Shown: positions 1-64,000 of the stretch, in pieces
Numbering within the stretch: the stretch's first letter is position 1
Layout of the letters: each line of letters starts with the position of its first letter
Source of the DNA: Vibrio sp. JC009
GTDB taxonomy: Bacteria; Pseudomonadota; Gammaproteobacteria; Enterobacterales; Vibrionaceae
DNA: 64,000 nt
Direction: 5' to 3'
Assembly: GCF_029016485.1 (NCBI RefSeq)
Contig: NZ_CP092107.1
Coordinates: 310,001 to 374,000 of the forward strand
Notes under the pieces: model-generated
The model's database searches: none
What the model saw: the letters and a program-made list of their open reading frames with translations, nothing else
Told to the model about the DNA's origin: nothing
Made by a program: the position numbers and the translations under genes

Positions 1-640
1 CTCCTGTTTTTGCACGGATTTTTTTGATGATGTTGCGTGCAAAGGTAGCTCGTTTTTCTTCGGTACCGCCATACTCATCGGTTCTTTTATTGGTATAAGG
101 TGACAGGAAATTCATGATCAGGTAACCGTGAGCGCCATGAACCTCAACACCGTCAAAACCGGCCATTTTTGCGCGAAGAGCGGCGTCTGCGAATGCATCT
201 TCAATCTCTATGATTTCTTCAACACTTAATGGTTCCGGGTCACGCTGCATCACTTTGCAGGCAACATCTGAAGGAGCCCGTGCCGGATAATCGTTAGCCT
301 CTGCTCCGGACTGACGACCACCATGGTTTATCTGAATAATTGCGACCGCACCATTTTCTTTTATTGCCTGGGAGATAAGAAATTTACCGGCGATATGATG
401 TCCTGAAGATAATTTGGACGACGCCAGGGAAGCACGGCTTGCTTTATCATCGACAAAAGTACTCTCCACTACAATCATACCTGCGCCACCTTTTGCCCGG
501 GCTTCATAGTGGTCTGCCATTACCTGTGGGGAAGAGCCATCAGGATTAGAAAGGCGTGTTTCAATTGGTGGCATAACAATACGGTTACGCAGTGTTTTAT
601 GACCGATTTGAATCGGTTCCATTAATTTCCAGTGTTTCAT
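1..640 (-). CDS. NADH:flavin oxidoreductase (old yellow enzyme family), 3' part cut off
   Basis: About 213 residues are visible from an ATG at 640; the gene runs off the left edge, so the C-terminal part of the TIM barrel is missing. The N-terminus reads MKHWKLMEPIQIGHKTLRNR, typical of the family. QINHGGR lies near residues 103-109 and HGAHGYL at 168-174, followed by the NKRTDEYGG segment that usually contacts FMN and substrate. Family members are cytoplasmic FMN enzymes that reduce activated alkenes, enones or 2,4-dienoyl compounds with NAD(P)H. The visible part does not settle the substrate, nor whether a BaiC/FadH-type Fe-S extension follows. A LysR remnant lies just upstream on the same strand. 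Confidence 0.9.
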   Translation of the reverse strand, partial: MKHWKLMEPIQIGHKTLRNRIVMPPIETRLSNPDGSSPQVMADHYEARAKGGAGMIVVESTFVDDKASRASLASSKLSSGHHIAGKFLISQAIKENGAVAIIQINHGGRQSGAEANDYPARAPSDVACKVMQRDPEPLSVEEIIEIEDAFADAALRAKMAGFDGVEVHGAHGYLIMNFLSPYTNKRTDEYGGTEEKRATFARNIIKKIRAKTG

Positions 641-832
641 ACGTTAAAGACCTTAATGATTAATAAATTCTTTTGATATCCTGAGTTATCCGGAATAAGA
701 GACAATATTTCTCCGTAGCCTGGCCTGTAACGACAAAGCTAATTAGATTAATAATGGTGATTTTGAAGAAGAGCTGGATTAGTTATTTATATTTAAAGAC
801 GGGTTACTACTCAGGTAAATATATTTCTGCCA

Positions 833-1066
833 CTAAAGTAGTACTTTTCTAAAGTTGGATAAACAGTGTGGGATTTGATTCTGTGTTAAAAAGTATTTAA
901 TAATTAAACTACAAGCATATCTGAAGTAGTCTGTACCAAGCGCTTTTTCCACTCGTTTTATTGCGTTACTCGCTGTTGGTGTACTGATATCAAGCTTGAC
1001 GGCAGCATTCGTAATGGAGTTGAGCTCGGCCTCCTTGAGTACAACCTGAAGATCTTCTATAAGCAT
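833..1066 (-). pseudogene. LysR-type regulator remnant (HTH part only)
   Basis: The 77-residue frame starts like a LysR regulator: residues 1-45 form the winged-helix N-terminus, with TPTASNAIKRVEKALG as the recognition region. After about residue 48 (TDYFR) the similarity stops, where a full protein would continue through the linker into a roughly 200-residue effector domain. No effector domain is visible between 650 and 830 in any frame. I therefore read it as a truncated remnant of a regulator that may once have controlled the neighbouring oxidoreductase or dehydrogenase. A translated HTH-only peptide cannot be excluded. Confidence 0.6.
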
Positions 1067-1240
1067 AGTTTTTACAACCGCTGGAAAGGATTTATATAGT
1101 ATGCAGGAAATAGTGTTAACAATTATTGAGTCGAAACAAATTAACTAATCTGAATTTGAAGCGAGCAGGAAAAAGAGCAGAAAACCAATAACTGGCTTTC
1201 TGCTCTTTATAGATAAATGATGGTATAAGTCTTGTTGCTA

Positions 1241-2029
<789 letters not shown>

Positions 2030-2420
2030 TTAATCTTATTTTGAATAATCTTATTAACTGAAAACACGGTAGCACTGGTTTGTCGAAGGATGAACAAGGG
2101 TATTTTTAAGGGACTATTAAAAATTTTTAAATAATTAAGGACTGTTTACTCTCGTTAAAGTCGCAGGGAGGCAAATCGCTTTTTGAGATACTAAAACTAA
2201 TATCGTGGGTAGATTTCGTCCTAGAAGACTAGCTCGCTAATTAGCGCTTTATGGCCCCAAGTAAGCTTGTATGCTTATGCAGCATTGGCCTGGAAAAGAA
2301 GTGTTAATGGATGACAAAAAATGGGAGAAAGCTTTCACCTTGTCTTAGCCTCTGTTCCTTCAGACAATGCCGATAAATCAGGGGCAGAATTTATCGGCTG
2401 AAATCCAAGTCATCTCGTTT

Positions 2421-2467
2421 TGGGGCAAAAGCTGTTTAGAGCTTCAATTCTAAGGTGCTTTTGTCCC
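2421..2467. repeat. Imperfect inverted repeat, GGGNCAAAAGC ends
   Basis: The left arm TGGGGCAAAAGCTGTTTAG and the right arm CTAAGGTGCTTTTGTCCC pair with a few mismatches around a roughly 10-nt loop. The right arm recurs at 2889-2906. The arms resemble transposon terminal repeats, but the family could not be named. Confidence 0.5.
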
Positions 2468-2729
2468 GGAGTGAGCCCAAACCCACAACAAAGATCTGGA
2501 AATGACAGAACCGTAGTTGTGATAACACCGGAACAAGCCGAAAAATAATTCGGAATGGGCAAGTAGGATCTGGCTCTAAATGGTCACTACGTTGGGAGAT
2601 TCCGTGGTAATTCAAGGAGGACAATTTCTTGGCGACTTGTTACCACAAATATGTACACCTCGTACAGTTGAATAATCAAAAGAAAAAGCAACCTTGATCT
2701 CAAGGCATTGCGCTTTGCTGATGCTAAAA

Positions 2730-2772
2730 AATTATCGCACCGAAAGGTATGATACTTTTCAGTGCGATAATT
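2730..2772. repeat. Long hairpin with 11-bp perfect outer stem
   Basis: AATTATCGCAC (2730-2740) pairs with GTGCGATAATT (2762-2772). Inside, GAAAGGTA pairs with TACTTTTC with one wobble, leaving a loop of about three bases. No U-run follows and no gene is adjacent, so a terminator role is doubtful. Confidence 0.6.
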
Positions 2773-3084
2773 AGTGGGAAGTTAAACTGCGGGTGGGTAT
2801 TCTTAATCGTCCTCATATTTAGTTCATTATAACCACCAACGTAACCTTACGACTGATAGTCCGAGCAGATCACACTAGAGTACTAATACTAAGGCGCTTT
2901 TGTCCCTCCCCATGCTGACACGACTTTAGAGGCTATGTGATGGAGAACGTTTACTCAGCTAACGTGGCGGCATTGACCCCTATCTTTGGTTTTTGCGCAC
3001 CTTTTTAACGATGCGGCGTCGCTCTGCGCGGTCTGGTAATGTTAGAATCATCTTTAGAGAAAGATGTAAGGACTTGGGGACTTA

Positions 3085-4962
3085 ATGGACGGTAAAGAAC
3101 TTAAGAGCATGTATGAACAATTATTACATGAAAAGGCACTAAAGCTTGGGTATTACCTGGCAATTATTGTGTTTTTAATCCTTCCTTTATTTTATCTCAA
3201 AGATGCTTATATGACTAAATATAGTCAGGACACTCTAATATGGAGGTCAATCCCAATAATATTTGGAATTTCCTTTCTAATATTGAGCAAATCAAAATAT
3301 AAAGAAAATAAGCGAGTTATAAAATATAGCTATCTAGCTTTTGTTTATAGCATCCTAATAATGATGCTTGGCTTATTTTACATGAACTATGGTGAGTTGG
3401 AAGGTAGGTTCAACAGTTTTCTTATAGCGGGCTTAATCACTACAATGTTGGTTATTCATGTCTTCTCGGCTCCTATCCGCAGGTATATCTCGCTATTCAC
3501 CGTCTCTACAATTATTTTCCTCCCTTTCCTTTTTATAATGAAAGGCGGTGATTTGTTTATAATTTCAAATTTATTAAATCCTTTACTGATAATAACAATC
3601 GTATGGATAATTGCGATTAATGCAGAAAAAAGCAGTTATAGTGAATTCGAAGCAAAGGTACTATTGGAACATAATGAAAAAGCTCTTATAAATGAGGTGA
3701 AATATAGAAAAGATATCACCTCGGAACTGGCTATCACCAACCAGCAACTGGAGCTAAGCAACCTGCAGCTTGAAAAAGCCAGACAGAAAGCGGAAGAGGC
3801 GGTCAGAACCAAGAGCGCGTTCCTTGCCAATATGAGCCATGAGATCCGAACGCCCATGAATGCCATCATAGGCCTGTCCGGTCTGACGCTAAAAACAGGG
3901 TTAGATACCGTACAACAGGACTATCTGCAAAAAATCGAAGGTGCAGCAAATTCTCTGCTGGGTATTATTGATGACGTTCTGGACTTCTCCAAGATAGAAG
4001 CCGATAAGCTGAAATTGGAGCAGGTAGCGTTTTCGCTGGATGATGTGATGAAGAAGCTGTACGACCTGTTTTCTCTTAAAACAGAAAGCAAGGGGCTGAT
4101 GTTTGAGATTGAAGTAGAGCCTGGGATTGGCCGATCTTTTGTCGGCGATCCGCTACGCTTGGGTCAGATCCTGACTAACCTGGTCGCTAATGCGGTTAAG
4201 TTTACCGAAACAGGGCAGATTCTGGTCAGAGTTGCAGAGGAGAAGACAATAGCGCTACCCGGTAAAGATCGGGTTGAGCTAAGGTTTGAGGTTATTGACA
4301 GCGGAATAGGCATTCCCACCGATCGTAAGGAGAAGCTGTTTCAGGCATTTGACCAGGTGGACAGCTCAACCACCCGTAAATATGGTGGCACGGGCCTCGG
4401 GCTCAGTATCAGTAAAAAATTGGTTCAGATGATGGGGGGCACCATATGGGTCACCAGCGAGCTGGGAAAAGGTAGCTGCTTTAGCTTTACTGCCGGTTTT
4501 ACCAGAGTTGCAGAGAAACAACCGGCAGAAAGCGATCAGACTGATGCCAAGCACAGCCCTGAATCAATAGAATCCGCGCTAAAGGGAACTAAAGTGCTGC
4601 TGGTCGAAGACAATGAAGTGAACCAGATGGTCGCAAAGGCGCTGCTAAAAAGTCAGGGCATTGAGGTAACCCTTGCCGCCAATGGCAAAATTGCGTTAGA
4701 CCTGCTCCAGGAGGATAGCCTGTTTGATGCCGTTCTGATGGATATACAGATGCCTGAAATGGATGGCTACACAACCACAAGGCAGATCAGAGTGAACGAC
4801 CGGCATAAAAACCTGCCGATTATTGCGATGACAGCTCATGCAATGGAACAGGAGAAACAGAAATGCCTGGAGGTGGGAATGAATGATCATATCGGAAAAC
4901 CAATAATACCTGATAACCTGTTTGCCACACTGGCCAACTGGATCTCGCTGGATAAGCGATAA
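3085..4962 (+). CDS. Membrane-bound hybrid sensor histidine kinase/response regulator
   Basis: This 625-residue protein has about six hydrophobic segments in residues 15-195, then a short coiled coil (about 205-240). The HisKA domain carries the H-box SHEIRTP with phospho-acceptor His252. The HATPase domain has an N-box near NLVANAVKF and G-boxes DSGIGIP and GGTGLGLSIS. The C-terminal receiver has acidic Glu508/Asp509, phospho-acceptor Asp553 (VLMDIQMPEMDG) and a late Lys in GKPI. It should autophosphorylate and pass phosphate to its own receiver. No Hpt domain or cognate output regulator is next door, so the pathway partner is unknown. The membrane region gives no clue to the signal. Confidence 0.93.
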   Translation: MDGKELKSMYEQLLHEKALKLGYYLAIIVFLILPLFYLKDAYMTKYSQDTLIWRSIPIIFGISFLILSKSKYKENKRVIKYSYLAFVYSILIMMLGLFYMNYGELEGRFNSFLIAGLITTMLVIHVFSAPIRRYISLFTVSTIIFLPFLFIMKGGDLFIISNLLNPLLIITIVWIIAINAEKSSYSEFEAKVLLEHNEKALINEVKYRKDITSELAITNQQLELSNLQLEKARQKAEEAVRTKSAFLANMSHEIRTPMNAIIGLSGLTLKTGLDTVQQDYLQKIEGAANSLLGIIDDVLDFSKIEADKLKLEQVAFSLDDVMKKLYDLFSLKTESKGLMFEIEVEPGIGRSFVGDPLRLGQILTNLVANAVKFTETGQILVRVAEEKTIALPGKDRVELRFEVIDSGIGIPTDRKEKLFQAFDQVDSSTTRKYGGTGLGLSISKKLVQMMGGTIWVTSELGKGSCFSFTAGFTRVAEKQPAESDQTDAKHSPESIESALKGTKVLLVEDNEVNQMVAKALLKSQGIEVTLAANGKIALDLLQEDSLFDAVLMDIQMPEMDGYTTTRQIRVNDRHKNLPIIAMTAHAMEQEKQKCLEVGMNDHIGKPIIPDNLFATLANWISLDKR

Positions 4963-4999
4963 AAAACATACACAACAGCCACCACAGAAAATGGTGCAA

Positions 5000-5022
5000 A
5001 TCCCCGCTTTCGCGGGGATGAC
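5000..5022. repeat. Dispersed REP-like palindrome
   Basis: The unit has arms TCCCCGC and GCGGGGA followed by TGAC. It recurs, with changes, at 25398-25423, inverted at 25317-25343, and at 31625-31647. It sits between a plus-strand gene end and a minus-strand gene end, a usual place for such elements. Confidence 0.75.
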
Positions 5023-5055
5023 AACCTTAACTTTATTATTTGCGTTAACGGCTAT

Positions 5056-6993
5056 TCATTTCACTTTCAACCACAACACATCGTAACCATTCAGGATAAT
5101 TTCACCTGAGTCGCTAAGTTTGCTTTTCAGTGTTTCGCCTGACAGCATATCCTCAATAACGCCTGAGCCCAGAAGGTCACAAATAGAAGACGGCAGAGTC
5201 TGAATTTTCTCCGAGAAGTTACAGATAGCCAGGAACTTCTCACCATTTTCATGGCGTCTTGCATAAGCAAACAGATGTGGTCTGTAGGTTTCCAGAATCT
5301 CAGTTTCTGCTTCACCAAATACAGGGTTGGACTGACGAATATCAATCATCTGCTTCAGTTCGTTATGGATACGGTACTGAGGCGTGCCTTCGGTATTAGC
5401 CAGTTTGATCGCTTCATCACTGATTGCCGGACGGTTCACCCAGCGTGAGTCGTCTTTCTTATGTTCGTCCTGCTCATAGCTGTAATCATTAAGCATACCA
5501 AGCTCATCACCCTGATAGATCAGAGGAATACCACCAATACTCAGATTAATACTGTTCATCAGCTTAATACGCTTCAGGGCATAATTAAGTTCCTGAATGT
5601 CGCCTGACTCAATAGCGCTTTCCAGCCCGGTCAGTGATGCCAGTGAACCACAAACGCGACAGTCACCTGTGGTCGGGTTTTCCTGGAAAGGCACACCTGT
5701 TGCGAAAGAGCCTTCAAAGCGGCCTGTGTAGAACTGGTTAAGGAATTTACGGTGATCATAGCCGTTAATCCCCTGAGCCTCTGAGATAGCATCATCAAAC
5801 GTCCAGCCGATATCATCATGACAGCGAATATAGTTTACCCAGCCACAATCTGGCGAAATCTTAAAGCTTTTCTTCAGCGAAGCTGTCAGAAGCTTAGTTT
5901 CGCGTGTTGCCAGGCTTTCCCACATCAGCGCCATCATCAGAGGGTTGTACGAAAGCTGGCACTCTTCTTTACCAATATATTTTGCCACCTCATCAGGATG
6001 AACAATCGCTTCAGACTTAAACTGAACCGCAGGAGCAACAATACGCAGGCATGAGTTAAACGCCTGAATCAGAGTGTGCGCTTTAGGCAGGCTTTCACAC
6101 TGAGTCCACTTCTCTTTCCAGATAAAGGCCAGAGCATCCAGACGCAGGCCTTCACAGCCGATGTTCGCCAGGAACAGCATTTCGCCCGTAATGGCATTAA
6201 AGACTTCTGGATTTGAGAAATTCAGATCCCACTGGAAGCTGTTAAATGTCGTCCAGACCCACTTTTCTTTCTCTTCCAGGTAGGTGAAGCTACCACGACG
6301 CACTGTCGGGAAAATTTCACGACAGGTCTGGTTGTACTCATCAACTTCTTTCTTATCATCAAAGAAATAGTAGTAGTCTTCAAACGCAGGGTCTCCAGCC
6401 AACGCCTTCTGTGCCCATTCGTGTTCATTCGAGGTATGGTTGAAAACAAAATCCAGAACCAGACTGATACCCGCATCGTTAAATGCGTCCGCCACCTTAG
6501 TCAGATCTTTTTTATTGCCCAGTTTAGGATCAACATCCCGGTAATCCGATACGGCATAGCCGCCATCACTGTCTCCCTCAGGAGATTTATACAGAGGCAT
6601 CAGGTGAACAAAATTCACCCCAAGCGCCTTCAAGTAAGGAATTTTATCGATGAGTTTTTTCAGATCTCCGGCAAACAGATCCACATATAGTGCCATACCC
6701 AGCATTTTTTCATTGCGGAACCAACGCGGATCTTTCAGGCATTTCTCATCAATGTTCTTTAGTTTTCTTTTTCGTGCAGAAAATGCTTCTGCCAGACCTA
6801 CAACCAGCTTCTGCAGGTGAAAAAAGAAGTCGTACTTTTCACCGTAAAGCTCGTACAGTTTGTCAAACAGATCAGGAAAATGTTGCTCAAGTCTTAGCAG
6901 GAAATCTTTTTCATCCTTTTTTGTCAGCCGTGGTAACTCTACCGAAGAGAGTACCTTGACCAGAGCTTTCTCACCTACTCGAACTTTATTCAT
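5056..6993 (-). CDS. Amylosucrase (GH13 family)
   Basis: The 645-residue protein begins at the ATG at 6993; an in-frame TTG nine codons upstream is the less likely start. From this ATG the catalytic residues are Asp286 (GLRLDALAF), Glu328 (FKSEAIV) and Asp393 (CHDDIGW), the same numbers as the nucleophile, acid/base and transition-state stabiliser of Neisseria polysaccharea amylosucrase. An N-terminal helical domain (about 1-90) precedes the barrel, as in that enzyme. Amylosucrases use sucrose to build alpha-1,4-glucan and release fructose; related sucrose hydrolases only cleave sucrose. There is no signal peptide. No sucrose transporter, fructokinase or ScrR-type regulator is adjacent. Confidence 0.92.
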   Translation of the reverse strand: MNKVRVGEKALVKVLSSVELPRLTKKDEKDFLLRLEQHFPDLFDKLYELYGEKYDFFFHLQKLVVGLAEAFSARKRKLKNIDEKCLKDPRWFRNEKMLGMALYVDLFAGDLKKLIDKIPYLKALGVNFVHLMPLYKSPEGDSDGGYAVSDYRDVDPKLGNKKDLTKVADAFNDAGISLVLDFVFNHTSNEHEWAQKALAGDPAFEDYYYFFDDKKEVDEYNQTCREIFPTVRRGSFTYLEEKEKWVWTTFNSFQWDLNFSNPEVFNAITGEMLFLANIGCEGLRLDALAFIWKEKWTQCESLPKAHTLIQAFNSCLRIVAPAVQFKSEAIVHPDEVAKYIGKEECQLSYNPLMMALMWESLATRETKLLTASLKKSFKISPDCGWVNYIRCHDDIGWTFDDAISEAQGINGYDHRKFLNQFYTGRFEGSFATGVPFQENPTTGDCRVCGSLASLTGLESAIESGDIQELNYALKRIKLMNSINLSIGGIPLIYQGDELGMLNDYSYEQDEHKKDDSRWVNRPAISDEAIKLANTEGTPQYRIHNELKQMIDIRQSNPVFGEAETEILETYRPHLFAYARRHENGEKFLAICNFSEKIQTLPSSICDLLGSGVIEDMLSGETLKSKLSDSGEIILNGYDVLWLKVK

Positions 6994-7236
6994 CGTTATA
7001 CCTACCGAAGCCTTATACAATTTATCAAATTACTGTAACGTTTAAGTTCATCTGATATTGAGTTAACCAAACTGAGAAAACCCAACTCAAATGCAGCAAC
7101 CACGCTTTATGAGAAGATTAATCAAGCTTTGACGCCTGTTAAATAGAAAAGATGAAATTAAGACCATATTTAGATATTTAAGATAATATTAAGAAGAAAA
7201 ACGTGATCGGTCTTTATTTACGGAAACCTTCTTAAA

Positions 7237-9516
7237 CTACAGAAATGTCACCTTGTTTCTGCCATCACCTTTAGATTGATACAGCGCCTTATCCGCTCTG
7301 ATTAGCATAGATTCAATGGTGTCTTTTTCCCTGAACAGAGCCAGTCCAAAGCTTGAGGTTCGCCTTCCGGCGACGGTAAAGTCTGTTGCCTCTACTCTGG
7401 CTCTCAGATTTTCTGCAACCGTAATCAGGCCTTGTTTATCTGTATTTGGAATAACGATCAGAAACTCCTCCCCTCCCCATCGGCCTAATGTATCTACCTT
7501 GCGCAGATTATCGGAAAAGAGCGAAGAGAGTTCTTGCAGAAACCTGTCTCCCACTTGATGACCAAAACTATCGTTAATGGACTTGAAGTAATCAACATCA
7601 ATCAATATGATGCCAAATTTATGATTAGTATAGCGCAGTGACCGGTTAGTCTCCTGCTCCAGTACCGTTTCCAGCTTAGCTCTGTTAAACAGACCGGTTA
7701 ACTTGTCGGTGACCGACAGCTTCTGAAGTAGCTCATTTTTTTCCTGTAAATCTGCCTGTGCTTTTCTTAACTCAGCCAGCACTTCATCGGTTTTACTCTT
7801 TTCGGCAGATAACGCCCGGTTCCAGATAAATACTCCGGCAAGCGCAGCCATTAGCACCAGCCCAACCTGCCATACCAGGGTATAGTCCGTTCTTTCAATG
7901 GTTTGTAGGGAGAACCACTTTTGCTGAATTGAACTATGTTCTTTAGCAGAAATCTGCCGGTATCCTTTACTTAAAATTGAAACCAGCTCTTTACTGTCGT
8001 TGGGAGCGACAAAACGATAGTCTATATTTTTGTATTTAGTAGCAAACCCTATTTTGACATCGCTTAGTCGTGCATTCGAAAACAGGTAGTTGGCGATAGC
8101 CAGGTTGCCCACATAGGCATCAACCGTTCCCCGCTCCACCAACTCCAGCGCTTTAAATGTACTGCTGGTATTGATGATATTGATTTTTGGGTAATCCCGC
8201 CTTATCCACTCATTGGTCAGAAAGCCTCTTTCAAGCGCCACCGTCTTTCCCGCCATATCATTCAGGTCCGAAATGTGGGGAGCATTTTTATGAACAAACC
8301 CCATCATTGGATAAGAGAGATACGCGTCTCCAAACTTGATTCTTTTGGCTCTTTTCTCGTTGTAAACCGAATACAACATCGCATCAAATATCCGCTCAGA
8401 TCGTGGCTGCTCCATAATCTGATACGCTTCAAGCGGGTTGGAATCATGCACAACAAACTTCGCCTTCATTCCGGTAATTTCCGCGATCTTTTTCATATAG
8501 TCCACGGCAATACCCTGAGCTTCGCCATCAACGACAAAATCAAAAGGCGGGCGATTTGGCTTAATTCTGAATCTGACCTCCGGATACCTTTGCAGGAACA
8601 GTCTCTCACTGACCGTCAATTCGTTGCTCTCTTCATCCGTCACAGCGATGGACAACCAACGTCTTAATATCTGCTGACGCTGTGCAACGGATATGGAAGC
8701 GATCAGTTTATTTAATATTGTTACTAACTGAGGATGATCATTTCGCGCAGCCATCCCAATTTCCCAGTGATGAATAAGGGTATTGTTTATCTTCAGTTCA
8801 CCATAATGATTCTGCTGAATCTCATAACCGACGGTACTCAAAACACCGATAAAGCCAAACAGCTCTCCGGATACCACTCTGGTCAGTCCTTCCTGGATAT
8901 TGGACACTTCCACATACTCCAGATTGCTGAACTGATTTTTTACGCTTTTGTTGAAGGCATACCCCTTAACAAGGCCAACTTTTACGCCGCTGAGCTGGCC
9001 AATATCCTCAACCTTGGGCTGATGCGTTTCCGTGGCAAGAATCAGGTGGGAGCTGTGCAATGCCTTGGTAAAGTTCAGGTAGCCTTCTCTCTCTTCGGTC
9101 CTTGTTGCTGCGGTAAGAATATCGCACTCCCGGCTTCTGGCTTTATCCAGGCTTTCTGGCCAGCTGGCTGTTGGTACATATCTGACAGGAATTCCCAGCG
9201 CCTCACTAAACAAGCGAATGTAGTCGGCCGTGATACCGATATGCTCTCCTTTATGAGCTTTCTCGATTGGCATCCATTGCGGGTCTATGCAGTATTTCAG
9301 CTCTGAAGTGGCGCTAAGGTAATTGAGTTCTTTATCGGACCAGTTTAACAGAGGCTTTGCAATATCGGTTACGCTGTCACGCATAATGTCCGCTTCATCT
9401 GTTAAGTTCTGATGTGCAGGCACAGAAAATGTAACAAACAGCAGACAAGTTAAGTGCAAACAAGTCCTGAAAAAGTATTTTAGCCGGTTAGCAATACAGA
9501 TGGTCTGCCCCTTCAT
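7237..9516 (-). CDS. Diguanylate cyclase with two periplasmic binding-protein domains
   Basis: This 759-residue protein has an N-terminal signal or anchor segment (about 10-35), two tandem SBP_bac_3 domains (about 45-285 and 305-540), a membrane helix near 545-565, a short coiled coil and a C-terminal GGDEF domain. The active site is GGEEF at residues 681-685, and RKVD sits five residues before it, matching the inhibitory I-site RxxD. It is probably an active, product-inhibited cyclase making c-di-GMP in response to a periplasmic amino-acid-like ligand. The ligand cannot be told from sequence. It is monocistronic and divergent from ppsA. Confidence 0.92.
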   Translation of the reverse strand: MKGQTICIANRLKYFFRTCLHLTCLLFVTFSVPAHQNLTDEADIMRDSVTDIAKPLLNWSDKELNYLSATSELKYCIDPQWMPIEKAHKGEHIGITADYIRLFSEALGIPVRYVPTASWPESLDKARSRECDILTAATRTEEREGYLNFTKALHSSHLILATETHQPKVEDIGQLSGVKVGLVKGYAFNKSVKNQFSNLEYVEVSNIQEGLTRVVSGELFGFIGVLSTVGYEIQQNHYGELKINNTLIHHWEIGMAARNDHPQLVTILNKLIASISVAQRQQILRRWLSIAVTDEESNELTVSERLFLQRYPEVRFRIKPNRPPFDFVVDGEAQGIAVDYMKKIAEITGMKAKFVVHDSNPLEAYQIMEQPRSERIFDAMLYSVYNEKRAKRIKFGDAYLSYPMMGFVHKNAPHISDLNDMAGKTVALERGFLTNEWIRRDYPKINIINTSSTFKALELVERGTVDAYVGNLAIANYLFSNARLSDVKIGFATKYKNIDYRFVAPNDSKELVSILSKGYRQISAKEHSSIQQKWFSLQTIERTDYTLVWQVGLVLMAALAGVFIWNRALSAEKSKTDEVLAELRKAQADLQEKNELLQKLSVTDKLTGLFNRAKLETVLEQETNRSLRYTNHKFGIILIDVDYFKSINDSFGHQVGDRFLQELSSLFSDNLRKVDTLGRWGGEEFLIVIPNTDKQGLITVAENLRARVEATDFTVAGRRTSSFGLALFREKDTIESMLIRADKALYQSKGDGRNKVTFL

Positions 9517-9676
9517 TTTGCGTCAAAAACACAGAGATACACCTATTAATAATAGTATGTTTTCGCTCAATTTCTTGATTATTCGTCACTCCCTTTCCCG
9601 ACTATTGACAAAAAACAAATAACTTACGCATTTTTCTGTTAGGTGAAGCAGCAGTTCTAAACTTAATAAGAGTATC

Positions 9677-9717
9677 CCCAGGTTATTTAAGATCAGGATT
9701 TACGAAAAAAACCTGGG
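9677..9717. promoter_or_regulatory. Inverted repeat in the ppsA leader
   Basis: CCCAGGTT (9677-9684) and AACCTGGG (9710-9717) form an 8-bp perfect stem around 25 nt, ending about 30 nt before the ppsA start codon. It could be a leader hairpin or an operator with distant half sites. Confidence 0.35.
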
Positions 9718-9748
9718 CTCAGGGAAAGTTAAATAAATGGAGTAAATC

Positions 9749-12154
9749 ATGGCCAACAACCAATATATACGCTGGTTTAATGAACTGACTATCAGTGATG
9801 TACCTATCGTTGGCGGTAAGAATGCATCTCTGGGAGAGCTGTCCTCTCTTCTTAAATCAAGCCCGATCCGGCTGCCCGACGGTTTTGCGCTGACAGCGCA
9901 GGCGTACCGGGATTTTCTTAAACATAATCAGTTAGAAGAGCAGATCTATCCTCTTTTAGACTCGCTGGACAAAAACGATCTTGACGCACTTAAGTCAACC
10001 GCATCTAAGGTCCGGGAGCTGATTCTGAGTGGCAGCTTTACCGCAGAAATGAAACAGCAGATAACAGAAGCTTATTCCAGACTGGAAGAGCAGTACGGTG
10101 AGAATACCGATGTTGCGGTTCGAAGCAGTGCCACTGCTGAAGATCTGCCTAACGCCTCTTTCGCAGGTCAGCAGGAGTCTTATCTGAACGTGACCGGTGC
10201 CGAGGATGTTCTGTATTACAGTCAACGGGTTCTGGCTTCTCTGTTTACCGACAGAGCCATCAGCTACCGGATTGATCAGGGCTTTGAACACCGCCTGGTC
10301 GCACTTTCCGTTGGTGTACAGAAAATGGTTCGCTCGGATCTCGGCTCTGCCGGTGTGATGTTCACGCTTGATACCGAATCCGGTTTCCGTGATCTAATTC
10401 TTATCAGTTCTGCCTGGGGACTGGGTGAAAACGTGGTCCAGGGCAGCGTTTCCCCGGACGAATTTTTTGTGTTTAAGCCCCTGCTACAGGGTGAAAACCG
10501 TCCGATAGTAAAACGTCACCTCGGGGATAAAGCCATTAAGATGGTTTATCAGGCCAAAGATCCAAATCATGTCACCACCAAAAACATTCAGGTACCGGAC
10601 AAGCAGAGAAGCGAATTTTCTATCTCTTCCGATGATGTTTTAGCACTGGCAAAAACGGCTACTTTTATTGAAGAGCATTACTCAGAAAAAGCCGGCCGCG
10701 ATATGCCTATGGATATCGAATGGGCAAAAGACGGAGAAACCGGAAGCCTCTTTATTCTGCAGGCGCGCCCTGAAACCGTACACTCACAGCAGTCGCGTAA
10801 TGTACTGCTCAGCTACAAGCTTAATAATTCCGGAAACACAAAGCCCATTGTCACTGGTAAAAGTGTCGGTAAGAAAATTGCGTCAGGCCATGCCTGTGTG
10901 ATTTCAGACTGCTCTGAAATGGACAAAATCCGGCAAGGTGAAGTACTGGTTTCTGATATTACCGATCCCGACTGGGAGCCAATAATGAAAAAGGCGTCCG
11001 CCATTGTGACCAACCGGGGTGGCCGGGTATGTCATGCTGCGATTATCGCCAGAGAGCTGGGTATTCCGGCCATTGTCGGTACAGGCAATGGTACCGAAGT
11101 GATTAATGATGGCGATGAACTGACCATCTCCTGCGCCGAAGGGGATGAAGGTTTCGTTTATCCGGGCACAATTCCTTTTACCGTCTCTGAACATGAAATC
11201 GATTTTAACCGTCGACCGGAAACCAAAATGATGCTGAATGTGGCAGATCCGCATATGGCCTTTGAATTTGCACAACTGCCCAATGACGGTGTCGGACTCG
11301 CCCGGCTCGAATTCATTATCAACAATATGATTGGCATGCATCCAAAGGCGCTGCTTGAATTTGATAAGCTCGATGATTCACTGCAGCAGAAAATCAGCCA
11401 GCGTATATCCGGTTATGATTCGCCGGTCAGATACTATGTCGATCGTCTGGCGGAAGGGATTGGCGCTATTTGTGCCGCTTTCTATCCGAAGCCGGTGATA
11501 ATCCGGTTCAGTGATTTTAAATCTAACGAGTACAGTTCGCTGTTAGGCGGCCAGGCGTACGAGCCGAACGAAGAAAACCCTATGATAGGTTTCCGGGGCA
11601 CCGGGCGTTACTTTGATCCATGCTTTGCCGACTGTTTTGCCCTTGAGTGTGAAGCGGTTAAGTTTGTCAGAGAGACACAGGGGCTGACAAATCTTGCCGT
11701 TATGTTGCCGTTTGTCCGCACGCCGGAAGATCTTGTGTCCGTTCAGGCACTAATGGCAAAAAATGGCCTCAAACGCGGCGAGAACGGGCTTAAGCTTTAT
11801 ACCATGTGTGAAATCCCATCGAACGTCATTCTGGCAGAGAGGTTCCTTGAACACTGCGATGGCTTCTCTATCGGTTCGAACGATCTGACTCAGTTAACCC
11901 TCGGAGTCGACAGGGACTCAGGTCTGCTAACCCAGTATGACGAAAGGCATGAAGCAGTAACAAGAATGCTGAAACTGGCGATTGAAGCCTGCAGAAAAGC
12001 GGACAAATACGTTGGTATCTGTGGTCAGGCACCATCAGACTTTCCTGAAATCACCGCCTGGCTGGTGGAGCAAGGCATAAGTTCGATCTCATTAAACCCT
12101 GACAGTGTTATAACCATGACGGATCTGGTTTTAGGCTTAGAGTCCGGAAGTTAG
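9749..12154 (+). CDS. ppsA: Phosphoenolpyruvate synthase
   Basis: This 801-residue protein matches PEP synthase in length and domain order: an ATP-grasp pyruvate-binding domain (about 1-350), a swivelling phosphohistidine domain with GGRVCHAAIIAREL and His429 as phospho-carrier, and a C-terminal PEP-utilising barrel ending with the GICGQAPSD cysteine motif. It converts pyruvate, ATP and water to PEP, AMP and phosphate in the cytoplasm, the entry to gluconeogenesis from C3 acids. The ATG is preceded by GGAG. No ppsR-type regulatory kinase gene is adjacent. A GC-rich hairpin lies just after the stop. Confidence 0.97.
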   Translation: MANNQYIRWFNELTISDVPIVGGKNASLGELSSLLKSSPIRLPDGFALTAQAYRDFLKHNQLEEQIYPLLDSLDKNDLDALKSTASKVRELILSGSFTAEMKQQITEAYSRLEEQYGENTDVAVRSSATAEDLPNASFAGQQESYLNVTGAEDVLYYSQRVLASLFTDRAISYRIDQGFEHRLVALSVGVQKMVRSDLGSAGVMFTLDTESGFRDLILISSAWGLGENVVQGSVSPDEFFVFKPLLQGENRPIVKRHLGDKAIKMVYQAKDPNHVTTKNIQVPDKQRSEFSISSDDVLALAKTATFIEEHYSEKAGRDMPMDIEWAKDGETGSLFILQARPETVHSQQSRNVLLSYKLNNSGNTKPIVTGKSVGKKIASGHACVISDCSEMDKIRQGEVLVSDITDPDWEPIMKKASAIVTNRGGRVCHAAIIARELGIPAIVGTGNGTEVINDGDELTISCAEGDEGFVYPGTIPFTVSEHEIDFNRRPETKMMLNVADPHMAFEFAQLPNDGVGLARLEFIINNMIGMHPKALLEFDKLDDSLQQKISQRISGYDSPVRYYVDRLAEGIGAICAAFYPKPVIIRFSDFKSNEYSSLLGGQAYEPNEENPMIGFRGTGRYFDPCFADCFALECEAVKFVRETQGLTNLAVMLPFVRTPEDLVSVQALMAKNGLKRGENGLKLYTMCEIPSNVILAERFLEHCDGFSIGSNDLTQLTLGVDRDSGLLTQYDERHEAVTRMLKLAIEACRKADKYVGICGQAPSDFPEITAWLVEQGISSISLNPDSVITMTDLVLGLESGS

Positions 12155-12160
12155 CGGCTC

Positions 12161-12190
12161 CAGGGCCAGCAGCCCGCTCCGCTGGCCCTG
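12161..12190 (+). terminator. GC-rich hairpin after ppsA
   Basis: CAGGGCCAGC (12161-12170) and GCTGGCCCTG (12181-12190) form a perfect 10-bp stem seven bases after the ppsA stop. No U-run follows, so it may be a weak terminator or a processing/stability hairpin before the next gene. Confidence 0.55.
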
Positions 12191-12270
12191 ATGTCGAATT
12201 ATTGGCATATTTTTGGCACGAATACTGCAAGACAAATAACAGTTCATTAATTATAAGCAACGGAGTTTCC

Positions 12271-12813
12271 ATGTCAGGAATCGTGCGAAAGTTTGCTATT
12301 ATCGCAGCAGCAGTTTTTTCATCATTTTCAGCGAACGCTAACAATTTCTCATACAACAATCTGGATATTATGATTGGAACCAGTCCTACTTCAGTAGGCG
12401 TTGGTTTTTCATCACTCTTTGTAGATAACGCTCACTTCTTAGTGCGGGGCGACAGCCGTTTCGAAGGGGACTGGATTCTTACCGGTGGTATCGGCTTTAA
12501 TGGTCCGGTTAACCAATTTGCTGACATCTATGGACAGATGCTATTACATAATGTGAAAGAAAACGACGATGATCTGGTAGGTAATGACTTTCTTCCAGAA
12601 TTCGCCGTTGGTACCCGTGTCTGGATGCTGCAGAACATCGAATTATTTGGTCAGGTTGGTCAATTAGTTGACGATAGCGAAACTCACAGCACATATAATG
12701 TTGGCTTCCGCTTCCACTCTACTCAGCAACTGGTTATGGGTGCTTCACTGAGAAGAAATTACGTATTTGAAGGCGGCAACCAGTTAATGATGAACGTTCG
12801 CTTCCAGTATTAA
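12271..12813 (+). CDS. Small outer-membrane beta-barrel-like protein
   Basis: The likely start is the ATG at 12271, preceded by CGGAG; a longer frame from 12202 lacks such a site. The 180-residue product has a clear signal peptide (MSGIVRKFAIIAAAVFSSFSANA, cleaved before NNF). The mature part is rich in alternating hydrophobic and polar residues and glycine, and it ends in MNVRFQY; an aromatic C-terminus is typical of proteins assembled by the BAM machinery. I infer an eight-strand-type barrel in the outer membrane. I recognise no specific family. Confidence 0.75.
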   Translation: MSGIVRKFAIIAAAVFSSFSANANNFSYNNLDIMIGTSPTSVGVGFSSLFVDNAHFLVRGDSRFEGDWILTGGIGFNGPVNQFADIYGQMLLHNVKENDDDLVGNDFLPEFAVGTRVWMLQNIELFGQVGQLVDDSETHSTYNVGFRFHSTQQLVMGASLRRNYVFEGGNQLMMNVRFQY

Positions 12814-12830
12814 TCTGGGTCAAATTCAGC

Positions 12831-12865
12831 AAAAAGGACAAGCGCCGTTTGGGCTTGTCCTTTTT
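12831..12865. terminator. Bidirectional rho-independent terminator
   Basis: AAAAAGGACAAGC (12831-12843) and GCTTGTCCTTTTT (12853-12865) form a perfect 13-bp stem with T-runs in both directions, between the convergent barrel protein and chemoreceptor genes. Confidence 0.9.
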
Positions 12866-12876
12866 TAGTACCTAAA

Positions 12877-14505
12877 TCAGAGCTCAAATTGCTCTACATG
12901 TTTTTTCAGTTTATAGGACTGGCGGGACATATCCTGGCAGGCATCCGCCGTATGCCCGGCCCCGGAAGACATTTCAGATGCCGCCTGATAAATATTGCCA
13001 ACGCTGCGGTTTAGCTCTTCCGATGTTTTATTCTGCTCCTCACAAGCAGAGGCAATCTGTACGCTCATGGTTGCAATATTATCTATCGCCACCTGTATCT
13101 CATCTATCTTGATATTCGCAGCGTTTGCCTGCGATTTACAAGCCTGAATACCTTTCTCACAATCACGACTGACATGACCTGTCTGAGTGGCGTTTTTCTG
13201 CAGCTCAGTCACGATATCAACAATTTTAACTGTGGAGTCCTGAGTTCGCTGAGCCAGTGAACGCACTTCATCTGCCACGACAGCAAAGCCTCTTCCCTGC
13301 TCTCCGGCCCTTGCCGCCTCTATTGCAGCATTTAACGCCAAAAGATTTGTCTGATCGGCAATATCCCGGATCACATCCACAATCATGGTGATTTTCTCTG
13401 AATTGCTTTCAAGCTCAACTGACAACTGACCTGCCATCTGAACGGTATTGGCTACATCTGAAATGGCATCAATGCTTTCGGTTAGCGCCTTACTTCCTGA
13501 AAGAGCAAGCTGATTTGCCAGATTGGCGGACTCCGCACCATTTTCGGTACTCACGGCAACTTCTTTTACCGCAGCCTGCATTTGAGTCATAGCAGAGGAG
13601 ACGGCACTCAGTTCTTCTTGCTGAGTATTCATACCAACGGCTGTCTGAGAAGAAATGGCACTGACTTCATCCACGGCGCTGACTAACTGGATTGCTGAAT
13701 CATTAATTTCATTGACTAAAGAGCGTAAATTGTCCTGCATCTGAGTCAGTGCTTTTAATAGCTCACCAAACTCATCATTTCTTATATGGGTTACGTCAAT
13801 TTTCCTATTCAGTTCACCTTTAGAGATAGTTTGTGCAAAATTTAAAGCCAGCTGTAGAGGGAAATGAATTTGTTTTCTCAATACCGTTGAAGCAAAATAA
13901 GTTGCGATAAATGATATTGCCAGGCCAATTCCAACCTTTAAAAATATATGATGTACGGCGGTCACTATATCTGCGTTAAGTTGGTTAGCTTCTTCTTCGT
14001 TTATTAAAATCACCTTATCCAGATTATCTAAAGCCTGGCTGTATATGCCAAAGCTATTAAGCACAACAAGATTGGCTTGCTCGACTAAACCTGAACTTAA
14101 CAAGGCATTATAAGGTTTTGTCTCTTCGGTATACTTAAGCCACGCAAGCTTGAATTCATTAAAAACCGCCTGTTCCTGCTGGCTTAAGTAGTGTGACTCG
14201 TACTCGGCTATACACTCAAGCACATCCCTTCGCCACTGTTCCAGGTCTTCAATCCATGCCCCAAGATCCGGGTGTCCGGCATTTGGAAGCAGAGAGAATT
14301 CATCCTTCCTTATCTTGGTTATCTGTACCTGAATATCTTTAATCAAACTAATGGACGGTAAGCTTTGCTTACTTATTAAGTTTACTTTTTCTTCCAGTTG
14401 ATTAATTTTGACTAAAGTAACAGCACCTGTTATTGCAAAAATCAGCAACACAACAATAAAGCCTGCTGTTATTTTATTGGTTACTTTTAAATTATCTAGC
14501 CCCAT
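12877..14505 (-). CDS. Methyl-accepting chemotaxis protein
   Basis: This 542-residue receptor has a membrane helix at about 11-31, a periplasmic helical region of about 150 residues that looks like a four-helix-bundle sensor, a second membrane helix near 190-210, a HAMP domain (about 213-265) and a signalling domain. The hairpin tip [20 protein letters not shown] is intact, so it should bind CheW and CheA. No CheR-tethering pentapeptide is seen at the C-terminus (KKHVEQFEL). The ligand is unknown. It is a single gene with its own terminator region. Confidence 0.95.
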
Positions 14506-14715
14506 CCCGCCCTCGATATAAATTTATATGAATAAAATACTGACATATTTTGAAATAACAAAAAGATGTCAGATAACATCCAGTTATTTATAAGTTCAAT
14601 AATTTATTTTTAAGCGAGAGAGGTCACGAATAAAACCGTATGGCGTTAACATGTACAATCGAAGTTAAAATATTCGACGCACCATACAAAACCTGAGCAG
14701 AGAGATTGAGTAAAT

Positions 14716-14746
14716 AAACTGCCAGAAGTGTTTGTTCCGGCAGTTT
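14716..14746 (-). terminator. Terminator after nnr
   Basis: AAACTGCC (14716-14723) pairs with GGCAGTTT (14739-14746). On the minus strand it is followed by a T-rich stretch, 14 nt beyond the nnr stop. Confidence 0.7.
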
Positions 14747-14759
14747 TAAAGACAATAAT

Positions 14760-16244
14760 TCAGAAACGGTTAACTAACCGCCGGATATACGGAAACAGAT
14801 CGCTTGCCAGCATACCGCGTTCACCCAGTTCTTTAGCCGATAAATCAGCGGCGGTGGAGTGTATCCAGACTCCGGCTCTTGCCGCTTCAGACAAGGTCAG
14901 CCCCTGCCCTAACAAGCCTGCGATAATACCGGTTAATACATCCCCCATTCCTCCTGAAGCCATGCCCGGGTTTCCGGCATTGCAAATCCAGTAATGAGAG
15001 CCATCATAAATCAAGGTTCCGGCACCTTTTAAAACGGCCACACCACCAAACTTATGCTGAAGAAGTTTTACCGCCTGAAATCGATCCTTCTCCACTTCTT
15101 CTGCCGTTAAGTTCAGCAGCCTTGCCGCTTCGCCCGGATGAGGAGTAATAATCCGGTTATTATTAAAATCCGGAGTTCTGGCAAGCAGGTTCAAGCCGTC
15201 AGCATCTGCCACAACCGGCTTATCCGCGGTTCTGGAGTAGCCCACCAGTGAGCGCCCCCAACTTGAGGAGCCCAGTCCCGGACCAATGGCGATAACATCC
15301 GCCCATTCAAGATGATCGTTTATTTCATTACTGTTGCCGCGCCAGTCATAGGTCATCACTTCTGGTCTGGCGCTTACCAGTGCTGAAACATTTTCAGCTT
15401 GAGTAACCACCCTTGTTAAGCCAGCCCCTGTACGGGCGCAGGCTTCAGAGGTAAGCCGTATTGCGCCAAACATTCCCCTGTCTCCGCCAAGGCACAGAAC
15501 CCGGCCATTATTACCTTTGTGGGAAACGCGCTCGCGGGGGGCTAAAAAGGGTTCAACCGCTTCGGCGGTAATCAAATGTGCCTTCGCATCAACAAGCTGG
15601 CGAAACGCCTGATCCACAGCAAGACCGGCGAAATGTACTTTGCCGGTATAATTTGCCGCCTGACCGGTAAACAAGCCGCGCTTAAGTGCGATAAATGAGA
15701 CGGTGTGCTGTGCTTTAACAACACAACCGAGGTTACGGCCGGTATCCGAACAAAGACCGGAAGGAATATCTATGGAAATAACCGGCTTTTGCGCCTGATT
15801 GATGGCATTAATCAGCAGAGCATAGTTTTGTCTGACTTCACCGGATAAACCGGTGCCGAGTAACCCGTCTATGATGAGATCCACATTTTCTGGTATTTTC
15901 GGCTGTGGTGAGGAGATAGTGCCCTGTTCGGCTAGCCATTCATCTTTTGCTGTCGCAGCATCACCTTTAAGATCGGCAGGATCACCGATTTGCCAAAGCT
16001 GAACAGACATCCCCCGCCGCTTTGCAAGCTTTGCGACAACATAGCCGTCACCGCCGTTATTTCCCCCGCCACAGACGATAAGGATATTTTGCGCATCAGG
16101 ATATCCGGATAAAAGTAAGTCAAATACCGACTGCCCCGCACGGCGCATCAGCTCATACATCTCAAGATTCAGCCGCTCAGCGACTTCCAGCTCACCTTCA
16201 CGAACATCTTTTGCCTGATACAGGCTCGCTTCCCTGCTGTTCAC
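14760..16244 (-). CDS. nnr: Bifunctional NAD(P)H-hydrate epimerase / ADP-dependent dehydratase
   Basis: The roughly 494-residue protein joins an N-terminal epimerase domain (CGGGNNGGDGYVVAKL near residue 60) to a C-terminal ribokinase-like dehydratase (TPHPGEAARLL and NPGMASGGMGDVLTG). It repairs NADHX and NADPHX, the hydrated forms of the nicotinamide cofactors. A GTG at 16244 has GGGAG seven bases upstream; the GTG two codons earlier (16250) is too close to that site. In many gammaproteobacteria nnr sits beside tsaE and amiB. Here it is the last gene after a response regulator/CheC and a PAS gene, with 26 nt between it and the PAS gene. Confidence 0.93.
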   Translation of the reverse strand: MNSREASLYQAKDVREGELEVAERLNLEMYELMRRAGQSVFDLLLSGYPDAQNILIVCGGGNNGGDGYVVAKLAKRRGMSVQLWQIGDPADLKGDAATAKDEWLAEQGTISSPQPKIPENVDLIIDGLLGTGLSGEVRQNYALLINAINQAQKPVISIDIPSGLCSDTGRNLGCVVKAQHTVSFIALKRGLFTGQAANYTGKVHFAGLAVDQAFRQLVDAKAHLITAEAVEPFLAPRERVSHKGNNGRVLCLGGDRGMFGAIRLTSEACARTGAGLTRVVTQAENVSALVSARPEVMTYDWRGNSNEINDHLEWADVIAIGPGLGSSSWGRSLVGYSRTADKPVVADADGLNLLARTPDFNNNRIITPHPGEAARLLNLTAEEVEKDRFQAVKLLQHKFGGVAVLKGAGTLIYDGSHYWICNAGNPGMASGGMGDVLTGIIAGLLGQGLTLSEAARAGVWIHSTAADLSAKELGERGMLASDLFPYIRRLVNRF

Positions 16245-16270
16245 AAACACACTCCCTGCCTGTTTCTTAG

Positions 16271-16708
16271 TTAACTGTTTTTATCCATCATCGCTTCTGC
16301 TGTTGCATCCTGAATGGACAAAAACAGCGACCGTATTTCACCTGTTGGTGTGCGCATCGGGTTTAAGGTCACGTTCTGGTACATAAAATCAGCTTGTTGA
16401 GTCACCGGGCGGACGTTACGGCACTTAAACAGATAAGGCCTCTGCCTCCAGGTAATAAAACTCCGGCACCCCAGGTCATAAACGGGCTTCGCCTTGATGA
16501 TAAACCACTCTTTCGGTATTTCCGGAAAAACCTCAAAGATAGACTTACCAATTGCATCATGCGCCTGGTAACCACTGTGGTGCGTCATAAAGCCGTTCCA
16601 GACCTGGATATTGTAGTCGGTATCCAGTACCACTAATCCAAGGTCAACGTTCTGCACCATGTCCACCATCCAGTGGACCTGTTCAAATTCAGCGGGAAGA
16701 CTTAACAT
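16271..16708 (-). CDS. PAS-domain protein
   Basis: This 145-residue protein is essentially one PAS domain: LGLVVLDTDYNIQVWN starts the fold, AIGKSIFEVFPEI is the usual PAS turn, and the end reads as a PAC-like strand (RSLFLSIQDAT). No effector domain is attached. Its ATG shares one base with the upstream stop (TGATG), so it is translationally coupled to the response regulator/CheC gene and probably works with it as a small-ligand or redox sensor. The pairing is inferred from position. Confidence 0.85.
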   Translation of the reverse strand: MLSLPAEFEQVHWMVDMVQNVDLGLVVLDTDYNIQVWNGFMTHHSGYQAHDAIGKSIFEVFPEIPKEWFIIKAKPVYDLGCRSFITWRQRPYLFKCRNVRPVTQQADFMYQNVTLNPMRTPTGEIRSLFLSIQDATAEAMMDKNS

Positions 16709-17712
16709 CAGAAATCCTCCATTAAGTAAGCAAGTTTAGCGTCCAGCAATGGCAAAGATTCATCTACAAACATAAACAGCAGGTCACAGCGGATACTGGT
16801 GTTATCTATGGTGTAGCTCACCTCAAAGGTCATGGTCTTGTGAAAGCTGCCGGTGGTGGACTTGATAACAGATTCTATCGGGATATGCTGACCAAGAAGC
16901 ACAGGCTGGCTCTGGAAAAACCTCACCTCGGCCTGCTGACCAAGACCGTTAAGGAAGGCCCCGACCAGAATATTAGAAACATCCATCAGCAGTTCCAGCT
17001 CTTCAAGCTCTTCGCTTTCAGCCGGCACTTTCATCAGGCTTTTTAAGTCGGTGATACTGGAGTCACTAAGCAGAACCAGCGCCTCTCCGGCGATACCTTC
17101 ACCATTGAACCCCTGGCATACCCCTGAAACAGCGGCATTACCGGCAAGGTCTTCAAGCGCCATATGCAGTTCGCTGACTTCAAAAATATTCACGTTAGGA
17201 AGAGGCAGGTGTACAAACACATCAAAATGCCGGGCTAAAGCGTCCGCGGCCCGGCCAATGGAAACGTTCGCCACTTCCATATAAATATCGCGTCGCTTAA
17301 GAATTGGCAGAGCGACTGAAGTGGTTGTTGTGATCTGTTGTGGCTCAGCCGGTGAAACTATCTCCCGCAGAACGGTTTTAAGTAGCTCTTTATCGATTGG
17401 CTTTTGGATAAAAGCGACTGCGCCAAGTGCTTCAACCTTAGCTTTGGCTTTTGGCTGAATATCCCCTGATACAACGACCACTGAAATATCGATTCTTTTT
17501 TTGCGGATCTCTTCCAGCGTACCAAATCCGTCCAGTTCCGGCATGGTAAGGTCAAGGAACATCAGATTAAACTTTTGACTCTCAAGCTTTTCCAGAGCAT
17601 CGAGCCCGTTAACCGCAAAAGTGATTTCGGCATTAAGTGAAGGGGGCAATGACCTTGCCATCTGCTTTCGGGCAAGCGCTGAGTCATCACAAATCAGTAC
17701 GGGATATGACAT
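16708..17712 (-). CDS. Response regulator with CheC-like phosphatase domain
   Basis: This 334-residue protein has an N-terminal receiver (about 1-122: acidic CDDSALAR, phospho-acceptor Asp in FLDLTMPELDG, Lys in FIQKPI) and a C-terminal CheC/CheX-type region (about 140-330). The latter carries two CheC-style helix motifs, MEVANVSIGRAADAL and LMDVSNILVGAFLNGL, each with the acidic-x-x-Asn pair used for CheY-P dephosphorylation. It may dephosphorylate a CheY or act on its own receiver state. It is the first gene of a three-gene run with the PAS gene and nnr. Confidence 0.88.
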   Translation of the reverse strand: MSYPVLICDDSALARKQMARSLPPSLNAEITFAVNGLDALEKLESQKFNLMFLDLTMPELDGFGTLEEIRKKRIDISVVVVSGDIQPKAKAKVEALGAVAFIQKPIDKELLKTVLREIVSPAEPQQITTTTSVALPILKRRDIYMEVANVSIGRAADALARHFDVFVHLPLPNVNIFEVSELHMALEDLAGNAAVSGVCQGFNGEGIAGEALVLLSDSSITDLKSLMKVPAESEELEELELLMDVSNILVGAFLNGLGQQAEVRFFQSQPVLLGQHIPIESVIKSTTGSFHKTMTFEVSYTIDNTSIRCDLLFMFVDESLPLLDAKLAYLMEDF

Positions 17713-17886
17713 ACATTTTCCTTAATCGAAGATGTCCTGCTTTGTCTTTTTTAGAAGATATCATTGAGGAACACCAATACACCTAGATAAGTGTAACAGA
17801 GAAGTGGATATACGATATAAAGAATTGCTAACAAGGCTATGAAATATTGATAAATATTACGGCCACACCGTAAAGCTGGATCAAAA

Positions 17887-17909
17887 AAAGGAGCTGATTC
17901 AGCTCCTTT
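17887..17909 (-). terminator. Terminator after the small membrane-protein gene
   Basis: AAAGGAGCTGA and TCAGCTCCTTT form an 11-bp inverted repeat. On the minus strand a run of seven T follows, 26 nt beyond the stop at 17935. Confidence 0.8.
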
Positions 17910-17934
17910 ATAAATTCGTGGTTCGGTACAGACT

Positions 17935-18312
17935 TTAAACGTGTCGGACCTCATGCTTAGTTTTCGTCTCTGATTTTGGTTCCGGAGTTATACGGTCTCT
18001 GTATGAAAACCACAGGTAAGTGACAGCAATCGAGAAGAACAGATAAGAAAATGCAAACACCAGAGGTGAAGTGATCAGAGCGGCTTTCACTCCAATAATG
18101 ACCCCTGCCACTGTGATAGACAGTTTTGCCAGTAGACCACAGATCAGGAGAATCATAGCCAGCTCAGGAAAGCGGGTGGTACGGAATGCAAACCAATAGC
18201 AGCTACCAACAGCCAGAGAGGCTACGGTCAGTCCAAGCATAAATGAATGCAGGTGATCTGCTGAGATTACGCCTGCTGATATTGACGCCATTAATACTAG
18301 AAAAAGTTTCAT
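17935..18312 (-). CDS. Small four-helix membrane protein, function unknown
   Basis: This 125-residue protein has about four hydrophobic segments (roughly 2-18, 25-45, 50-75, 80-102) and a charged cytoplasmic-type tail ending KTKHEVRHV. I do not recognise the family; the segment GLLAKLSITVAGVIIGV slightly recalls AtpI-type small membrane proteins, but this is weak. It has its own terminator and an AT-rich upstream region, so it is probably a single-gene unit. Confidence 0.7.
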   Translation of the reverse strand: MKLFLVLMASISAGVISADHLHSFMLGLTVASLAVGSCYWFAFRTTRFPELAMILLICGLLAKLSITVAGVIIGVKAALITSPLVFAFSYLFFSIAVTYLWFSYRDRITPEPKSETKTKHEVRHV

Positions 18313-18650
18313 ACCGCACTCCTGAAAACCATTGCCACGAATTTTGCATAATTAAAAACTAAGATTGCGCTGTATTATCTTTATTTATAGCAATTTTTCA
18401 AGATGCCCAGTGTCTATTAATTGAGATCTTTTATTCCCAGAGATTATGAATAACATATTAGCAACATTGCGATATTGTAATATCTTTATATTTCAATGTG
18501 ATATGAGACTTGGTTTTATATGTTAAATATACGTAAAATACTAAATTATACAAAATGGTTACGTATACACCTTGGTTTTGTGAGCTGTTTCCATCAGTTT
18601 TTAAAGGCTTGACTTAATTTTTCATAATAAGCCTTAATTTTTCACAACAA
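18313..18650. other. AT-rich intergenic stretch without a gene
   Basis: No coding frame with a ribosome site was seen. The 12-mer CTTAATTTTTCA occurs twice (near 18613 and 18634) just before the lipoprotein terminator. The stretch probably holds the promoter of the small membrane protein. Confidence 0.5.
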
Positions 18651-18677
18651 AAAGCCCCTGTTATAAACAAGGGCTTT
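18651..18677 (-). terminator. Terminator after the DUF3332-like lipoprotein gene
   Basis: AAAGCCC and GGGCTTT flank an inner TGTT/AACA pairing with one mismatch. On the minus strand the stem is followed by TTTTTGTTG. Confidence 0.8.
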
Positions 18678-18712
18678 ATCAGGCAATACCAATACCGGCG
18701 CGATATTTTTAT

Positions 18713-19252
18713 CTATAGATTAGAGACAGTTACATAATTTTGTAGCTCTGTCAGGCTCACTGTCGTGATATGTTCTTCGCCCAGATAGAAGTTCACCGCA
18801 CTATCCACTTTCTCTCCACGAAGTACTTTTTCCGCTCCGTCCACGTAGCTGACATGCATTTCCAGCGTATTTTCATCAAGTTGCTGTAGAGTCGCCTTCT
18901 TAATATCGTTATTGTTACTCAGAGGCACTTCAGTCAAAGAAGAGTCTAAATCATCATTAACTTTAAAAATGGCTTCAACAGGCTGATCAACGACCGCCGG
19001 TGACTTACCTGTAATAGGGTTAGTACCGGACCAGAACTCGATAGCATTAAAAATAAACAGGTCTGCTGCTGAAGCGATCGCATAAACCGGAGAAAGCAGG
19101 ACAAACATTCCTTCACGGCCGTAGCGGTTATCAACCACTTCCAGGTTGAACTTTGTTACAACGCCTGTAACCCCCATCTGGCCCATGCAGCCTGAAAGCG
19201 TGACAATGCCTAAACCCGCTGCAATGGCAATTTTTACTTTTTTTAGTTTCAT
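18713..19252 (-). CDS. DUF3332-like lipoprotein
   Basis: The ATG at 19252 gives 179 residues starting MKLKKVKIAIAAGLG with a lipobox at about 19-22 (LSGC); the longer frame upstream adds 30 residues that would bury the signal peptide. The mature protein has a conserved-looking segment VTKFNLEVVDNRYGREG, a hydrophobic stretch FVLLSPVYAIASAADLFIFNAIEFWSG, and a beta-rich C-terminal half. This resembles DUF3332 proteins of vibrios, whose function is unknown. It should be lipid-anchored in the envelope. It has its own terminator. Confidence 0.82.
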   Translation of the reverse strand: MKLKKVKIAIAAGLGIVTLSGCMGQMGVTGVVTKFNLEVVDNRYGREGMFVLLSPVYAIASAADLFIFNAIEFWSGTNPITGKSPAVVDQPVEAIFKVNDDLDSSLTEVPLSNNNDIKKATLQQLDENTLEMHVSYVDGAEKVLRGEKVDSAVNFYLGEEHITTVSLTELQNYVTVSNL

Positions 19253-19331
19253 AATGACTAACCTATCGTGCTTTAAACAGTGCGCGAAGTTTAGCGTTGG
19301 GGAGGAAGGGCGGAAACTCTTTGGAGCAAGC

Positions 19332-19368
19332 TTTAACAGCAAATTTACTAAGTAAATTTGCTGTTAAA
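19332..19368. repeat. Perfect 37-bp palindrome
   Basis: TTTAACAGCAAATTTACT (19332-19349) is followed by a single central A and then by its exact reverse complement (19351-19368). It lies 80 bp upstream of the lipoprotein start and 64 bp beyond the stop of the HAD gene. It could be a terminator for the HAD gene, though the T-run is weak, or a binding site. Confidence 0.85.
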
Positions 19369-19431
19369 ATCAATTAATTACAATTTTAAATGTTCGGATT
19401 TCAACTTATTTGACGCAATAAGCAACATAAG

Positions 19432-20097
19432 TCATGAAAGAAGATCGGTTACCTGACGTATATCTGAAATTTCAGTGACATGGGGATAACCACTGTTAAG
19501 AATGCTCTGCTCGGTACGGAAATGATAGGTTTTTACACCGGCCTGTACACCAGCCTCCAGCCCTTTGACCGTATCATCGATATAAATACACTCATCAGCA
19601 GAATATCCCATATTCATTGCAGCATATAAGATCAGATCCGGTTCAGGCTTCCAGCTATTGGCGTCAAATCCGGAAAAGTACTTTTCGCCAATTTTGTCCT
19701 TAAGGCCGGTCAGTTTAAGAGAGAGCTCTATTTTCTCTCGCGGGTTATTAGATACAACACAGTAGTCAATACCGAGTTGATCAAGTGCATCCAGCACCTC
19801 CATACTGCCGTCAATGGGTTTCAACCCTACGCTGTATAGCCTTTCTGCCTCTTTGCGGTAGGCCGGTTCCAGCTCATCAAGAGAGAGGCTTATCTCAAGC
19901 CGCTGTTTAATTTCTGTCAAAATTTCAGCCAGCTTTCCGCCGTTAAAATGGGCCATGATATCTTCGCATGTCACCTCTTTAACGCCGAAATCAGTAAACA
20001 CATTCACCAGAGCCTGACAGCACAGCTTTTCACTGTCGACCAGTACACCATCACAATCAAAGATGACGCATTTTATCTTATTGATTTTTATATTCAT
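19432..20097 (-). CDS. HAD-superfamily sugar-phosphate phosphatase (YieH-like)
   Basis: The ATG at 20097 gives 221 residues starting just before the catalytic motif FDCDGVLVDSE (the Asp nucleophile pair at about 12 and 14). Motif II is VVSNNP, motif III includes the Lys in SWKPEPD, and motif IV is YIDDTVKGLEAG. A helical cap lies between motifs I and II, so it belongs to HAD subfamily IA. The KYFSGFDANSWKPEPDL segment resembles E. coli YieH, a 6-phosphogluconate phosphatase; the exact substrate is not decided by sequence. The upstream extension to 20187 has no homologous look. Confidence 0.85.
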   Translation of the reverse strand: MNIKINKIKCVIFDCDGVLVDSEKLCCQALVNVFTDFGVKEVTCEDIMAHFNGGKLAEILTEIKQRLEISLSLDELEPAYRKEAERLYSVGLKPIDGSMEVLDALDQLGIDYCVVSNNPREKIELSLKLTGLKDKIGEKYFSGFDANSWKPEPDLILYAAMNMGYSADECIYIDDTVKGLEAGVQAGVKTYHFRTEQSILNSGYPHVTEISDIRQVTDLLS

Positions 20098-20234
20098 GAG
20101 CAGACCACTTCCAACTAACTTATGCTCTCCATAATAAGCAGGAAAAAGCGAGTCATAACAGCAGAAGCAGCGGATAATGATAAGCAAAGCAGACAGAAAT
20201 AGTGAAACTCGTAATGCGGATCACTATTCGGAGA

Positions 20235-20732
20235 CTATTGGTTAAACCACACTTCCTGATCAGAAATATTCAGATAGGATGCAAGCACACCCGCAACAGT
20301 TGATTTATTAAGCGATGAGGCAGAAGAAGTAATTGTAATGTCGGAAAACAAGGTACGCGTCTTATCTGCACTCATGATAGCGGCAAAGAGCAGTACCTGC
20401 TTCTGAAAGCCCAGATAAATTTTGTGTTCGTCCGAAAGGATGATCTGAGCCAGAAACTCCAGCACACAGGCCTTATCAGAGGCATCATTCCAGCCTTCAG
20501 ACACGAATTGCGCAAACATCACCGTTAACCTGTGAAAATCAACTTCATAGATTTCATACTCTCCGGATTGAACATCTGCCGTTTCTGCCTGAATTTGCCC
20601 GTAGGTCGCGGCCTTTTCTCTTTCCCTGTACAAGTCCCTTCCGCGCAAGCTTTCCGCTGTCGGGTACTTAACATCAACCTGACTGGCAAGCCATCTGTTT
20701 TTCTTTTCAACTAACTCATTTATTGTGGTCAC
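20235..20732 (-). CDS. Hypothetical soluble protein
   Basis: This 165-residue protein has no signal peptide or membrane segment. It is predicted mostly helical, with a charged N-terminal third (WLASQVDVKYPTAESLRGRDLYREREKAA). I do not recognise a family. It starts 25 nt downstream of the small lipoprotein gene at 20758-20862 on the same strand, so the two may share a transcript. Confidence 0.7.
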   Translation of the reverse strand: MTTINELVEKKNRWLASQVDVKYPTAESLRGRDLYREREKAATYGQIQAETADVQSGEYEIYEVDFHRLTVMFAQFVSEGWNDASDKACVLEFLAQIILSDEHKIYLGFQKQVLLFAAIMSADKTRTLFSDITITSSASSLNKSTVAGVLASYLNISDQEVWFNQ

Positions 20733-20757
20733 AAAAACTTCCTATGTTCGGTTTGCA

Positions 20758-20862
20758 TCAGTTCCAGATATCACAAACCGTTGAATTACAGACAGAACCA
20801 GCCGGGCTCGACGCACAACCAGCCAAAGCACACACTAGTATCAATACTAAAACCGCTCTCAT
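20758..20862 (-). CDS. Small predicted lipoprotein, 34 residues
   Basis: ATG at 20862 to TGA at 20758. The product starts MRAVLVLILVCALAGC: a basic residue, a hydrophobic core and the lipobox LAGC with Cys16. The mature peptide is only about 19 residues with two further cysteines (SVCNSTVCDIWN), which could form a disulfide. AGGAAGGG lies just upstream as a good ribosome site. The lipobox, the ribosome site and the tight link to the next gene support a real gene. Its function is unknown; very small entericidin-like or scaffolding lipoproteins are the only general parallels. Confidence 0.72.
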   Translation of the reverse strand: MRAVLVLILVCALAGCASSPAGSVCNSTVCDIWN

Positions 20863-20993
20863 GCACCCTTCCTATTCAAAAATTTGTCACTATTCTATCT
20901 TCCTGCAAATTTTATGCTAGCCCGAGTTGAAAAATGCCAATTTCACCAATATTTTAAAGGTATACCCATTCGTTCACTAACAGGCTAATTATT

Positions 20994-21464
20994 ATGTTAA
21001 AAAAACTGGTCACTCTATCTGCTATCACTCTGGCCCTGACAGCCTGTGACAGCAACGAAGTCGGAGATGTTTCTCTTGGTGCGTTTACACTGACCGATAT
21101 TAAGCTAAATACGCTCACCGACCCTATTGTCAGCGGCGTTACCTGTCATATAGCTTCTATCGAGGCAGACTTTAGCCTCTCTGATCCCAGCGACAGCTCT
21201 ATTGCCTGTCGTCAAACCGGGGAAATAACGGCTGATATGATTGCAAAGATCGACCGTTCCAAAGATGGCGAAGTTGTGTTTACTAAGTCGAAAAGTATTT
21301 TCTTTAAGAACATGAAAGTAAGACGAATATATGATGAAGGTTCACAAACTCTGATGTATCTCTCGTATTCTACCAAAGAGACTTCCGGCAGCTTCAAGCA
21401 TAGCCTGTCAACCGTTCCGCTATGGGGAACACAAGCCTATCAGGAACCAGCTGCGGAGAAATAG
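20994..21464 (+). CDS. creA: CreA family protein
   Basis: This 156-residue protein has a signal peptide with a possible lipobox (LALTAC, Cys18) and the CreA body: EVGDVSLGAF, DPIVSGVTCHI, DPSDSSIACRQTG, and the C-terminal VPLWGTQAY. CreA is a conserved periplasmic protein of unknown function found near creBCD in E. coli; no creBCD genes are here. The gene is divergent from the small lipoprotein gene and lies 174 bp before fhs on the same strand, with a hairpin at 21478-21508 between them. Confidence 0.93.
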   Translation: MLKKLVTLSAITLALTACDSNEVGDVSLGAFTLTDIKLNTLTDPIVSGVTCHIASIEADFSLSDPSDSSIACRQTGEITADMIAKIDRSKDGEVVFTKSKSIFFKNMKVRRIYDEGSQTLMYLSYSTKETSGSFKHSLSTVPLWGTQAYQEPAAEK

Positions 21465-21477
21465 CCACTCCTCTTAA

Positions 21478-21508
21478 CGCCATATTCAGTATTCTGCTGG
21501 ATATGGCG
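21478..21508 (+). terminator. Hairpin between creA and fhs
   Basis: CGCCATAT (21478-21485) pairs with ATATGGCG (21501-21508), 13 nt after the creA stop. No T-run follows directly, so termination is uncertain. Confidence 0.45.
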
Positions 21509-21601
21509 AATCAAAGTCTGTATAACTATCTGCCTCAAAAATACCAAAAAATATTGCTGTTATTTTTCCTTTACAAAGCATATTTGCAGGGTATCATCCC
21601 G

Positions 21602-21617
21602 ACGCAAACGTTTACGT
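21602..21617. promoter_or_regulatory. PurR box upstream of fhs
   Basis: ACGCAAACGTTTACGT matches the PurR operator consensus ACGCAAACGTTTGCGT at 15 of 16 positions and ends 21 bp before the fhs start codon. PurR with hypoxanthine or guanine would repress here. This fits the use of 10-formyl-tetrahydrofolate in purine synthesis. Confidence 0.85.
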
Positions 21618-21638
21618 AACGCATTTATGAGGTAATTA

Positions 21639-23387
21639 ATGCTAAGTGACATAGAAATCTGCCGTTCCGCGCAACTCAAACCAATCGGACAAATCGCTGA
21701 TAAACTCGGCCTGCAGAAGGACGAATTTGTTTCACATGGTCACTATAAAGCAAAAATATCTCTTAACTGCCTTGAGCGCTTATCACATAAATCCGACGGC
21801 AAACTGGTGCTGGTTACCGCGATTACTCCAACTCCCCTTGGCGAAGGCAAAACCGTTACCACTATTGGACTGGCTCAGGGTCTGGCAAAACTCAGGCAGT
21901 CTGTCGCAGCCTGCATCAGGCAGCCGTCTATGGGGCCGGTATTTGGCGTCAAAGGCGGCGCTGCCGGTGGTGGTTATAGTCAGGTTGCTCCGATGGATGA
22001 ACTCAACCTGCACCTTACCGGAGATATCCACGCAGTAACCGCAGCCCACAACCTTGCTTCAGCAGCCATCGATGCCCGTATCTATCACGAGCAGAGATTA
22101 GGTTATAGCGAGTTTCAGGCTAAAACCGGATTAAAGGCACTGAAAATCGATGCTGAGAACGTGGTATGGCGCCGGGTTGTTGACCACAATGACCGCGCCC
22201 TGCGTATGGTCACCATTGGCCACAACGAGCCCGGCAAAACCATTAACGGCTATGAGCGGGCTGAAGGCTTCGATATTTCAGCAGCCTCTGAGCTGATGGC
22301 CATTCTGGCGCTGGCATCCGATCTGAAAGATCTTCGTAAGCGAATTGGCAGCATTGTTCTGGCATACGATCTGGAAGGAAACCCAGTTACCACAGAAGAT
22401 CTGCAGGTGGCCGGCGCCATGACAGTCACCATGCGTGATGCCATAGAGCCGACCATGATGCAGACGCTGGAAGGCGTTCCCACCCTGATTCATTCCGGAC
22501 CTTTTGCCAATATTGCCCACGGAAACTCTTCGATTATTGCCGATAAAGTTGCCCTGAAGCTTTGCGACTATACCGTCACTGAGGCCGGATTCGGCTCCGA
22601 TATGGGCTTTGAAAAAGCCTGCAATATTAAAGCAGCGGCATCAGGGAAAGCGCCGGACTGCGCTGTTATCGTTGCAACTTTACGCGGCCTTAAAGCGAAC
22701 TCCGGGCTATACGATCTCAGACCGGGACAACCCCTGCCCGATTCATTGTTTGAAAGCGATGAAAAGGCACTTGAAGCCGGTTTTGAAAACCTGCTCTGGC
22801 ATATCAAAAACGTAACCCGCTATGGCGTTCCGGCGGTCGTTGCCATTAACCGTTTTCCTCAGGACTCTCAAGCCGAACTGGATTGGCTGGCGAACAAAAT
22901 TGACGAGCTAACGCTGCCGGTTTCCGTTGCTATCAGCACCTCATTTGCCGAAGGTGGACACGGAGCGGCACAGCTTGCTGAAAAGGTGGTTCTTGCCTGT
23001 AACAGCGAAGCGTCATTTAACAGACTCTACAGCGAAGAACACAGCCTGGAAGAAAAGCTGATGAGCATAGCAGAAGTTGGCTACGGCGCATGTTGTGTGA
23101 CATTATCACAAAAAGCGAAGCAGCAGCTTTCGCATTACAAGCGCCTTGGCTATGAGAAACTTGCAGTATGCATGGCAAAAACACCGCTTTCCATTTCAAG
23201 CGACTCTTCCCTGAAAGGCGCGCCACAGGGATTTGAGATAGAAATTAAAGAGCTGCGATTATGCGCAGGCGCCGGGTTTATCTACGCACTGACAGGTAAT
23301 GTAATGACAATGCCAGGCCTGCCGGAGAAACCTGCATTTATGAGCCTGGACATTGATGAAGACGGGAATGTGACTGGTTTAAGCTAG
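21639..23387 (+). CDS. fhs: Formate-tetrahydrofolate ligase
   Basis: This 582-residue protein is the full length of 10-formyl-THF synthetase. The ATP-binding P-loop [10 protein letters not shown] is at residues 63-72, [19 protein letters not shown] follows, and the C-terminal half carries the folate-site segments ([19 protein letters not shown]). It makes 10-formyl-THF from formate, ATP and THF in the cytoplasm. GAGG precedes the ATG. The PurR box upstream suggests purine-responsive control. Its stop codon overlaps the stop of the convergent OmpA-family gene by four bases. Confidence 0.97.
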
Positions 23388-24016
23388 TTCTGCATAACAA
23401 ACGATAACTCCACACGCCGGTTACATGCTCTTCCTGACTTAGTACTGTTGCTGCATTTAGGCATGTAATCGCCGTATCCTCGGGTATAAATCGACGCTGA
23501 TGAGACGTTGTATTTCATTAACTCTGATTTCACCATGTTTGCCCTGCGCTGCGAAAGGCTTTCATTTACTGCAGAACTGCCTGTGCTGTCTGTATGTCCC
23601 TCAATAATCACATCAATATACGGCATCTGAGAGACATAAGCCCCTATCTGATTTAGCAGGTATAGCGAGTCACCGGACACTCTGTCAGAGCCTGGCGTAA
23701 ACTCAACTTTTCTTTTCAGCTTCACAATTAAATGATCACCAGGCAAAACCTCGTGCTCAATCCCCATTTGAGAAAGAAATAGAGTAAACGCGTCGGAAGG
23801 ACCACTTCTTCTCACTCCATAGGGGCCTTCAACCATATTGGTCTGAACACTCTGGACCAGTCCGGTTTGCTGCTCTGGTTCACCCCATTCAGGATGCAGC
23901 AGCATAGCCTCATTTTGAGGGGCCACATCCAGCATTGAACCAGGCATAATTTTGGACATCTGGGGGGCAGCACATCCGCTTAATGCCAAAACTAACAGAA
24001 TTAACCAATTTCTCAT
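23384..24016 (-). CDS. OmpA-family lipoprotein
   Basis: The ATG at 24016 gives 210 residues starting [15 protein letters not shown], with lipobox ALSGC (Cys15). A middle region of about 90 residues is unassigned. The C-terminal OmpA/peptidoglycan-binding domain (about 105-210) has the landmarks [16 protein letters not shown] and NRRVEL. It should be an outer-membrane lipoprotein gripping peptidoglycan. The central region ([21 protein letters not shown]) does not match Pal or YiaD closely. The gene is convergent with fhs and overlaps it by four bases. Confidence 0.9.
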
Positions 24017-24173
24017 GTCTTCTACCAAGGTGAACTTATCCCGATGTCAGTTTTATCGGCGTATAATCAAATATCTTTAGTCATGATTCTGTCAGCTTTG
24101 CGAAGCGCCTGCTTTTCTGTATCGACAACTGCATGTAGAATCGCACTCTGTCTCAATAAAACCGTTAATAATT

Positions 24174-24800
24174 ATGCTAAAAGTCATTTTCAAAAGCCTT
24201 ATCGTTATTTTAGCTGTATTTTCTACAGTAGCCTGCAGCGACAGCAGTAACGCGCCAAGTGAAGGTAAGCAGTACTCCGTGCTGCCAAAAGATCTGAGTC
24301 ACCTTAATCTTTCTCCTGTGACCGAAATATTCTCTCTTACCTGCGGACACTGCAGGAACATGGAACATATGCTGCCAGAGATTGAAAAGCTGACTAATCA
24401 GGAAGTCGGCAAAGTTCATGTCACTTTTAATCAAAGCGCGCAGGTTACCGCTCTGTTTTACTACGCTGCAGTGATGCAACTGAATAAAACGCCGGATGCA
24501 CAGATGATGGACGAGCTGTTTTCAGCCATTCAGATGCAGGACTCGACAATGACTGATCAGAAAGCAGCGGTAGAAAATGCCTTTATTTCCAGAGATCTGA
24601 AGAGCCCGTATAAAATGGACCAGACTGAGCTGGATGCACTTAGCCAGTTGATCTCCACCGCGGACACTGTGACTCAGGATGGTGAAATTAATGCGGTACC
24701 AACCTTTATCATTAAAGGTAAATATCAGATTATTACTGAAGGCCATCAATCATTAGAAGAAATGGCAGCAACAATTAACTATCTTCTTAACCAGAAATAA
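24174..24800 (+). CDS. DsbA-like thiol:disulfide protein, predicted lipoprotein
   Basis: This 208-residue protein has a signal peptide with a plausible lipobox ending at Cys21 (FSTVAC). The thioredoxin-fold active site is CGHC (in IFSLTCGHCRNM), followed by the helical insertion typical of DsbA and the cis-proline loop AVPTFII. Classical DsbA has CPHC; a CGHC dipeptide, as in protein disulfide isomerases, implies a different redox potential. It probably oxidises or isomerises disulfides on the periplasmic side of a membrane. It is followed after 17 nt by a membrane-anchored FKBP gene, suggesting a folding pair. Confidence 0.87.
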   Translation: MLKVIFKSLIVILAVFSTVACSDSSNAPSEGKQYSVLPKDLSHLNLSPVTEIFSLTCGHCRNMEHMLPEIEKLTNQEVGKVHVTFNQSAQVTALFYYAAVMQLNKTPDAQMMDELFSAIQMQDSTMTDQKAAVENAFISRDLKSPYKMDQTELDALSQLISTADTVTQDGEINAVPTFIIKGKYQIITEGHQSLEEMAATINYLLNQK

Positions 24801-24817
24801 CAACTCAAGGAAACAAG

Positions 24818-25291
24818 GTGTCTAAATTTATTTTCCCAATTCTGATTTTTGTTCTTGCAGCTTTCTTTATCTACAGAACATGGACAAATCACAAAGCGGC
24901 TGATGAAAATTTCGCAGCAGGTCAGGCATTCCTTAGCGACAATGCTAAAAAGGAAGGTGTTATCACAACAGAGAGCGGCCTTCAGTATAAAGTGCTTCAG
25001 GAAGGAACCGGTACTGTTCACCCTGCTGCAAACAGCCGCGTTAAAGTTCACTACCACGGCACTCTGATTGACGGAACCGTATTTGACAGCTCAGTTGACA
25101 GAAACGAACCTATTGCATTTGGTCTGAATCAGGTGATTAAAGGCTGGCAGGAAGGTCTTCAGTATATGGTTGAAGGACAGAAAGTTCGCCTGTTTATCCC
25201 AAGCACACTTGGCTACGGAAAAAATGGTACCGGCCCTATCCCACCGTCAGCCACTCTGATTTTTGATGTTGAATTGTTGGAGATTCAATAG
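24818..25291 (+). CDS. FKBP-type peptidyl-prolyl isomerase, membrane-anchored
   Basis: The start is a GTG at 24818, preceded by AAGGAAAC. The 157-residue product begins with one hydrophobic segment (FIFPILIFVLAAFFIY, about 4-20), a linker, and one FKBP domain (about 50-157) with VKVHYHGTLIDGTVFDSS, GLNQVIKGWQEGLQ and the final FDVELLEI. The hydrophobic segment has no clear cleavage site, so I read it as an N-terminal anchor with the isomerase in the periplasm. It lies 17 nt after the DsbA-like gene, likely one operon. Confidence 0.92.
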   Translation: MSKFIFPILIFVLAAFFIYRTWTNHKAADENFAAGQAFLSDNAKKEGVITTESGLQYKVLQEGTGTVHPAANSRVKVHYHGTLIDGTVFDSSVDRNEPIAFGLNQVIKGWQEGLQYMVEGQKVRLFIPSTLGYGKNGTGPIPPSATLIFDVELLEIQ

Positions 25292-25316
25292 ACGTTTACT
25301 GATATGCCAATATGTC

Positions 25317-25423
25317 GTCATTCCTGCGAAGGCAGGAATCTAGTTACAGCAAGCCGTAGGGCCAATAGAAATATTTGAATTTACAGCGCGTTGTAAGTAG
25401 ATCCCCGCCTTCGCGGGGATGAC
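25317..25423. repeat. Pair of inverted REP-like units
   Basis: Unit one (25317-25343) starts GTCATTCCTGCGAAGGCAGG. Unit two (25398-25423) is the inverted relative, TAGATCCCCGCCTTCGCGGG followed by GATGAC. Each unit is itself a palindrome, and together they give a roughly 107-bp element with inverted ends. Single relatives lie at 5000-5022 and 31625-31647. Confidence 0.75.
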
Positions 25424-25460
25424 ATAGTACTCATCTATAACGCAAACCTAATTTATTCCC

Positions 25461-26243
25461 TCAAATCCTGTTCTTATACTGCTCCGGGGTTTCACCGGCG
25501 TACTTTTTAAACATAGAAATAAACGGACTCGCCTGTTTATATCCCAGCGTCAGAGCGGCTTCTTTTACCGACATCCCCTGCTTAAGCAAAGTCATAGAGT
25601 GCAAATATTTTGCCCTGATTCGCCACTCGGTAAAGCTCATACCCAGCTCACTCTGGCAGTGCCTTGCCAACGTTCGCTCCGTGGTATGGACCTTTTCAGC
25701 CCAGCTTCCTAAAGACATATCATTCAGCGGATCCTCTTCCAGAGCCTGCAGTATCGGCTGAAGATGTTTATGGCTGCTGCTGGGCAAAAAGTGCTGTTGC
25801 TCTTTACTGATAGCCAGTTGATCCAAAAGCACATTTGCCAGACGCTGATCAGGAATAGACTCTGCCACGCTGATTTCTCTTTGTCTGAAATCTTCAATGA
25901 TTGCTGAAACAATGGGCGTCACACTGATAAGGCAAGTGTGCTTTGGCATTTCTGCGGCCCTGCTCTGATCTATGTTCAAAGAGCAGTAGTTAAGGGGCTT
26001 GCGGTTATAGCTGTAGTGTAAAACACCGGCAGGAACCCAGATAGCAAGGTGAGGCGGTGCAAGAAAACGCATCCCTTCGGCATTCAGTTCCAGTGTACCG
26101 CCATTAATAATCTGCAATTGGCCCCAGGAGTGAGAATGCTGACGGGTTTCAGTGTTCTCCCTGAAAGCATCAAAATTCATAAATATCTCAGATGGTGCTG
26201 CATCAATATCCAGCGATGGATGAAGCCTTTTCCCTTTTGCCAT
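25461..26243 (-). CDS. AraC-family transcriptional regulator
   Basis: This 260-residue protein has an N-terminal cupin-type domain (about 15-110: QHSHSWGQLQIINGG, PPHLAIWVPAGVLHYS) and a C-terminal double helix-turn-helix (about 165-258: LGSWAEKVHTTERTLARHC and VKEAALTLGYKQASPFISMFKK, then GETPEQYK). The cupin with its His-rich start suggests a small-molecule or metal-responsive regulator. It is divergent from the two-domain redoxin gene at 26383, a possible target. The ligand is unknown. Confidence 0.92.
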   Translation of the reverse strand: MAKGKRLHPSLDIDAAPSEIFMNFDAFRENTETRQHSHSWGQLQIINGGTLELNAEGMRFLAPPHLAIWVPAGVLHYSYNRKPLNYCSLNIDQSRAAEMPKHTCLISVTPIVSAIIEDFRQREISVAESIPDQRLANVLLDQLAISKEQQHFLPSSSHKHLQPILQALEEDPLNDMSLGSWAEKVHTTERTLARHCQSELGMSFTEWRIRAKYLHSMTLLKQGMSVKEAALTLGYKQASPFISMFKKYAGETPEQYKNRI

Positions 26244-26382
26244 TCTGCTTTCCGTTTACTACGTCTGATTAGCGATATATATCAGAATCAGGTAAAAATA
26301 GAAAGATTGAGCAACGAATGTGTAATAATTACTTAGGTTTCCCGTTCTATATAGTTACTTCATAATTATCAGGAATTTTTCA

Positions 26383-26994
26383 ATGACAACACCGGTTAAA
26401 ATTACACTCTATCGCTGGGCTGGAAGCTGGGGGCCATTCAAGGTCAATATCCCTTGCGGCGAATGTACGCTGACCAAAGATATTCTCAAAGACACCTTTG
26501 AAAACGAACTGGCAGATGTCCCTGTGGAACTGGAAGTAAAAGACTGGCTTTCTGTATGGTGGGAACCGCTGAGACACGGCGCATGGCACGCCCCTATTGT
26601 TATGGTGGAAGGATCGGTTGTCAGCCAGGGAGAAGCACTAAACCGGGGTCTCTTGGTGCAATCCGTAATCAAAGTCTGGACAGCGCGGGATACGCTAAAA
26701 GGTAATATCGTCTACGGCAAAGCGACCTGCCCGTTTTGTATTAAAGCGAAAAAGATACTTGATAATGCAGGGGTGAATTATCAATATTGCGACGTGGTAA
26801 AAGACAGTGCCGCCCTTTACCGGATGATACCTGAAGTCAAAGCTCATATTGGCGAAAAAACACCGGTAACCGTGCCGCAAATCTGGCTTGAGGGTAAATA
26901 CATAGGTGGAGCAGATCAGCTGGAACAGATGGTAAAAGAGGACAAACTGCCCCTCTCATCAGACAATGTTATCGAAATGGAATCCAGAATTTAG
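26383..26994 (+). CDS. Two-domain redoxin: CGEC thioredoxin-like plus CPFC glutaredoxin
   Basis: This 203-residue protein has an N-terminal region (about 5-85) with CGEC (Cys25/Cys28) and a later APIVMVEGSVVSQG that looks like the cis-proline strand of a thioredoxin fold. The C-terminal glutaredoxin (about 108-190) has CPFC (Cys116/Cys119), TVPQIWLEGKYIGG and the GAD glutathione-binding turn. AGGA precedes the ATG. I infer a cytoplasmic dithiol reductase with two active sites in series. It is divergent from an AraC regulator. The assignment of the N-terminal half is less sure than that of the C-terminal half. Confidence 0.85.
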   Translation: MTTPVKITLYRWAGSWGPFKVNIPCGECTLTKDILKDTFENELADVPVELEVKDWLSVWWEPLRHGAWHAPIVMVEGSVVSQGEALNRGLLVQSVIKVWTARDTLKGNIVYGKATCPFCIKAKKILDNAGVNYQYCDVVKDSAALYRMIPEVKAHIGEKTPVTVPQIWLEGKYIGGADQLEQMVKEDKLPLSSDNVIEMESRI

Positions 26995-27121
26995 GTAGCT
27001 GATAATAATATCAATCGCGATCGCATTAACATCATTTTGCTTGCTCACAGATATGGATACTTTGCCCGGTTATGCTACTATTTCCACTCTCAGGGACAGG
27101 TAGTATTTTATTGTTAAGATT

Positions 27122-27616
27122 ATGTTCAAAAACAGTTTCTTTTTTAAACTAATAAGGCGCAAAGAGAAAAATAGCGCCGGAAGCAACTGCGCTAAAACCA
27201 CATTTCATCGTAGCCACTATATAAAAAAGCACCCTGAAGGTGATGATATCTGGGGGACAAAAGTGGGCGGCAAACTGATGCTGGGCAAACTGGAAAACGT
27301 GAAGAAAAGCATCGATTACTGGTACGACACGAAAGTTATTGTTCCGCCTGCTCATTTTGACTCTATCCCCGGCAGACCAACAGACCGCAAGATAGTTGAG
27401 TATAAAGGCTTTAAAATCATTAATGACAAAGGCGGAGAAAGAGACTGGTATGTTACCTACAAAGGCAAATTGCTGAAAGGCTCAAAAGCAGCGATTGAAA
27501 AAAGAATCGACACTGCAATCCAGCGTGCCCAGGCAAGAAGAGATGCCAAGATCAACCAATCAATCGAAATGGCCCTGAGCAAAGATAAAAAAGAAAAAGA
27601 AACAACAGCCGCATAG
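27122..27616 (+). CDS. DUF3319-like basic protein
   Basis: This 164-residue protein is strongly basic. Its middle part carries a repeated theme: GTKVGGKLMLGKLENVKKSIDYW and later WYVTYKGKLLKGSKAAIEKRID look like two copies of a short domain. A charged helical tail follows (about 135-164). It resembles DUF3319 proteins of vibrios as I remember them; no function is known. There is no signal peptide. A tandem 7-bp repeat lies just after the gene. Confidence 0.68.
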   Translation: MFKNSFFFKLIRRKEKNSAGSNCAKTTFHRSHYIKKHPEGDDIWGTKVGGKLMLGKLENVKKSIDYWYDTKVIVPPAHFDSIPGRPTDRKIVEYKGFKIINDKGGERDWYVTYKGKLLKGSKAAIEKRIDTAIQRAQARRDAKINQSIEMALSKDKKEKETTAA

Positions 27617-27654
27617 CAACATATCACTCCGGATTTAAACCAAAGGTGAACCGT

Positions 27655-27686
27655 AACCTGCAACCTGCAACCTGCAACCTGCAACC
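27655..27686. repeat. Tandem 7-bp repeat (AACCTGC)
   Basis: Four exact copies of AACCTGC plus a partial fifth, lying after the 27122-27616 gene and just before the terminator of the convergent small gene. Such short repeats can change copy number by slippage. Confidence 0.9.
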
Positions 27687-27694
27687 CATCCTAT

Positions 27695-27720
27695 AAAAAA
27701 GCCCTGAACAATATCAGGGC
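27695..27720 (-). terminator. Terminator of the 45-residue protein gene
   Basis: GCCCTGA (27701-27707) pairs with TCAGGGC (27714-27720). On the minus strand the stem is followed by six T, 11 nt after the stop at 27731. Confidence 0.85.
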
Positions 27721-27730
27721 CTTAAAATTC

Positions 27731-27868
27731 TTATTTTACAAGCTTCTTGAAAAACTTCTTCACGCTTGATTGCTTCTTCTGCTTTTGCGGCTTACCGTAA
27801 AGCGCTTCATGAATCATTTCTTTCGCAACAAGATTACTAACGTAAACGGCACCGATATCGTTACCCAT
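27731..27868 (-). CDS. Small basic protein, 45 residues
   Basis: ATG at 27868 to TAA at 27731. The product starts MGNDIGAVYVSNLVAKEMIH and has a very basic C-terminal half (KPQKQKKQSSVKKFFKKLVK). GAGG stands at a good distance before the ATG, a strong promoter lies at 27912-27939 and a clean terminator follows, so the unit is complete. The basic tail suggests binding to nucleic acid, ribosome or membrane, but no family is recognised. A perfect CRP site overlaps its -10 box, which suggests repression by cAMP-CRP. Confidence 0.75.
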   Translation of the reverse strand: MGNDIGAVYVSNLVAKEMIHEALYGKPQKQKKQSSVKKFFKKLVK

Positions 27869-27907
27869 GACAAACCTCACAAATATGTAATTTATTTACT
27901 TTCTGAT

Positions 27908-27939
27908 TGTGATTATAGTCACATAAATACCATTTGCAA
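27908..27939 (-). promoter_or_regulatory. Sigma-70 promoter with -10 box inside a perfect CRP site
   Basis: On the minus strand TTGCAA (27934-27939), a 16-nt spacer and TATAAT (27912-27917) form a promoter for the 45-residue gene. The same -10 lies within TGTGATTATAGTCACA (27908-27923), which has both perfect CRP half sites TGTGA and TCACA. Bound CRP would cover the -10. For the plus-strand patatin gene the site lies about 180 bp upstream of the start codon and could activate. Confidence 0.8.
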
Positions 27940-28098
27940 GCGTTTGATCACACTTTTCTGTAATTTAATTACATTTCGGTTACTGCTAGATCTTAACCCT
28001 TTTCGCTAAATCAGATCTGCTACCGAAAATCCGGTTATCAATTAATGGGTTATAGCGATATAGTGTGTTTATACGGCTGGAAACAAGAAGTAATTTGT

Positions 28099-28962
28099 AT
28101 GTCTAAAACAACGGTATCTTTAGTTTTGGGAAGTGGCGGCGCTCGCGGGCTTACCCATATTGGCATTATTCATTGGCTGGAAGAGAACAACTTTCAGATC
28201 AAATCCATCTCTGGCTGCTCTGCCGGGGCGCTGATTGGTGGCATCTACGCTGCAGGTAAAATGGATGAGTTTGAACAGTGGGTGACGGCGATAGATAAAG
28301 TCGCAATGGCAAAGCTGCTTGATATTTCCTGGCAGTCCAGCGGACTATTCAAAGGCGATAAGATAATAAATACTCTGGTTGATCTTATTGGCGATGTGAT
28401 GATTGAAGACTTACCCATACCATACACAGCCGTAGCAACCAATGTTGATGAAGAAAAAGAGGTCTGGATTAACAGCGGTAAGCTGTTTGATGCAATCCGG
28501 GCATCCATATCACTGCCTCTGTTTTTTACGCCTTACGTTATTGAAGGAGAAAACCTGATAGACGGAGGCGTACTTAACCCTGTGCCTATTGCACCGACAT
28601 TTGGTGATAAAACCGATCTGACACTTGCGGTAAATCTGGGGGGTGACTTAATTAAAAGTGCACCAAGAAACCTCTCTCGCCAGCTTCACCCAAATCATTC
28701 CATTCAGGACAGGATCAGCAAATATATCGATAAGGTTCAGGGCAGCGTTCTGGACTCACTAAATATCAACTTTGCAGCTTTTGATATAGCAAACCAGGCA
28801 TTCGATGCCATGCAGGGAACGATAGCCAGACAAAAACTGGCGGCCTATCCACCGGATAAAATTATCGATATTCCGCAGAATTTATGTGGAACACTTGAAT
28901 TTGATCGCGCCGAAGAGATGATTGAATACGGTTATAACGCAGCTCGTCTGGCGTTTAAATAA
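28099..28962 (+). CDS. Patatin-like phospholipase (RssA-like)
   Basis: The ATG at 28099 gives 287 residues beginning MSKTTVSLVLGSGGARG, where the oxyanion-hole motif must be near the N-terminus; the longer frame from 28045 is less likely. The nucleophile elbow is GCSAG (about residue 40) and the catalytic Asp lies in LIDGG (about 155). These form the Ser-Asp dyad of bacterial patatins, which hydrolyse acyl ester bonds of lipids. There is no signal peptide and no long hydrophobic segment, so it is probably cytoplasmic or peripheral. The physiological substrate is unknown. Confidence 0.93.
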   Translation: MSKTTVSLVLGSGGARGLTHIGIIHWLEENNFQIKSISGCSAGALIGGIYAAGKMDEFEQWVTAIDKVAMAKLLDISWQSSGLFKGDKIINTLVDLIGDVMIEDLPIPYTAVATNVDEEKEVWINSGKLFDAIRASISLPLFFTPYVIEGENLIDGGVLNPVPIAPTFGDKTDLTLAVNLGGDLIKSAPRNLSRQLHPNHSIQDRISKYIDKVQGSVLDSLNINFAAFDIANQAFDAMQGTIARQKLAAYPPDKIIDIPQNLCGTLEFDRAEEMIEYGYNAARLAFK

Positions 28963-28991
28963 CCAGTTTAATAGGCTGGCAACAGAGGTTG

Positions 28992-29372
28992 TCAGCTAAA
29001 TTCAGCCGCCGGCCGGTGAGTCCTATATCTGACGATGATTACCGTTTCGATAAGCAGAATTGCCGTTAGCATTATTCTTCCGTGGGCAGAATCCAGTACA
29101 AACAGAACTGTCAGGCCAATAGACAACCAGCTAAAAATCAGAATCTTCCATTTTTCTGCAACGGTTAAGCCTATTTTTAACTTGATTCTTCTCACTGTTT
29201 CGCCAAGGTAGCGGTTGTTCTCAAGCCAAAGCTGAAATTCAGGCGAGCCTTTGCTAAAGCAGTAGAGCGCCAGCAGAATAAACGGAACCGTTGGCAACAG
29301 GGGTAAAAAAACGCCCAGAAAGCCAAGCGCTGTCGCGGTCCACCCCACCAGATTTAAAGCAAACTTCTTCAC
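28992..29372 (-). CDS. ybaN: YbaN/DUF454 inner-membrane protein
   Basis: This 126-residue protein has the DUF454 signature: FLPLLPTVPFILLALYCFSKGSPEF, then ENNRYLGETVRR, and two C-terminal hydrophobic segments (about 78-115). About four membrane segments are expected. The function of the family is not known. It is convergent with the patatin gene, with 29 bp between the stops. Confidence 0.92.
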   Translation of the reverse strand: MKKFALNLVGWTATALGFLGVFLPLLPTVPFILLALYCFSKGSPEFQLWLENNRYLGETVRRIKLKIGLTVAEKWKILIFSWLSIGLTVLFVLDSAHGRIMLTAILLIETVIIVRYRTHRPAAEFS

Positions 29373-29564
29373 AGTCCCGTCTTCCTGATAATCATTCTCG
29401 TTTAATAATACTTGTTATTGTCCGTTTTCTCAATTATCCAGACCAATTTCATAATTTAAACTATGAGCATTTATTGCCTGACATATTTAATTTAAGTCAT
29501 CTGCTTATACTTAGATTACAAATCTCTGTCTATACTTAAGTAAATTGGTTCACACGGAGCGAAC

Positions 29565-30704
29565 ATGTATATGTCATTCATGGAAGGCTTTAATATTTCA
29601 GAGCTAATTATTGCACTTTGTATCGTCTTTGCTAGTTTCATATTCCGGGTTGCCGAGAGTCAGCGCTGGGCAATTTATCTATTCAGAGCATTTTTCATTC
29701 TGACGCTCACTTGCCTGCTTATCCTGAGCAAAACAGGCGAAATATCCGTTGCAGATAATCTCTATCTGATAGAAATCACATCCGGAGTTCTGATCACGCT
29801 TTTAAGCCTGGGTTTATCAGCAAGAAGCCAGGCATGGCTGTTTTTTAAAATTCAGCTCATATTGTTCGCTCTCTATTTTGTCTACATTTTCGCCTTCGCC
29901 TTCAACCAGTATGCTCCTTATACCTATATCGCTCTTACCAACCTTATCGGTTTAGGCGCCATGTCCCGCAGAAAAGAGACAAATACCGCAGACTTTCTGC
30001 TGGCTTCAGTCATTGGTGCCTGGACCATCTTTATCTGTTCACAAATCAATGCGATACCAGAAGGAATTACCAGACCGGAATTTTTCGAAAACCACTTTAT
30101 CGATCTGACAAATTACGCCTACGCCTATCTGGTTGGCCTGGCACTGTTTATGGCGGTGAGTTGTCAGTACGATGTCATTTACGATATGGAGGCTTTCCAG
30201 CAGGAAGTGGATGAAAACCTGAGCATAGACAGACTCACCGGCCTGTATAACCGCCGGGGTTTCCTCAGCCAAATGACATCTAAAGTGCTGGCCGAAAAGG
30301 TCAACCGCACCTATTTGCTGTTAGTCGATATGGATTACTTTAAAAAGCTGAACGTGCGCTACGGCCACGATGCCTGTGACTCAGCTATTAAGCAGGTCGC
30401 AGTCATCATAGAGAAGTTCGCAGATGACGAAGCCTCAATTATTGCCCGCTTCGATGGCGATGTGTTTATCTTCTGTGCCACAAACCGCTCCTTTGAGCAG
30501 TCTCTGGAACTGGCAGAAAAAATACGGGCAGAGATAGAAAAAACACCACTGCACTTTAAAGGTGAAGACATCAACATGACTGCCAGCCTTGGTGTGCGGG
30601 AGTATGATTTTGAAAAATCTATCGATGAAAATATTTATGATGCAGATGCCTGCCTCTACCTGGCAAAAGCCAACGGCCGGAATCAGGTAAAAACGGCGAG
30701 TTAG
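29565..30704 (+). CDS. Membrane protein with degenerate GGDEF domain
   Basis: This 379-residue protein has about six or seven hydrophobic segments (residues 10-205), then a GGDEF domain. DRLTGLYNRRGF and LLLVDMDYFKKLN are well kept, but the active-site motif reads DGDVF (in ARFDGDVFIF) instead of GGDEF, and there is no RxxD inhibitory site before it. Loss of the second acidic residue and first glycine makes cyclase activity unlikely; it may bind GTP or act as a regulator. CGGAG precedes the ATG at 29565. Its stop overlaps the convergent gene by four bases. Confidence 0.9.
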   Translation: MYMSFMEGFNISELIIALCIVFASFIFRVAESQRWAIYLFRAFFILTLTCLLILSKTGEISVADNLYLIEITSGVLITLLSLGLSARSQAWLFFKIQLILFALYFVYIFAFAFNQYAPYTYIALTNLIGLGAMSRRKETNTADFLLASVIGAWTIFICSQINAIPEGITRPEFFENHFIDLTNYAYAYLVGLALFMAVSCQYDVIYDMEAFQQEVDENLSIDRLTGLYNRRGFLSQMTSKVLAEKVNRTYLLLVDMDYFKKLNVRYGHDACDSAIKQVAVIIEKFADDEASIIARFDGDVFIFCATNRSFEQSLELAEKIRAEIEKTPLHFKGEDINMTASLGVREYDFEKSIDENIYDADACLYLAKANGRNQVKTAS

Positions 30705-31441
30705 TGTTTTACGTACTTTTTATAGATTGCATCATACCTGTCACTGGCTTTCAGGGTATCCAATGCATCCTGCCAGATGCGCACCACGCTATCAGGCGTA
30801 TCTTTTGAGAAGGCAAGATACAGCTCTGAATCATACAGCTTCACATCGGTTTTACGTAAGCGGGATATATCAATGCCCGCTTTTTTTGCCATTTCCGGCA
30901 TCACCAGTTCGCTCATGACTGTTGCTGCCACTCTGCCGGACTCAACCATTTGCAGGGAAACCAGTTGATCATTGTTTGGGTACAGATTTTGGAAACCAAG
31001 AGATTCAAGATAGGTATGGTCAGCATTACCCCTGCCAACACTGATACTGTCCATCTTTTTTAAATCGTCAAGATCATAAGGAGGTCTAGGATGATCTTTG
31101 CGGGTGTAGAAATACACGCCACTACTGACTATCGGGCCGACCCATTTCACCGTATCTTCTCTTTCCGGACGGCGGGCAACGATAAACAGAGCGGTATCAG
31201 AATGGTTCTGAACATAGTAAAGGCCTCTCTGAAACGGCATCATTTCAAAGGCCTTGGGATGTTGCACCGTATTCATCAACTCCCGGACAATCTCAACGGC
31301 AAAGCCCTTAAACTCTCCTCCTTCTTCATAGCTAAAAGGCATAATAAAATGCGTAAGAAAGCGAAAAGTATGAGCATTTTGGGCGTAACTCACTGGCAAA
31401 TAAAAGAGTAAACAGAGCGCCAGTACAACAAGTTTCCGCAT
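30701..31441 (-). CDS. Periplasmic amino-acid-type binding protein (SBP_bac_3)
   Basis: This 246-residue protein has a signal peptide (MRKLVVLALCLLFYLPVSYA) and one family-3 solute-binding domain: FKGFAVEIVRELM, the ALFIVARRPEREDTVKWVGP segment and a final ALDTLKASDRYDAIYKKY. It lacks any transporter partner nearby. Such orphan family-3 proteins may feed a remote ABC system or a receptor. It is convergent with the degenerate GGDEF gene. Confidence 0.88.
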   Translation of the reverse strand: MRKLVVLALCLLFYLPVSYAQNAHTFRFLTHFIMPFSYEEGGEFKGFAVEIVRELMNTVQHPKAFEMMPFQRGLYYVQNHSDTALFIVARRPEREDTVKWVGPIVSSGVYFYTRKDHPRPPYDLDDLKKMDSISVGRGNADHTYLESLGFQNLYPNNDQLVSLQMVESGRVAATVMSELVMPEMAKKAGIDISRLRKTDVKLYDSELYLAFSKDTPDSVVRIWQDALDTLKASDRYDAIYKKYVKH

Positions 31442-31624
31442 AGAGATCTCCTTAATTCAAGATCCGGTGGCTTGTTAAGAAATTCACATCAAAACAAGCT
31501 TATTACACCAAAATGTCACCATGAAATCACAGATAAAGCTCTCATTTATTGTATAACACATGCAATAACTTAACATCACTGACACAAACTAATTACAACC
31601 AACTCTACAGCGAGATGAAAGAAG

Positions 31625-31647
31625 AGCCCTGCCTTCGCAGGGATGAC
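31625..31647. repeat. Single REP-like unit
   Basis: CCCTGCCTTCGCAGGG with the trailing GATGAC is a relative of the palindromes at 5000-5022 and 25317-25423. It lies just beyond the gnd terminator. Confidence 0.65.
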
Positions 31648-31656
31648 AAAAATAAT

Positions 31657-31682
31657 AAAGCCCGCTGGTTACAGCGGGCTTT
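31657..31682 (-). terminator. Terminator of the zwf-pgl-gnd operon
   Basis: AAAGCCCGCT (31657-31666) pairs with AGCGGGCTTT (31673-31682), with a T-rich tail on the minus strand, 24 nt after the gnd stop. Confidence 0.85.
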
Positions 31683-31705
31683 CATCGAACAAAGCAGAGC
31701 TTTAC

Positions 31706-33154
31706 TTAAACATCATAAGTTGTAGAAGCAGTATCACCACCTGTTCCGGTCCAGTTTGTATGGAAGAACTGACCGCGAGGCTGATCCACGCGCTCATAGG
31801 TGTGCGCGCCAAAGTAATCACGCTGAGCTTGCAGCAGATTCGCTGGCAGGCGTGATGTGGTATAACCATCAAGGAAAGTCAGCGCTGAAGTCATGGTTGG
31901 CATTGGCAGGCCAATTTCCATCGCCTTCGCCGCAACTTTACGCCATGACGGCATAGCGGTTTTCAGAATATCCTTGAAGTATGGATCTGAACCCAGGAAC
32001 TGGATATCCGGGTTGTTGACATAAGCGTCACGGATATTCCCCAGGAAAGCACTGCGGATAATACAGCCGCCACGCCACATCAGAGCCACGCTGCCATAAT
32101 TCAGGTCCCAGCCGTTCTCTTCAGAAGCTTCGCGGATCAGCATAAAGCCCTGAGCATAGGAGATGATCTTAGAAGCAAGCAGCGCATGGCGCACCGCTTC
32201 AACCCACTCCTTCTTATCGCCTCCCACTTTAGCAATGGTATGACCGAACTCTTTTTCCGCTTCAATACGCTGCTCTTTCAGAGAAGAGAGGCAACGGGCA
32301 AAAACAGACTCAGTGATCAGCGTCAGCGGGATACCTAAATCCAGCGCATTGATGCCTGTCCATTTACCGGTACCCTTCTGACCTGCTGTGTCCATGATCT
32401 TCTCAGCCAGAGGCTCACCGTCTTCATCTTTGTAGCCGAGAATATCAGTGGTGATGTCGATCAGATAGCTGTCCAGCTCGGTGGATTTCCACTCTTCAAA
32501 GATGCTCTGCATCTCGTCATACGAAAGTCCCAGACCTTCTTTCATAAAGTGGTACGCTTCACTGATTAGCTGCATATCACCGTATTCGATGCCGTTGTGA
32601 ACCATTTTCACAAAGTGGCCTGAGCCGTCTTTACCCACCCAGTCACAACAGGCTTCACCTTCATCGGTTTTTGCTGAGATAGCCTGGAAAATTGGTTTCA
32701 CATGCGGCCATGCTTCCGGAGAGCCGCCCGGCATAATGGAAGGGCCAAAACGTGCGCCTTCTTCACCGCCGGAAACACCGGTACCAATATAGTGAATACC
32801 TTTCTCTTTAAGTGCCACAACACGACGGTTTGTATCCGGATAGTTAGAGTTACCGCCATCAATAATAATGTCGCCTTCGTCCAGCAGCGGAACCAGTGCA
32901 TCGATAAAGTGGTCTACCACTTCACCGGCACGAACCATCAGCATCACTTTACGGGGCGCTTCAAGCTTAGCAACCAGATCTTCCATCGAAGTTGCGCCGA
33001 TGATGTTAGTGCCTTTTGCCGGTCCTTCAAGAAACTCTTCAACTTTAGATACGGTGCGGTTAAACGCCACTACTTTAAAGCCGTTGTCATTCATATTCAG
33101 AATAAGGTTTTGCCCCATTACAGCCAAACCGATTACGCCGATATCACCTTTCAT
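31706..33154 (-). CDS. gnd: 6-Phosphogluconate dehydrogenase (decarboxylating)
   Basis: 482 residues from the ATG at 33154. A second ATG directly upstream (33157) overlaps the pgl stop; AGGAG is better spaced for the downstream one. The Rossmann motif GLAVMGQN starts at residue 9, the substrate segment GVSGGEEGARFGPSIMPGG is near 128, and the catalytic Lys/HNGIEYGDMQ segment near 183. It oxidises 6-phosphogluconate to ribulose 5-phosphate and CO2, making NADPH. It is the last gene of zwf-pgl-gnd, translationally linked to pgl. Confidence 0.97.
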   Translation of the reverse strand: MKGDIGVIGLAVMGQNLILNMNDNGFKVVAFNRTVSKVEEFLEGPAKGTNIIGATSMEDLVAKLEAPRKVMLMVRAGEVVDHFIDALVPLLDEGDIIIDGGNSNYPDTNRRVVALKEKGIHYIGTGVSGGEEGARFGPSIMPGGSPEAWPHVKPIFQAISAKTDEGEACCDWVGKDGSGHFVKMVHNGIEYGDMQLISEAYHFMKEGLGLSYDEMQSIFEEWKSTELDSYLIDITTDILGYKDEDGEPLAEKIMDTAGQKGTGKWTGINALDLGIPLTLITESVFARCLSSLKEQRIEAEKEFGHTIAKVGGDKKEWVEAVRHALLASKIISYAQGFMLIREASEENGWDLNYGSVALMWRGGCIIRSAFLGNIRDAYVNNPDIQFLGSDPYFKDILKTAMPSWRKVAAKAMEIGLPMPTMTSALTFLDGYTTSRLPANLLQAQRDYFGAHTYERVDQPRGQFFHTNWTGTGGDTASTTYDV

Positions 33155-33156
33155 CA

Positions 33157-33879
33157 TTATTCTCCTTTCGACAGCAGTTTTGCTGCCTGTGAATCTAAAT
33201 ACCACTCGGTTTGACCGTGAGTGGACTGAATTTTTGCCGCAGGATAGCTAAGCTCACCTGCTTCTTTTTGTTGGATTTCCTGCAGAACCTCCGCTTTGCT
33301 TTCACCAAGCACAAGGTAGGTGATGCGATCAGCGTTCTGCAAAAGCCTTGCGGTTTTAGACACTCGTTTCTGACCACTTTCAGGATGGTTGGCTACCACT
33401 GAAAGATTTGCATCGTCAAAGTCGGTCTGATTCGGGAACAGAGAGGCGGTATGCCCGTCGGTACCCATGCCCAAAAGAATCCAGTCAAAGGCCGGTAAGC
33501 CGTTTTTGTGTCCAATCACAGAATCCATCTCTTGTGCAAAACGCTTTGCCTCTTGATCCGGCTCATCTTCGCCACGGATTCTGTGAATGTTTTCCGGAGC
33601 AATTTCGATATTGCTGAACAGCAACTGGTGGGCTTCACCATAATTACTTTCCGTATCTTCCGGGGCAACACAGCGCTCGTCGCCCCACCAGAAATGCAGA
33701 TTATTCCACTGAACTTCTGTGTTATATGGCGCCTGTGCCAGCGTTTTAAACAGAAGCTTGGGAGTACTGCCGCCGGAAAGTGAGATATGTACCGCCCTTC
33801 CCTCTTTGCTCAGGCTAAGCAGTGTTTCAGCCAGTGAGTTCACCACCTGCTGCGGTGTTTCAAATAATTGATAGTTCAT
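33157..33879 (-). CDS. pgl: 6-Phosphogluconolactonase
   Basis: The ATG at 33879 gives 240 residues starting MNYQLFETPQQ. The DevB/Pgl-type features are HISLSGGSTPKLLF (about 32-45), WGDERCV (about 67-73) and LLGMGTDGHTASLFP (about 135-149). It hydrolyses 6-phosphogluconolactone in the cytoplasm. The stop of zwf is five bases upstream of the start, and the pgl stop overlaps the gnd start region, so the three genes are one tight operon. Confidence 0.96.
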   Translation of the reverse strand: MNYQLFETPQQVVNSLAETLLSLSKEGRAVHISLSGGSTPKLLFKTLAQAPYNTEVQWNNLHFWWGDERCVAPEDTESNYGEAHQLLFSNIEIAPENIHRIRGEDEPDQEAKRFAQEMDSVIGHKNGLPAFDWILLGMGTDGHTASLFPNQTDFDDANLSVVANHPESGQKRVSKTARLLQNADRITYLVLGESKAEVLQEIQQKEAGELSYPAAKIQSTHGQTEWYLDSQAAKLLSKGE

Positions 33880-33884
33880 TTTTA

Positions 33885-35384
33885 TTACAGCTCGCAATAA
33901 TCAGTATTAGTCAGGTTCTTACAAGGGAAGCGCCAGTCCCGGCCATCGTTATTCAGAAGGTCATCGGCTTCCTTTGGCCCCCAGGTTCCGGCTGCATAGC
34001 CGTACAGGTGGTCGCAATTGTCTTTGTAGTCAAGGATCGGCTGAACAAACTCCCAGCACGCTTTTACCGCATCAGTACGGGCAAATAGCGTTGCGTCAGA
34101 CTTCATGCAGTCCAGAAGCAGTCGTTCGTATGCCGTCAGCATGTTGCTTTCCTGAAGATCCTGATAGTGGAAATCCATTGAAACTTCCTGCGCTTCAAAT
34201 CCTGCGCCCGGCTTTTTCAGGCCGAAGCCAAGCAGTATGCCTTCATCCGGCTGTATGCGGATAATCAGTTTGTTTTCAGGAGCGTTGCGACCAAACACCG
34301 GATGCGGCGTCTTCTTAAAATGGATGACCACTTCTGTCACCCGGGTAGGAAGCCGCTTACCGGTGCGCACGTAAAACGGCACGCCATTCCAGCGCCAGTT
34401 ATCGATAAACATCTTCAGGCCGACATAGGTTTCCGTGCGCGAGTCGTCAGCAACGCCGTTCTCTTCACGATAACCCGGCAGACTCTCACCTCGTACATGA
34501 GACGCGGTGTACTGACCAAGTACCAGATTCTTATCCAGATCTTCTTCAGACAGCGGCCTGAAACACTGCATAACTTTGACAGATTCATCACGCATTGAGT
34601 TGGCGTTAATCACCGAAGGCGGTTCCATAGCGACCATCGCCAGCACCTGAAGCAGGTGGTTCTGGAACATATCGCGCAGCGCACCTGAGTTATCATAGTA
34701 ACCACCGCGCTCTTCTACCCCGAGAAACTCTGAATTGGTAATTTCTACATGGTCAATATATCTGTGGTTCCACAGCGGCTCGAACATAGCATTGGAGAAT
34801 CGCAGCACCAGAAGGTTCTGTACGGTTTCTTTACCGAGATAGTGGTCAATACGGTAAATCTGATGCTCTTCAAAACTGGCGTGGATCTTCTTATCCAGTT
34901 CGATGGCTGACTCTAAGTCGTATCCGAACGGCTTTTCAACAATCAGATTCTTCCAGCCATCTTTTTCTTCGTTAAGCCCATGCGCGGCAAGGCATTCCGG
35001 GATCACCCCGTAAAGACTCGGAGGCGTTGAAAGATAATAAACCGCATTACCTTTGGTGTGATGCAGATGCTTCAGCTCCTCAAGGCGGTCTTTCAGTACT
35101 GAGTATTCCGCTTTATCTGAGGTGTTAAGCGACTGGTAGTAGATGTGGTTGATAAAGGTTTCAACCACGCTCTCATCGACTTTTTCATTTTCGATAAGGG
35201 CCTTTCTCATCTTGTCCCGGAAAGATTGGTCACTAAATTCTGTACGGCTTACGCCCAGAACCGCGAAATCTTCAGGTAACAGACCGTTTTCAAACAGATG
35301 ATAAAACGCCGGAATCAGCTTTCGGTGCGTCAGGTCACCTGAAGCACCGAAAATAACAATGGTGTTATTTTCCGGTTTAGCCAT
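33885..35384 (-). CDS. zwf: Glucose-6-phosphate 1-dehydrogenase
   Basis: The ATG at 35384 gives 499 residues starting [18 protein letters not shown]. This places the cofactor motif GASGDL at residues 13-18, as in other vibrio Zwf proteins; in-frame ATGs at 35402 and further up are alternatives. The active-site segment RIDHYLGKE lies near residue 180. It oxidises glucose 6-phosphate with NADP, opening the oxidative pentose-phosphate pathway. It is the first gene of zwf-pgl-gnd, read from a promoter whose spacer holds a GntR-type operator. Confidence 0.96.
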
Positions 35385-35476
35385 ATTTCCTATATTTTCC
35401 ATAGTTATTTTTACCTTAGGGCAGTGCATCTTTCGCATTATTGAAGTTTTAGACGACATTCTTCACGCGTTGTTAT

Positions 35477-35504
35477 ACTTTAAGTTACCGGTAACATATG
35501 TCAA
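35477..35504 (-). promoter_or_regulatory. zwf promoter with GntR-type operator in the spacer
   Basis: On the minus strand TTGACA (35499-35504), a 16-nt spacer and TAAAGT (35477-35482) form a likely promoter. The spacer holds the perfect palindrome GTTACCGGTAAC (35484-35495). Its extended form ATGTTACCGGTAACTT closely resembles GntR/IdnR operators (ATGTTACC-GTAACAT) of the gluconate genes. A LacI-family GntR-like repressor would block polymerase here until gluconate or 6-phosphogluconate is present. The operator identity rests on resemblance; no gntR gene is in the window. Confidence 0.75.
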
Positions 35505-35629
35505 CTAAGATTTTAGCAATTCAGTATTGCATTTTAGAACATAATAATAGGATAAAAGTTCAGCAGGAAGGTGGCTATCCCTATTATTTTCATAGAGATA
35601 ACCTATCAATAAGCATTTCGGAGATCGAT

Positions 35630-35944
35630 TTAGAGCAAATAGAGTTTAACAACCAGAAAAAAAACCATACTGATCACTGTGGTCAGCAGCACATTTTTGG
35701 TTTTCCAGACAAGAAGAACCGCTAAGGCAGCCCCAAGCAGGTATGGGTTAGTGGTTTCTATTGCCAATTCACCATCCTGAACAAATACGATAGGCGCCCA
35801 GATAGCGGTTAGAATTGCCGGACTTGAAAAGGACAGCAGGCGCTGTGCTTTGTCATTCAGACGCAAAGGCAGTTTTGGCTCCAGAAACAGATAACGGCTA
35901 AAAAAGACCAGGCCAGCCATTGCCAGAATCGATAACATAATCAT
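35630..35944 (-). CDS. azlD: AzlD-family branched-chain amino-acid exporter subunit
   Basis: This 104-residue protein has about four hydrophobic segments and the AzlD pattern (RYLFLEPKLPLRLNDKAQRLLSFSSPAILTAIWAPIVF). AzlC and AzlD together form an inner-membrane exporter of branched-chain amino acids. The start overlaps the azlC stop by four bases (ATGA type), so the pair is translationally coupled. Confidence 0.9.
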   Translation of the reverse strand: MIMLSILAMAGLVFFSRYLFLEPKLPLRLNDKAQRLLSFSSPAILTAIWAPIVFVQDGELAIETTNPYLLGAALAVLLVWKTKNVLLTTVISMVFFLVVKLYLL

Positions 35945-36633
35945 GACTGCGCCCTCTTATTAATAAACGAGTCGCAGGCATAACCACTGAGCATCCCCAA
36001 AATACTTGAGATCATCAGGCTACCTTCAACACCCTGAAGTTCAAGCACAACGGAAAGCACAAGAGCCACGGCAGCGGATACCAGAACCGGAACATTTTTT
36101 AGAATGGGAACAACAAGTGCGATAAAGGTGGCCGCGACTGCAAACTCCAGTCCGTACTGCTCCAGATTTGGGATCTGACTGCCGGCGATAATCCCGACTA
36201 AGGTGGCGATATTCCATACCAGATAGAAACTAAAGCCTGCGCCAAAGGCGTACCAGACCTTAAACCTGTCCGGAGACTGGTTACCGACAATGGCAAACAG
36301 TTCGTCGGTCAGTAAAAAGCCAAGAATTAAGCGCCACTTTAGCGGAAGAGGCGCTATCTTACTTCGCATGGAAACGCTGTATAAGAAGTGCCTGGAGGTA
36401 ATAAAAAAGGTGGTAAGCAGCATGGTCGAAAGCCCGACTCCGGCTTTAAACATACCGACAGCCACAAGCTGGGCAGATCCGGCAAAGATAATGGCTGATA
36501 ACGCCTGCCCTTCAAATGGAGACAGACCAACATCCATGGCAAATGAACCCACCAGAAAACCCCAGGGAATAACGGCAACGGAAAGCGGCGTTATAGCAAG
36601 TACCCCTTTCCAGAATAACTTCCTGTTTAACAT
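35941..36633 (-). CDS. azlC: AzlC-family amino-acid exporter subunit
   Basis: This 230-residue protein has about five to six membrane segments. The AzlC landmarks are PLSVAVIPWGFLVG, EGQALSAIIFAGSAQ, and TFFITSRHFLYSVSMR, where the Arg-His pair is well conserved. It is the large subunit of the AzlCD exporter. It starts 12 bp after the stop of the TPR gene upstream on the same strand, so they may share a transcript. Confidence 0.92.
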   Translation of the reverse strand: MLNRKLFWKGVLAITPLSVAVIPWGFLVGSFAMDVGLSPFEGQALSAIIFAGSAQLVAVGMFKAGVGLSTMLLTTFFITSRHFLYSVSMRSKIAPLPLKWRLILGFLLTDELFAIVGNQSPDRFKVWYAFGAGFSFYLVWNIATLVGIIAGSQIPNLEQYGLEFAVAATFIALVVPILKNVPVLVSAAVALVLSVVLELQGVEGSLMISSILGMLSGYACDSFINKRAQS

Positions 36634-36645
36634 TAAATTACAACC

Positions 36646-37494
36646 TTAGCCTACTTCAGGGATTTCAATCAGAGATTCAAACTTAGGATTGCCCCGAAGA
36701 AGCTCAAAGTCCGGCTCTTCGGCAGCCAGCTCTTTGATAGAGGCACTGGCTTCGATTGATTTTTGCAGATCGTAGATAGCCTGCTCTTCGGCTCCCAAAC
36801 GGGAATAGGCACAGGCACGCTGATAAAGTGCGTGTGCGTTGTTATCGTCCACTTCGAGTACCCGGTTACACAGGCTCATCGCCCAGTGGTACTCACGCAT
36901 TTCCATTGCAGCATCCGCTTTATAGGTAAGCGCTTCAAGATCGCCAGGACGAATCTTCAGGATCTCATCAAAAATTTCCATTTTCTGCTCAGCCGTCTGT
37001 GCATTCTGAGCGCGAAGCCAGAGGTTGTGAACTTCGTTGATAATCTCGATTTCACGGTTGTTTTCAGAGATGATCCGCGTTTTACGTTTCAGATCCCGCT
37101 CCAGCGCAAGGAATTTTTTCTCATATTCCTTGGTGATTTTATCCAGACGCTGGTCTGCCATCTCTTTGGTGTTCTGTTTGATATCCTTTAGCGACTGCCA
37201 GCCAATTAAAGCAACCAGTGAAGCCACACCGGCAATGATGTAGAAGAAATAGGTAACAGTTACATTGGCGTAGTTCAGAGACTTGTCTGCTACCTCAAGC
37301 TCACGGTCAACAATCTGAACCGTTAACTTACGCTCCAAATCCTGCTGCTCCTGACGCAGAGCCTTTAACTCATCCAGTATGTAGCGCTCTACCAGAGGAC
37401 GATCAAGAATATCGGATTCAGAGTACTTTTCTTCGGCAAAGACAGAACAGGAGATAAGAAGAGTAAAGAGTAATACGCTGAATTTCTTAAACAT
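36646..37494 (-). CDS. Membrane-anchored coiled-coil/TPR protein
   Basis: The ATG at 37494 gives 282 residues with a signal peptide (MFKKFSVLLFTLLISCSVFA), then a short charged region, a membrane segment near 79-100 (VTVTYFFYIIAGVASLVALIG), a coiled coil (about 100-150) and two or three TPR-like repeats (about 165-255: AMSLCNRVLEVDDNNAHALYQRACAYSRLG). The topology suggests TPRs in the cytoplasm. The function is unknown; TPR domains usually hold protein complexes together. It lies just upstream of azlCD on the same strand. Confidence 0.82.
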   Translation of the reverse strand: MFKKFSVLLFTLLISCSVFAEEKYSESDILDRPLVERYILDELKALRQEQQDLERKLTVQIVDRELEVADKSLNYANVTVTYFFYIIAGVASLVALIGWQSLKDIKQNTKEMADQRLDKITKEYEKKFLALERDLKRKTRIISENNREIEIINEVHNLWLRAQNAQTAEQKMEIFDEILKIRPGDLEALTYKADAAMEMREYHWAMSLCNRVLEVDDNNAHALYQRACAYSRLGAEEQAIYDLQKSIEASASIKELAAEEPDFELLRGNPKFESLIEIPEVG

Positions 37495-37577
37495 AGCGGA
37501 AACCAATAACAACAAGGGGGAATAACCACATACATTATTGCGGAATACTCCCCCGTGCAAGAAAAATCAGAGTGGTA

Positions 37578-38417
37578 TCACAAAGAAATATCCTGCCACT
37601 GCCCTCCCAGCAGAACCCGCTGTGTTTTATAACCGGCAGAAACCAGTAATTCTCTGCAATATTCATGATGCACGCCAAGATGTTTCGGTGCGTGAGCATC
37701 GGCATTTATCTGCATTGGTATGCCACGGTTAAAGGCTTCTTTTATCATCCAGAGCGGTGGATAAACATCGTCGGTTGCCCCTCTTAGCATGCCACCAAAA
37801 TTCACTTCCATAATCACACCGGATTTAGCTACCTCATCCAGCGTTGAGACAGCCACATCTTTATACCATGGCGCAGACTCATCAAAGAATGGCCTTCTCA
37901 GATTATGCTTTTTAATCAAATCAAAATGACCAAGGATATCGAAGCCGCCTTCTGCACACAGGTCCGCAATTCGTTGATAATAGTCTTCTATCATCTGACG
38001 GACATTGCCCTGATAAACATCATTAATCAGCGCATCCAGCTCTTCATCCGGGCCGTCAACACTTAGCATGGGAAACCTGTCATCCGGAGGCGCAATGGCG
38101 TGAACCGAACCGATTTTATAATCCAGGTTTAATTCATCCCAGCGCGGATCCGCCGGGTAAATTGAATCTTTCAGGTAGTCAATTTCCAGCCCGAGATAAA
38201 CCTCGATATCCGTTTGAGCTTTTAATGCGCAGATGGCTTTTACGTACTCCTCCAGCCTTTCTGGCTGTAGCGTAAAGTCATTCTCAAACGGTAATGGCGC
38301 ATGAGAACTAAAGCCTATCGCTTTGAAACCGAGCTCTTTTGCACGACTAAGCATCTCTTCAGGGCTTCCCTTTCCGTCACAAAAATGGCAATGGGTATGA
38401 TAATTGGTGAGCAGCAT
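37578..38417 (-). CDS. PHP-family histidinol-phosphatase
   Basis: This 279-residue protein has the PHP metal motifs: NYHTHCHFCDG (about 5-15), FSSHAPLP (about 36-43), EVYLGLEIDYL (about 72-82), HFDLIKKHN (about 165-173) and INADAHAPKHLG (about 235-246). The insertion PLPFENDFTLQPERLEEY is typical of HisK-type histidinol-phosphatases. Those enzymes make histidinol in histidine synthesis, but vibrios normally use the bifunctional HisB, so it may act on another phosphate ester here. It is a single gene upstream of the TPR gene. Confidence 0.88.
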   Translation of the reverse strand: MLLTNYHTHCHFCDGKGSPEEMLSRAKELGFKAIGFSSHAPLPFENDFTLQPERLEEYVKAICALKAQTDIEVYLGLEIDYLKDSIYPADPRWDELNLDYKIGSVHAIAPPDDRFPMLSVDGPDEELDALINDVYQGNVRQMIEDYYQRIADLCAEGGFDILGHFDLIKKHNLRRPFFDESAPWYKDVAVSTLDEVAKSGVIMEVNFGGMLRGATDDVYPPLWMIKEAFNRGIPMQINADAHAPKHLGVHHEYCRELLVSAGYKTQRVLLGGQWQDISL

Positions 38418-38474
38418 AAGTAATTCCGTTTAGTATTCTGAAAACGAGTATAACAAAACCAATTAAAACTGAGA

Positions 38475-38501
38475 CACAAAAAAACCGCCCGAAGGCGGTT
38501 T
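38475..38501 (-). terminator. Terminator of the symporter gene
   Basis: AAACCGCC (38482-38489) and GGCGGTTT (38494-38501) form a stem around CGAA. On the minus strand seven T follow, 20 nt after the stop at 38521. Confidence 0.88.
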
Positions 38502-38520
38502 CTTATCAAAAACTTAGGCT

Positions 38521-39795
38521 TTACGCAGTTTTAACTTCGCGCTGCGTTTCAGTCTCGTTGTAAAGGGTCTCATCAAGCTCACCCTCACTTTTCGCAACAA
38601 GAACAGAAACCGCCATATCGCCACATACGTTTACTGTTGTACGCGCCATATCCAGCACCCGGTCGATACCGGCAACAATTGCCAGACCTTCAATTGGCAG
38701 ACCAACCGTCGTCAGTACCAGAGAAAGCATGATCAGACCTGCACCAGGAACACCAGCGGTACCGATAGAAGCCAGAGTCGCTGTCAGAACAATCGTAATG
38801 TAGTCTGAAGTTTCCAGATCAACACCGAACGCCTGAGCAATAAACAGTGCACAAACACCCTGGTAAAGTGCAGTACCGTCCATGTTGATGGTTGCGCCAA
38901 GCGGAAGTACAAAGCTTGAAACACCCTTAGATACGCCAAGTTCTTCGCGAGCTGCTTTAATTGTCGCAGGAAGCGTACCTGAACTACTTGTTGTAGTAAA
39001 CGCAACCGCTGCAGGGTTTGTCAGGCCTTTAAGGTAACGAACCGGATTCAGACGTCCAAGCGTGCTAACCACACCGCTGTAGAAGATAGCAATGTGAATC
39101 ACTGCGCCAAGGTAGACAACCGCAATTACTTTGATAAGTGGCAGCAATACATCAAGGCCGTATTTGCCCGCAACCCACGCCATCAGGCCAAATACACCAA
39201 ACGGAGCAAGCTTCATAACAAGCTCAGTCAGCTTGTACATAGCTTCCGCCAGTGCTTCAAAAACTTTAACAGCAGGTTCTGCTTTTTCACCAACCATAAC
39301 CAGTGAGATACCAAGACCAACAGCAAACACAATAATCTGAAGGATATTACCTGCAGCCAGTGCTCCTACCGGGTTCTTAGGAATCATATTCAGCAGTGTC
39401 TGAATCAGAGCCGGCGCTTCTTTACCTGCGGCATCAGGGTTTGAAGCAACCATGTTCAGGCCTTCACCCGGTGTCAGAACTGCAGCCAGTGTCAGACCTA
39501 TGGTGATAGCAACAGCCGTTGTGCCCATATAAAGAACCACAGCTTTTGCACCAATACGTCCCATTTTCTTAGTATCTTTCATTGACGTGATACCCACGAT
39601 CAATGAACAGAAGATAAGCGGTACGATCAGCATCTTAATTGCGTTAATAAACAGGGTACCTATCGGTTTTAGTATTTCCGCATCCGGGCCCATAACCGAA
39701 CCTGCGATAACACCTAAAATCATCCCGATAAGGATCTTCTTCCATAGCTCCAGACGCCCCCACGCGCCCTTTGCCGATTGATTGTTATTTTCCAT
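38521..39795 (-). CDS. Dicarboxylate/amino acid:cation symporter (DAACS family)
   Basis: The ATG at 39795 gives 424 residues with the EAAT/GltP fold: about eight membrane helices and two re-entrant loops. The first loop has the serine-rich TTTSSSGTLPATI; the TM7 signature NMDGTALYQGV and the second loop GAGVPGAGLIML-type segment follow (here GTAGVPGAGLIML), then TVNVCGDM in TM8. The substrate could be glutamate/aspartate, C4-dicarboxylates or another amino acid. The longer frame to 39843 adds 16 unlikely residues. It is divergent from the TAXI binding-protein gene. Confidence 0.93.
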   Translation of the reverse strand: MENNNQSAKGAWGRLELWKKILIGMILGVIAGSVMGPDAEILKPIGTLFINAIKMLIVPLIFCSLIVGITSMKDTKKMGRIGAKAVVLYMGTTAVAITIGLTLAAVLTPGEGLNMVASNPDAAGKEAPALIQTLLNMIPKNPVGALAAGNILQIIVFAVGLGISLVMVGEKAEPAVKVFEALAEAMYKLTELVMKLAPFGVFGLMAWVAGKYGLDVLLPLIKVIAVVYLGAVIHIAIFYSGVVSTLGRLNPVRYLKGLTNPAAVAFTTTSSSGTLPATIKAAREELGVSKGVSSFVLPLGATINMDGTALYQGVCALFIAQAFGVDLETSDYITIVLTATLASIGTAGVPGAGLIMLSLVLTTVGLPIEGLAIVAGIDRVLDMARTTVNVCGDMAVSVLVAKSEGELDETLYNETETQREVKTA

Positions 39796-40269
39796 TGTAA
39801 ATCTCGTATAAAAATGTGTGTTGCAACAAAAAAGTGTCAACAAAAAGTCGAACTACGAATAACACCACAAATAGACTTGCAGGTAAACATGCTGATGTAA
39901 AAATATAGACAAACGATTAAATTCTATGCGCGTAGTAAAACAGCAGAATATATAACAACATTTCGATAATTTTTCAGACACATTATGCTCACCAAATAAC
40001 CACAATCATGATGCGGGACAATCATAGCAATTCGGCGCATTTATCCCCTAAATCCCTCCATAGATCACACAAACCTGAATAAAAACAGCCAGTTTTACTG
40101 ATAAATTTGATTTACATCTATAACATGGCTATGGTTTTTCTACGGTTTGTATTGAACATGAAGTTCGATATGTGAACTCACGCCGTAACGGATAATACCA
40201 ATACCAGTAATTAGCTATTCAGTGGTTGCCGGGATTGGTATAAGCTCAAAATATAGAAAAGGAAGTACT
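39796..40269. other. Divergent intergenic region, symporter / TAXI gene
   Basis: No gene is seen. It must hold promoters for both divergent genes. A CRP half site (TGTGA on the minus strand) is near 40057-40061. Its right end carries an inverted-repeat element at 40195-40241 that recurs at 41344-41376. Confidence 0.45.
40195..40241. repeat. ATACCAATACC inverted-repeat element, copy 1
   Basis: ATACCAATACC (40195-40205) and GGGATTGGTAT (40231-40241) form an imperfect stem just upstream of the TAXI gene's ribosome site. A more compact copy is at 41344-41376, and a half copy lies near 18686. Confidence 0.7.
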
Positions 40270-41244
40270 ATGACTCGATTTAAATCCCTGATTACCGCAA
40301 CAACGGCATCTCTGCTTCTTGGCGCTTCAAGCTTTGCTTCTGCAGCTGATTCATTTGTTACCATAGGTACTGGTGGCGTAACAGGCGTTTACTATCCAAC
40401 AGGTGGTGCTATCTGTCGTCTGGTAAACAAATCGAAGAAAGAACACGGCATCCGCTGCTCTGTTGAGAGTACCGGAGGCTCAATTTACAACATTAATACT
40501 ATCCGCGCAGGCGAACTTGACCTTGGTATCGCTCAGTCTGACTGGCAGTACCATGCATACAACGGAACAAGCAAGTTCGAAGAGGCAGGCGCATTTAAAG
40601 ACCTTCGTGCAGTATTCTCTGTACACCCTGAACCATTCACCATTGTTGCCCGCGCAGATGCCGGTATCAAAACTTTTGAAGATCTGAAAGGCAAGCGTGT
40701 AAACATTGGTAACCCTGGCTCTGGCCAGCGCGGTACAATGGAAGTACTGATGGATGCATATGGCTGGACCAGAGATGACTTTAAACTGGTATCTGAATTA
40801 AAAGCATCAGAGCAGTCTAAAGCGCTATGTGATAACAAAATCGATGCTATGGTTTATACCGTTGGTCACCCAAGTGGCGCAATCAAAGAAGCAACCACTT
40901 CTTGTGACAGCGTAATGGTTTCAGTAAACGGTCCAATCGTAGACAAACTGATTGCTGACAACAGCTACTACCGTACAGCAACGGTTCCTGGCGGCATGTA
41001 CAAAGGTAACCCTGATGACACTGCTACTTTCGGTGTTGGCGCGACATTTGTTTCTTCGACTAACGTTCCTGAAAACACGGTTTACAACATCGTAAAAGCG
41101 GTATTTGAAAACTTCGATACTTTCAGAAAACTGCACCCGGCGTTTTCTAACCTGAAGAAAGAGCAAATGGCTAACGACGGCCTTTCCGCTCCTCTTCACC
41201 CAGGTGCGCTGAAGTATTATAAAGAAGCGGGTCTGGTTAAGTAA
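40270..41244 (+). CDS. TAXI-family TRAP transporter solute-binding protein
   Basis: The ATG at 40270 is preceded by AAGGAAG. The 324-residue product has a signal peptide ([25 protein letters not shown], cleaved near AADS) and the TAXI family body: [25 protein letters not shown], the [14 protein letters not shown] segment, [15 protein letters not shown] and the C-terminal [12 protein letters not shown]. It is a periplasmic ligand-binding protein for a TRAP transporter, often for glutamate, glutamine or 2-oxoglutarate. No TRAP membrane subunit is in the window. It is followed by a clear terminator, so it is an orphan unit. Confidence 0.94.
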
Positions 41245-41266
41245 TTAGCTGGCTTACCAAAAATTT

Positions 41267-41302
41267 ACACCCGGTCATTCTTCGGAACGCCGGGTGTTTT
41301 TG
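41267..41302 (+). terminator. Terminator of the TAXI gene
   Basis: ACACCCGG (41267-41274) pairs with CCGGGTGT (41290-41297), followed by a T-run, 22 nt after the stop. Confidence 0.9.
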
Positions 41303-41343
41303 TATTTGGGTATAGGGTTATAGGGCTATGAGGATGGGGGGTT

Positions 41344-41376
41344 ATACCAATACCAGATAATTGCTGGGATTGGTAT
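41344..41376. repeat. ATACCAATACC inverted-repeat element, copy 2
   Basis: ATACCAATACCAG (41344-41356) and CTGGGATTGGTAT (41364-41376) pair over 13 bp with one mismatch around a 7-nt loop. The element touches the stop codon of the Nudix gene and could serve as its terminator hairpin. Confidence 0.8.
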
Positions 41377-41894
41377 TAGAGCATCTCTTTTACGATTTGG
41401 TGCAGCAGGAAGGTTTCGCGCTCTATGCTCATTCCCTTTTTTGGGCTTTCTGCAATTGTCTTTTCGTTGTGAGCTATTGCTTCATGGATGTTCATCCATA
41501 CCGGGCGCATGCCATTTTTAACTTCGTGTTCTTCGAAGGCGGTCTGTCCCAACTCTCTGTCGATTTTGCAGGTGTAGCAGTAAGAGATCATATGCATCAC
41601 ATCTGCCTGGTCTTTATACCAGGGACGAAACTCTTCATAGATGCCATAAGGTTTAATGTAGTGAATATTCGCAGCACCCGTCTCTTCTTCTAACTCGCGC
41701 ACCATACCGGCAATCACATCTTCACCATCGTCTAAACCACCTCCCGGTAATGAGTAGTCGTGGTATCTTTCTGTATACAACAACAGAATATCCTCGCCAT
41801 CCACTGCAATTGCACGGGTTGCGTTTCTTTTTACAATGATCTTGTCGTCCAGGTGGCCTATCTCGCTATGAACGCTTGTTTTCAGGTGTCTCAT
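41376..41894 (-). CDS. Nudix hydrolase
   Basis: This 172-residue protein has the complete Nudix box at about residues 48-71 (starting GGGLDDGED and ending RELEEETG), with the glutamates that bind divalent metal. It starts MRHLKTSVHSEIGH and has the LLLYTERYHDYSLPGGG strand before the box. It hydrolyses a nucleoside diphosphate linked to some other group; the substrate is not given by the sequence. It is a single cytoplasmic gene. Confidence 0.92.
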   Translation of the reverse strand: MRHLKTSVHSEIGHLDDKIIVKRNATRAIAVDGEDILLLYTERYHDYSLPGGGLDDGEDVIAGMVRELEEETGAANIHYIKPYGIYEEFRPWYKDQADVMHMISYCYTCKIDRELGQTAFEEHEVKNGMRPVWMNIHEAIAHNEKTIAESPKKGMSIERETFLLHQIVKEML

Positions 41895-42079
41895 AATACT
41901 TCACTAAACAAATATAACGGGCGCATATTAATACCTTATTCATCAATAAGCTAACAAATGCTGATACTCAGATATAAATTTTTCTAAAAATTAGGCAAAA
42001 CTTGACCTTTCCTGAACAGAATTCAGTAAATCAGTCCTACACTTAGAACTATTCTAAGGCGCTAAAAAGGTAGATAAAA

Positions 42080-42337
42080 ATGCGTAAATTAAATCTGTTG
42101 CTGGTTTTAGGGGTTATTGCCATTTTTGCCGGATGCTCATCTGAGCCTGACAAGTATGACGTGGAAAACTACGATGAAATCTCAGACCCTGCCCTGCTTT
42201 ACTGTGTCAAACAAGGTGGCAAGTTAATCTCTTCCTCTGAACATGGCGTGCGCAAAAAACAGTGTCAGTTTTCCGAAAATGAAAAGTACGACGTATACGA
42301 TTACTACCAGAAGAGCATGCAAAGCAGTCAGCAGTAA
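42080..42337 (+). CDS. Small DUF333-like lipoprotein
   Basis: This 85-residue protein starts MRKLNLLLVLGVIAIFAGC with lipobox FAGC (Cys19). The mature part has DPALLYCVKQGGKL and a second cysteine in KKQCQF, the pattern of DUF333 proteins (Cys-x3-Gly-Gly-Lys and a later Cys, probably a disulfide). It should be lipid-anchored in the envelope; its function is unknown. It has its own hairpin downstream. Confidence 0.85.
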   Translation: MRKLNLLLVLGVIAIFAGCSSEPDKYDVENYDEISDPALLYCVKQGGKLISSSEHGVRKKQCQFSENEKYDVYDYYQKSMQSSQQ

Positions 42338-42356
42338 AATTGAGCAAATTTAAAAA

Positions 42357-42386
42357 CTGATTTCTCCGCATAAGCGGGGAAATCAG
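42357..42386. terminator. Hairpin between convergent lipoprotein and baeR genes
   Basis: CTGATTTCTCCGC (42357-42369), loop ATAA, and GCGGGGAAATCAG (42374-42386) form a 13-bp stem with one G-T pair. The T-runs are short, so it may work from either side only weakly. Confidence 0.7.
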
Positions 42387-42422
42387 AATGATTTTACACT
42401 GTAAAGAGAACCTTGCTCAGAA

Positions 42423-43109
42423 CTAAAATTCCAGCTTATACCCGACACCATAAATGGATTTTATGAAGTCGCATTCGGCACTGACTTCTATCATCTTTTT
42501 ACGCAGATTCTTCACATGACTGTCTATGGTTCTGTCGGTAACCACCCTTCCGTCTTCATAAATCCGGTTCATCAACTGATCCCGGCTAAAAATCTGTCCC
42601 TGATGTTTATGTAAATGATTGAGCAAACGAAACTCTGCCGGAGTCAGCGACAGTTTCTGACCACCAACCTTTGCCACCATGCTGAGCTCGTCCACAAGAA
42701 TTGGCGCCTCATCCTTTTGAGTCTGCGCTGAACCTTTGCCGCTCCGGCGCAGAATATTCCGGGCCCGGACCACCACTTCGCGTGGACTGTATGGCTTGCA
42801 GATATAATCATCGGCTCCCAGCTCAAGACCCAGTAAGCGGTCTATCTCTTCCACTTTAGCCGTTGCCATCACTACCGGCACATCGCTGAAGGTCCTCAGC
42901 TCACGGTAAATATCCAGCCCATCCCGGCCGGGAAGCATTAAATCTAATATGATTAATTCCGGTGAATGACTTTTCACCCAGTCGATAACCTGCAAGCCAT
43001 TTTCAATATGATGAGTAGTAAAACCCGAATGTTCCAGGTACTCACAAAGCACCAGCCCTAACGAAGGCTCATCTTCCACAACCAGTATCATTTTATTCTC
43101 TTCACTCAT
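42423..43109 (-). CDS. baeR: Response regulator BaeR
   Basis: This 228-residue OmpR-type regulator has a receiver (acidic VVEDEPSLG; phospho-acceptor Asp in LILDLMLPGRDG, about residue 56; Lys in CKPYSPREVV) and a winged-helix output domain (LTPAEFRLLNHL, RVVTDRTIDSHVKNLRKK). The stretch KVEEIDRLLGLELGADDYICKPYSPREVV closely follows E. coli BaeR, which activates drug-efflux and envelope-stress genes. It overlaps the baeS gene by eight bases and lies downstream of it. Confidence 0.9.
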   Translation of the reverse strand: MSEENKMILVVEDEPSLGLVLCEYLEHSGFTTHHIENGLQVIDWVKSHSPELIILDLMLPGRDGLDIYRELRTFSDVPVVMATAKVEEIDRLLGLELGADDYICKPYSPREVVVRARNILRRSGKGSAQTQKDEAPILVDELSMVAKVGGQKLSLTPAEFRLLNHLHKHQGQIFSRDQLMNRIYEDGRVVTDRTIDSHVKNLRKKMIEVSAECDFIKSIYGVGYKLEF

Positions 43110-44562
43110 GATATTTCTTTGTTTTTGGTAAGGTTATACAAATTCGCAGCCCACCCAGCGGGGCATGCTCAGCACAAATGGTCCCCTGGTGTGCTTTCAC
43201 AATATTCTGACAGATGGACAGGCCCAGACCAGAGCCACCATGATTTCGGCTTCTTGATTTGTCCACCCGGTAAAGCCGTTCAAACAGTTTGGGCAATGAC
43301 GCATCAGGCACTCCGGGAAAACTGTCTTCAAAAGTAAGCGCAATGACATCCGGTTTGTCTTTCAAACGCACTATCGCATGTCCCTTTGGCGCTGTATAGC
43401 GGTAACTGTTCTCAAGAAGATTGGTAAAAAGCTGGTTCAGCGACTTTTCGTCTCCCAGAATTTTGCTCAGCTTACCCGGTTCCATATCCAGCGTGACACC
43501 AATCTCCTTTTGTCTGAATCTGGCTTCACTGTGAAATACAGCAGATTTCAGAATATCAGCCACATCAACACTTGTGTCTGTTTCAATCACACTTCCCACA
43601 TCAGAAACCGACAACTGATGGAGATCCCCCACCAGCTTACCCAACATAACCACCTGCTGGTGCAACGAGTTGATGTATTTTGGTTCGGCCAGTCTTATAC
43701 CATCCTGAATCGCTTCTAACTCACTTCTTAAAACCGCTATTGGCGTTCTTAACTCATGAGAAATATCAGACAACCATTGCGCACGGGATTCCTTTTGATT
43801 CTTTAGCGACTCCACCACCCGGTTAAAAGTACGAATCAGATCAGAAAGTTCATCTGTACCACGGGTCTCGATACGAAAATCCAGCTCACCTTTTTCAATT
43901 CTCTGTGTACCTTCAGACAGAAGCGACAAAGGCTTAAGAAAATGCCTGACAAGAAGAAACGCTATGCCAAAGGCGAAAAGAATCGTGATTGAGGCACTAA
44001 AAAAGACACTCTCTGTCTGCTGCTCATAGAAACTGGCCACCAGCTCATCTGACAAACCGCTATTTTGCACAATAGAAATGTAGCCGATAACCTGCTGGTT
44101 CTTAGTAATCTCAACCTTATTTAGCTTAAGATCCTTTTCTCTCACCTGCAGGTTTTCTTCCAAACCTAAGATTGAACGTCCATCGCTATCAAGCAGATTA
44201 ATTCTTAAGCCAAGGGGAGCAAAAGCCGTTTGCGGGAAGTGTTCTGCCACATGCTCTCCGGGAGTTACCGGCCGTTCACCACGCCTTCCCATCCCTGCCG
44301 GAGGAGGCATCTCTCCGATGCCGTCAATCAGCCCCGCCCAAAGATGGGGTGACTGAGAAATGCGGACCCAACCATAGGTATCAGAGTAATAAACCTTAAC
44401 TCTTTCGGCCAAAGCCTCTGCCTGAGAAACTTCTTTGTTGTTAAGGTAGTTCTGCAGCCCTTTTTCAAAATTGGAGTTTATCATCAATGTCATTACCGTC
44501 AGCATGACAATGCAAACCATAAGTATGGAGAGAAACAATTTGGTGAAAATTGAGAGTCGCAC
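43102..44562 (-). CDS. baeS: Sensor histidine kinase BaeS
   Basis: This 486-residue kinase has membrane helices at about 8-28 and 190-210 around a periplasmic domain of about 160 residues, then HAMP, HisKA (DISHELRTPIAVLRSELEA, the His near residue 273) and HATPase (NLLENSYRYT, GGSGLGLSICQNIV). The H-box region ELEAIQDG and the HQLSVSD segment match BaeS. The periplasmic loop carries a Pro/Gly-rich insertion (GEMPPPAGMGRRGERPV) of unknown role. It and BaeR form one operon. Confidence 0.9.
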   Translation of the reverse strand: MRLSIFTKLFLSILMVCIVMLTVMTLMINSNFEKGLQNYLNNKEVSQAEALAERVKVYYSDTYGWVRISQSPHLWAGLIDGIGEMPPPAGMGRRGERPVTPGEHVAEHFPQTAFAPLGLRINLLDSDGRSILGLEENLQVREKDLKLNKVEITKNQQVIGYISIVQNSGLSDELVASFYEQQTESVFFSASITILFAFGIAFLLVRHFLKPLSLLSEGTQRIEKGELDFRIETRGTDELSDLIRTFNRVVESLKNQKESRAQWLSDISHELRTPIAVLRSELEAIQDGIRLAEPKYINSLHQQVVMLGKLVGDLHQLSVSDVGSVIETDTSVDVADILKSAVFHSEARFRQKEIGVTLDMEPGKLSKILGDEKSLNQLFTNLLENSYRYTAPKGHAIVRLKDKPDVIALTFEDSFPGVPDASLPKLFERLYRVDKSRSRNHGGSGLGLSICQNIVKAHQGTICAEHAPLGGLRICITLPKTKKYHE

Positions 44563-44705
44563 TTTACCTTTCGAACCCGGAAACAGAACTGGACAAGATA
44601 CAACTTTAGAACAACAGTGTGCAGGAAATATGGAGAATACTTGCTAAACCCTGGCAGAACCCATATATAGATATCTGATATCCAAATGTAACGGAGACAA
44701 TAACC

Positions 44706-45362
44706 ATGAATATCGCTGATGTGGCTTTAAGCCGCTACTCTACAAAGGAATTTAACCCTGAGAAAAAGATCTCTGCAGAACTGTTTGAGCAAATCAAAAC
44801 CCTTCTGCGCTTTAGCCCTTCCAGCGTTAACTCCCAGCCGTGGCACTTTATTATTGCCGAATCGGACGATGCGAAAGCGCGCATTGCTAAGGCCACTCAG
44901 GGGCCATATGCGGCCAACGAAGCTAAGGTAAAGAACGCCTCTCACGTTATTGTTTTTTGCGCTAAAACAGATATCGACGATACTTATACCGAGCACCTGC
45001 TTACTCTTGAAGATCAGGATGGCCGCTTCCCTGACCCGAACTTTAAGGGCGCGGTTCACAAAGGGCGTTCATACTATGTCAACATGCACCGCTCTGAACT
45101 GGAAGACGCTCACCACTGGATGCAGAAGCAGGTCTATCTGAATATGGGCAGTATTCTGTTAGGTGCAGGTTCCCTTGGCGTAGATGCCGTGCCGATTGAA
45201 GGTGTCGATACTAAGGTACTGAACCAGGAATTTGCGCTTGCGGAAAAAGGCTACACAGCAGTGGCTATGATTGCACTGGGATACCGCAGTGACACTGACT
45301 TTAATGCATCGCTGCCTAAGTCCAGACGCCCGGAAGACGAGATCTTCACTATTTTGTCTTAA
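44706..45362 (+). CDS. nfsB: Oxygen-insensitive NAD(P)H nitroreductase
   Basis: This 218-residue flavoprotein matches NfsB in length and sequence: RYSTKEFNPEKKISAELFE, FSPSSVNSQPWHF (FMN-binding), GRSYYVNMHRSELED, and the C-terminal KSRRPEDEIFT. It reduces quinones and nitro compounds with NAD(P)H in the cytoplasm and binds FMN as a dimer. A short hairpin and 52 bp separate it from yccF, so the two may share a transcript. Confidence 0.95.
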   Translation: MNIADVALSRYSTKEFNPEKKISAELFEQIKTLLRFSPSSVNSQPWHFIIAESDDAKARIAKATQGPYAANEAKVKNASHVIVFCAKTDIDDTYTEHLLTLEDQDGRFPDPNFKGAVHKGRSYYVNMHRSELEDAHHWMQKQVYLNMGSILLGAGSLGVDAVPIEGVDTKVLNQEFALAEKGYTAVAMIALGYRSDTDFNASLPKSRRPEDEIFTILS

Positions 45363-45414
45363 TCACATCTATGCCAGCTCAATCCGGGCTGGCTCTCATA
45401 CGCAAGGAAACATT

Positions 45415-45870
45415 ATGAGACTTATCGGAAATATTATCTGGTTTCTGTTCGGCGGTGTTTTTATGGGGTTAGCCTGGTGGCTGGCCGGCATTGTCGCCTT
45501 TATTTCAATCATAGGCATCCCCTGGGGACGCGCCTGTTTTGTTATCGGCAGCTTCTCCTTTTTTCCCTTTGGCAAAGAAGCCATAGACAGAGAAGAGCTA
45601 AGTGGCAAACGGGATATCGGAACCGGCCCTTTCGGCGTTATTGGCAATGTTATCTGGTTCCTTGTCGCAGGATTCTGGCTGGCCGTCGGCCATATTTTAA
45701 GCGCGGTTGCCTGCTTTGTGACAATCATTGGTATTCCCTTTAGCATTCAGCATCTGAAGTTAGCTTTTATCGCACTTTTTCCCATTGGCAAAACCATTGT
45801 GGAGAAAGAGGTTGCCTTTGCTGCACGTGATGCAAATGCGCAGGAAACAGTTTCAAAACTTCGTAAATAG
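45415..45870 (+). CDS. yccF: YccF-family inner-membrane protein
   Basis: The ATG at 45415 is preceded by AAGGAAAC and gives 151 residues. The two-fold repeated domain is plain: GNIIWFLFGGVFMGLAWWLAG with SIIGIPWG, then GNVIWFLVAGFWLAVGH with TIIGIPFS. Each unit has hydrophobic segments, so about four membrane helices are expected. The function of YccF proteins is not known. A longer in-frame reading from 45271 would lie inside nfsB and is rejected. Confidence 0.93.
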   Translation: MRLIGNIIWFLFGGVFMGLAWWLAGIVAFISIIGIPWGRACFVIGSFSFFPFGKEAIDREELSGKRDIGTGPFGVIGNVIWFLVAGFWLAVGHILSAVACFVTIIGIPFSIQHLKLAFIALFPIGKTIVEKEVAFAARDANAQETVSKLRK

Positions 45871-45879
45871 GCAACGAAT

Positions 45880-46425
45880 TTGGCATTAAAACCCACTATT
45901 TATAAATTTCGTGTGGCATTAACTGATATGAATCGTGAATATTACGACTCTATTTCTCTTACTGTCGCACAGCACCCTTCCGAAAACATAAAACGCATGA
46001 TGGCCAGAGTACTTGCCTTTTGCCTGAATGCGCACCCCGAACTTAAATTCACTAAAGGGCTGTCTACGACCGAAGAACCTGACATCTGGCACAAAGCTGC
46101 TGATGAAAAAGTTAAACTTTGGATCGAAGTTGGTGAGCCAGATCTGGAAAGAATCAAGAAAGCATCGAGAATTGCTGACAATGTTTTAATCTATAGTTTC
46201 AACAATAAAACAGAGAGTTGGTGGAAACAAAACCACAATAAACTAAAATTATTAGATGTGGGGGTCCATAGATTTTCCGCCGATAGCATTGAAAATCTAA
46301 CCACTCAGTGTGACCGGACAATGGATATGTCCGTCATGATAACCGGTAACTCTGTCTATGTCTCAACGGACAAGGGTGACTGCGAAGTGGTAGTAGAAAC
46401 ACTCAAGGAATACCGTTATGAGTGA
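45880..46425 (+). CDS. yaeQ: YaeQ family protein
   Basis: This 181-residue protein follows YaeQ from its first residues (MALKPTIYKFRVALTDMNREYYD), through HPSENIKRMMARVLAF, WIEVGEPDLERIKKAS (with the nuclease-like Glu/Lys pattern of the PD-(D/E)XK fold) and DRTMDMSVMITG. The start is a TTG at 45880, fixed by the conserved MALK beginning. The role of YaeQ is uncertain; RfaH suppression in E. coli was reported and later doubted. It overlaps the next gene by eight bases. Confidence 0.92.
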   Translation: MALKPTIYKFRVALTDMNREYYDSISLTVAQHPSENIKRMMARVLAFCLNAHPELKFTKGLSTTEEPDIWHKAADEKVKLWIEVGEPDLERIKKASRIADNVLIYSFNNKTESWWKQNHNKLKLLDVGVHRFSADSIENLTTQCDRTMDMSVMITGNSVYVSTDKGDCEVVVETLKEYRYE

Positions 46426-46975
46426 AATTATAGTCAGTAATCTGAAACAGCATCTGGAGATGACAGGGGTGGATACACTCCATCTCTCAGATAAAGAAGC
46501 TCAGCTGTTTTCCCAGGCGGTGGAAAACAAAGCGGAGTTTTTTGACCGCCTGTGCCGCAGCAAAACCGACAAGGATCCTTTAATGCTGCTGCTTGGCCTC
46601 CTAACAAAGTCTCATATAGAGGCAACAGCCAAACTTGAGCCACAAATAGAAGCCATCCAGGCGATGAATAATGTATTCACTGATACCATAGGTAGCGAGC
46701 AGGCGCACAAGTTCGAAGCAGATGCGCTAATTGAGCTCTCTCTGGTCACTAAGCTGTGGTTAATGGTTCAGGGGTATCTGAATATGGACTTCAGTCTGGC
46801 AAATGACCACGCCCAGCAAACGTCCGATATTCTTGCTAAGGCTCTGAAAGCAGAATCCGATGAGATTCGCAGCGAGCTTTTAGCCAGCTACTACCACGGC
46901 AAAACAAAACACGAAGAAGATGTGCCTCATACACCGTGGCCGAAAAAGCTTCTGAGCTGGCTGAATATTGCCTAA
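46418..46975 (+). CDS. Hypothetical helical protein coupled to yaeQ
   Basis: This 185-residue, mostly helical soluble protein has no signal peptide and no motif I recognise. Notable segments are DTLHLSDKEAQLFSQAVENKAEFFDRL and HTPWPKKLLSWLNIA at the C-terminus. Its ATG lies inside the end of yaeQ (eight-base overlap), so it is translated together with YaeQ and may act with it. No function can be proposed beyond this link. Confidence 0.75.
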   Translation: MSEIIVSNLKQHLEMTGVDTLHLSDKEAQLFSQAVENKAEFFDRLCRSKTDKDPLMLLLGLLTKSHIEATAKLEPQIEAIQAMNNVFTDTIGSEQAHKFEADALIELSLVTKLWLMVQGYLNMDFSLANDHAQQTSDILAKALKAESDEIRSELLASYYHGKTKHEEDVPHTPWPKKLLSWLNIA

Positions 46976-47011
46976 AACCGGTAGTACAAATGCCGAAGTT
47001 TGAATAGAGAC

Positions 47012-47290
47012 CTACGTCTTCCATAAGGTCTTTACCACATGATATCCAAATTTTGTTTTTACAATAAAGGGGGTCAGCACTTCGTTTTTAAACACAGCCT
47101 TATCAAACTGAGGCACCATAGCCCCTTGTCTGAACTCTCCTAAATCACCGCCCTTTTTACCGGAAGGGCAAGTTGAGTGCTTCTTAGCCAGCACCTGAAA
47201 CTTCGCGCCTTTCTTTAATTGCTGGAGAATATCTTTCGCCTGGGACTCATGTTTTACCAGAATGTGCAGTGCTGCCGCTGTTCGTGCCAT
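47012..47290 (-). CDS. ppiC: Parvulin-type peptidyl-prolyl isomerase C
   Basis: The ATG at 47290 gives 92 residues, the size of E. coli Ppi[54 protein letters not shown] and FGYHVVKT. It is a single cytoplasmic parvulin domain without signal peptide and catalyses cis/trans isomerisation of peptidyl-proline bonds. It is convergent with the yaeQ group, with 36 bp between stops. Confidence 0.95.
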
Positions 47291-47473
47291 AGTAATCTGT
47301 ATCAAAATGTTAGATGCAGCGGATTTTAGCCCATCGTTAGTAATTCTTCACCCAAATAACTACATTAATTCGAATATATCAGTAATAATGTATTTATCTT
47401 TCTCGCGTATAATTAATTTTTTTGAGCTGTCGATATAAGACATGACAAACTCACGGTTGTTTTAGGAAATAGA

Positions 47474-48376
47474 ATGAAGAGCAAAGCGAATCAGTCCCAG
47501 GGGATGCTACTTTTCAAGCTGTCGCTGCACCAGCAAAGCTTCGCGATTGGTACACTCAAAGTCCGCGAAATTGTACCCTACATGCCAACGACTCAGATTC
47601 CCTACTCCCATCCGCACGTAATAGGAACGGTGACTATCCGCGATCTTACCGTGCCTGTTATCGACATGGCGGCGGCGATAGGTTTCAGGCCAATCGCACA
47701 AGAGGAGTATGAAAATTGCTACCTTATAGTGACAGACTGCCTGCGTACAGTGGTGGCTTTTATGGTGCGAACCATAGATAAAATCATTGATTGTGACTGG
47801 CACTCTATTGAGCCCTCACCGGATACCGCTGGCAGCAACGTATTTGTTACCGGCATCACCAGGCACGAAGATAAGATCGTGCAGATGCTCGATGTGGAGC
47901 TGCTGCTGTCTAAGATTTACCCTCAGGACGCTACAGCCAAGTTCCCGATTCTGACTGATGTTGAGCGCGAGCGTCTTAAGCCTCTGAATATTCTTCTTGT
48001 GGATGACTCAAGCATAGCGCGTAAGCAGCTGTCTGATGCACTGGACAGTATCAATATCCCATATTCTGTATGTAAAAACGGGATGGATGCACTGGCGCTG
48101 ATGAGAAACTACGCCGATGAAGGCAAGCCCATCGACATTCTGGTGAGCGATATTGAAATGCCGGGCCTGGATGGATACGAGCTGGCCTTTGAAGTACAGA
48201 ACGACAGCAAACTTTCACACTCCTACCGGATCTTACACACTTCGCTTTCCAGTGAAATGAGTGCTGACCGCGCGCATCAGGTTGGCGCGCATGAAGCACT
48301 GACTAAATTCGATGCCACAGAACTGGTTCAGGCGATGCTAAGAGGCGCAGAGCAGATAGAAGCCATCAAAAGCTAA
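47474..48376 (+). CDS. cheV: Chemotaxis coupling protein CheV
   Basis: This 300-residue protein has an N-terminal CheW-like domain (about 8-155: FKLSLHQQSFAIGTLKVREIVPY, SHPHVIGTVTIRDLTVPVIDM) and a C-terminal receiver (about 170-298: VDDSSIARKQ, phospho-acceptor Asp in VSDIEMPGLDG). CheV couples receptors to CheA and is tuned by phosphorylation. No other che core genes are adjacent; the chemoreceptors at 13 kb and 55 kb could be partners. It is a single gene divergent from ppiC. Confidence 0.95.
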   Translation: MKSKANQSQGMLLFKLSLHQQSFAIGTLKVREIVPYMPTTQIPYSHPHVIGTVTIRDLTVPVIDMAAAIGFRPIAQEEYENCYLIVTDCLRTVVAFMVRTIDKIIDCDWHSIEPSPDTAGSNVFVTGITRHEDKIVQMLDVELLLSKIYPQDATAKFPILTDVERERLKPLNILLVDDSSIARKQLSDALDSINIPYSVCKNGMDALALMRNYADEGKPIDILVSDIEMPGLDGYELAFEVQNDSKLSHSYRILHTSLSSEMSADRAHQVGAHEALTKFDATELVQAMLRGAEQIEAIKS

Positions 48377-48414
48377 AGTAACGGCAAAAAAGTAAAACGG
48401 CGAACAAGGTGCCA

Positions 48415-50820
48415 TCACATAAGATCTTTAATATCTTCTGCTGATGGCACATCTTTTAACAGCAGATTTTCAAAATCAAGCAGGCTGATAGGTTTACTCA
48501 GGTAATACCCCTGGTAGATATGCACACCAAACAGGCGCAGCAGATTAAACTGCTCCTCTGTCTCAACCCCTTCTGATACCACCTGAATCTCAAAGTTCTT
48601 TCCAAGGTCAATAATAGACTTAACCATTAGCACTGATGACTTATCGACGTGAATGTCACGCACAAATGACTGATCAATCTTAAGCTCGTCAATTGGCAGA
48701 TTCTTCAGATAACTCAGGGAAGAGTAACCGGTGCCAAAGTCATCCAGCGAAACTCTGAAACCGTGACTGCGAAGTTTGTTCAGTTTCCTTACCGTATCTT
48801 CCACATCCTGTAGCAACACGGATTCCGTGATTTCAAGAACCAGATAAGCAGGGTCTATACCGTAACTCTCTACAATACTGATCAGATCTTTCTCAAACTC
48901 TCTTTGCCAGAGTTGCTTGGCACTGATATTAACTGAAAGACTCAGGTTTCTGGTATGAGGCGCCGCCTGCCAGCTCTTAAGCAGAGCACAGGACTGACGA
49001 ATAATAGATTCCCCTAACGGCAGGATCAGATTGGACTCTTCCGCTATATCAATAAACTGAATCGGCGAAATCACACCTTTATCCGGGTGATACCAGCGAA
49101 CCAGAGCTTCGGCACCGATAATTTTATTCGAGCTATTGTATTTTGGCTGAACAAAGATACGGAAATCCTCATCCCGGATAGAGTTGCGGATACTTTTCTG
49201 GATAACGCTTTCATTATCCAGCTCTTGTTGCTGTTCAAGATCAAATACCTTAGCCGCATTTTTACCCCCCTGCTTCACCCGGTATAAAGCAAGATCTGCA
49301 AGCTGAAGCAACTTCTCAGGGTTAACGTCATCCGTCCGGTAGATTATCCCGCCAATACTGACCGTATTATGGTAGTCGATGGTGATTTCATTGGTGGTCA
49401 GCGCTATGGTCATACTAAGCTGTTTATGGATTTCATCGGCAAACAACTGAGCCATCAGTGCCGCTTTGTCGCACTGAGGGCTGACATATTCGATAATGAC
49501 AACAAACTCGTCACCACCAAACCGGTAAACGGTGTTTTGTATATTCTGAATGTCAGTCAGCCTTCTGCTGATTTCCAGCAGCAGGTTGTCCCCCATCTGG
49601 TGGCCGTAGGAATCATTAATATTCTTAAAGCGGTCCAGATCTAAGAACAGTACGGCGCCATAGTTCAGATCGGTGCTGCTGTTTTGAGCAATTTCCGACA
49701 GTTTGATCTCCATGGTGCGTCGGTTTGGCAAACCTGTCAGGCTATCGAAATAGGCCAGTCTTTCTACCTGCTCCTGATTGATCACCTGTGTGGTGATATC
49801 CTGCATCAGCCCCACAATCCAGGTCGCTTTGCCCTCATTATTGCGCTCTACAACTTTCGCCCTGTCCCAGACCCAGATCACCTTTCTGTCCGGACGGCGA
49901 ATTCTGTACTCAATGTCATAAATTCTGCCATCGAGCAGATCCTTAACCGCTTCCAGAACCAGGGGTCTGTCCTGCTCCAGCACCGATTCAAAAAACTCCG
50001 GATAAGAGAAGTCTTTGATGGTCATTCCGGTTATATTCTGCCACTCCTCATTGTGGAACATCTCGTTGCTGACTGTATTCCACTCCCATAAACCCTCTTT
50101 CGATACATCAAGCGCTGACTTCAATCGCTGGCGGTTTCTGTCTGCATCGTTTTTTAACCGAACCAATTCTGTCACGTCATTATCGATCACCAGTAAGTTT
50201 TTCTTATCATTGGCATCACGGATGGGGATTTTTACAGAATGGAAGTGCAGCGTTTCTCCCGAGTCGCCATCAAGCTGTTCGGTAAATGAAGTCTGAGTAG
50301 AGCCGCCATTGATAATATTGCGAAGTTTACTCAGATACTCATCTTTGCTCTCTTCTGAGGCCAGAAGCTGAAACTCCTCTTTACCATTCAGCTCTATCGG
50401 CCTGGCACCGTATTTAGTTGCAAGCGCCTTGTTACAATACTCAATCCGGCCATTCCAGTTTTTTACCAGCACTGGCTCCGGCATGGCGTCAATTATCTTT
50501 TTCAGCACCTCAGAGCGCTGGTTGGATATTCTGGCGTCGGTATACACTTTGGCAGCGAAAACAAAAGAGATAACGCCTGTTGCCGTTGCAACGAAGTCCA
50601 GTCCCAGGTTCATCAGCAGCAACATAGTTGCTTTGTAGTTAGCCGCAGTCAGACCTTCGAATTTAAAAGTGTAGATGGTAGAAACATAATCGGAGAATCG
50701 TTCAACCCAGGTTGGGTAAAACGAGGTAATCAGCTGGATTGACAGGCACAACATCAGGGATGCCACGAACCCAAACAATGGCTTTTTGCTCAGCTCTGTA
50801 TTGAAAAGATTTCCCTGCAT
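48415..50820 (-). CDS. Membrane PAS-GGDEF-EAL protein
   Basis: This 801-residue protein has two or three hydrophobic segments (about 15-35 and 60-90), two PAS domains (about 105-230 and 235-360), an intact GGDEF domain (RFGGDEFVVII, near 455) without an upstream RxxD site, and an intact EAL domain (GAEALVRWYHP near 570, DDFGTGYSSLSYL near 700). It could both make and break c-di-GMP; with a complete EAL the net activity may be phosphodiesterase. The sensing part is unknown. It is a single gene divergent from the response regulator at 51188. Confidence 0.93.
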   Translation of the reverse strand: MQGNLFNTELSKKPLFGFVASLMLCLSIQLITSFYPTWVERFSDYVSTIYTFKFEGLTAANYKATMLLLMNLGLDFVATATGVISFVFAAKVYTDARISNQRSEVLKKIIDAMPEPVLVKNWNGRIEYCNKALATKYGARPIELNGKEEFQLLASEESKDEYLSKLRNIINGGSTQTSFTEQLDGDSGETLHFHSVKIPIRDANDKKNLLVIDNDVTELVRLKNDADRNRQRLKSALDVSKEGLWEWNTVSNEMFHNEEWQNITGMTIKDFSYPEFFESVLEQDRPLVLEAVKDLLDGRIYDIEYRIRRPDRKVIWVWDRAKVVERNNEGKATWIVGLMQDITTQVINQEQVERLAYFDSLTGLPNRRTMEIKLSEIAQNSSTDLNYGAVLFLDLDRFKNINDSYGHQMGDNLLLEISRRLTDIQNIQNTVYRFGGDEFVVIIEYVSPQCDKAALMAQLFADEIHKQLSMTIALTTNEITIDYHNTVSIGGIIYRTDDVNPEKLLQLADLALYRVKQGGKNAAKVFDLEQQQELDNESVIQKSIRNSIRDEDFRIFVQPKYNSSNKIIGAEALVRWYHPDKGVISPIQFIDIAEESNLILPLGESIIRQSCALLKSWQAAPHTRNLSLSVNISAKQLWQREFEKDLISIVESYGIDPAYLVLEITESVLLQDVEDTVRKLNKLRSHGFRVSLDDFGTGYSSLSYLKNLPIDELKIDQSFVRDIHVDKSSVLMVKSIIDLGKNFEIQVVSEGVETEEQFNLLRLFGVHIYQGYYLSKPISLLDFENLLLKDVPSAEDIKDLM

Positions 50821-51187
50821 GCACCTAACCTGGTAACTGACTTAACTCTGTCCTGTGTAAGTCACAATCGAGTAAATTAGTGATTTCTATATCTTGAATT
50901 AAGCTTTGTACACCAACAGGACAATTTCAAGGCTATATATTGAAATGGTGAGCCTTTCCCACCGAAAACTTATATAAAAATCTCGAAATGTAGACACAAG
51001 AGACAAAGCGAAAAGCTCTGTTGCCGTATGTTGTTTCGCTTGTCAGACAATGGTAAAACAGTAACTAATTCAAAAAATTTGAATGGAAAAAGAAGCCAGG
51101 CAGACTGAGGGCTAAACCGGTCGTAAACCAGTAACCATTTTTTACCCTGTAGAATTTAACCTAATCATGATATTTACCCGGACATAA
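50821..51187. other. Divergent intergenic region, 367 bp
   Basis: No gene is seen between the PAS-GGDEF-EAL gene and the response-regulator gene. It contains the small inverted repeat ATTCAAA/TTTGAAT near 51067 and an AT-rich stretch that should hold both promoters. No match to a c-di-GMP riboswitch was found. Confidence 0.4.
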
Positions 51188-51874
51188 ATGACTCAATCAA
51201 TACTCGTTGTCGACGACAAACTAAACGTTCAAAAGCTGATATCTGACTTTCTTACCAGCAAAGGTTATCAGGTAAATTGCGCCTCAAACGGCCGTGATGC
51301 CCTGCTGCAACTGAAAAAGCAGACGCCAGACTTAATTCTGCTTGATGTAATGATGCCCCAGATGGATGGATATCAGTTTATAAGCAAACTGCGCGAAACC
51401 AGCGATCTTCCGGTGATTATGATCACAGCAAAACAGCATGAAAGCGACGTGGTCAAAGGCTTTGAACTGGGCGCTGATGATTATATTACCAAGCCTTTTA
51501 AAATGAGTGAGCTTCTGGTCAGGACAAAGGCGGTATTAAAAAGAACATCCGGCGGTTTTACGCAAAATCCGCGTTTAAAAGTGGCCAATATCGTTTTAGA
51601 TACTTCCTCTAAAGAACTTAGGATAGACGATAAGCTGATTGAACTCACTCAGGCCGAACTGGCGCTATTTGAACTGCTGATGAAGTCAGTAGAGCACACC
51701 GTATCGAAAGCCGATATCTGCACCCACCTGATTAACGAAGGCTATAGCGGCTCTGAATCAACGCTTAAAATCCATATTCGTAACCTGAGAAATAAGCTTG
51801 AACCCATGATAAAAGAACAGGTAGAGATAGAGTCCGTATTTGGCGTCGGTTACAGGCTAAGGAAAGTAAATTAA
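51188..51874 (+). CDS. OmpR-family response regulator
   Basis: This 228-residue regulator has a receiver (VVDDKLNVQKL; Asp in LILLDVMMPQMDG, about residue 52; Lys in TKPFKMSELL) and a winged-helix domain (about 130-226: LTQAELALFELLM, GSESTLKIHIRNLRNKLEP, VFGVGYRL). It overlaps the following kinase gene by one base (TAATG), so the two are a coupled pair. The target genes are unknown. Confidence 0.93.
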   Translation: MTQSILVVDDKLNVQKLISDFLTSKGYQVNCASNGRDALLQLKKQTPDLILLDVMMPQMDGYQFISKLRETSDLPVIMITAKQHESDVVKGFELGADDYITKPFKMSELLVRTKAVLKRTSGGFTQNPRLKVANIVLDTSSKELRIDDKLIELTQAELALFELLMKSVEHTVSKADICTHLINEGYSGSESTLKIHIRNLRNKLEPMIKEQVEIESVFGVGYRLRKVN

Positions 51875-53256
51875 TGCGAATACCAATACGCAATAAGCTG
51901 ATTGCTACCTATCTGTTTATCAGCCTGCTCACGGCCTCTCTGATTTACGCGCTGACTTACTTTACTTCTGAGCAGCGTGTTAAAGCGCTGGCTCAGGACT
52001 ATCAGCTGAATGAAATGCGTCAGGAGGTTTATCACTGGTACGCAGCCGAGCACCAATGGGAAGGCTTTCCCGAGTATTTCAAAACTCTGCATCCACCACC
52101 GTCAAAACCACCGGAGAGCAAGCCGGTTCCAGCCATGCCAGGCTCGAAGGTACATGGCCTTGTCACTCATGAGAATATTGCACTGTTAAAATACCTTCAG
52201 TTTCAGCCTGGTGACACAATACCCAAAGCCTACCTGGCTAACGCGACACCGGTAAAATATAAAGGTGAAACCATCGCCTGGATAATTCCGCCAGATGTGA
52301 TGGGAATTAGTCTGAACTCCGAAATGCAAGTGTTCTTTGACAATATCCTTGAAGTACTGTTTATCTCAATCTGTATCGGCGTTCTGGTTTCTCTGTTTAT
52401 GGGGGCTCTCCTGGCCCGAATTTTACTCAAACCGGTTGAACTACTAACCAGAGCCAGTTCCGCCATCGCCAAAGGCAAACTTGAACAGACAATCCCCACA
52501 TACAGCGATAACGAGATTGGCGATCTTGCCCGCTCTTTTAACAAAATGAGTCAGGATCTGGTCGTTGCGGATAAACAACGCCGCCAGTTAACGGCCGACA
52601 TCACCCATGATCTCGGAACCCCGGTTCAGGTTATCTCAGGCTATATTGAAATGGCTCAGGACGGAGAAATGGAGCTGAACTCAGGCAGCATAGACACCAT
52701 TGCTGATGAACTTGAACATATAAAACGACTGATTAAGGATATGAGCCTTTTAGCTGAAACTGATGCTAAAACTCTGTCATTGCAGATGGAAGAGACCAGG
52801 ATAAACCCTGTCCTTGAAAGAGTTAAGAGGCTGTTTACTCAGCCCTGTGACGAAAAACAGATAACACTGAATCTGAACTGCGCCGATCCTTTACCGCTTT
52901 TAAACCTTGATGAGCAAAGAGTGGTTCAGGTGCTTGGCAACTTAATCAGCAATGCTCTGCGTTACACTCCGCAAGGCGGCACAATTACTCTTACGTCTGA
53001 GTTAAAAGATAACCGCGTAATAGTCCGGGTAACGGATAGCGGTAGCGGAATAAACCCTGAAGATCTTCCGTACATTTTTGACCGTTTCTACCGTTCAGAC
53101 AGCTCTCGCGGTGCTTCAGGCAAAATGGGACTCGGGCTCAGCATCTCTAAAGGAATCATCGAAATGCAGGGCGGAACCATTTATGCCGAATCAGACGGCA
53201 TAAACGGAAGTCAGTTTATTATTAGCTTTCCGCCCGGCAGATTAGACCACGGATAA
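51874..53256 (+). CDS. Sensor histidine kinase
   Basis: This 460-residue kinase has membrane helices at about 9-28 and 150-175, a periplasmic domain of about 120 residues with a Pro-rich part (HPPPSKPPESKPVPAMPGSK), HAMP (about 178-230), HisKA and HATPase (NLISNALRYTP, DSGSGINPEDLPYIFDRFYR, GKMGLGLSISKGI). The H-box reads THDLGTPVQV rather than the more common SHELRTP, a variant seen in several HAMP kinases; the acceptor His is kept. It is the partner of the regulator at 51188. Confidence 0.93.
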   Translation: MRIPIRNKLIATYLFISLLTASLIYALTYFTSEQRVKALAQDYQLNEMRQEVYHWYAAEHQWEGFPEYFKTLHPPPSKPPESKPVPAMPGSKVHGLVTHENIALLKYLQFQPGDTIPKAYLANATPVKYKGETIAWIIPPDVMGISLNSEMQVFFDNILEVLFISICIGVLVSLFMGALLARILLKPVELLTRASSAIAKGKLEQTIPTYSDNEIGDLARSFNKMSQDLVVADKQRRQLTADITHDLGTPVQVISGYIEMAQDGEMELNSGSIDTIADELEHIKRLIKDMSLLAETDAKTLSLQMEETRINPVLERVKRLFTQPCDEKQITLNLNCADPLPLLNLDEQRVVQVLGNLISNALRYTPQGGTITLTSELKDNRVIVRVTDSGSGINPEDLPYIFDRFYRSDSSRGASGKMGLGLSISKGIIEMQGGTIYAESDGINGSQFIISFPPGRLDHG

Positions 53257-53582
53257 AGTTACAGCAATGTTATATTTCATAATTATGCATTGCGCATATG
53301 TTAGTTAAAACTTAACATTCATGTTAATCATTCGCCTGGCGGCGTTGGTTGGCTAAAAAACAAAATATACAGAAAATATGCAGCATATAAATGTAGCTTA
53401 TGCCCCCAGGGCCGCATCAAAAGCGGCCCTTTTTTTTGCTTTCAGCCACTACAGGCTAAGCCACTACTAAACCAATCACTAATACACATAATCTAAGATA
53501 AGATTGATCTATCTACTTTAACTCTGGTAATTATTCTGCAATAACCGAAGTTTATAAGAACAAATTGAATAAGTGAGCCGAT
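53257..53582. other. Intergenic region after the kinase
   Basis: The region holds a strong terminator at 53408-53437, 150 bp beyond the kinase stop, and then an AT-rich leader of the next gene. The distance leaves room for a small transcribed RNA ending at that terminator, but I see no convincing promoter. Confidence 0.4.
53408..53437 (+). terminator. Strong rho-independent terminator
   Basis: AGGGCCGC (53408-53415) pairs with GCGGCCCT (53423-53430), followed by a run of eight T. Confidence 0.9.
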
Positions 53583-54803
53583 ATGCCTCTACCACATCTT
53601 TACTATCTGGAGCGATACCGCAACAAAGGAACCAGAACCTACAGCAGTCACTCTTCCTATACCGAAGCATCGGTAAATTATCGCCCTGATTCTGATGAGC
53701 AGAAATTCGCATTGCCTTTATACAGAATTCCGCGAGACAGTGTGAATATTTACCTGGCAAATCCTCCTAAGGCGTTGCAGGGCAAATACCTGTCTGAAAA
53801 CCACGTTAACTTTTGTGTCCACCCTCAGCTTCTGGAAGACACTTTTTCTGAACCATACCTTCAGTCCTGTATTTCTGAAAATACAGCTGAGCGGATAGAC
53901 GTTATCCCCAGCTCTTCGACGCGGACTCTTTTTGTACCTGACAGAGCAGCTCATCATGCGGTAAAGGTTCACTTTCCCTTTAAAGTCTCACGTTATACGC
54001 GAAAAATGCGCGATGAGGTTGTTGAGCAGGCGATCAATGTTTCTCTGGAACTGGAGCAAAACATCGACAAAATGGGGGAAGATTTCTCCTTCCTGCGTGA
54101 AGTCATCGGCATCAGTTTTAAAGATCAGGCACCCGGTGAAGAGCGTGGTGAAAACTGGGGCTTTGTTGTCCGGGATATGACACCGTTCCCTGTAACAGAC
54201 GAGCCTCGCTCACTGGTTCCGGGCTTTGCTCTTTATGGCGAAGACTACTTCAATGCAGAAACGACTCCCCTGCTCTACGATCTTATAGGCACAGAAGATC
54301 CAAAACAGTTTGTTCTGGATAAAATTATGCTTCCCATTGTCCGGCACTGGGTGGACTGCTTCCGCCATTTCGGCTACCTGATAGAGCCTCACGGCCAGAA
54401 TGTTCTCATCGAAATTAACGAGCAGAACCAGGTTGAGCGTATTGTCCACAGAGATCTGAGCGTTGGAATTGATATGCGCCGCAGAAGGGATATGGGGCTT
54501 TCCAGTGAAGGATTAAACAACTACAACCGGATGGAGCAAAGCGCCTTCCACAGCATTGCCTATGACCGTTTTATGGGTAACCATTTCTTTACCCGTCTGG
54601 TTGAATGCTGTATTGCGCAGTATCCACACCTGACAAAAGAAGATTTTACCCAGCCGTGCCAGCAGGCGTTTGCCCAAAGGCTACCGGAATACAGAGACTA
54701 CTTCCCGCGCAATATCTGGTATTTCAGCGAAGAGCGGGACAAATACAATAAACCTCTTTATGAAGATACAGGCACCACGCCTGAGTGGCGCCCGGCCGAC
54801 TAA
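53583..54803 (+). CDS. Orphan IucA/IucC-like (NIS siderophore synthetase-like) protein
   Basis: This 406-residue protein shows the C-terminal signature of NIS synthetases: YLIEPHGQNVLIEIN (His270-Gly-Gln-Asn273) followed by RIVHRDLSVG (His289-Arg-Asp291), and earlier HAVKVHFPFKVSRYTRK (from Lys128), like the ATP-site strand KL-P--ITS-IR. NIS synthetases are about 600 residues; here the N-terminal part before that strand is only about 125 residues, and the usual HPxHK-type motif is not visible. It may be a reduced or divergent carboxylate-amine ligase. No other siderophore, export or receptor gene is nearby and no Fur box was recognised. Confidence 0.8.
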   Translation: MPLPHLYYLERYRNKGTRTYSSHSSYTEASVNYRPDSDEQKFALPLYRIPRDSVNIYLANPPKALQGKYLSENHVNFCVHPQLLEDTFSEPYLQSCISENTAERIDVIPSSSTRTLFVPDRAAHHAVKVHFPFKVSRYTRKMRDEVVEQAINVSLELEQNIDKMGEDFSFLREVIGISFKDQAPGEERGENWGFVVRDMTPFPVTDEPRSLVPGFALYGEDYFNAETTPLLYDLIGTEDPKQFVLDKIMLPIVRHWVDCFRHFGYLIEPHGQNVLIEINEQNQVERIVHRDLSVGIDMRRRRDMGLSSEGLNNYNRMEQSAFHSIAYDRFMGNHFFTRLVECCIAQYPHLTKEDFTQPCQQAFAQRLPEYRDYFPRNIWYFSEERDKYNKPLYEDTGTTPEWRPAD

Positions 54804-55331
54804 CTGTAGGAAAGTAATAAAGTTTCATACTAATTACTACTACCAAGTCTGAATAGAGCTACAACTGAGAATTAGAGTAACACATAAAGTATCATACTGG
54901 TTGTAGCTCACTTTTGGACAGAAGTGAGTTAACGTAAATGCTCTACAATCCCGCTTTCAGATAACTACTCGTATCCCAAAACGCAATCAGGCACCGCTTA
55001 CCGCAGTGCCTGAGATGGAAGGTTCTGGACAGAGATGTGCATAAGAGGCCAGCAGTACTTTACGAAATCATACGATTTAATCGTATAAGTATTCAGAACA
55101 ACATCGTCCACATCCCATCGCTCTGTATCTGTAGTGTTACAAACGTGTACATTAGCGCCATTTCTTGGAAGCAGCATGTTATCACCATGTATTAAAGCAT
55201 GATTTTTTGTTTACGCAAACGCGCATTGTGATTCAGCGCACCCTGCTCAAGCTTCTTTATTGATAAAAGAGTATATATACTAACCGTGTCATATTCGCTT
55301 GCTAAATATTCCATTCGGAGATAACACAAAA
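54804..55331. other. Structured intergenic region, 528 bp
   Basis: No gene is seen. Several inverted repeats lie in a row: GAGCTACAAC/GTTGTAGCTC (54856-54909), CTCACTT/AAGTGAG (54907-54928), TCAGGCAC/GTGCCTGA (54987-55013) and ATACGATT/AATCGTAT (55070-55086). None has a T-run, so they do not look like terminators. The last 130 bp should hold the chemoreceptor promoter. Confidence 0.5.
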
Positions 55332-57242
55332 ATGAAAAAGCTTGGTTTCAAAAACTCGCTGGTATTGTCAGTAAGTTTGTTGATAGTGGTTTGTTTGTTA
55401 GGCAGTAACATCTATTCCTATAAAACTTTAAAAAATAGGGTGATTGAAGATGTAGACCAGATTGCAATCGCAGCAGCAACTTCAGAGGCTGTAAAGCTGC
55501 AAGATTGGTTTGCAACTAAGTTTAAGGCTGTTGATAGCCTGGCTAAACATTACAAACCAGGTTCAGATGCGCAGCAGTATGTTGAGTTAACCAAATTTTC
55601 GAAAGACACCTCTGATTTAACGACTGTTCTTATTGCATTAGATGACGGTCGCTCATTCTCAACTATTTCAGGCCCATCCTGGAAAGACGGCGTGGCAATT
55701 ATTGATAAGTATGATGCAAGGCAAAGTCCTTGGTATATGCAAGGGAAAAGAGCTAATAGAGAAATTGATTTAACCGAAGTCTATAACGATGCATTTTCAG
55801 GTAAGCCGCTTGTCTCGATAGTGAAAGCGATAAATGGCGGTGTTGTATTGGGTGGCATTGACATTAGCATTATTGACGATTCGATTAACGCATTTAAGTA
55901 CCCTGGGGCAATCACTGGGATCCTGGATGAAAACGGCCGAGCTCTTGCTACTAATGCAACAGACTGGCCACTCGGCTCCACATTTGCAGAACTTGGTGTG
56001 CCTGAAATTGGTGTACAAATGAATGCAGCTAAAAGCAATAGGTTTGATTTTTCATTTGGCGATTTCAATAAGGTGGCATATACCCATGAAATCGAAATGG
56101 TCTCTGGAAAAAAATGGCATCTGTTTGTTGGTGTTGATAAGGCAGTTGCCTACAAAGCAGCTGATGATGCCTTTGTAGAAGCTTTGATTAGTTCTGCAAT
56201 CATGTTACTGATTTCCGTTACAGTTTGTATCCTGGTGCTTAGTAAGCTGTATTCGCCAGTCATTTTATTGAAAGAGATGGTTGTAGACCTTTCTAATGGA
56301 GACGGAGACCTAACCAGGCGGTTACCTGTTTCTGGTAAGGATGATTTAGCTGACATATCTCAAGGTATTAATACCTTTATCGAAAACCTTCAGAGTATGA
56401 TGCTTAAAGTTTCAGGGGCTTCGGAGGTAATTGCCGGGAGTACTAAACAGCTTGATATGCTGACTAGTTCAAGCAGTTCAGTGCTCGACGAACATAGAAA
56501 AGAAACAGAGCTGGTAGTAACAGCTTTGGATGAGATGAATGCGACGTCACGGGATGTCGCAACAAATACCGCTGAAGCGGCTAAACACTCCGGCCAGACT
56601 ATAGAGCATTTATCTGAGTCCAGGGAACTGATGACTCAGGCTACCTATCAAGTTAATCAATTAGTTGATGAGGTAGACACTACATCTTCAAATATTGCTC
56701 AACTTGGCAGTGACATGACGGAAATAACAAATGTCCTCACTGTGATTGGTGAGATAGCAGATCAAACTAACTTACTTGCCCTGAATGCGGCAATTGAAGC
56801 GGCTCGGGCTGGCGAGCAAGGCAGGGGGTTTGCCGTGGTTGCCGATGAGGTTCGTGCATTAGCTTCAAGAACTCAAGCTAGTACATCGGAAATTGAAGTT
56901 ACATTAGAGAAGCTTAAGGCTGGTGTTAAGTCGGCTATTATCTCAATGGATAGCACCAAAACCAGTTGCGAGGAAACGTCACAGAAGAATACTAATATTG
57001 CTAATGATATGGAAAATATCACTAAGTCAATTCAAGACAGTAACGAATTCAACATCCAAAACGCAGCTGCGGCAGAACAGCAAAGTTCCGTAACTGATGA
57101 AATTACCCAAAATATGTCATCAATCAACGAGATGGTTGAACAGCTAAGCAGTATCAGTGGCGATACTAACAGAGAAAAAGAGAGCTTAGTCAAAGCGAAT
57201 GCTCAACTGAACAGCATTGTTCTTCAGTTTAAACTTAAATAA
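55332..57242 (+). CDS. Methyl-accepting chemotaxis protein with Cache-type sensor
   Basis: The ATG at 55332 gives 636 residues; the frame from a TTG at 55299 is less likely. A membrane helix lies at about 7-27, a periplasmic double-Cache-like domain at about 30-275 ([29 protein letters not shown] is the typical dCache segment), a second helix near 285-305, HAMP, and the signalling domain with [20 protein letters not shown] intact. dCache receptors often bind amino acids or organic acids; the ligand is unknown. A hairpin follows the stop. Confidence 0.95.
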
Positions 57243-57253
57243 ACAACAATATT

Positions 57254-57279
57254 CCAACGTGCATAGTCATGCACGTTGG
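57254..57279 (+). terminator. Hairpin after the chemoreceptor gene
   Basis: CCAACGTGCAT (57254-57264) and ATGCACGTTGG (57269-57279) form a perfect 11-bp stem with a 4-nt loop, 12 bp after the stop. The T-run is poor. Confidence 0.6.
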
Positions 57280-57593
57280 TTCCGTTTCCCCTTTTGCACG
57301 ATATTGGGAGTTTCCTGCCACGGCTTCTCTGCTGGTAAACATGAACAAAAGTACTGTGATTTCAGTGGTACGATTTGCCACTGAGTAATTGCGTTAACAC
57401 CGAAAGGGGCATAAATGAGTCAGTGACTTTGCTAAATTAGTAATTAATGAATGACTTCGAATATGGAAAAGTCGCTTAACTCAGTATCCAGTATTGATGG
57501 TGCATATCATTTTGGCTCACTATCACAGGAGTAGAACGGCACTCGTAGAGTGATAACTGCCAAACTAAGGTCATGACAAGCTTCATGAATCGT
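57280..57593. other. Intergenic stretch without a recognised gene
   Basis: Nothing coding is supported. The stretch separates the chemoreceptor from the operator array of the SatD-family gene and contains only scattered short repeats. Confidence 0.4.
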
Positions 57594-57670
57594 TTAGCCC
57601 TACACGGCTAATTCCTAATTATTAGCCAAAAATAGCTAAATTTGCATTATTAGCCATAAACGGCTAAATT
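57594..57670 (+). promoter_or_regulatory. Three 28-bp-spaced palindromic operators and promoter of the satD-like gene
   Basis: Three 18-bp palindromes of the form TTAGCC-N6-GGCTAA start at 57594, 57622 and 57650, exactly 28 bp apart; the middle one has AGCTAA in its right half. The third lies in the 17-bp spacer of a likely promoter, TTGCAT (57642-57647) and TAAATT (57665-57670), about 30 bp before the start codon. The arrangement suggests cooperative binding of a dimeric repressor. I do not know a regulator with this site. Confidence 0.8.
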
Positions 57671-57699
57671 GGTGTCTGCATGCAAGAAGGAGTTTTAAT

Positions 57700-58362
57700 G
57701 TGGAGCCTACCTCTAAACCTATCGCAGTGATCAGCGGCGATATTGTCAACTCAACCAAGCTAACATCTGATCAGTTTGAACAACTACTTAAACGAATCAA
57801 AGATATTCAGAGATGGATCACCGAAGGAAATTCATCAAATGCGCACAGTATTGAGCGTGGCGATGAATTTCAGACCGTGGTGCATGATATTGAAAGCGCT
57901 CTGAGGTACACCATAATTTATCGTATTGGCATTAAAGCGCTTGGCAAAGAGTTTGATAGTCGTATTAGCCTTGCTATTGCCTCTAATGCCGATTTGCGTG
58001 AGTCGGTCTCTGAATCGATGGGTGAAGCATTTGTTCTTTCTGGGCGTGGACTAAAAGCCTTGAAAAGCGACAGGCTGTTATTTAACTCTGACCGTTTCGA
58101 ACTCACTGAGCACTTTGACTTGCTCTTTAAGTACCTTGATAAACAACTAACGGAATTAACCTCTCGCCAATGTGAAGTTATGCTTCCGATGCTTCGAACC
58201 AATGAAGGTTTGTCTATTAGTAAATTAGCAGAAAAGCTCGATGTTGCTACTGCCACTGCCAGTAAGTCACTTAAAGCTTCAGGTTGGCCGCTAATCAGTG
58301 AGCTAAATTGGCGATTCATAAACCAATGGGTAGAAGCAAAAAAAAGTTCCCCCCTTCTATGA
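57700..58362 (+). CDS. SatD-family protein with C-terminal helix-turn-helix
   Basis: 220 residues from a GTG at 57700, preceded by AAGAAGGAG. The N-terminal part has IAVISGDIVNSTKL (about 7-20) and IERGDEFQTVVHD (about 50-62), the SatD family pattern, which recalls the metal-binding loops of nucleotide-cyclase folds (DIVGST and GDxF). The C-terminal part (about 145-195: LTSRQCEVMLPML, LSISKLAEKLDVATATASKSLKASG) looks like a winged helix-turn-helix. It could be an autoregulated DNA-binding protein that senses a nucleotide, acting on the operators upstream. This role is inference. The DUF3307 partner often found next to satD is absent. Confidence 0.82.
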   Translation: MEPTSKPIAVISGDIVNSTKLTSDQFEQLLKRIKDIQRWITEGNSSNAHSIERGDEFQTVVHDIESALRYTIIYRIGIKALGKEFDSRISLAIASNADLRESVSESMGEAFVLSGRGLKALKSDRLLFNSDRFELTEHFDLLFKYLDKQLTELTSRQCEVMLPMLRTNEGLSISKLAEKLDVATATASKSLKASGWPLISELNWRFINQWVEAKKSSPLL

Positions 58363-58388
58363 CTGATGCCCCTTAACTGCGCTTGAGC

Positions 58389-58961
58389 TTAGTGATTGCG
58401 GTAAAAACTAAGCTCAACGCTTTTTCCGTCGCTTTTTAGCTCGGCATAACGGGAGGGGTTCCCGGCCAAAAGCTGCTCCTCTGGCACCCAGATCAGCGTT
58501 TTTGGTCTGGCTGCTGAGCCCTTGTTAAGCAAAATAAACGCTTCCCGGTCTACCTGAGTCAGGGATTTACTTTTTAGCTCCCCGGCCACATTGAAATAAA
58601 CATTATCTGCGTGTATTTCTGCCAGAGCAAAGCCGTCTTTACGCAAATTCAGCTGCAGTTCGGAATAAGAAAAAGCCGAATACGCCGTTGTTAAAGTCAC
58701 TTTTACAACCGCTCCTTCAGACAGCCAGATACTTCCGTTTACCGTGACCTTATAGTATTTAACCGGATCAGAGCAAAACCGTTCTCCCTCTTTTTCCCCA
58801 CAGTCATACAGACTCTCCATCTGACTCAGACTGCCGGGACCAAAAGCCGGTGCATTTTCCTGTAACACGGAGGCAAGCCAGGGAAGCGACAGTGGTGCTA
58901 CTCCGGCCAGAGACGGATTTGAAATCAGAAAAGCAAACAGAATAAAAAATAGTTTTTTCAT
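58389..58961 (-). CDS. Hypothetical secreted protein
   Basis: This 190-residue protein has a clear signal peptide (MKKLFFILFAFLISNPSLA, cleaved before GVAPL). The mature part has two close cysteines (YDCGEKEGERFCSD) and a beta-rich C-terminal region. I recognise no family. It is convergent with the SatD-like gene and divergent from malS, with which it shares a 189-bp promoter region. Confidence 0.75.
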   Translation of the reverse strand: MKKLFFILFAFLISNPSLAGVAPLSLPWLASVLQENAPAFGPGSLSQMESLYDCGEKEGERFCSDPVKYYKVTVNGSIWLSEGAVVKVTLTTAYSAFSYSELQLNLRKDGFALAEIHADNVYFNVAGELKSKSLTQVDREAFILLNKGSAARPKTLIWVPEEQLLAGNPSRYAELKSDGKSVELSFYRNH

Positions 58962-59150
58962 ATCACCCCGGCACCAGTTCAGATACTAAATATATCCTTT
59001 AGTACTCTGCTTGTCCTACGCCCCCGGGGGAATGAGTTGCAGCGGTAAAGTTTGATCGCTGACACAAAACAGGGCGTAGTGTCCAGGAATGATGTCGCTG
59101 ATGTCTGTTTTTTTTATCATCGCGATAAATAAATAATAAAAGGCTAAATC

Positions 59151-61205
59151 ATGAAACTGAGTTCGCTTTGCCTGGCACTGGCAGCAGTGTCTCCTACCCT
59201 GTTTGCTGCAGATATTTCCATTTCTACAACGACCAACAGCCGTAATTTTCCCTTGTCTTCCGGAGAGCCACTTGTTGTTACGCTGGCAAAGGACAATTAC
59301 CAGTTAAAGGTCTCAGATATCAAGGGAAACTGCACCGCACCGGAAAACCAAAAAATGCGCTTTAATAAGCCTCTTGCGTTAAATTGCGGTAAAGCGACGG
59401 AAATCCCGGTTAAAATCCGTTTCAGCGGTGACTATGCCTTTATTTACGACCCGGAGACACAAACGCTTTTGGTTAAACGTCAGCCTAAAAAGAGCGCAAA
59501 AAAGGAATTTAAAAGGCCGATTCCTGACGTAACCTGTGAACAGTATGCCGGTGGCCCGGTCACCATCACTCTGGACGGCAGCTATCCAGACGGTACTTCG
59601 CTTCGCGATGCCTACTCCGGTAATCTGGTCAGTGTAAAAGATAACAAAGTCACCATCACGCCAGCGCCGCAAAGTGGAGGCCTTGTCCTGCTGGAATCAC
59701 CGGATAAACACCACGCAAGTTCGCAGCTCGACTGGCGCAACGCCAATATCTACTTTGTGATGGTAGACAGATTTAATAATGGTGATAAAACCAACGATAC
59801 ATCTTATGGCCGTCAGAAAGACGGAAAAGATGAAGTGGGCACCTTTCATGGCGGTGACCTGAAAGGCGTTATTGAAAAGCTCGATTACATTAAAAGTCTT
59901 GGTACCGACGCTATCTGGCTCTCCCCTATTGTGGAGCAGATGCACGGTTTTGTTGGTGGCGGAGAAAGCGGATCATTCCCGTTTTACGGCTATCACGGAT
60001 ACTGGACACGAGACTTTACCAAAATTGATGAGAACTTTGGTAGCGATGAGGATCTAAAACGTCTGGTTGAAGAAGCTCACAAGCGGGGAATTAAGATCCT
60101 TCTGGATGCGGTAATTAACCACTCAGGATACTCGTCACTGGCCGATCTCCAGTTTGATAATATTCAGGTACTGAATCCAAATGCAGACCTACCTGAGAAG
60201 TGGGCAGAATGGAGTCCGGCTAAGGGCGAAAACTGGCACAGCTACCATAAAAACATCGACTATAAAAACAGTGAGTGGAAAAACTGGTGGGGTAAAGACT
60301 GGGTTCGTACCGGCCTGCCCGGCTACCAGTCGCCGGGAAGCAGCGATATTACTATGTCTCTTGCCGGTCTGCCTGACTTTATTACAGAATCGGAAAAAGC
60401 CGTTACCCCACCGCAGTGGCTGTTAGATAATCCAGGCACCCGGGTTAAGGCAAAAGAGAACTACCGGGTTTCAGATTATCTGATTGAGTGGCAGACCGAC
60501 TGGGTAAAACGCTTTGGCATCGATGGTTACCGGGTGGATACCGTTAAACATGTTGAAGGTGATATCTGGAAACGCCTGAAGTCTGAAGGCTCAAGAAGTC
60601 TGGAGCAGTGGCGAAAAACAAATAATCAGTCCGGGCAGCCCTTCTTTATGATGGGTGAAGTCTGGGGTCATACCGCGTATCGCAGCCCTTACTTCGATGA
60701 CGGTTTTGATGCTCTGATCAACTTCGATATGCAGAAAAAACTGGATAAGGGCGCAGCCTGCCTCAGTCAGATGGCAGACACTTACCAGAGCTACGCAGCC
60801 ACGTTGCAGGAACATGCTGACTTCAATCCTGTAAGCTACATGTCATCTCACGACACCGAGCTTTTCTTCAGCCGGTTTAAATCCTTTGATATGCAGCGCA
60901 ACGCGGCTAATGCTCTGCTGCTCAGCCCTGGCGCCGTTCAGGTTTACTACGGTGATGAAGTCGCCCGTAATATCGGTCCCTATGCAGATGATTTTCACCA
61001 GGGCACCCGCTCAGATATGGTGTGGGATTTAAGCAACGACCGGAAAGCCCTGCTTGCGCACTGGCAAAAAATGGGGCAATTCCGTCAGGCTCACCCGGCA
61101 ATTGGCGGAGGCATTCATAGCGAGATTGAGCAAAAAGGGGCCTATGTTTTCTCACGTAGCTTAGGCGATGACAAAGTCATTATTGCTTTCACCGGCAGAC
61201 AATAA
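59151..61205 (+). CDS. malS: Periplasmic alpha-amylase MalS
   Basis: This 684-residue GH13 enzyme has a signal peptide (MKLSSLCLALAAVSPTLFA), an N-terminal beta domain (about 25-180) and the catalytic barrel. The landmarks are DAVINH, GYRVDTVKH with nucleophile Asp463, MGEVWG with acid/base Glu503 and SSHDTE with Asp568. The length and WRNANIYFVMVDRFNNGD fit E. coli MalS, which cuts maltodextrins in the periplasm. A possible degenerate CRP site (TTTGA-N6-ACACA, 59051-59066) and a weak MalT-like GGGG motif lie upstream. No other mal genes are near. Confidence 0.92.
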   Translation: MKLSSLCLALAAVSPTLFAADISISTTTNSRNFPLSSGEPLVVTLAKDNYQLKVSDIKGNCTAPENQKMRFNKPLALNCGKATEIPVKIRFSGDYAFIYDPETQTLLVKRQPKKSAKKEFKRPIPDVTCEQYAGGPVTITLDGSYPDGTSLRDAYSGNLVSVKDNKVTITPAPQSGGLVLLESPDKHHASSQLDWRNANIYFVMVDRFNNGDKTNDTSYGRQKDGKDEVGTFHGGDLKGVIEKLDYIKSLGTDAIWLSPIVEQMHGFVGGGESGSFPFYGYHGYWTRDFTKIDENFGSDEDLKRLVEEAHKRGIKILLDAVINHSGYSSLADLQFDNIQVLNPNADLPEKWAEWSPAKGENWHSYHKNIDYKNSEWKNWWGKDWVRTGLPGYQSPGSSDITMSLAGLPDFITESEKAVTPPQWLLDNPGTRVKAKENYRVSDYLIEWQTDWVKRFGIDGYRVDTVKHVEGDIWKRLKSEGSRSLEQWRKTNNQSGQPFFMMGEVWGHTAYRSPYFDDGFDALINFDMQKKLDKGAACLSQMADTYQSYAATLQEHADFNPVSYMSSHDTELFFSRFKSFDMQRNAANALLLSPGAVQVYYGDEVARNIGPYADDFHQGTRSDMVWDLSNDRKALLAHWQKMGQFRQAHPAIGGGIHSEIEQKGAYVFSRSLGDDKVIIAFTGRQ

Positions 61206-61216
61206 GCTTGTGAAAC

Positions 61217-61246
61217 TGAGCATGCAGAGCGTTTTCTGCATGCTCA
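61217..61246 (+). terminator. Hairpin after malS
   Basis: TGAGCATGCAGA (61217-61228) and TCTGCATGCTCA (61235-61246) form a perfect 12-bp stem, 11 bp after the stop. No T-run follows, so it may stabilise the 3' end rather than terminate. Confidence 0.6.
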
Positions 61247-61386
61247 CTTACCAAATCCGGTTCTTTGTCATAAGATTTAAACGATTGCCATTCAAGTTAT
61301 TTGTAACAAATTGAATTAGCACTTGAAACGCTGACAGAAATATCGGTAATATGCCGCGCAAGCTTTTTTGCGAAAAGCGAAATATC

Positions 61387-61455
61387 ACTTCGTATAATCC
61401 CAATGATATGGTTTGGGAGTTTCTACCAAGAGCCTTAAACTCTTGATTATGAAGT
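61387..61455 (+). promoter_or_regulatory. Adenine-type purine riboswitch of add
   Basis: The aptamer matches the add riboswitch of Vibrio vulnificus almost base for base in its core. P1 pairs ACTTCGTA (61387-61394) with TATGAAGT (61448-61455). The loops contain TGATATGG and the P3 arm GGGAGTTTCTACC with AAACTC. The base equivalent to position 74 is T (61447), which selects adenine rather than guanine. Downstream, CCTTGCTGAT (61501-61510) can pair with ATCAG and with the AAGG ribosome site (61531-61534), a possible translational switch about 90 nt from the aptamer. Confidence 0.93.
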
Positions 61456-61543
61456 CTGTAACTTTATTTTTGTCGTTCACACTAATTCGGTAATTGGCAG
61501 CCTTGCTGATCGCTGAAATCAGTATTAATAAAGGTAGAGACTC

Positions 61544-62539
61544 ATGGACTACAATAATCTTCCTAAGATCGATCTGCATTGTCACCTGGACGGAAGCGTT
61601 CGCCCTGAAACTATTATTGACCTTGCGAACCAGCAAGGCATCGAACTTCCTTCTCAGGATATCAATGAAATCCGCGAGCTGATGATTGCTCCGGAAACCT
61701 GTCCTAATCTCGTCGAATACCTTAAGCGCTTTGAGTTGCCTCTGTCTGTAATGCAGACCGAAGAGGCCATCGAAAGAATCTCTTTCGAGCTATACGAAGA
61801 TGCCGCCAGAGAAAACGTAAAATATATGGAAGTACGTTTTGGCCCGCTTCTGCACCTGGAAAAAGGATTATCGCTTGAACAGGTGATTGCCAGCGCGGTT
61901 AAAGGTATGAAACGGGCAGAAGAACTATATGACATCAAAGGCAACTATATTCTGTGCATTCTGCGAACCATGGCTAAAGACCGGATTGAAGATGTGCTGG
62001 ATACAGGCGAAAAGTTTTTGAATAACGGAGTCGTTGCTTTCGACCTTGCCGGTGCTGAACTTCCTGGTTTCTGTCATGAATTTATTCCTGCTGCTCAGTA
62101 TGCACGGGACAAAGGTTACCACGTAACCATTCACGCAGGAGAACAGGGTGTCGGCCAGAACGTTTATGATGCCATCAGCCTGCTGAAAGCGGAAAGAGTG
62201 GGTCACGGTATTCATATCAAAGGTCACAAGCCTGCTTACGATCTGGTAAAACAGGATCAGGTTGCTCTGGAAACCTGCCCTAGCAGTAATATTCAGACCA
62301 AAGCCGTGGACTCACTGGCTGAGCACCCGGCCAGCACCTTCCTTAAAGACGGTATTTCAATCACGATTAATACCGACAACCGGACCGTTTCAAACACCAC
62401 AATGACACAGGAAGTACAAAAAGTGGTGGAAGAGTTTAATCTCACCGAAAAGGAATACCACTCAATTTACCGGTTTAGTGTTGCAGGCTCATTTGCTGCA
62501 AAAGACGTTAAAGAGCATCTTCTTACTTATATCAAATAG
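61544..62539 (+). CDS. add: Adenosine deaminase
   Basis: This 331-residue zinc enzyme starts [18 protein letters not shown], giving metal ligands His12 and His14; HAGEQG is the next ligand segment with the catalytic Glu, then RVGHGIH, and NTDNRTVSN with the final Asp. It turns adenosine into inosine in the cytoplasm. The [14 protein letters not shown] and NTDNRTVS segments recall deaminases of Firmicutes, so an old lateral transfer is possible. AAAGG precedes the ATG and is probably masked by the riboswitch platform. Its own terminator follows. Confidence 0.96.
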
Positions 62540-62561
62540 ACCAGACTTGATAACAGATTAG

Positions 62562-62590
62562 GAAACGGCCCATGAGGCCGTTTCTTTATA
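62562..62590 (+). terminator. Terminator of add
   Basis: GAAACGGCC (62562-62570) pairs with GGCCGTTTC (62576-62584), followed by a T-rich tail, 22 bp after the stop. Confidence 0.85.
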
Positions 62591-62669
62591 TATTTTTGTT
62601 AAGATCATCATCTCTCTTTAACTGCCAGCGTATATACTAGGGTTATTACTCAAACTTTTCAGGAACCTT

Positions 62670-63797
62670 ATGCGCTGGGCTCTCTTCCGATTCATCACTC
62701 TTTTTGTTTTCCTTGTTAATTCGGTAAACATCGCGCTGGCAGATCAAATCGAAGTTTCCAGCTTTTACGGAAACTACGATACCTCGATGAAAAAAATCGG
62801 CCAGCAGTCACTTAGCCTTCGTGGCCCCAGGATAGAAACCTGGAATACATCTGTACAAACCCAAAAGCCATACACCATTGGCGTATTGCTGCCTAACCTG
62901 CAGGACTCCTACTGGGTAGCCGTCAATTACGGCATCATGCGGCAAGCAGAGGAGTCAAATATTGCTGTAAAAGTGGTTGATGCCAGGGGCTATAAAAACC
63001 TGGAGACACAACAAAAACAGCTGCGCGACTTCCTCCGGTCTGATATTGACGGATTAATCCTGGGTTCCATCAGCTACACCAAAAATAACCGGCTGATTAA
63101 GGAGATCACCAATAGCGGCATTCCTGTCGTCGCTCTGGTCAATGATGTGGAAGCAGAAAACATCTCAGCCAAATCCATGGTCTCCTATTACGATATGGGC
63201 TTTTTCACCGGTGAATATGTCGCTGAGCAGGAAACAACTTCAGATAAAGAGCTCAACGTCATTTTCCTTCCCGGGCCAAAAGGCTCAGGCTGGGCCGATG
63301 AAGCACTGGCTGGTTTTCAGGCAGCAACAGAGTTTACATCGAAAAAGATCAATATCACTGAGATTTTATGGGGCGATACCGATACAGACAGCCAGAGTGC
63401 TTTGTTAAAAAAGGCGCTTAAGTCCCACCCTAGTACCGATTACATAATAGGTAACGCCGTTGCCGCCGAGGCGGCCTTAGAACTCGTTAAACAGTCAGGA
63501 TCATCAGCAAAAATCGCCGCTACCTATATTACTCCGGCTATTTTTGAGGCAATAAGAGCAGGTAAAATTGTTGCTGCCCCATCCGATATGGCATCGGCAC
63601 AGGCCCGTATTGCACTTGGCATGCTTTGCAATCTGCTGGAGGGACAAAAAGCCGGAGCCGATTTTCCATTCAGAGCCGGACCACTTATTCCTGTCATCAC
63701 CACTGGCAACATTAATAAGTACACATTCGAAGACCTGTTCGGCCCGGTTGGTTATAAGCCCGTATTTCAGTGGCCTCCCCTACCTAGTGAGAAATGA
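62670..63797 (+). CDS. torT: TorT-family periplasmic sensor protein
   Basis: This 375-residue protein has a signal peptide (about 1-25, cleaved after IALA) and a type-I periplasmic binding fold (about 60-350): YTIGVLLPNLQDSYWVAVNYGIMRQAEE, the hinge IDGLILGSISYTKNN and FLPGPKGSGWADEALAGF. The length and the YWVAVNYG segment fit TorT, which binds trimethylamine N-oxide and signals through the TorS kinase. The stop overlaps the start of the next gene (ATGA), so the two are coupled. The true ligand may differ. Confidence 0.9.
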   Translation: MRWALFRFITLFVFLVNSVNIALADQIEVSSFYGNYDTSMKKIGQQSLSLRGPRIETWNTSVQTQKPYTIGVLLPNLQDSYWVAVNYGIMRQAEESNIAVKVVDARGYKNLETQQKQLRDFLRSDIDGLILGSISYTKNNRLIKEITNSGIPVVALVNDVEAENISAKSMVSYYDMGFFTGEYVAEQETTSDKELNVIFLPGPKGSGWADEALAGFQAATEFTSKKINITEILWGDTDTDSQSALLKKALKSHPSTDYIIGNAVAAEAALELVKQSGSSAKIAATYITPAIFEAIRAGKIVAAPSDMASAQARIALGMLCNLLEGQKAGADFPFRAGPLIPVITTGNINKYTFEDLFGPVGYKPVFQWPPLPSEK

Positions 63798-64000
63798 GCA
63801 AGATGTCAGTAAAAAAACGTATCGCGATAGGCCTTGGAATACTGCTGGTGTTTATCGCCGTTCTTGCAGCAAATGCCTATTTCTCGGTGGACCGTTCATC
63901 TCTGGGCTTTAAGCACTATCAATCGCTGGCACGGGACGCCACTGTTTCTGCAGACCTGAGAAGTCAGTTGCTTGAAGAGCGGGTCTACGTAAAGGACTAC
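63794..64000 (+). CDS. Membrane receptor coupled to TorT, N-terminal part only
   Basis: 69 residues are visible before the right edge. They start MSKMSVKKRIAIGLGILLVF, a membrane helix (about 10-31), then a helical periplasmic part (YQSLARDATVSADLRSQLLEERVYVKDY). A second ATG (63803) is possible. Coupling to torT suggests the TorS hybrid kinase, but the helical segment also fits four-helix-bundle chemoreceptors; the visible part does not decide. Its start overlaps the torT stop (ATGA). Confidence 0.75.
   Translation, partial: MSKMSVKKRIAIGLGILLVFIAVLAANAYFSVDRSSLGFKHYQSLARDATVSADLRSQLLEERVYVKDY

Follow-up and report, generated by a model that had tools for sequence, protein, structure and literature searches.

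The SatD family (PF16264) is named after satD of Streptococcus mutans. The antitoxins of toxin-antitoxin systems are autorepressors of two-gene modules with several operators, and an operator placed within a promoter spacer is usually repressive. In S. pyogenes, satD has been reported as accessory and yet essential in transposon screens (PMC11323703). A DUF3307 gene has been reported in a jumbo phage (PMC8504454), and the two-gene Panoptes system of OptS mCpol and OptE has been described (PMC12657218). No description of the satD operator rule or system presented here was found in the open-licence literature.

The window analysed is a stretch of 64,000 nucleotides from Vibrio sp. JC009. It carries a locus that is read as the remnant of an autoregulated operon of a satD-like regulator and a DUF3307 membrane protein, and this model as a whole is given a probability of about 0.8.

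The operator array in the window

The features of the locus are as follows.
57407-57593, no strand: leader of about 190 bp, common to L061, L062, L028, L189 and L027; left portion of a roughly 1.7-kb block
57594-57611, no strand: operator dyad 1, TTAGCCCTACACGGCTAA
57622-57639, no strand: operator dyad 2, TTAGCCAAAAATAGCTAA, one mismatch
57641-57646, + strand: putative -35-like element TTTGCA in the conserved linker; weak match, absent from the strict scan
57650-57667, no strand: operator dyad 3, TTAGCCATAAACGGCTAA, within the putative promoter spacer
57665-57670, + strand: putative -10-like element TAAATT, 18 bp beyond the -35-like element; absent from the strict scan
57700-58362, + strand: satD-like gene, GTG start, 220 aa; residues 1-152 predicted cyclase/GGDEF-like palm, residues 155-216 HTH domain
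58240-58281, + strand: recognition-helix window, codons 181-194, DVATATASKSLKAS
58318-58345, + strand: deletion junction and DUF3307 remnant (about 25 nt), the aberrant end of satD, QWVEAKKSSPLL

An operator array is present at 57594-57667, its dyads starting at 57594, 57622 and 57650 with a spacing of exactly 28 bp. These positions and this period agree with the earlier note, which had reported three copies of TTAGCC-N6-GGCTAA; the motif is exact in copies 1 and 3, and copy 2 departs from it at one base. A single motif with 2 or fewer mismatches is not rare, with 4 in the window against 2.76 expected from shuffling and, across the whole genome (G000), 216 forward matches against 157 for the reversed control. 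The window has a single place where three similar dyads stand in one register, and a chance origin was dropped as none of 30 dinucleotide shuffles yielded such a place. The two-dyad tandem pattern (3 or fewer mismatches) occurs in G000 only at this site, as 2 overlapping forward matches, and its reversed control gave 3 forward matches across all 196 genus genomes. No repeats were reported for the array region by a repeat finder run with its defaults. Elsewhere in the window, at 53583-54803, there is a gene with IucA/IucC-family similarity and a weak FhuF match.

The SatD-like protein

Against Pfam SatD (PF16264), the window protein scores 24.6 bits, below the cut-off of 29, with its best stretch at residues 8-76. 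L027 scores 27.5 bits against the same cut-off, and 7 of 23 diverse family members match at E 0.001 or better. The Pfam model is too narrow for a survey, finding 3 of 274 class genomes, G000 not among these, and own alignments (A1 and A4) were therefore used. Pfam HTH matches of the window protein are weak, lie near residues 160-192 and are under the cut-offs.

The earlier note had pointed to cyclase-like metal-loop motifs in the protein. The predicted model supports a cyclase/GGDEF/Cas10-palm fold for the N-terminal domain, though the Foldseek matches are distant, with one of 909 at E 0.001 or below and a TM-score there of 0.32 on the query; the list of fold families covers the chains ranked by Foldseek. 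The structure alignment (A2) comprised 27 of the 33 loci from the genome_contigs scan, the window and L113. Two aspartates, D14 and D55, are candidate metal-binding residues by sequence motif and are invariant in 55/55 members. At position 112, where equivalence to the cyclase Asn is a motif reading, Asn is not among the six commonest residues (53/55 members). At position 116, similarly matched to the transition-state Arg by motif, Arg is present in only 31 of 55 members, which makes cyclase-type catalysis by the SatD-like protein doubtful.

A phage origin of satD was sought in 50,697 phage records, none of which matches at E 1e-5; viral_contigs holds one relative, L113, at 34%. Membership of a known defence family was considered and rejected, since the PADLOC matches of SatD are confined to the HTH region and there are none for the one partner scanned.

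Relatives and the conserved period

A scan of genome_contigs identified 33 loci, of 73-95% identity, in Vibrio, Rheinheimera, Shewanella, Psychromonas, Marinomonas, Colwellia and others. At family level, 31 of 197 genomes have satD-like matches; the order gives 63 of 394 (7 weak, at E 2.8e-5 or worse) and the phylum 30 of 398 (9 weak, at 1e-4 or worse), the window's own genome being included each time. Relatives are also found on 6 records of a plasmid collection, including Vibrio lentus, Salinivibrio, Pseudoalteromonas and Segatella copri. The 116 unique proteins gave 113 loci after L089 and L101 (incomplete frames) and L111 (score 36, limit 80) had been dropped. By shared 12-mers, 87 of the 113 are non-redundant, and 74 of these have a half-site score of at least 3.5 and at least 4 half-sites.

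At least one TTAGCC-type dyad is found near -50 from the start in all 33 genome_contigs loci. Most have further dyads at -78 and -106, and several have another pair near -130 and -160. The co-occurrence of the motif with satD homologues that the earlier note had proposed is thus borne out, no close homologue lacking it; in distant homologues the letters differ and the period is mostly kept. L075, a satD relative of 47% identity, has two dyads in front of it; no DUF3307 gene lies within 1.4 kb. On the S. copri plasmid, L188 (2932-4345) is a satD-DUF3307 pair with AATCAA/TTGATT half-sites at 28 bp.

The period was also sought by a motif-free scan, in which the 230 bp upstream of the 87 non-redundant homologues were compared with themselves de novo at lags of 12 to 69. 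The mean score is 24.9 at lag 28, 18.6 at lag 29 and 19.0 at lag 56, with most other lags at about 16. The best lag is 28 in 61 of the 87 and 29 in 12, against four control regions where 28 and 29 together are best in 2, 0, 1 and 4 of 86-87. Judged by dinucleotide shuffles, the period reaches p <0.01 in 74/87 loci and p 0.05 or below in 82/87, and is not significant in five. Lag 28 or 29 is best in 9 (once tied) of 14 far loci, drawn from other orders and classes of the phylum and from S. copri (Bacteroidota), and is not the best lag in the other 5. For S. copri the annotated start gives best lags of 48 and 31, and resetting the start to the conserved one gives 28. An insertion in one relative's array proved to be an artefact, a run of N.

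The letters of the half-sites differ by clade and include TTTAGCC, GTTAC, TATACG, GCAAAC, GCAAG, GTCAAA and ATTCGC. Their orientation alternates strictly in 62 of 74 loci, of which 46 have an even and 16 an odd number of half-sites, although half-sites were counted with one mismatch allowed and a single missed one can turn an even array odd. An upstream array of inverted half-sites at 28 or 29 bp is present in the window as in the satD-DUF3307 operon family. On this comparison of sequences, the window array is part of a family-wide architecture in which the period is conserved and the letters are clade-specific.

Within the genus, 20 of 196 genomes have a tandem array with 1 or no mismatch, and 7 further genomes match at 3 mismatches in a way that resembles chance. 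One of the 20 is the window, and a DUF3307 gene is present in 14 others. Among the remaining five, two retain a truncated satD, with similarity that extends over 26 and 66 residues; two retain the array and share about 27 bp to its left; and G110 has an array but no shared flank; no further satD was found around these five arrays in the fetched stretches of up to 8 kb. Conversely, 19 genus genomes are DUF3307-positive and five of them are without a near-exact TTAGCC array; four of these have other operators (L076, L096, L099 and L098) and G281 has only a partial satD frame. The module seems, from these patterns, to have been gained and lost often. Array remnants with satD truncated or not found are seen in the genus at L183, L185, L186 and L187. 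In L184 (3981-4026), two TTAGCC-type dyads at 28 bp have no satD nearby, and genes that are helicase-like and resolvase-like by translation adjoin them.

Probable self-recognition of the array

For the 74 loci, half-site profiles were compared with 14-residue windows of the protein (52 along its length). The window that tracks the half-sites best is residues 181-194, with a raw r of 0.82 and 0.43 when made partial on the N-domain, and it covers the predicted recognition helix at 184-194. For residues 180-193, the partial r of 0.394 was reached by 0 of 2000 permutations. The nearest competitor outside the HTH is the N-terminal window 69-82, with a raw r of 0.81 and a partial r of 0.34. Half-sites correlate with the N-domain at r 0.80, so shared ancestry explains part of the covariation. 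Between 21 clusters r is 0.60, which none of 5000 permutations equalled.

Distant pairs, with less than 40% N-domain identity, are informative here. Where their recognition helices are at least 50% alike (46 pairs, 28 loci), half-site similarity averages 0.71 and exceeds 0.6 in 78%; where the helices are less than 30% alike (1727 pairs), it averages 0.42 and exceeds 0.6 in 6%. Exceptions are 10 of the 46 pairs with similar helices, including L099 and L165, at a half-site similarity of 0.6 or below. The SatD-like protein very probably reads its own array, because the letters track the recognition helix in a way that is hard to explain otherwise. The self-regulation suggested in the earlier note gains from this, as operator letters that diverge with the recognition helix are what self-binding would predict.

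Promoter, leader and alternative readings of the array

The promoter candidate of the window reads TTTGCA-N18-TAAATT. In 30 loci of the TTAGCC clade, TTTG is present in the linker before the last dyad in 25, TAAATT at the dyad end in 25, and both in 21. These conserved elements may be read as the -35 and -10. The placing of the third copy inside a promoter spacer, as in the earlier note, is in this way backed by conservation in the relatives, and not by a strict sigma-70 consensus scan of the window, which did not list TTTGCA-N18-TAAATT among its promoters. A TTGAC-type promoter is found in 9 of the 74 loci, with its -35 within the array or 12 bp or less to its left in 9/9; the array covers 43% of the region on average. 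Several of the nine belong to a single clade, and the half-site word of L167 is TTGACA itself. Since the array overlaps the putative promoter, the SatD-like protein would repress its own operon, and repression is, judging by position, the likely outcome of array binding.

The leader and array belong to a block of about 1.7 kb (57393-58326 in the window) that consists of the leader, the array, satD and, in the relatives, DUF3307. Similarity to five distinct relatives has its left end at 57393-57415 of the window and the flanks beyond differ, while L030, L033 and L034 match the window mainly from about 57593 onward. The leader RNA has no Rfam match and its fold is not unusual (z-score -0.94).

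It might be supposed that the repeats act as RNA hairpins, in an attenuator or riboswitch, rather than as DNA operators, since a stem of 6 bp could form from each dyad. This is scarcely credible, given that two dyads are upstream of the putative -35 and the third is in the spacer, so that they would be untranscribed from that promoter; in addition, half-sites alternate strictly along the array in 62/74 loci and Rfam gives no match up to E 1. The binding of the array by an unrelated host regulator or nucleoid protein, for which satD is merely a target, is very unlikely as well. In its favour, self-binding by SatD is a reading from comparison, Pfam finds only sub-threshold HTH matches in the window protein, and G110 holds a two-dyad array with no satD within 4 kb. 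An outside regulator fits poorly with letters that shift by clade with SatD's own recognition helix while the period stays constant, with the same kind of array being carried by Rheinheimera whose proteins are 89% identical to the window protein, and with the company kept by the near-exact arrays of the 20 genus genomes (DUF3307 in 14, the window, truncated satD in two, and the left flank in two). Less remote, although still unlikely, is that SatD activates instead of repressing, or that the array serves maintenance or transfer of the gene and not its expression. The outer copies are upstream of the -35-like element, a position that activators also use, but the last dyad is inside the putative spacer; the relatives on plasmid records, one of them typed conjugative, would suit maintenance or transfer, but the window sits on a 1.88-Mb replicon. 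Repression by SatD of its own operon is the reading kept.

The DUF3307 partner and its loss

The only gene family present in 33/33 loci, within the fetched flanks, is a DUF3307 membrane protein; in most cases its frame and the end of satD overlap. Pfam DUF3307 was confirmed in the three partners scanned, at 83 to 116 bits. With an own profile, DUF3307 sequence is found downstream of satD, always on the same strand, in 110 of the 113 loci; the three without it are the window, L075 and L133 (contig ends). In 107 of the 110 the partner frame begins -59 to +92 nt from the end of satD, and in L158 at +111. L034 and L086 have only a short later partner frame downstream of satD, and the partner, appearing there as short frames, may be broken in these loci too. 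All 14 far loci have DUF3307 downstream of satD, two with only part of the partner. The 'self-contained' module of the earlier note is consequently not upheld, as the relatives are two-gene operons with DUF3307 (110/113) and the window copy has lost its partner.

Comparison shows how it was lost. The satD of the window matches its relatives to 58326 (residue 209) and then diverges. Aligned with L061, the window skips 94 bp at an AAACCAA present in both and resumes inside the DUF3307 gene, with homology ending at about 58345. By this alignment, a deletion took out all of the DUF3307 gene but about 25 nt, which are now fused to satD, and no match to DUF3307 was found elsewhere in G000. The dN/dS of the window satD is 0.09-0.16 against five distinct relatives, so constraint is not relaxed and the gene may still work alone; either the loss of the partner is recent or an orphan satD has been kept. 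That the window copy is instead a dying, functionless pseudo-operon is a real possibility, if not the favoured one. The deleted partner and altered C-terminus would fit it, as would the other genus members that retain only a truncated satD or the array, whereas the match to relatives up to residue 209, the low dN/dS and the retention of all three operators speak against it.

The partner itself has been given no enzymatic role. Its DUF3307 model has no PDB match at E 0.001 (best E 0.61). Conserved His and Gln in its membrane helices look hydrolase-like, but the residues invariant in 56/56 non-redundant partners are G173, I176, G177, E180, R181, K203 and R207, all in the C-terminal part; for this reason an enzyme is not claimed. 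The partner structure alignment (A3) used partner genes from 22 of the 33 loci. The N-terminal part of the partner in L027 (6644-7402) matches PHROG 2470, a phage membrane-protein family of the moron/host-takeover category, at E 1.7e-18. In L110 and L112, SatD is above the Pfam cut-off and is followed by a gene that matches the partner profile only in part, the C-terminal part included; the part matched may be the core of the partner.

Proposed mechanism and comparison with known systems

In the proposed operon, the SatD-like protein would combine a predicted palm domain of the cyclase/GGDEF/Cas10 fold, carrying the two invariant aspartates, with a C-terminal HTH. Its recognition helix would bind its own tandem array of inverted half-sites at a 28-bp period, as the comparative evidence strongly suggests. 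From the position of the array over and just upstream of the putative promoter, binding would repress the operon. A ligand of the palm domain, probably a nucleotide, may then release repression and allow the membrane partner to be made, which is the weakest step. In the window, as comparison shows, the deletion took the partner, leaving regulator and operators with the output gene gone. A further proposal is put forward tentatively and is considered rather improbable: SatD-like proteins might chain along the DNA, each unit reading one half-site of alternating orientation, the dyad axes being 14 bp apart, and nucleotide binding in the cyclase-like domain might open or close the chain. If so, this would be a nucleotide-gated DNA-coating repressor in charge of a membrane effector, for which no description as a class of stress or immune module was found, and the lattice spacing would be fixed while the operator letters were free to change.

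The SatD-like/DUF3307 pair gains a testable role from these comparisons, that of a cyclase-fold autoregulator with a defined operator, placed before a membrane protein. That the period is kept while the letters change, over many genera and two phyla, amounts to a natural experiment in how proteins recognise DNA. The S. pyogenes satD reported as accessory yet essential (PMC11323703) is a puzzle that a regulator-plus-partner reading could address.

The likeness to the SatD family lies in the N-terminal similarity and in the partner-like gene that also follows the above-cut-off members L110 and L112. The window protein differs in falling below the Pfam cut-off, and a C-terminal HTH and operator array appear in no description found. 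With the palms of class III cyclases, GGDEF and Cas10 proteins it shares the predicted fold and, by sequence motif, the invariant aspartate pair D14 and D55, but has Arg at 116 in only 31/55 members and is fused to an HTH. Panoptes (PMC12657218) is similarly a two-gene operon in which a small palm-fold protein is followed by a membrane protein, and the OptS structure 9mnr ranks 8 among the Foldseek matches of the SatD-like model. It differs in that SatD has an HTH and operator array and that the partner is DUF3307 rather than the S-2TM-beta effector OptE (PMC12657218). As in the antitoxin autorepressors, the product of the first gene would read an array over the promoter of its own operon; here, by contrast, the regulator has a predicted palm fold, and the period is kept in two phyla while the letters change.
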